Source: Acidobacteriota bacterium
Lineage (GTDB): Bacteria > Acidobacteriota > UBA890 > WLXD01
Direction of reading: 5' to 3'
Length of the DNA stretch: 18,256 nucleotides
Assembly: GCA_022571615.1 (NCBI GenBank)
Contig: JACZXM010000010.1
Location: forward strand, 1 to 18,256
Every line of letters starts with the position of its first letter. The stretch's first letter is position 1. A program made the translations under genes and the position numbers. The notes below the pieces were generated by a model. The model saw only the letters and a list, made by a program, of their open reading frames with translations, did not search any database and was not told the DNA's origin. Of this stretch, positions 1 through 18,256 are shown piece after piece.

Positions 1-299
1 AGTAGCAGGAGCGTGGTCGTTCTCATCGGGGTCGCCTGTTGGATGGGTCCGGTGGGGCTCTCTGTATCTATCGGCCAAGATAGTAGCCGAGCATGGGCCT
101 TGGGGGCAGGGGCTTGCCTGCTGATAGCTCGTGTCTCGGGTGTAAATCCTGCCGGGCCCCGACCCCGAGAGGCGCCCTGCTTCATGACCTTGATTCTGCC
201 AAACCAGTCGAAACGGACACCCTTCGATCGTCGAATGGACGGACCACCCGGTAGCGCGTTTCTCCCCCCTTCCTCACCCGTCACAGAACAGAGGCTCCC
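1..299. other. Leader/intergenic region, no supported gene
   Basis: No convincing gene lies here. The forward frame open from position 13 has a composition unlike any known protein and runs on into the DUF2461 gene in another frame, so I treat it as a shadow. On the minus strand an ATG at 26-24 reads MRTTTLLL and runs off the left edge. It could be the first residues of a secreted protein divergent from the DUF2461 gene, but eight residues cannot establish that. A small inverted repeat (CTATC...GATAG) lies near position 68-83. No clear promoter was recognised. Confidence 0.4.
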
Positions 300-983
300 A
301 TGTTCCAACGCTTCGATGCCAAGCTGGTTGCCTTCCTCCGGGCCCTGGATCGGAACAACGACAAGAAGTGGTTCCAGGCCAACAAGGACCGGTTCAGCGC
401 CGAGGTGCAGGAGCCGATGCTCGCCTTCGTCGAGGCGCTTGCGCCGCGCATCCGCCAGATCTCGAAGCACATCGTCGTCGAGGCCAAGAAGTCTGGTGGC
501 TCGCTGTCGCGGATCTTCCGCGACACGCGCTTCTCCAAGGACAAGAGCCCCTACAAGACCTACACCGGAGTGCAGTTTCGCCACGCCGCCGGCAAGGACG
601 CGCACGCTCCCGGATTCTACCTGCACCTGCAGCCGCGCGGCGTGTTCACGGGAGTCGGCATCTGGCACCCGGACTCCTCAACCCTGGCGAAGATCCGCTC
701 CGCGATCGTGGACGATCCGGACGGCTGGCGGGACACGATCGGTGGTACCGCTTTCAGACAACGCTACGAGCTGCAGGGCGACTCGCTCAAACGCCCCCCA
801 AGGGGGTTCCCCGCCGACCATCCTCTGATCGAGGATCTCAAGCGCAAGGACTTCATCGCGATCCAGCGCATGTCCCAGAAGGTGGTCACCGGCGGCGGTT
901 TTCTGGAGCGTTTCGCGGACGATTGCGCTGCCGGATCGGGCTTGGTGGAGTTCCTGTGCGACGCGATCGGGGTTGCGTTCTGA
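300..983 (+). CDS. DUF2461 family protein
   Basis: This 227-residue protein matches the DUF2461 (TIGR02453) family in length and layout. Recognisable features are an N-terminal segment with FLRALDRNNDKKWFQANKDR, a central RIFRDTRFSKDKSPYKT stretch, and a GFYLHLQP strand followed by G-x-WHPD. Its biochemical role is unknown; the family is cytosolic and widespread in bacteria, with no signal peptide here. The start is ATG at 300, preceded by AGAGG with a 5-base spacing, and family homology begins right at this methionine. The gene converges on the minus-strand editing-protein gene with a 25-base gap, so no co-transcription is expected in that direction. Family assignment is confident; no function can be stated. 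Confidence 0.9.
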   Translation: MFQRFDAKLVAFLRALDRNNDKKWFQANKDRFSAEVQEPMLAFVEALAPRIRQISKHIVVEAKKSGGSLSRIFRDTRFSKDKSPYKTYTGVQFRHAAGKDAHAPGFYLHLQPRGVFTGVGIWHPDSSTLAKIRSAIVDDPDGWRDTIGGTAFRQRYELQGDSLKRPPRGFPADHPLIEDLKRKDFIAIQRMSQKVVTGGGFLERFADDCAAGSGLVEFLCDAIGVAF

Positions 984-1008
984 GCCAACCGACCTTCCAG
1001 CAGATCGT

Positions 1009-1884
1009 CTAGCTGTGGCGACGCAGGTTCTCTGCCAGCAGGACCATGGCCTCTGCTCTGCCCGCCAACGACCCGGCCTTGCCCTGAAACATCGAATCCG
1101 AGCCCCCACCACGTCCTTGCAGCAGCTCCGCGATCGGGGGGCCGATTCGGCGCAGGTCGACCTCGGAATCGGGCCCGGCGACGAGCAGGAAGAAATCGCC
1201 CTTGCTGCCGCTGGCGGTCAGCAGCGCGACGCCGTTACCGGCGGTGCGGACGAACTGCCGGCCGATCTGCTGCAGGAAACCGGGGTCGGCGTCCTGGAAA
1301 TGGGCTTCAGCCACTGGCCCGCCGCCTGAGGACAGCTGGCGGGCAGCCTGTTCGGCGACCTGCCGCTGCAGCGCCTTGATCCGCCGTTCCGCCTGTTGGA
1401 GCCGATCGAGCTTGCCGGCCGTCATCGCCACCAGATCCTCGTTGCCAGTGCTCAGCAACTCGCGCAGCTGGGCGCCGCGCTGCTCGTGCTGCTCCAGCAG
1501 CCTGCGTACCCGGCCGCCGGCGATCCAGAACAACCGTGTGCCGCCGCGCATCGGCTCGGTGCCCAGCAGCTTGAGGGTCTCGATCTCGGCGGTGTGCTGC
1601 TGCATGTGGTCGTAGCGGCGATCCCAGTCCAGTTCCAACTCTGCCGGCCCCCGGCTGGCGGCGGACTCGATGAGGTGGCGGATCTCGCCGTCGACCCGCT
1701 GCACATCCACCACCGCCACTCCGGCGAGCCGGCCTCGATCTGCCGGTTGCCCTCCCCCCTCCGGATACAGGATGGTGTCGTCGAGCACGGCGTAATCCAG
1801 TTCTCCGTCGCGGTCGGCCTTCACGATCTCGACCGCGAGAGTGCGGCGATACGGCTCACGCTCGTAGGCTGGCGGCCGAGTCAT
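1009..1884 (-). CDS. Alanyl-tRNA editing (AlaX-like) protein with missing catalytic core
   Basis: 291 residues. The N-terminal third has the AlaRS-like YPEGGGQPADRG motif and then RRYDHMQQHT, which opens the zinc-binding editing motif HxxxH. In intact family members HT continues as GQHLL... and runs about 100 residues to a Cys-x-x-x-His motif just before T-A/G-E-I. Here HT is followed at once by AEIETLKLLGTEPMRGG, the segment that normally comes after that motif. The second His and the Cys/His pair are absent, and total length is about 100 short of the usual near 400. The C-terminal DHHA1-type domain, with RGGGSDSMFQGKAG, is intact. Known members hydrolyse Ser- or Gly-mischarged tRNA-Ala; this one probably cannot. 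The ATG at 1884 overlaps the nucleosidase stop (ATGA), implying translational coupling. A longer reading from 2097 is only overlap with the upstream gene. Confidence 0.8.
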   Translation of the reverse strand: MTRPPAYEREPYRRTLAVEIVKADRDGELDYAVLDDTILYPEGGGQPADRGRLAGVAVVDVQRVDGEIRHLIESAASRGPAELELDWDRRYDHMQQHTAEIETLKLLGTEPMRGGTRLFWIAGGRVRRLLEQHEQRGAQLRELLSTGNEDLVAMTAGKLDRLQQAERRIKALQRQVAEQAARQLSSGGGPVAEAHFQDADPGFLQQIGRQFVRTAGNGVALLTASGSKGDFFLLVAGPDSEVDLRRIGPPIAELLQGRGGGSDSMFQGKAGSLAGRAEAMVLLAENLRRHS

Positions 1885-2807
1885 CGCGCCACCATTCGAT
1901 GCAGCAGCGCAGCAACGACGCTGGCGGCATTGCGGGCGGCCATCGGCGCGTAGCTTTCCACCCGGTTCTCCTTCGGGTTGGCCCCGGCCATGTCCGAGAT
2001 CCCGCGCACGCCGATGTAAGGAATCCCGTTGGCGTACGCCACATGACCGACGGCTGCGGTCTCCATGTCGAAGCCGAGCGGCTTGAACGTCTGCCACACC
2101 CAGTCACGATACCGCGCGTCGTCAACGAAGGTCGGGCCGCTGACCCCGCTGCCACCGATGACGACTGCCGGCTGATGCTCCACGCATTGGCCACCGCTTG
2201 TGCAGCGCTCCAGCACCAACCCTTCCTCGGCCAGCGCAACCGCGTCGATCAGCGACTCGTCGACGCGGAACCAGAGCTTGAGCTCCTCGGCATCGGGCAC
2301 ATCGTTCGGGCGAGCCGCCCACACGCGCTGCGGAAACATCATCTCAAAGTGCCCGAGCGACTCGTTGCGCCAGCCGCGACGCCAGCCGGTCCGAGACGCA
2401 TCGGTGAACACGTGCTCCTGATACTGCGCCCACTGCTCGGGCACGATGACATCGCCGATCCGGATCCTGGGGCTGGCGCCGCCGGCGATGCCGCAGTACA
2501 CGATCGCCCGCACCCCCAGCGCGTCGATCGCCGCCTGCGCCGCCATCGTCGCGTTGACCATGCTGACCCCGCCGGCCACCAGCGCGACCTGTGCCCCGCC
2601 GATCCGACCCAGGTGATGGGTACGCCCGTTGATGATCTCGGTGCCGTCGACCTCGGTCAGCTCGAGCAGCGGGGCCAGCTCGAGCGGCATCGCAGTGATC
2701 ACCAGGATCGGAGGCAGCGCCGCGGTTGGATCCCACGGACCACCGCACCCGATGCCACCGATCAGCAGCACGAGCACGAACAGCCCTCGCAGTTGCTCCC
2801 TTCCCAC
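1881..2807 (-). CDS. Exported MTA/SAH nucleosidase-like protein (PNP/UDP phosphorylase superfamily)
   Basis: 308 residues. The PNP/UDP superfamily fold is shown by ILVITAMPLELAPLLE near residues 34-49 (E43 is in the position of the MTAN acid), YCGIAGG at 104-110, FDMETAAVGH at 246-255 (the ribose-binding Met-Glu) and RGISDMAG at 268-275 (D272 is the likely catalytic acid). These signatures fit a nucleosidase that cleaves the N-glycosidic bond of methylthioadenosine-like nucleosides. Unusually for the family, residues 1-21 form a hydrophobic export signal ending in GIGC-GG, suggesting a lipoprotein or secreted enzyme; the lipobox has Gly rather than Leu at -3, so anchoring is uncertain. The start is GTG at 2807, supported by AAGAAGG 7 bases upstream. 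It heads a two-gene operon with the editing-like gene. The exact substrate is not predictable. Confidence 0.85.
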   Translation of the reverse strand: MGREQLRGLFVLVLLIGGIGCGGPWDPTAALPPILVITAMPLELAPLLELTEVDGTEIINGRTHHLGRIGGAQVALVAGGVSMVNATMAAQAAIDALGVRAIVYCGIAGGASPRIRIGDVIVPEQWAQYQEHVFTDASRTGWRRGWRNESLGHFEMMFPQRVWAARPNDVPDAEELKLWFRVDESLIDAVALAEEGLVLERCTSGGQCVEHQPAVVIGGSGVSGPTFVDDARYRDWVWQTFKPLGFDMETAAVGHVAYANGIPYIGVRGISDMAGANPKENRVESYAPMAARNAASVVAALLHRMVAR

Positions 2808-2826
2808 TTGAACACCTTCTTTCCAG

Positions 2827-2843
2827 GGCAGCGCGAAGCTGCC
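2827..2843 (-). promoter_or_regulatory. Hairpin in nucleosidase leader
   Basis: GGCAGC and GCTGCC form a perfect 6-bp stem around a 5-base loop, about 20 bases upstream of the GTG start at 2807. As minus-strand RNA the loop is UUCGC. There is no following U-tract, so it is not a standard terminator. A role in controlling translation is possible but unproven. Confidence 0.3.
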
Positions 2844-3035
2844 GTTCAGCAGGGTGACCGAGACAACCGATCGTGCTGCGCGCCGTGCTCTTCGTCAAGG
2901 CAGTGCCCCTCCAGCCCCTACCGAGCTGTGGTGGTGGCCGGCGCAGCAGCAGAGATCGGGCGCCACGGACAGGGTACCGGGCCGTGGTAGGCTCGCTCGG
3001 GAGGGTTTCGACACATCCCACAAGGGAGAGGCACC

Positions 3036-4709
3036 ATCTCCAGACATCCGGTCACCGGTAACCTCCAGGGCCTGCAGTCTTCGCAAAAGCGCGCCCTGGA
3101 CCGCACGTTTCGCCGCCGGGTGCCCACGGACATGGTGGTCACGGGCGAACTGGCTCGACACCTGTGTGGGCTGTCGCGCGAGCTCGGACGCCAGGTGGGC
3201 GTGCTGCTGTCGCGCGACGGGGCGGTGCGCCATGTCATGGTCGGCGACGCGACACATTTGATGTTGCCCGACATCGGCCGATTGCGCGGCGGCGCAGGGC
3301 GCTTTCGTGGCTTGCGCCTGGTGCACACTCATTTGCGGGGCGAGTCTCTCACCGGCGACGACCTCAACGACCTGGCGTTGCTGCGATTGGACATGGTGGC
3401 CGTCGTGCAGTCGGGGGAGGATGGCCTCCCGGGCGCCGTCGAGGTCGCCTATCTCGACCCGTCAGCTCTGACCGAGGGAGTCGACGAGGCGCTGCCGGAG
3501 GACCCCTTCGTGCGGCTCCAAGCCGGCAACGTGCAGCAGCTCGAGCTGGATTTTTCGTCGACCATGGAGGCTCTCGAGGAGGAGTTCGCCCGTGTCGCCG
3601 ATCGTGCCCGCGGCCGCGGCGATGCCGAGCGCGCCCTGGTGATCGGGGTTCAACCCGACGATGATCGCTTCGCGGAGGTGCTCGAGCTGGTGCGATCGGC
3701 CGGCGTCACCATCGCCGGCACCATCCGGCAACGGCGGGCGAGAGTTCACCCCACGACAATCGTCGGACGCGGCAAGCTGCAAGAGCTGATCCTGGAGGCC
3801 ATGCGGCGCAACGCGGAGGTGGCCATCTTCGACATCAACCTCAAGCCGGCTCAGGCGCGCGCCTTCGAGGATGCCACCGGGATGAAGGCCATCGACCGCA
3901 CTCAGCTGATTCTCGATATCTTCGCCCAGCGAGCGCACAGCCGGGACGGCAGGCTCCAAGTCGAGCTGGCGCAGCTTCGTTACTCTCTCCCTCGCCTGAC
4001 CGACAAGGATGCCGGGTTATCGCGACTCACCGGCGGCATCGGCGGCCGCGGGCCCGGCGAGACCGTCATGGAGATCGGTCGGCGTCGCATTCGCGATCGG
4101 ATCCGGGCGCTGGAGAAACAGGTCGAGAGCCTGTCCAAGCAACGTGATCTCCGCCGCCGCCGCCGCAAACAGCAACAGATCCCGGGGCTGTCGATCATCG
4201 GCTACACCAACGCCGGCAAGAGCACCTTGCTGAACGCGCTCACCAAGAGTCGGATCGAAGCCGGAGAACGCCTGTTCATGACCCTCGATCCGACCAGCCG
4301 CCGGCTGCGCTTTCCAGACGGGGGCGAGGTGATCATCACCGATACCGTCGGGTTCATTTCCGACCTGCCGCCCGATCTGATGGCGGCGTTCCGCGCCACG
4401 CTCGAGGAACTGCGCGAGGCCGACTTGCTGCTCCACATCGTCGACGCCGCAGACCCGAATCTCGAGAACAAGATCATCGCCGTGAACCGGCTGCTGGAAG
4501 ATCTGGAGGTCATCGGCGTCCCAACCCTGATGGTGCTCAACAAGGCGGACCTGGTCGATCCCGAGCTGATCACGGCTCTCGTGGCCCGTTACCACGGTGT
4601 CGCGGTAAGCGCCACCCAACGCACCGGACTCGCGGATCTGATCAGGGTGGCTCAGGAATCGCTGCTGCCGGCCGAAGGACTCCCAACCGGGCAGCGTATT
4701 CACGGCTAG
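3036..4709 (+). CDS. hflX: HflX GTPase, apparently with an AUC start codon
   Basis: 557 residues if read from ATC at 3036; 529 from the first standard start, GTG at 3120. HflX binds and splits stalled or hibernating 70S ribosomes and hydrolyses GTP in the cytosol. This is the long form, with an extra N-terminal domain (VGDATHLMLPDIGR, LVHTHLRGE, DDLNDLALLRLD), then the HflX N-domain (VGRGKLQEL, FDINLKPAQARAFED), the glycine-rich linker LTGGIGGRGPGET and a coiled coil. The G domain carries G1 GYTNAGKST near 389, G3 DTVGF near 436 and G4 NKAD near 502. Residues before the GTG read GNLQGLQSSQKRALDRTFRRRVP, the usual N-terminus of long HflX proteins. AGGGAGAGG ends 4 bases before the ATC, whereas the GTG has no Shine-Dalgarno. 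TAG at 2988 closes the frame upstream. Confidence 0.95.
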   Translation: MSRHPVTGNLQGLQSSQKRALDRTFRRRVPTDMVVTGELARHLCGLSRELGRQVGVLLSRDGAVRHVMVGDATHLMLPDIGRLRGGAGRFRGLRLVHTHLRGESLTGDDLNDLALLRLDMVAVVQSGEDGLPGAVEVAYLDPSALTEGVDEALPEDPFVRLQAGNVQQLELDFSSTMEALEEEFARVADRARGRGDAERALVIGVQPDDDRFAEVLELVRSAGVTIAGTIRQRRARVHPTTIVGRGKLQELILEAMRRNAEVAIFDINLKPAQARAFEDATGMKAIDRTQLILDIFAQRAHSRDGRLQVELAQLRYSLPRLTDKDAGLSRLTGGIGGRGPGETVMEIGRRRIRDRIRALEKQVESLSKQRDLRRRRRKQQQIPGLSIIGYTNAGKSTLLNALTKSRIEAGERLFMTLDPTSRRLRFPDGGEVIITDTVGFISDLPPDLMAAFRATLEELREADLLLHIVDAADPNLENKIIAVNRLLEDLEVIGVPTLMVLNKADLVDPELITALVARYHGVAVSATQRTGLADLIRVAQESLLPAEGLPTGQRIHG

Positions 4710-4760
4710 TAGCCGGCGCCTCTCAACGGCGTGCGGGCTAAGTCGAACGCGGCCCCGCTA

Positions 4761-5897
4761 TCAGCGGGCGCTGAACCAGGCGGCCAGAACCGCCGCGGCC
4801 GGCTTCCCGCGCGGGGTGAAATCGCTGTTGCGTAGCCCGCCCCACCGCGGATCGGTGGTCCAGTTCCAGAAGTACGCCCCTCGTAGCCAGCCGCTCCCAT
4901 CGGATGCCGGGCCGCCGAACACTCGCCCGATACAAGTGTAGATCATGGACTGGAGCTCCGGGTCCGGCCGCTGCGCCCTCTCGTACCACTCCCAGGGTTG
5001 GTACGCGGCCCCGGCGGCGGATCTGTAGCCGATCTCGGTGAGGATCACCGGTCGGCCGGTTTCGCTGGCGACCGCCGCCAGTTGCGCGCGGACCGCTGTC
5101 AACCGCGACTCGCACAGCCGCTGCGTCAGCACCTCGTCGCTACTGCCCGCAAGCGGCCAGAACGCATCCACCCCAATGACATCGACGGCGTCCCACCAGG
5201 TGATCTCGGCAAACTCGCGGTTCCAGTTGGCAGCGTAGGTCGTGAGCCCCGGAAAGACCACGCGCACGTCGGTCGCCAGCTGGCGCCAGAAGCCCGGTCT
5301 TCCAAGGGCCAACGCGGTCAACTCCGACCCGATGGAGAGTGCCGCCACCTCTTCTTGCGCCGCCAGCCGAGCGTACTCCAGCACCGCATCGCGATAGGTA
5401 CGCCGCCAACGGTCCCAATGCTCCTCGCGTGGATCGATATCTCCACGCCAGACGCCGTCGGACCGATCCTCCAGCCACAGGTGCGGCTTGAGCAGGACTT
5501 GCAGCCCGCGCTGGTGCGCCATCCGGATAGCGATGCGTGTGTCGGCTGCAATCCGCTCGCGCGAGCCCTTCCAGAACAGCTCGGTGTCGCCCAGGCGGCG
5601 TTGGAAAAAGCTCGGAATCAGCGCCACGTGGTCGACCCCGAGATCGATCAGCGCGTCGAGGCTCGCCGGCAGCGCGGCCAGATCGATCTGTCCGCCGTGG
5701 CCGCCGATCGGTTCGATGTTCATGCCCCTGTGGAAGGCGGCCGGCAGCGGATCGAACCTGGGCACCGGTACCGGGGTCGAGTCTTGGTCGTCGCGATCGC
5801 GCCCGCACGCCGCGACCACGACCAACAGAAAGACAACCAGCAGCCCGCCGCACCCGCAGCCCGGAACTGCCAGTAACCTGCTCAATCTCATCTTCAT
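4761..5897 (-). CDS. Glycosidase-like TIM-barrel lipoprotein (GH113-like)
   Basis: 378 residues. Residues 17-31 form a hydrophobic signal ending in the lipobox VAAC (C31), so it is probably an exported lipoprotein. The barrel begins at about residue 55 with FHRGMNIEPIGG. Known GH113 and related clan-A enzymes place the acid/base Glu after strand 4 and the nucleophile after strand 7; here these fit SIGSEL (E192) and ILTEIGYRS (E288). Other matching elements are LLKPHLWLED near 135-144, the conserved W-containing WWDAVDVIGVDAFWPL, and the late AYFWNWTTDP. Substrate is probably a beta-mannan or other beta-glycan, which the sequence cannot fix. Start is ATG at 5897, with GAGG about 8 bases upstream; a second ATG two codons later is less likely. 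It converges on hflX and is divergent from vapBC, so it is probably transcribed alone. Confidence 0.8.
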   Translation of the reverse strand: MKMRLSRLLAVPGCGCGGLLVVFLLVVVAACGRDRDDQDSTPVPVPRFDPLPAAFHRGMNIEPIGGHGGQIDLAALPASLDALIDLGVDHVALIPSFFQRRLGDTELFWKGSRERIAADTRIAIRMAHQRGLQVLLKPHLWLEDRSDGVWRGDIDPREEHWDRWRRTYRDAVLEYARLAAQEEVAALSIGSELTALALGRPGFWRQLATDVRVVFPGLTTYAANWNREFAEITWWDAVDVIGVDAFWPLAGSSDEVLTQRLCESRLTAVRAQLAAVASETGRPVILTEIGYRSAAGAAYQPWEWYERAQRPDPELQSMIYTCIGRVFGGPASDGSGWLRGAYFWNWTTDPRWGGLRNSDFTPRGKPAAAVLAAWFSAR

Positions 5898-6044
5898 TGG
5901 TAGACCTCAGGCGCGGTGCAGCCAGGGCTGCTCGCTCGCTTCGACGCTACCACTTGGTCGGTCGCCGGCGAAAGTTACCCCCGGGGACGCGGTATCCGCG
6001 CTGCCGTGACCGTCTGGTAGGAATCGAGAGTTCCCCATCGGTAT

Positions 6045-6067
6045 CATCAATCATCTGATGTTTGATG
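6045..6067. promoter_or_regulatory. VapB operator palindrome
   Basis: CATCAA-T-CATC-T-GATG-T-TTGATG is a palindrome centred on 6056. Its only imperfections are the central base and the base pair 6051/6061. It lies directly upstream of the extended -10 element and 15 bases before the vapB ATG. VapBC-type modules repress themselves by binding such palindromes through the ribbon-helix-helix antitoxin, so this is the expected autoregulatory site. Confidence 0.75.
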
Positions 6068-6074
6068 CTATAGT
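6066..6074 (+). promoter_or_regulatory. Extended -10 promoter of vapBC
   Basis: TGCTATAGT is an extended -10 (TGn followed by TATAGT, 5 of 6 to consensus). No good -35 lies 16-18 bases upstream, which an extended -10 can tolerate. The distance from TATAGT to the ATG at 6082 is 7 bases, so transcription would begin at or within a base of the start codon. An alternative -10, TATCAT at 6042-6047, would give a leader of about 28 bases. Confidence 0.55.
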
Positions 6075-6081
6075 GTTCGTC

Positions 6082-6309
6082 ATGCGAACCACATTGGATA
6101 TCGATGAAGACATCCTCGCGGCGGCGAAGCAGCTGGCAGAGCAACGGCGTGTTTCGATGGGCAAGGTCGTGTCCGAGCTCGCTCGTCGCGGCCTCGCGCC
6201 GCCAAGCTCGGGTGACACGGTCCGTAGTGGTGTCCGCGTGCTCCCTGCGCGCCCAGGCGAGGGGCGGGCCGGGTTGGACGAGGTGAACCGGCTGCGCGAC
6301 GATGCCTGA
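6082..6309 (+). CDS. vapB: VapB-type antitoxin (ribbon-helix-helix)
   Basis: 75 residues. The N-terminus MRTTLDIDEDILAAAKQLAE and the following helix VSMGKVVSELARRGL form a CopG/Arc-like ribbon-helix-helix DNA-binding domain. The C-terminal tail (PARPGEGRAGLDEVNRLRD) resembles the toxin-binding part of VapB antitoxins. It should neutralise the VapC toxin encoded just downstream and repress the operon through the upstream palindrome. The frame is open to an ATG at 6058, but that ATG lies inside the operator and adds MFDAIVFV, so I choose 6082, where the beta-strand begins. No Shine-Dalgarno precedes it, consistent with a leaderless mRNA. Its stop overlaps the vapC start by 8 bases. Confidence 0.85.
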   Translation: MRTTLDIDEDILAAAKQLAEQRRVSMGKVVSELARRGLAPPSSGDTVRSGVRVLPARPGEGRAGLDEVNRLRDDA

Positions 6310-6790
6310 CGGCGTCCAGGGACGCGTGCCACTGCTCGATGTCAACGTCCTTGTAGCGCTGTTCGACGGCGCCCACCTGCATCACGAGGCTGCTCACACC
6401 TGGTTCGAACGTGTCAGCCAAACCGGATGGGCCAGCTGCGCGTTGACCGAGAACGGAACGCTCCGGGTGCTGACGAACCCGTCGTACACGGGCCGATTCA
6501 GCTCCTTGCACGACGTCGCGGACCGACTGCGGGAGCTCAGGACACACACCGCGGCGACATTCTGGGATGCATCTGTGTCGCTGCTCGAGGCAGGGCAATT
6601 CGACCTCACCCACATCGCCGGGCATCGTCAGCTGACCGACACCTACTTGCTCGGCCTCGCGGTGGCACACGGGGGATACCTCGCCACCTTTGATCGCAGG
6701 ATCTCGACCGCTGCCGTCCGTAGAGCGAAGCCCGAGCACCTCCTCCTCATCGGTGCAGCCGGCACCGCCATGTGGGAGGTAACGCCGTAG
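6302..6790 (+). CDS. vapC: VapC-type PIN-domain toxin ribonuclease
   Basis: 162 residues, a typical single PIN domain. The four acidic residues of the metal site are visible: D13 in PLLDVNVLVALFD, E50 in CALTENGTLRV, D113 in QLTDTYLLGLA and D131 in ATFDRRIS. Known VapC toxins are Mg-dependent RNases that cut tRNA or rRNA and stop translation when the antitoxin is degraded; the RNA target of this one cannot be read from the sequence. The ATG at 6302 overlaps the last 8 bases of vapB, so the two are translationally coupled. All four catalytic acids are present and the frame is intact, so the toxin is probably active. Confidence 0.9.
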   Translation: MPDGVQGRVPLLDVNVLVALFDGAHLHHEAAHTWFERVSQTGWASCALTENGTLRVLTNPSYTGRFSSLHDVADRLRELRTHTAATFWDASVSLLEAGQFDLTHIAGHRQLTDTYLLGLAVAHGGYLATFDRRISTAAVRRAKPEHLLLIGAAGTAMWEVTP

Positions 6791-6820
6791 ACGCCCATGG
6801 CCCCTGAGCCGGGATCGGCG

Positions 6821-6835
6821 ATCCACCCGGTGGAT
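6821..6835. repeat. Short perfect palindrome after vapC
   Basis: ATCCACC-C-GGTGGAT is a perfect 7+7 palindrome around one base, in the 90-bp gap between the convergent vapC and VWA-TPR genes. A single-base loop cannot fold fully, but 5 bp with a 5-base loop could. There is no T-tract on either side. It might be a weak bidirectional terminator or a protein-binding site. Confidence 0.35.
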
Positions 6836-6880
6836 AGCTCGATTTCCACACTTGGAGTCGACGGCCGGGCGCTCGGAGAT

Positions 6881-8752
6881 TCAGCGTCGCTTGCGGTGGC
6901 GATCCAGAATCCACTTCAACACGCCGGATACCGAATCCTGGACCGCGACCGCGACGACGGCGGGATCTTCCAGATCGGGCACCTCGAACGCCTGCTGGTG
7001 GGTACGGCCATCGTGCCGGTCGGTAACCACCAGCCGGGCGCGCATCCTCCGCGGCCTGCCATCGTCCACGGCGCGGACCCAGACACTGATGGTGAAGTCC
7101 GAGGTTGCGGCGGTTCCGCTCAGCCCGATCATCGGGTCGCGATCGAGGCTAGCGGTCAGGGTGCGGGTGACGTCGCGCAACGCGATCTGGGCCTCGAGCT
7201 CCGGAACCCGAGGCTGGAGCAGGTAAATGACCGGCCCGAGCATGCGCGCGGCGCGATCGGCTGGCGGTTCCGAAACCGACTCGAGGTTCTCGAACAGCGG
7301 GCTCATGTCCACACCTCCGCGATGCGCCTTGATCCCGTGCTCCCACGCCGGGGCGTAGTCGCGCAGATGGAACAAGACCTCGGCCAGACGCGAGTGCGTG
7401 GCCGGCGCGCCAGGTCTCATCTGCAAGGAGCGTTGATACGAGACGCGCGCTTCCTCCCATCGCGCCATCTTCTCCAGAACCAGACCACGGCCGAAGAAGG
7501 GCGCGCCGAGGTCGGGAGACGTGCGCACCGCGACATCGAACTGCTCCAGCGCCCCTTCGTAGTTGCCGAGGGCAAACTGGACACCGGCCTCGCGCAGCGC
7601 GCCGGCCGCGGCGGCATCGTCGGACCGACTGCGGTAGATCCCCGGCTGCACGATCGGGTGCCCGGCCTTGCCGGCGATCTCGACCTGCAGCTCGTGCCAC
7701 CCGTCCTGGGTCGTTTCCGGCGATCGATAAGCCACCACGTAGTAGCTGCGCAGGAGCGCCAGCGTCTCCGCGTAGCCCTGGCCCAGATCGCGTTGCAGAA
7801 CGAGCTGACCTCCGGACACACGCGCGATCTCACGCAGCTGGTCCTGCAAGTTTCGGGTGTTCTCCCACCGCTGGCGCGATAGCTGCCGGGCAATCGGGCC
7901 GCTCCGCAAGAGCCCTCGCGCACTCGGACGACGCGGCTTCTCAGCCGCCATCCCGACGGCGATCGCGAACACAGGCACGCCCGCGCGCCAGCTCGCCATC
8001 AGCGCGTCCGAATAGCTGGCCCGACTCCCGACGTCCTCCCCATCGGTGAGCACAACGAGCGCCGCGCGCCGTTCGAGAGCTTCCTCGGGCGAGAGAGGAT
8101 CGCCGCAGGCGGCCTCGCGCACCGGCTCCATCCAGGTGCCCCCCATCATGGATTCGAGCTCCTCGGTCGCAGCGGGGGCGGAGTCCGGGCGCCTTCGGTC
8201 GAGCGCTCCCTGGGCGTTGAGAATGGCGTCGTACAGGCGCGTGTACACCCCGAACGAATACTGGGCGATTTTCCACCGAAGTTCGTCATCCCCAGGGGCT
8301 CCCCACAGTCCCGGGCCGACGCGCTGGTGGAACGGCAGCAGGTACACGCAGTCTCCGGGCGCCAGCGACTCCAGGAAGCTTCGCGCTGCCTGGCGCGCCG
8401 CCGTCGCTGACCAGTCGCGGGCGACGCTCTGACTGAAATCCAGCACCAACGCCACGTCCATCGACACGCGAATCGGATCCAAGACCAGGAGCACCGACTG
8501 CTGCTTGCCGTCCTCGAACACGCGGAAGTCATCGGCCGTCAGGCCCGCAACCGGCTCACCTTCATCGTCGACGACCGCCACCTTGATGCGGGTCATCTCG
8601 ACTTCCGTGTGAAAGACCGGACGTTGTGGCTTCTGCTCGGGCGCCTGCTGGGCCCGGGCCAGTGGACCCAGCAGCGAGACGCACGCCAACAACACGCCGG
8701 CCAAGGGCCGACGTACGGGGGACCGGCTGGGGCTCTGATTCTGGGCGCTCAT
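6881..8752 (-). CDS. Secreted VWA-domain protein with TPR repeats (acidobacterial VWFA type)
   Basis: 623 residues. Residues 1-34 form a signal peptide ending LGPLARA-QQ. About residues 48-95 read FHTEVEMTRIKVAVVDDEGEPVAGLTADDF in two parts, the pre-VWA segment typical of TIGR03436 proteins. The VWA domain follows with an intact MIDAS start, DFSQS at 105-109, and VVLTDGEDVGS near 234-243. Roughly residues 450-540 hold two or three TPR units (FALGNYEGALEQFDVAV, KMARWEEARVSYQRSL, HLRDYAPAWEHGIKAH). The C-terminus has no recognised domain. It is probably a periplasmic or surface metal-dependent adhesion or scaffold protein of unknown partner. The frame is open up to 9001, but the extra N-terminal residues look random and would bury the signal peptide, so I choose ATG 8752. 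A promoter lies at 8785-8814. Confidence 0.85.
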   Translation of the reverse strand: MSAQNQSPSRSPVRRPLAGVLLACVSLLGPLARAQQAPEQKPQRPVFHTEVEMTRIKVAVVDDEGEPVAGLTADDFRVFEDGKQQSVLLVLDPIRVSMDVALVLDFSQSVARDWSATAARQAARSFLESLAPGDCVYLLPFHQRVGPGLWGAPGDDELRWKIAQYSFGVYTRLYDAILNAQGALDRRRPDSAPAATEELESMMGGTWMEPVREAACGDPLSPEEALERRAALVVLTDGEDVGSRASYSDALMASWRAGVPVFAIAVGMAAEKPRRPSARGLLRSGPIARQLSRQRWENTRNLQDQLREIARVSGGQLVLQRDLGQGYAETLALLRSYYVVAYRSPETTQDGWHELQVEIAGKAGHPIVQPGIYRSRSDDAAAAGALREAGVQFALGNYEGALEQFDVAVRTSPDLGAPFFGRGLVLEKMARWEEARVSYQRSLQMRPGAPATHSRLAEVLFHLRDYAPAWEHGIKAHRGGVDMSPLFENLESVSEPPADRAARMLGPVIYLLQPRVPELEAQIALRDVTRTLTASLDRDPMIGLSGTAATSDFTISVWVRAVDDGRPRRMRARLVVTDRHDGRTHQQAFEVPDLEDPAVVAVAVQDSVSGVLKWILDRHRKRR

Positions 8753-8784
8753 GGTGATGACGACCGAGGAAAGCGTGATGATGA

Positions 8785-8814
8785 ACGTTACGGAGACTCC
8801 ACCTAGCGCGTCAA
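8785..8814 (-). promoter_or_regulatory. Candidate promoter of the VWA-TPR gene
   Basis: Read on the minus strand, TTGACG (8814-8809) and TAACGT (8790-8785) are separated by 18 bases. The -35 matches 5 of 6 consensus bases; the -10 keeps the key TA and final T. The predicted transcription start near 8778 gives a leader of about 26 bases. It sits just downstream of the long inverted repeat. Confidence 0.45.
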
Positions 8815-8821
8815 GCCTGCC

Positions 8822-8884
8822 AGCAGGCCGCGGTGAAAGTGTGATGAGTCTGGTTGCGCCGCCACACTTCCACCACGGCCTGCT
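8822..8884. repeat. Long inverted repeat, 22-bp arms with 19-bp loop
   Basis: The arms 8822-8843 and 8863-8884 match at 20 of 22 positions as reverse complements. The left arm begins AGCAGGCCG, and both arms meet at AAGTGTG / CACACTT. If transcribed from the minus strand, both mismatches become G-U pairs and the helix is unbroken. It lies just upstream of the -35 of the VWA-TPR gene in the spacer shared with the divergent cyclase gene. It could be an operator, a REP-like element or an RNA structure. Confidence 0.75.
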
Positions 8885-8972
8885 AGTGTCGATGATTGCG
8901 GGTGTTGTGCCGTTGGGTGGCATCGGACCCACGTTGCCCTTCGAGAGTCGCCCCCTTACACCGAGAGGTACC

Positions 8973-9749
8973 ATGAGCGATGTCCTGAGCCTGCTGATCA
9001 ACGAGCTTCACGACGGGCGCGTCCGCATCGTCGACCTCACCCAGCCGCTGGGGCCGGAGACTCCGGTGATCGGGCTGCCGCCTCAGTTCGCCTCCTCGCC
9101 CGGGGTCACCATGAAGGTCATCTCGGAGTTCGACGACGGCGGGCCCACCTGGTACTGGAACGAGCTGCGATTCGGCGAGCATACCGGCACCCACTTCGAC
9201 GCTCCTGGCCATTGGATCACCGGCAGGGACCTTCCCGACAACACCACCGATACCATCGGACCGGATCGATTCATCGGCCCGGCCTGTGTGATCGACGTCA
9301 CCGCACGGGTTGCAGCCAACGAGGACTACCTGCTGTCACCCACGGAGCTCGCCGGGTGGGAATCCGAGCACGGCAAGATCGCGGTGGGCTCCTGGGTGCT
9401 GCTGCACACAGGCTGGAGCACGCGCGCCGGCGCTGAGGCCTTTCTGAACGTCCGCGAAGACGGCCCGCACAGCCCAGGATTCCATCCCGATACGGTGAAG
9501 GTATTGGCACACGAGCGTGACGTGCTCGGCGTGGGAGTCGAGACGGTAGGCACCGATGCCGGGCAAGCCGGTGGGTTCGACCCGCCGTTCCCGACCCACA
9601 CGACCATGCACGGCGCCGGCAAGCTCGGTCTCGCGAGCCTGTGCAATCTGGACCAGCTCCCTGCTATCGGCGCCATCGTGATCGCTGCCCCTTTGAAGCT
9701 GGTGCGGGGCAGCGGCAGCCCGCTGCGGGTGCTGGCGCTGGTTTCCTGA
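8973..9749 (+). CDS. Cyclase family protein (kynurenine formamidase-like)
   Basis: 258 residues. The family signature HxGTHxDxPxH is complete at 70-80 (HTGTHFDAPGH), supplying the metal-binding His and Asp residues. IVDLTQPLGPETPV at 19-32 and GVGVETVGTDAG near 187-198 also fit the cyclase family (PF04199). Members hydrolyse N-formylkynurenine or other amide or lactone substrates with a divalent metal in the cytosol. The segment normally carrying a conserved Glu (E-x-L-x-NL) reads GLASLCNLDQLP here, with Ala in the Glu place; this may mark a subfamily with another substrate. The start is ATG at 8973 with GAGAGG 4 bases upstream; the open frame back to 8751 is non-coding in character. It diverges from the VWA-TPR gene. 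There are no kynurenine-pathway genes nearby. Confidence 0.85.
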   Translation: MSDVLSLLINELHDGRVRIVDLTQPLGPETPVIGLPPQFASSPGVTMKVISEFDDGGPTWYWNELRFGEHTGTHFDAPGHWITGRDLPDNTTDTIGPDRFIGPACVIDVTARVAANEDYLLSPTELAGWESEHGKIAVGSWVLLHTGWSTRAGAEAFLNVREDGPHSPGFHPDTVKVLAHERDVLGVGVETVGTDAGQAGGFDPPFPTHTTMHGAGKLGLASLCNLDQLPAIGAIVIAAPLKLVRGSGSPLRVLALVS

Positions 9750-9770
9750 CCACCCACCTTGTCGCGGTTG

Positions 9771-9899
9771 GTGATAATCGATCCCGGTGTCGATGACGGC
9801 GACGATGACCCTCTTACTGCCGGTCGTTCGTTTCCACGCATCGAGCGCGTCGATGTCGGCACCCTTTATGCCAGAACCAACTAGCAGTAGTGTGGATTC
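9771..9899 (-). pseudogene. Remnant of a subtilisin-like (S8) serine protease
   Basis: Read on the minus strand from about 9899, the frame gives GSGIKGADIDALDAW, then KRTTGSKRVIVAVIDTGIDY. This is the classic start of a peptidase S8 catalytic domain: the GADI-x-A-x-x-AW lead-in followed by V-I-DTG-I-D-Y, which carries the catalytic Asp. After DY the expected HPDL is lost (HQPRQGG), and no His or Ser catalytic region follows, because the cyclase gene on the other strand begins there. There is a TGA stop shortly upstream at the 5' side. The fragment covers only about 40 residues and cannot encode a protease. It is presumably what is left after a deletion or rearrangement. Confidence 0.7.
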
Positions 9900-9940
9900 A
9901 TTTGTGAATATGAAACGACATCAAAACATAGAAAACCGTG
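9881..9940. other. AT-rich patch beside the protease remnant
   Basis: This stretch is roughly one third G+C, far below its high-GC surroundings. It includes a small inverted repeat, ATTCA-TTTG-TGAAT, at 9896-9909. It sits on the 5' side of the protease remnant and upstream of nothing obvious. It may be foreign DNA or a rearrangement scar. Confidence 0.4.
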
Positions 9941-10000
9941 TCGCTGGATTCGGGTGCTAGGGGAACCTCTTCAGAGGTGGAGCCAGCCGGATGCGCCGGG

Positions 10001-11725
10001 TCAGCCGTCGCCCTGCGGTACCCAGTCGGTGTTCTCTGTCATGTCCGGGACGCCGGTGGCGAGGACGGTCGGCACGGTGCCGTCCAGCGCGTAGAGCACC
10101 CAGCTACCATCGGTGTGTCGCAGGAGCGCATCCGCCTTGCCGTCGCCACTGAAGTCAGCGATCGAAACGATCCCGAAGCCCAGGTCGGTGCTCATCTCCA
10201 GCGCCCCCTCGCTGACGATCTGCAGGCCGTCCAGCGAGTACAGGAACCAGGTACCGTCGGCGTTGCGCAGCAGCGCGTCGGCCTTGCCATCGCCGTTGAA
10301 GTCGGCGTGCGATTGGAGGGTGAAATCGGTGTCCTTAGACATGCCTGGGTCGCCCTTGCGCCGCACCTTCTTGCCGTCGAGCAGGTACAGGAACCAGCTT
10401 CCGTCGGCGTGCCGCACCAGCACGTCGGTGAAGCCGTCGCCGTCGAAGTCGGCCACGGCCTGGACCGTGAACCGGCGGTTACGGGTAATCTTCGGCTTGC
10501 GGAGAGTCGCTCGGCCGTCGCTGTCGAGTGTGTACAGCAGCCAGCTGCCGTTGGCGCGCCGCAGCAGCACGTCGGCGCGACCGTCGTTGTCGAAGTCGCT
10601 CGTGCCCACGGGAACGTCGTTGAGGTTGGCGCTCAGGTCGAGGAAGATCTCCGACTTCACCGTCTGGGAGTCGAGCAGGTATAACAGCCAGCGACCGTCG
10701 ACGGCGTTGCGCAGCAGCAGATCCGCCTTGCCATCGCCGTCGAAGTCGTCGGTCGAGATCACCTCGAAATCGGCGTCCGGCGTCAGGTCCACCTCACCCT
10801 CGGAGGTGATCTTCTTGCCGTCCAGCGTCGCCAGGATCCATCCGCCGGCACGTGTCTTGCTGGTGAGCGGTCCGCTCCTGGCTGCGGCGGTCTCTCGGAG
10901 CAGCACGTCCGGCTCCCCGTCGCCGTCGAAGTCGCCGCGCGAGACGGTCTCGAAGGCTGCATCCCGGGTGAGCTTCACGGAGCCCTTCTGCTCGATTTTC
11001 ACCCCGTCGTCACTCAAGCGCCTGTAGGAGAACCAGCGGCGGTTGCCCGCGCGACGCAAAAGCACAGGGGGCGTGGTCGTCGACGAGTCGGGGACCGGGA
11101 ACGTTGTGAAGATCAGGTTCTCCCGCAAGATCTGGTCAGGCGGCGTGTAGTTGATCAGCGGCAACTCGGCGAAGGCTCCGCCAGCGTTGAAGATCGGGAC
11201 TGCCGCGATGGCATCGATCACGGCCATTCCCCCACCCACCACCTGTCCGAACACCGTGAAGCCGCCATTGTCCTCATCGAGGCTGGAGGAGTTGTCCGCC
11301 AGGTTGATGAACCACTGGCTGATGGCGCTGTTGGGGTCTCCCGCCAGCTTTGCCATGGCGATGGTGCCGCGCACGTTGGAGCGGTTGAACTCGTTGACAA
11401 TCGGCGGATCCTCAGGTACCACGCTCGTGGTGCCAGGACCGTCGAAGACATATCCTCCACCCTGGATAATGAAGCCGGGAACGCTGCGGTGGATGAAGGA
11501 GTCGGCGTAGTCGCCGTCGCTGACATACTTGAGAAAGTTGGCCACGGTCACCGGGGCAACGTCCTCGAACAGCTCGATGTCGAAGCTGCCAAGCGGTGTA
11601 TCGACACGGACGATGTGAGCGTCCGCGGCCCGCGAGATCGGCGCGGCCGCCAGGCTGGTCATCACTAGCACTAGCAGCAGGGTCGAGACGGCACGTGCCG
11701 GCCTCGTCATGGTCCGCTGACTCAC
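10001..11725 (-). CDS. Secreted cyclophilin fused to FG-GAP/VCBS beta-propeller
   Basis: 574 residues. Residues 1-34 are a signal peptide (hydrophobic core STLLLVLVMTSLAAA). Residues 36 to about 215 are a cyclophilin-type peptidyl-prolyl isomerase: FIHRSVPGFIIQGGG at 78-91 holds the catalytic Arg (R80) and the conserved Gln, followed by GTIAMAK near 120 and SQWFINLADN near 136-145. Residues 221-574 are FG-GAP/VCBS repeats with six DxDGDG-type calcium loops starting at 265, 327, 377, 427, 475 and 524. It should act as an exported protein-folding enzyme carried on a propeller that could bind a ligand or surface. GTG at 11725 has a GAGAG sequence upstream; an ATG at 11710 is the alternative. It lies downstream of the glycerate kinase gene on the same strand with 145 bases between, and has its own candidate promoter. 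Confidence 0.9.
   Translation of the reverse strand: MSQRTMTRPARAVSTLLLVLVMTSLAAAPISRAADAHIVRVDTPLGSFDIELFEDVAPVTVANFLKYVSDGDYADSFIHRSVPGFIIQGGGYVFDGPGTTSVVPEDPPIVNEFNRSNVRGTIAMAKLAGDPNSAISQWFINLADNSSSLDEDNGGFTVFGQVVGGGMAVIDAIAAVPIFNAGGAFAELPLINYTPPDQILRENLIFTTFPVPDSSTTTPPVLLRRAGNRRWFSYRRLSDDGVKIEQKGSVKLTRDAAFETVSRGDFDGDGEPDVLLRETAAARSGPLTSKTRAGGWILATLDGKKITSEGEVDLTPDADFEVISTDDFDGDGKADLLLRNAVDGRWLLYLLDSQTVKSEIFLDLSANLNDVPVGTSDFDNDGRADVLLRRANGSWLLYTLDSDGRATLRKPKITRNRRFTVQAVADFDGDGFTDVLVRHADGSWFLYLLDGKKVRRKGDPGMSKDTDFTLQSHADFNGDGKADALLRNADGTWFLYSLDGLQIVSEGALEMSTDLGFGIVSIADFSGDGKADALLRHTDGSWVLYALDGTVPTVLATGVPDMTENTDWVPQGDG
10004..11065 (-). repeat. Seven-unit FG-GAP repeat array coding for a beta-propeller
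   Basis: Seven units of about 50 codons repeat within the cyclophilin gene, similar also at DNA level. Each unit has an LLR strand (residues 221, 274, 336, 386, 435, 484, 533) and a W-x-x-Y strand (231, 296, 346, 395, 444, 493, 542). The first unit lacks its DxDGDG head, and the protein ends in DWVPQGDG, the head of an eighth unit, so N- and C-terminal halves could complete one blade. Confidence 0.8.
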
Positions 11726-11767
11726 TTTGCGCTCTCGTTTCCAGGGGGTGGATGCAGGTCACCCGTC

Positions 11768-11797
11768 ACGGTAGCCCCAAGGCCAACCGGCGGTCAA
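11768..11797 (-). promoter_or_regulatory. Candidate promoter of the cyclophilin-propeller gene
   Basis: Read on the minus strand, TTGACC (11797-11792) and TACCGT (11773-11768) are 18 bases apart. The -35 matches 5 of 6; the -10 is weaker but keeps TA and the final T. The expected start near 11761 leaves a leader of about 36 bases before the GTG at 11725. Confidence 0.4.
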
Positions 11798-11870
11798 TGA
11801 ACGATCGGTTGCGAGTGAGGGTCCTCACATCGGATGCGGGCAACTTTGCCGGGCTCCTGCAGCGTGCCTG

Positions 11871-13184
11871 CTACCAGGCGACCAGCAATCGCAGGTCGCG
11901 GACGTTGTTACCGGTCGGGCCAGTGAGCACCGTGTCCCCGAGCTGGTCGAAGAAGATGTGGGAATCGGACCGGCGCGCGGTCTCGGCAGGATCCAACCCG
12001 GCGGCCAACGCGCGCTCGAGGCTCGTACCGTCGGCGACGGCTCCGGCCGCCGGCGAGTTCCCGTCGATGCCATCGGTGCCGGCGCTGAGGACGGCAAGGT
12101 TCTTCCCCGCAATTTTGGGCACGCACTCGAGCACGAACGCCTGGTTACGTCCGCCCGCACCGTCGCCGAGCACCGGGCACGAGTACTCACCGCCGCTTAC
12201 CACCGCCACGATCTCCCCCGGATGCTCGGACTGCAGGGTCCGGAGCTTGGCGAGCAGATGGTCAGTAACGCGCTCCAGAGACCAGTCATCCTCGACGCTC
12301 AGGTCCGTCACCAGGTGCCATCCTTGCATCTGGACACTGTCCGCGAGTGTTGTGGCGGCGTCCTCCGGTGTCAGCAAACAGTGCCAGGAGCTGGCCCGAA
12401 ACACCTGGGCACCGCGCTTCGGGGTTTCTGGGACCCGACCCTGCGCGAACAGGTCCCGAATCGAGACCGGAAGACGCTCCATGAGCCCGGCGCGCCGGAT
12501 GATCTCGACGCAATCGTCCACACTCGAGTCATCCGGCATGGTCGGGCCGGAGGCCACGTTGGAGGGACTACCTGGAGGAACGTCGGATACGAACAAAGTC
12601 ACCTGGCGGGCCGGGTACGCGGCCTGGCTCATCCGGCCGCCCTTGATCGCCGATAGGTGTTTGCGGATGAAGTTGATCTCCAACACGGTGAGCCCGCAGG
12701 TCACCAACAGCTCATAGAGCCGCGTGCAATCGCGCCGCGAGATCTGCGGACAGATCGGCCTCTCGCACATCGACGATCCGCCGCCGGAGAGCAGATACAG
12801 CACCAGATCGCTGGAGCCAGCTCCCCGGAGCGCCTCCAGAGCCGCGTCGGCCGAGGCAAAGCTGTCGTGGTTTGGGTAGGGGTGACCACCATCGAAACAT
12901 GCCAGCCCCTCGAACACCGAGGCGCTCGAGTTGCGCGTCGACAGCACGCCCGTCGCCACCCCCGAGAGCGGACGCGAGGGCAGCATGCCGGCAAGGATCT
13001 CGACCATTGGGAAGGCAGCCTTGCCCAGCGCCACGACCACGAGCTCGTCGAAGGCTCCGAGCTCGATACGCTCTGTGCCCAACGTCAGGACGCCGCCTGA
13101 ACACGAGACCTTCCGGGGCATGACGCGCTCGAGCGCGATCGCCTCCAGAGTTCGCAGGAACAGCTTCTCGAGTGTCTCCCTCAT
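11871..13184 (-). CDS. Glycerate 2-kinase (GckA/TtuD, MOFRL family)
   Basis: 437 residues, the usual length. It transfers phosphate from ATP to D-glycerate, giving 2-phosphoglycerate, in the cytosol; the family serves serine-cycle, glyoxylate or tartrate/sugar-acid catabolism. The N-terminal GckA domain shows VVALGKAAFPM near 49-59, GGHPYPNHDS near 98-107, YLLSGGGSSMCERP near 127-140 and INFIRKHLSAIKGGR near 168-182. The C-terminal MOFRL domain has VSGGEYSCPV, GAGGRNQAFVL, the signature LSAGTDGIDGNSPAAGA and a closing TGPTGNNVRDL. All expected motifs are present. Start is ATG at 13184 with AAGGA just upstream, though the spacing is short. It lies 81 bases downstream of the ADOP permease on the same strand. 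No other glycerate-pathway gene is visible, so its physiological source of glycerate is unknown. Confidence 0.93.
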   Translation of the reverse strand: MRETLEKLFLRTLEAIALERVMPRKVSCSGGVLTLGTERIELGAFDELVVVALGKAAFPMVEILAGMLPSRPLSGVATGVLSTRNSSASVFEGLACFDGGHPYPNHDSFASADAALEALRGAGSSDLVLYLLSGGGSSMCERPICPQISRRDCTRLYELLVTCGLTVLEINFIRKHLSAIKGGRMSQAAYPARQVTLFVSDVPPGSPSNVASGPTMPDDSSVDDCVEIIRRAGLMERLPVSIRDLFAQGRVPETPKRGAQVFRASSWHCLLTPEDAATTLADSVQMQGWHLVTDLSVEDDWSLERVTDHLLAKLRTLQSEHPGEIVAVVSGGEYSCPVLGDGAGGRNQAFVLECVPKIAGKNLAVLSAGTDGIDGNSPAAGAVADGTSLERALAAGLDPAETARRSDSHIFFDQLGDTVLTGPTGNNVRDLRLLVAW

Positions 13185-13265
13185 CGTCCTTGGTGCGACG
13201 CTGGTCCCGGCTGCGGCCGTAGGGTCCCGGCGTCAGCTAGCAGCCCGAGTCAGCCATGCTCAAGC

Positions 13266-15971
13266 TTATACTTCGCGCAGGGCGGTGAGCGGGTCCACCC
13301 TGCGTGCGCGCCAGGCAGGAACGAGTGTTCCAGCCAATGCTACCAGCCCGAGAACCGCGCCCGCCGCGCCCAGGTTGGCCAGGCTCGGTGGGCTCACGAG
13401 TTCCATCACAGCGCCGAGCACGCGGCCGCCCAGAATTGCCAGCCCAAGGCCGATTGCCAGCCCCGGCAGCACCAGCACCAACGCCCGCCGCAGGACCAGC
13501 CGCACGATCGCGCCCCCGCCAGCGCCCACTGCCATTCGCACACCGAACTCGCGCCCCTGCTGCGACACGAAGGCCGCCATCACCCCGTATACACCGAGCG
13601 CTGCCAGCCCGACGGCAACGAAGGCGAAGAACCCGAGGAGCAACGTCAGCCGGCGCGGTGCCGCAACCGAGTCCTCCACCAGAGCTGGCAACGTTCGGAT
13701 CCGCGTCGGCGCCGTGTTTGGCATCAGAGTCGCAAGCTTGGACCGCACCGCATCGAGTATCTCGGCGGCAGCGCCCGGCCCCCGCACGGTCAGGAAGACC
13801 TGCGACTGGGGTTGCTGCGCCAGCGGCACGTAGATGGTGGGAACCTCCGGCCGTTGCAGCCCCTCGTAGCGAACGCCACCGACCAACCCCACAACGGTGA
13901 ACCATGGCCCCGAGCCGCCGAACTGCATCTGCTCGCCCAACGCCTCACGACTCCGCAGGTAGCGATCGGCAAAGGTGGTGTCGACCATCGTGACCGGTCG
14001 CCCTTGTGCGCCGTCGGCGTCGTCAAATGCCCGCCCGCTGATCAGTGGCACGCCGAGAGTGTCGAAGAAGCCGGGGCTCACCGACACGAAGTGGGCCACC
14101 TCCTGACCGGGGTCCGCTTCGCCCTCGCTCGGCCGGCGAACGAAATTGTTCCGGCCGCGAAGCTCCGAAGGCGGCAGGCTGGTGCTCAGGGCGGCTCTCT
14201 CGACCCCAGGCGTCGCCGCCATCGCGTCGCGGATCTCGCCGTAGAGGCTCAGTAGACCCTCGGTCGAACCCAGGGCCTCGACCGGCGGCGCAAGGCGTAG
14301 CGTCACGCCGGAGGTAGCGTCGAACCCCGGATCCACCCGCTGCAGCTTCAGCACGCTCTCGACCATCAACAGCGCACCGGTCAGCAACGGCACCGCCAGG
14401 GCAAGCTCGACCACGACCAGAACCGCTCGCGTCCGCATCTGCTGCCTCGCCGCGGTCGCCGTTTGGCTCCCCTCGCGGATCGATCGCGCCGCGTCGGCGC
14501 CCAGGCCGTGGCGGGCCGGAACCAGCCCGAAGACCAACGCCGCCAGCACCATGACAGCCACCGTGAAGGCCAGCACCGACCCGTCGAGGACGATCTCCGA
14601 CTGCCGCGGCAATCCGGCGGGAGCATTGCGCGCCAGCACCTCCAACAAAGCACGCCCGAGGCCGATGCCTGCAACACCCCCCAGCCCGGCAAGCACGGCG
14701 CCTTCCGCCAGAAGCTGACCCAGCAATCGCCCGCGTCCGGCGCCCAGCGCCACCCGCAACGCAAACTCGTGGCGGCGCCGAGCAGCGCGCGAAAGCAACA
14801 GGCTGGCGACGTTGGACAGGGCGATGAACAGCACCAGCAGGACGGCGATCATGAGCGCCCAGAGCGTCGGGCCGACGTCGCCGACGACCTCGCGTGACCA
14901 GGACGTGGTGACGTAGTGGGTATCCGTTGCGTCGAAGCTGTCTGCCCACCGCTCGCCCACCTGGCGATCGAGCGGTTCGAGAGCTGCCGCCACCTGCTCT
15001 TGCGTCCATCCGGGCGCCATGCGGCCGACCACGGTGAGAAAGAACGGGCCTCGCCGACCGGGCTCGAGCATGCGAAAGGCCGGCCAGATCTCCGCCCGGG
15101 CGTTGCCGAGCGGTCGAAAATCGGGCGGCATGACACCGAGCACACGGTGCGCGGTGCCGTTGATCTCGAGCGATCTGCCGACCACGTCGTCGGTTGCCCC
15201 CAGACGCCGCTGCCAGAACCCGTGCGACACCAAGAGCGTCGGTTCCGCGTCCGGTTCATCTTCCCCCGGCTGCAGCGTTCGCCCGAGCAGCGGCGCCACG
15301 CCCAGCGCCTCGAAGTATCCGACCGTCACCCAGGTTCCGTCGACGGCCTCGGGCTCGATGCCACCGGTCAGCGTCATCTGAAACGTCTGCCGGTACCAGC
15401 TACTGCCCGAGGTCGTGAAGGCGGCCACCTGCTCGAAGCCCTGAGCTTGTCTGAGCGACAGAAAGTCGGCCACCGAGACATTGAACCGGTTCCTCGGGTT
15501 CTGGAGCGAGATCCGCAGCAGGCGCTCCGGAGCGGCATACGGGAGCGGGCGCAGGATAACGGAATTGACGATGCTGAAAACAGCGCTGTTGACACCGATG
15601 CCCACCGCCAGCACCGACACCGAAACCAGCGTGAAGGCCGGCGCTTGTCGCAGCTGGCGAACGCCGCCGCGCAGGTCGCCAAGCAACACGGCGACACGGC
15701 GCGGCATCTGTGCCCACCAGGGCCGCCGTCGGCCCGCGCTGATGGCGAACGAGGAGCCTCTCCAGGCAAAGTCAATGAGCGCGATCAGCTCCCGGAGGCG
15801 CAATGCGACCCTCTGCGGGACCGGCAGGCGATGGGAATCGCCGAGCCGTTGCCTCAGAGTGGACAACAGTTCGTCAGCGTAACCATCGCCGATCCGATCG
15901 CGGCCAGCCCGGATGACCAGGCGGCAAAGGCGCAGATACCAGCCGTCCGGGAACGGGTGCCGCTCAGCCAT
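13266..15971 (-). CDS. ADOP-type orphan ABC permease (MacB/FtsX-like, duplicated)
   Basis: 901 residues. ADOP proteins are large fused permeases with two FtsX-type modules and no dedicated ATPase; transport substrate is unknown. Residues 1-90 form a cytosolic lead (YLRLCRLVIRAG, YADELLSTL). The first transmembrane segment is about 114-140 (VLAVGIGVNSAVFSIVNSV), followed by the periplasmic MacB-like domain with VSHGFWQRRLGA. Further segments lie near 368-392, 424-445, 464-485, 514-538, 774-798, 830-850 and 867-889. The cytosolic FALRVALGAGRGRLLGQLL and EFGVRMAVGAGGGAIVRL motifs contact an ATPase in true ABC systems. It ends in the typical DPLTALREV. The ATG at 15971 overlaps the PadR stop by 8 bases (stop at 15964-15966), so the two are co-expressed. 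The frame is open to 16193, but those residues shadow PadR. Confidence 0.92.
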   Translation of the reverse strand: MAERHPFPDGWYLRLCRLVIRAGRDRIGDGYADELLSTLRQRLGDSHRLPVPQRVALRLRELIALIDFAWRGSSFAISAGRRRPWWAQMPRRVAVLLGDLRGGVRQLRQAPAFTLVSVSVLAVGIGVNSAVFSIVNSVILRPLPYAAPERLLRISLQNPRNRFNVSVADFLSLRQAQGFEQVAAFTTSGSSWYRQTFQMTLTGGIEPEAVDGTWVTVGYFEALGVAPLLGRTLQPGEDEPDAEPTLLVSHGFWQRRLGATDDVVGRSLEINGTAHRVLGVMPPDFRPLGNARAEIWPAFRMLEPGRRGPFFLTVVGRMAPGWTQEQVAAALEPLDRQVGERWADSFDATDTHYVTTSWSREVVGDVGPTLWALMIAVLLVLFIALSNVASLLLSRAARRRHEFALRVALGAGRGRLLGQLLAEGAVLAGLGGVAGIGLGRALLEVLARNAPAGLPRQSEIVLDGSVLAFTVAVMVLAALVFGLVPARHGLGADAARSIREGSQTATAARQQMRTRAVLVVVELALAVPLLTGALLMVESVLKLQRVDPGFDATSGVTLRLAPPVEALGSTEGLLSLYGEIRDAMAATPGVERAALSTSLPPSELRGRNNFVRRPSEGEADPGQEVAHFVSVSPGFFDTLGVPLISGRAFDDADGAQGRPVTMVDTTFADRYLRSREALGEQMQFGGSGPWFTVVGLVGGVRYEGLQRPEVPTIYVPLAQQPQSQVFLTVRGPGAAAEILDAVRSKLATLMPNTAPTRIRTLPALVEDSVAAPRRLTLLLGFFAFVAVGLAALGVYGVMAAFVSQQGREFGVRMAVGAGGGAIVRLVLRRALVLVLPGLAIGLGLAILGGRVLGAVMELVSPPSLANLGAAGAVLGLVALAGTLVPAWRARRVDPLTALREV

Positions 15972-16320
15972 TGGCTCGCGCCGTGGGCGCAGGCAGCACC
16001 TTCTTGTCGCAGGCGACCTCGAGCAACTTGGCGAGGCGCTCGGACTCCGCCCGCAGGACCGCCCGCCCGAACGCGGTGGGCTCGTAATTGCGCCGGCGAG
16101 GCTCGCTGGACGCGACCGGTTCGATGAGCTGCTCTTGCACCATCCGCTTGATCGCCGCGTACAGCGTGCCGGCCTCAACATGCATGGCCCCATCGGTGCG
16201 GCGCTCGATCTCCTGGATGATGCCGTAGCCGTGCAACCGCCGATCCGCCATCGCCAACAACACGTGGTAGGTCAGGTGAGTGAGCGGCAATAGCTCTTCG
16301 GGGGTCCTGGAACGCTGCAC
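15964..16320 (-). CDS. PadR family transcriptional regulator (ADOP-linked)
   Basis: 118 residues. The winged-helix PadR domain is clear: LTHLTYHVLLAMADRRLHGYGIIQEIERRTDGAM, then the recognition region VEAGTLYAAIKRMVQEQLIEPV, and the wing RRRNYEPTAFGRAVLRAE. PadR proteins dimerise through a C-terminal helix (ESERLAKLLEVACDK here) and usually repress their own operon until a ligand or stress relieves them. It is translationally linked to the ADOP permease by an 8-base overlap, so it probably controls that gene. Start is GTG at 16320 with GAGG 6 bases upstream. The 12+12 inverted repeat upstream at 16341-16382 is the likely self-binding site. Confidence 0.9.
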   Translation of the reverse strand: MQRSRTPEELLPLTHLTYHVLLAMADRRLHGYGIIQEIERRTDGAMHVEAGTLYAAIKRMVQEQLIEPVASSEPRRRNYEPTAFGRAVLRAESERLAKLLEVACDKKVLPAPTARANG

Positions 16321-16340
16321 GGTACACCTCGGAGGGGAAG

Positions 16341-16382
16341 CTACTATAGGGACAATCTATACAGTGGTTATCCCTACAGTAG
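16341..16382. promoter_or_regulatory. Inverted repeat, probable PadR operator
   Basis: CTACTATAGGGA (16341-16352) and TCCCTACAGTAG (16371-16382) are reverse complements at 11 of 12 positions, separated by 18 bases that contain a further CTATACAG motif. It lies 21-62 bases upstream of the minus-strand PadR start and overlaps the expected promoter. PadR proteins bind such AT-rich dyads. Which of the two local PadR proteins binds it is not decided by the sequence. Confidence 0.6.
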
Positions 16383-16464
16383 CGATCTGACTCCGACGTG
16401 TCAATCTGCGACGACCGCCCTTCCAGTTCTGACTCAGGAATGTCCTTCATCGCCTTGCGCAAGA

Positions 16465-16503
16465 ATACATGTATCGTGTATATATACCCAACACATATAT
16501 ACT
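16465..16503 (+). promoter_or_regulatory. AT-rich palindromic promoter region of second PadR gene
   Basis: Two perfect palindromes occur close together, ATACATGTAT at 16465-16474 and GTATATATAC at 16478-16487, followed by a second TATATAC at 16496-16502. TATACT at 16498-16503 could be a -10. An alternative is TTGCGC (16455-16460) with TATATA (16479-16484) at 18-base spacing. This is the likely promoter and self-operator of the plus-strand PadR gene. The motifs differ from the other operator 80-120 bases away. Confidence 0.55.
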
Positions 16504-16520
16504 CTGAGAGGCTGATACTC

Positions 16521-16895
16521 ATGCTCATCCAGGCCCCTGACGATCCCGCCGCCTACCTGCCGCTCAGTCCCACAGACTTCCACCTGCTGCTGGTGCTGTC
16601 GCGGGGCAACTCCTACGGCTACGCCCTCATGAAGGCGATGCAGGCGCAGTCGGGCGGCGTGATCCGGCCGGAGATCGGCTCGCTGTACCGTATCCTCGCT
16701 CGTTTGGTGGGCGCGGGGCTGGCGGCTGCGGCGGGTGATCGGGTACCGGAGAGCGATGGCCCGGGCCGGCCGCGACGCTACTACCGGATCACGTCGCTGG
16801 GGCACACAGTGGTGGAGGCCGAGACCGCTCGTTTGCGAGCGCTCATCGGCCAGGCCTCCGGAGGTGCGCTGGCCGACAGCCGCGGCGAGGCATGA
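16521..16895 (+). CDS. PadR family transcriptional regulator (second, divergent)
   Basis: 124 residues. The PadR winged helix is seen as LSPTDFHLLLVLSRGNSYGYALMKAMQAQ, then GVIRPEIGSLYRILARLVGAGL, and the wing GRPRRYYRITSLGHTVVEAETARL. The short PESDGPGRPRR loop in the wing makes it different from the neighbouring minus-strand PadR. It should repress its own operon with the ADOP permease. The frame is open from 16398, but that part lies in the AT-rich promoter, so I choose ATG 16521, which has GAGAGG 9 bases upstream and begins close to the conserved domain. Its stop overlaps the next gene's ATG (ATGA at 16892-16895). Confidence 0.88.
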   Translation: MLIQAPDDPAAYLPLSPTDFHLLLVLSRGNSYGYALMKAMQAQSGGVIRPEIGSLYRILARLVGAGLAAAAGDRVPESDGPGRPRRYYRITSLGHTVVEAETARLRALIGQASGGALADSRGEA

Positions 16896-18256
16896 TGCGA
16901 CTGACCCTGCTGGCCGCTCGGGCCGCGGTACGGCTGTACCCCGAGCCTTTCCGGCGCCGCTACGCGGAACCGCTGGTGCAAACGTTCGTCGACCAGCTCG
17001 AGGCGGAGCGGCATCGAGGTGCGTTGAGGCGACGTCTCGTTGCCTCCCGCTCCGTGCTCGAACTTCTGCTCGCCGCGACCTGCGAGCGCCTTCGGCCTTC
17101 TCATCTACCATCCCCACCGCGACGCCAAACGTCGCGAGGCATCCTCATGGACACAGTCATCGCCGACTTCCGCTTCGCCGCCCGCTCGTTGCTCAAGCGC
17201 CCGGCCTTCAGCCTGGTGGCCCTCGGCACCCTAGCCCTCGCCATCGGCGCCAGTACCGCTGTCTTCACGGTCATAAACGGGGTGCTCCTGAAACCGCTGC
17301 CGTATCCCGAGCCCGAGCGCATCCTGCGACTGCGGTCGCTCTACAACGCCTCCGAGACCACCGGCATGTCCGAGCCCGACCTTGCCGACCTGCAGAGCCA
17401 GATCGACGGCATCGAGCGGACGGTGGGCTACTCGGGCGAGAGCTTCACACTCACCGGGTTCGGGGACGCGGAGATGATCGGTGGCGCTAGCACCACCGGA
17501 GCCCTGCTGACGCTATTCGGGTTGGCGCCGGCAATGGGGCGCGATTTCACCGCCGAGGACGGCCTGGAAGGCAACCGCGACGTGGTGATCGTCAGCCACG
17601 CATTCTGGACCGGGCGGCTGGGCTCCGATCCCGACGTGCTCGGCCGCACCCTGAAGCTCGACTCGAAGGACCTGGCGATCATCGGCGTTGCTCAGCGCGG
17701 CTTCGACTTTCCCCGTGGGGCACAGCTGTGGACGCCCTACAACTACCCGGAGGAAGGGTGCGGCCGGGGCTGCGGCGTCTGGGGCGGCCTGGCACGACTG
17801 GCTCCCGACGCGGATCTCGAGTCGGTCCGCCGCCAGGCCGATGTCGTCGCCGAGCGGCTGCGCGCCGAGTATCCCGCGTCCAACGCCACCAAGACCTTCG
17901 TTCTCAAGCCGCTCGCCGAGGACATGGTGGGCGAGGTGCGCACCGGCCTGCTGATGCTACTCGTCGCGGTGCTGGCGGTCTTGGGCGTGGCCTGCGCCAA
18001 CGTTGCCAACCTGCTGCTGGTGCGCGGCGCCGGGCGTGCCGACGAGCTCTCCGTGCGCGCGGCCCTCGGTGCGAGTCGCGGCCGCATCGTCCGGCAGCTG
18101 TTGATGGAGAGCCTGGTATTGTCGACCGCCGCCGGGCTCGTGGGGCTGGCGATCGCGCGCGTTGGAACCGCCTGGCTCATCTCGATGGCCCCCGAGCGCC
18201 TGCCGCGGCTGCAGGAGGTCGCACTGGATGCCACTGCCATGAGTTTCGCCGTGGTC
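16892..18256 (+). CDS. ADOP-type orphan ABC permease, partial (runs off right edge)
   Basis: 455 residues are visible with no stop, about half of the roughly 800-900 usual in the family. Residues 1-85 are the cytosolic lead (AARAAVRLYPEPFRRRYAEPL). A transmembrane segment at about 105-132 (ALGTLALAIGASTAVFTVING) precedes the MacB-like periplasmic domain with VSHAFWTGRLGSDPDVLGRTL. A second segment is near 353-376 (VLGVACANVANLLL), then the coupling motif ELSVRAALGASRGRIVRQLL and a third segment near 408-429. These match the other ADOP protein in order but not closely in sequence, so this looks like an old paralogue. Two tandem ATGs (16892, 16895) overlap the PadR stop, implying coupling. No ATPase gene is visible. 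Substrate is unknown. Confidence 0.9.
   Translation, partial: MMRLTLLAARAAVRLYPEPFRRRYAEPLVQTFVDQLEAERHRGALRRRLVASRSVLELLLAATCERLRPSHLPSPPRRQTSRGILMDTVIADFRFAARSLLKRPAFSLVALGTLALAIGASTAVFTVINGVLLKPLPYPEPERILRLRSLYNASETTGMSEPDLADLQSQIDGIERTVGYSGESFTLTGFGDAEMIGGASTTGALLTLFGLAPAMGRDFTAEDGLEGNRDVVIVSHAFWTGRLGSDPDVLGRTLKLDSKDLAIIGVAQRGFDFPRGAQLWTPYNYPEEGCGRGCGVWGGLARLAPDADLESVRRQADVVAERLRAEYPASNATKTFVLKPLAEDMVGEVRTGLLMLLVAVLAVLGVACANVANLLLVRGAGRADELSVRAALGASRGRIVRQLLMESLVLSTAAGLVGLAIARVGTAWLISMAPERLPRLQEVALDATAMSFAVV

Follow-up and report, generated by a model that had tools for sequence, protein, structure and literature searches.

A predicted non-AUG start codon of long-form hflX in Acidobacteriota and its possible link to IF3

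Introduction

The closest described system was infC, which starts at AUU in E. coli and at AUC in Streptomyces (PMC5472188). IF3 is described as destabilizing non-AUG initiation complexes, and infC autoregulation as running through this ATT/ATC codon (PMC5472188). The hflX gene studied here resembled infC in being a ribosome-factor gene with an AUH start codon (AUH = AUU, AUC, or AUA) and a Shine-Dalgarno (SD) sequence, and infC of the same phylum was also of the AUH class (see below); however, gene and product were different, IF3 control of hflX is a proposal made here, and some hflX lineages used standard starts.

Three further cases were compared: (i) E. coli pcnB (AUU; cited in PMC1780047), which shared with hflX an AUU-type start outside infC, but its product is unrelated to ribosome splitting and its AUU is described as limiting expression (PMC1780047); (ii) Streptomyces sigR (PMC5472188), which likewise had a lineage-conserved non-canonical start, a strong SD, and a history of mis-annotation, but its codon is GTC rather than AUH, it was described for one genus, and its repression by IF3 was shown experimentally (PMC5472188); and (iii) an earlier published ribosome-acting GTPase with a predicted AUU start, which was presented for two example species in a passage with no conservation analysis. 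Very few non-canonical start codons are stated to have been characterized by experiment (PMC5472188), and the open-licence literature searched contained no paper on a non-AUG start of hflX.

HflX splits 70S ribosomes under stress, the E. coli protein being a known splitter, and IF3 is an anti-association factor that blocks subunit reassociation (PMC9067457).

The hflX locus in the window

The whole stretch of DNA analyzed (the window; 18,256 nucleotides) came from contig C359 of an acidobacterial draft genome that was 71% complete and consisted of 527 contigs. The features of the hflX locus were as follows.

1881 to 2807, strand opposite to hflX: upstream neighbour gene of hflX
2988 to 2990, plus strand: upstream TAG in the frame of hflX, read directly
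3023 to 3031, plus strand: SD AGGGAGAGG, 4 bases before the ATC; duplex with ACCUCCUUA, -8.4
3036 to 3038, plus strand: ATC, proposed hflX start codon (AUH in 78 of 104 long-HflX genomes), at which coding constraint begins
3039 to 3119, plus strand: codons 2 to 28, conserved N-terminus (SRHPVTGNLQGL...FRRR), lost if translation started at GTG 3120
3120 to 3122, plus strand: GTG, first standard start-type codon in the hflX frame, not taken as the start
3036 to 4709, plus strand: hflX, long form, 557 codons plus stop (4707 to 4709)

The frame from 3036 scored 414.8 bits against the HflX model TIGR03156 (cut-off 216.75) and was thus assigned to HflX; the Pfam domains GTP-bdg_N, GTP-bdg_M, and MMR_HSR1 all exceeded their cut-offs. 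GTP-bdg_N began only at residue 211, leaving about 200 residues of the long form in front of it.

TAG 2988, ATC 3036, and GTG 3120 lay in one frame. Direct reading of the window bore out two statements of the sequence-only reading, namely that no in-frame ATG, GTG, or TTG stands between TAG 2988 and GTG 3120 and that the SD ends 4 bases before the ATC. The locus thus displayed an AUH codon with no usable standard start and an SD at suitable spacing. Codons 2 to 28 encoded SRHPVTGNLQGLQSSQKRALDRTFRRR, which aligned from residue 1 with three same-family relatives at 73-75% identity.

Elsewhere the window contained a gene for a PIN-domain protein (6302 to 6790, plus strand) and a gene for one protein in which FG-GAP-like repeats follow a cyclophilin-type prolyl isomerase domain (10001 to 11725, minus strand).

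Start codons of hflX in relatives and across the phylum

The search of 60 relatives gave long-HflX matches that began at the residue of the ATC, and the three same-family relatives G001, G002, and G003 carried ATC, ATT, and ATC, respectively, at this position, none having ATG. This was the comparison that the sequence-only reading had suggested as a check, and it excluded the one-base ATG-to-ATC error or mutation named there as the main alternative. The accompanying statement that homologues have Met at this place held for more distant proteins (see below), but not for the nearest relatives, which had Ile codons.

A total of 396 genomes of the phylum, evenly drawn from a larger group, were searched with an alignment of 19 N-termini (A1), and long HflX was matched in 104 of them. 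The conserved GN motif, and not the SD, served as the reference for locating starts; the offset to this motif was set by hand for seven single rows and some families. The 104 start positions were distributed as 78 AUH, 21 standard, 3 ambiguous, 1 probable ACG, and 1 unreadable. The start of hflX thus appears to be AUU, AUC, or AUA, and not AUG, in most of the examined relatives with long HflX.

The loci read first numbered 102, two of which were dropped: G342, because of masked bases, and G266, which had an AUH codon no more than a standard one. The resulting 100 rows comprised 77 AUH rows in 21 family codes, 21 standard rows in six, and two ambiguous rows, in which an ATG stood two codons before the AUH and abutted the SD. 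Added later to these rows were G326 (ATT), G164 (ambiguous), and G266 (in-frame ACG behind an SD of -12.9).

Three kinds of loci had distinct start regions: (i) L116 of G266 displayed the strong SD AAAGGAGGTG with neither AUH nor a standard codon behind it, the in-frame ACG being a possible start; (ii) the arrangement ATG-CCT-AUH, with ATG abutting the SD, was found in hflX of L087, L096, and L282 and also in infC of L154; and (iii) standard-start hflX genes of family code f46 (e.g., L079, L088, and L113) shared the upstream string TAGCAGTTTC and had no SD before their ATG or GTG.

Evidence for initiation at AUH

Between the upstream in-frame stop and the AUH codon, 56 of the 77 AUH genes contained no standard codon at all, and the other 21 had at least one in-frame standard codon upstream of AUH; in seven genes the stop and the AUH were at most one codon apart, as in L120, where TAA directly preceded ATT. 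In 321 same-family pairs of AUH genes, the triplets immediately before AUH in its frame had a pN/pS of 0.99, compared to 0.31 for the codons between AUH and the first standard start (counted up to codon 28 at most) and 0.20 for codons 41 to 95; these pairs shared sequences and their synonymous sites were near saturation, but the break at AUH was still clear. The first downstream standard codon lay 3 to 68 codons after AUH, with no fixed place among the 77 genes.

A start codon not read as ordinary Ile should be released from the codon preference for Ile, giving an excess of non-ATC codons at starts. In the 38 genes with at least 75% of internal Ile codons being ATC, 12 starts were non-ATC, compared to 74 of 665 internal Ile codons (Fisher p 0.001).

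Four candidate explanations were rejected: (i) initiation at GTG 3120, given the constraint upstream of this GTG and the unfixed position of the first standard codon; (ii) an ATG-to-ATC error, given that relatives carried ATC, ATT, or ATA; (iii) a private feature of one genome, given the AUH codons in relatives; and (iv) two isoforms from dual starts, given that, judged by codon position, no downstream start was conserved.

From the sequence comparisons, hflX of the window is very likely initiated at a non-AUG codon, AUC 3036, and this predicted start cannot be put down to sequencing error or to a mutation private to this genome. The claim of the sequence-only reading that translation begins here and not at GTG 3120 was strongly supported by the recurrence of AUH plus SD across the phylum.

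SD strength and turnover of the third base

AUH starts had a median SD duplex energy of -10.0 (range -13.4 to -5.9), compared to -2.4 (range -6.4 to 2.2) for standard starts (Mann-Whitney p 3e-12, with no correction for kinship). A strong SD was absent at 20 of the 21 standard starts, while the AUG gene of L107 had an SD of -6.4. On the gene tree, which was built from 141 columns and contained many open forks and some long branches, seven changes between AUH and standard starts were needed, four of them forced by starred branches. The four supported independent AUH/standard pairs differed in SD in the same direction in nearly every random pairing; the remaining pairings had three pairs in this direction plus one tie, and never an opposite one. 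The sign test on these four contrasts gave p 0.125, the lowest value possible with four pairs.

The third base underwent 24 changes among U, C, and A on the gene tree (77 AUH rows), while AUG and AUH were exchanged only four times (93 rows). Since 34% of the fourfold third bases of AUH genes were G and 11% were A, AUG was rarer than free drift would give, and AUG seems, from this tree-based count, to be avoided at the hflX start.

infC, control genes, and a partial genome scan

The infC set consisted of 30 of the 57 infC-bearing genomes plus two added ones, and taking the best SD as the guide, a choice that may pick an internal Ile codon in single cases, 27 of 32 loci had AUH starts and the others TTG (three), GTG (one), and CTG (one). 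infC of the window's own genome had ATT, with no in-frame standard start after the stop and a modest SD (-5.4); infC of G001 had ATC.

As controls, 30 loci each of era and frr from 60 genomes searched were inspected: a standard start near the N-terminus was present in 29 of 30 era loci and 30 of 30 frr loci, one era and six frr rows that missed the motif being judged by eye from Met, and one era locus had none. A general laxity of start codons in these genomes was not supported by era and frr.

A partial scan compared about 0.8 Mb of G001 to pieces of G002, G003, and the window; it gave 204 reciprocal ORF pairs, of which 193 were tested and 32 flagged. Many of the flagged pairs were antisense or chance frames, and inspection by eye left infC and a DUF819 gene as the sole credible cases; hflX itself went unflagged, so the scan misses cases. 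This DUF819 gene lay directly before hflX (L035:1824-2990 in G001; G002:C301) and had no standard start at its conserved N-terminus, where ATC or CTG is possible.

Proposed control by IF3 and its alternatives

In the model that we slightly favor, initiator fMet-tRNA would read the AUC of hflX with the aid of the SD, and selection would keep the non-AUG codon because it makes initiation sensitive to IF3. With plentiful IF3, the AUH initiation complex would be rejected and HflX would stay low; with IF3 short relative to 30S subunits, initiation at AUH would rise, and both IF3 (whose own gene has AUH) and HflX would be made. HflX would then split idle or stalled 70S ribosomes, and IF3 would hold the subunits apart. 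The sequence-based part of this model is the codon class, the SD, the constraint from AUH on, the rarity of AUG, and the AUH class of infC; the use of fMet, the sensitivity to IF3, and the loop are inferred. A non-AUG start spread over 21 family-level groups of one phylum, with its third base shifting among U, C, and A, was taken to point strongly to the weak codon as the functional feature, and derepression of HflX when IF3 is limiting would be the simplest meaning of AUH at hflX.

The sharing of this codon class with infC suggests that infC and hflX may be controlled together. The translational autocontrol by HflX that the sequence-only reading had considered is accordingly retained in altered form, as cross-control by IF3, which fits better because infC here shares the codon class; nothing pointed to autocontrol by HflX.

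The main rival was a fixed brake, in which the weak codon merely sets a low HflX level and the IF3 level has no regulatory use. In E. coli, AUU is reported to limit the expression of a gene besides infC, the pcnB introduced above (PMC1780047), and AUG would likewise be rare if higher HflX levels did harm; on the other hand, a weak SD could give a low level as well, but AUH was paired with strong SDs instead, and the codon class was common to infC. A brake of this kind is considered unlikely.

Less probable still is a neutral relic, i.e., an ancestral change to AUH that a strong SD offset and that has been drifting ever since. Compensation of weak starts by stronger SDs is described as a general trend for GUG and UUG (PMC5622118), and regulation therefore does not follow from the SD pattern by itself; however, AUG is one base away and should have arisen more often under drift, yet AUG and AUH were exchanged 4 times, compared to 24 changes of the third base within AUH, which makes the relic improbable.

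Control of the AUC start by other means, either HflX itself or translational coupling to the upstream gene, was judged very improbable. In G001, the DUF819 stop codon overlapped the hflX SD, so coupling is possible there, but the upstream neighbour in the window (1881 to 2807) was on the other strand, and a strong -10 box lay 19-47 bases before AUH in 36 of 79 rows (77 AUH plus 2 ambiguous), which fits an own promoter and a short leader. The 60 bases searched in the window contained no good -10 box (best score 4.6).

Initiation at a standard codon, GTG 3120 or any other, is hardly credible, and so is an ATC that is an error for ATG: gene callers did choose downstream codons, the window's own database protein P0001 beginning at residue 33 and the G002 protein at residue 29, but protein-level constraint ran from codon 2 on, the first standard codon was not conserved in position, and 78 of 104 genomes belonged to the AUH class.

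Returning to IF3 control, a wider version is put forward tentatively, with slightly less confidence than the model for hflX itself. In this version, at least infC and hflX of Acidobacteriota would belong to a regulon that senses IF3: AUH codons would directly register when IF3 is scarce relative to 30S subunits, and both an anti-association factor and a splitting GTPase would rise. The free subunits would thereby govern their own supply with no dedicated regulator protein or leader RNA. Lineages with SD-less standard starts may keep sensitivity to IF3 by a leaderless route: in 3 of the 21 standard-start genomes, the distance from a -10 box to the start was only 6, 14, and 16 bases, a nearly leaderless arrangement, and leaderless translation is reported to be inhibited by more IF3, while reports conflict on its need for IF3 (PMC9031893). 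If true, IF3 and HflX, both acting on the pool of free ribosomal subunits, would be joined by one testable mechanism.

Database records and occurrence in other groups

NCBI protein P0028 was identical to the G007 frame when the ATT of the latter is read as Met, which means that such a start has been accepted in at least one record; other records in relatives began at residue 10, 13, or 29 (the last being that of G002). The HflX N-terminus is thus cut by gene callers in some genomes, which would spoil expression and structural work.

A single-sequence query matched four loci among genome contigs, three titled Acidobacteria or Acidobacteriota and one uncultured bacterium. The search of viral contigs gave no match. 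On plasmids, Fusobacterium animalis had a long hflX in which ATG follows a GGAGG SD; therefore, AUG plus SD occurs elsewhere. In a rough look at the starts of short-form HflX from other Acidobacteriota, 3 of 10 loci were without the motif.

Of the 120 proteins listed in a database search, 76 began six residues before the GN motif, as judged at the protein level only; the first residues of 64 rows were read and were nearly all Met, and the named sources included Haliangium, Kofleriaceae, Myxococcota, and Deltaproteobacteria. Three long HflX proteins, P0142, P0145, and P0122 (one from Thermodesulfobacteriota), had called starts upstream of ISRxxGN or ISKxxGN; known from the protein alone, they give a hint that AUH starts might also occur outside Acidobacteriota.
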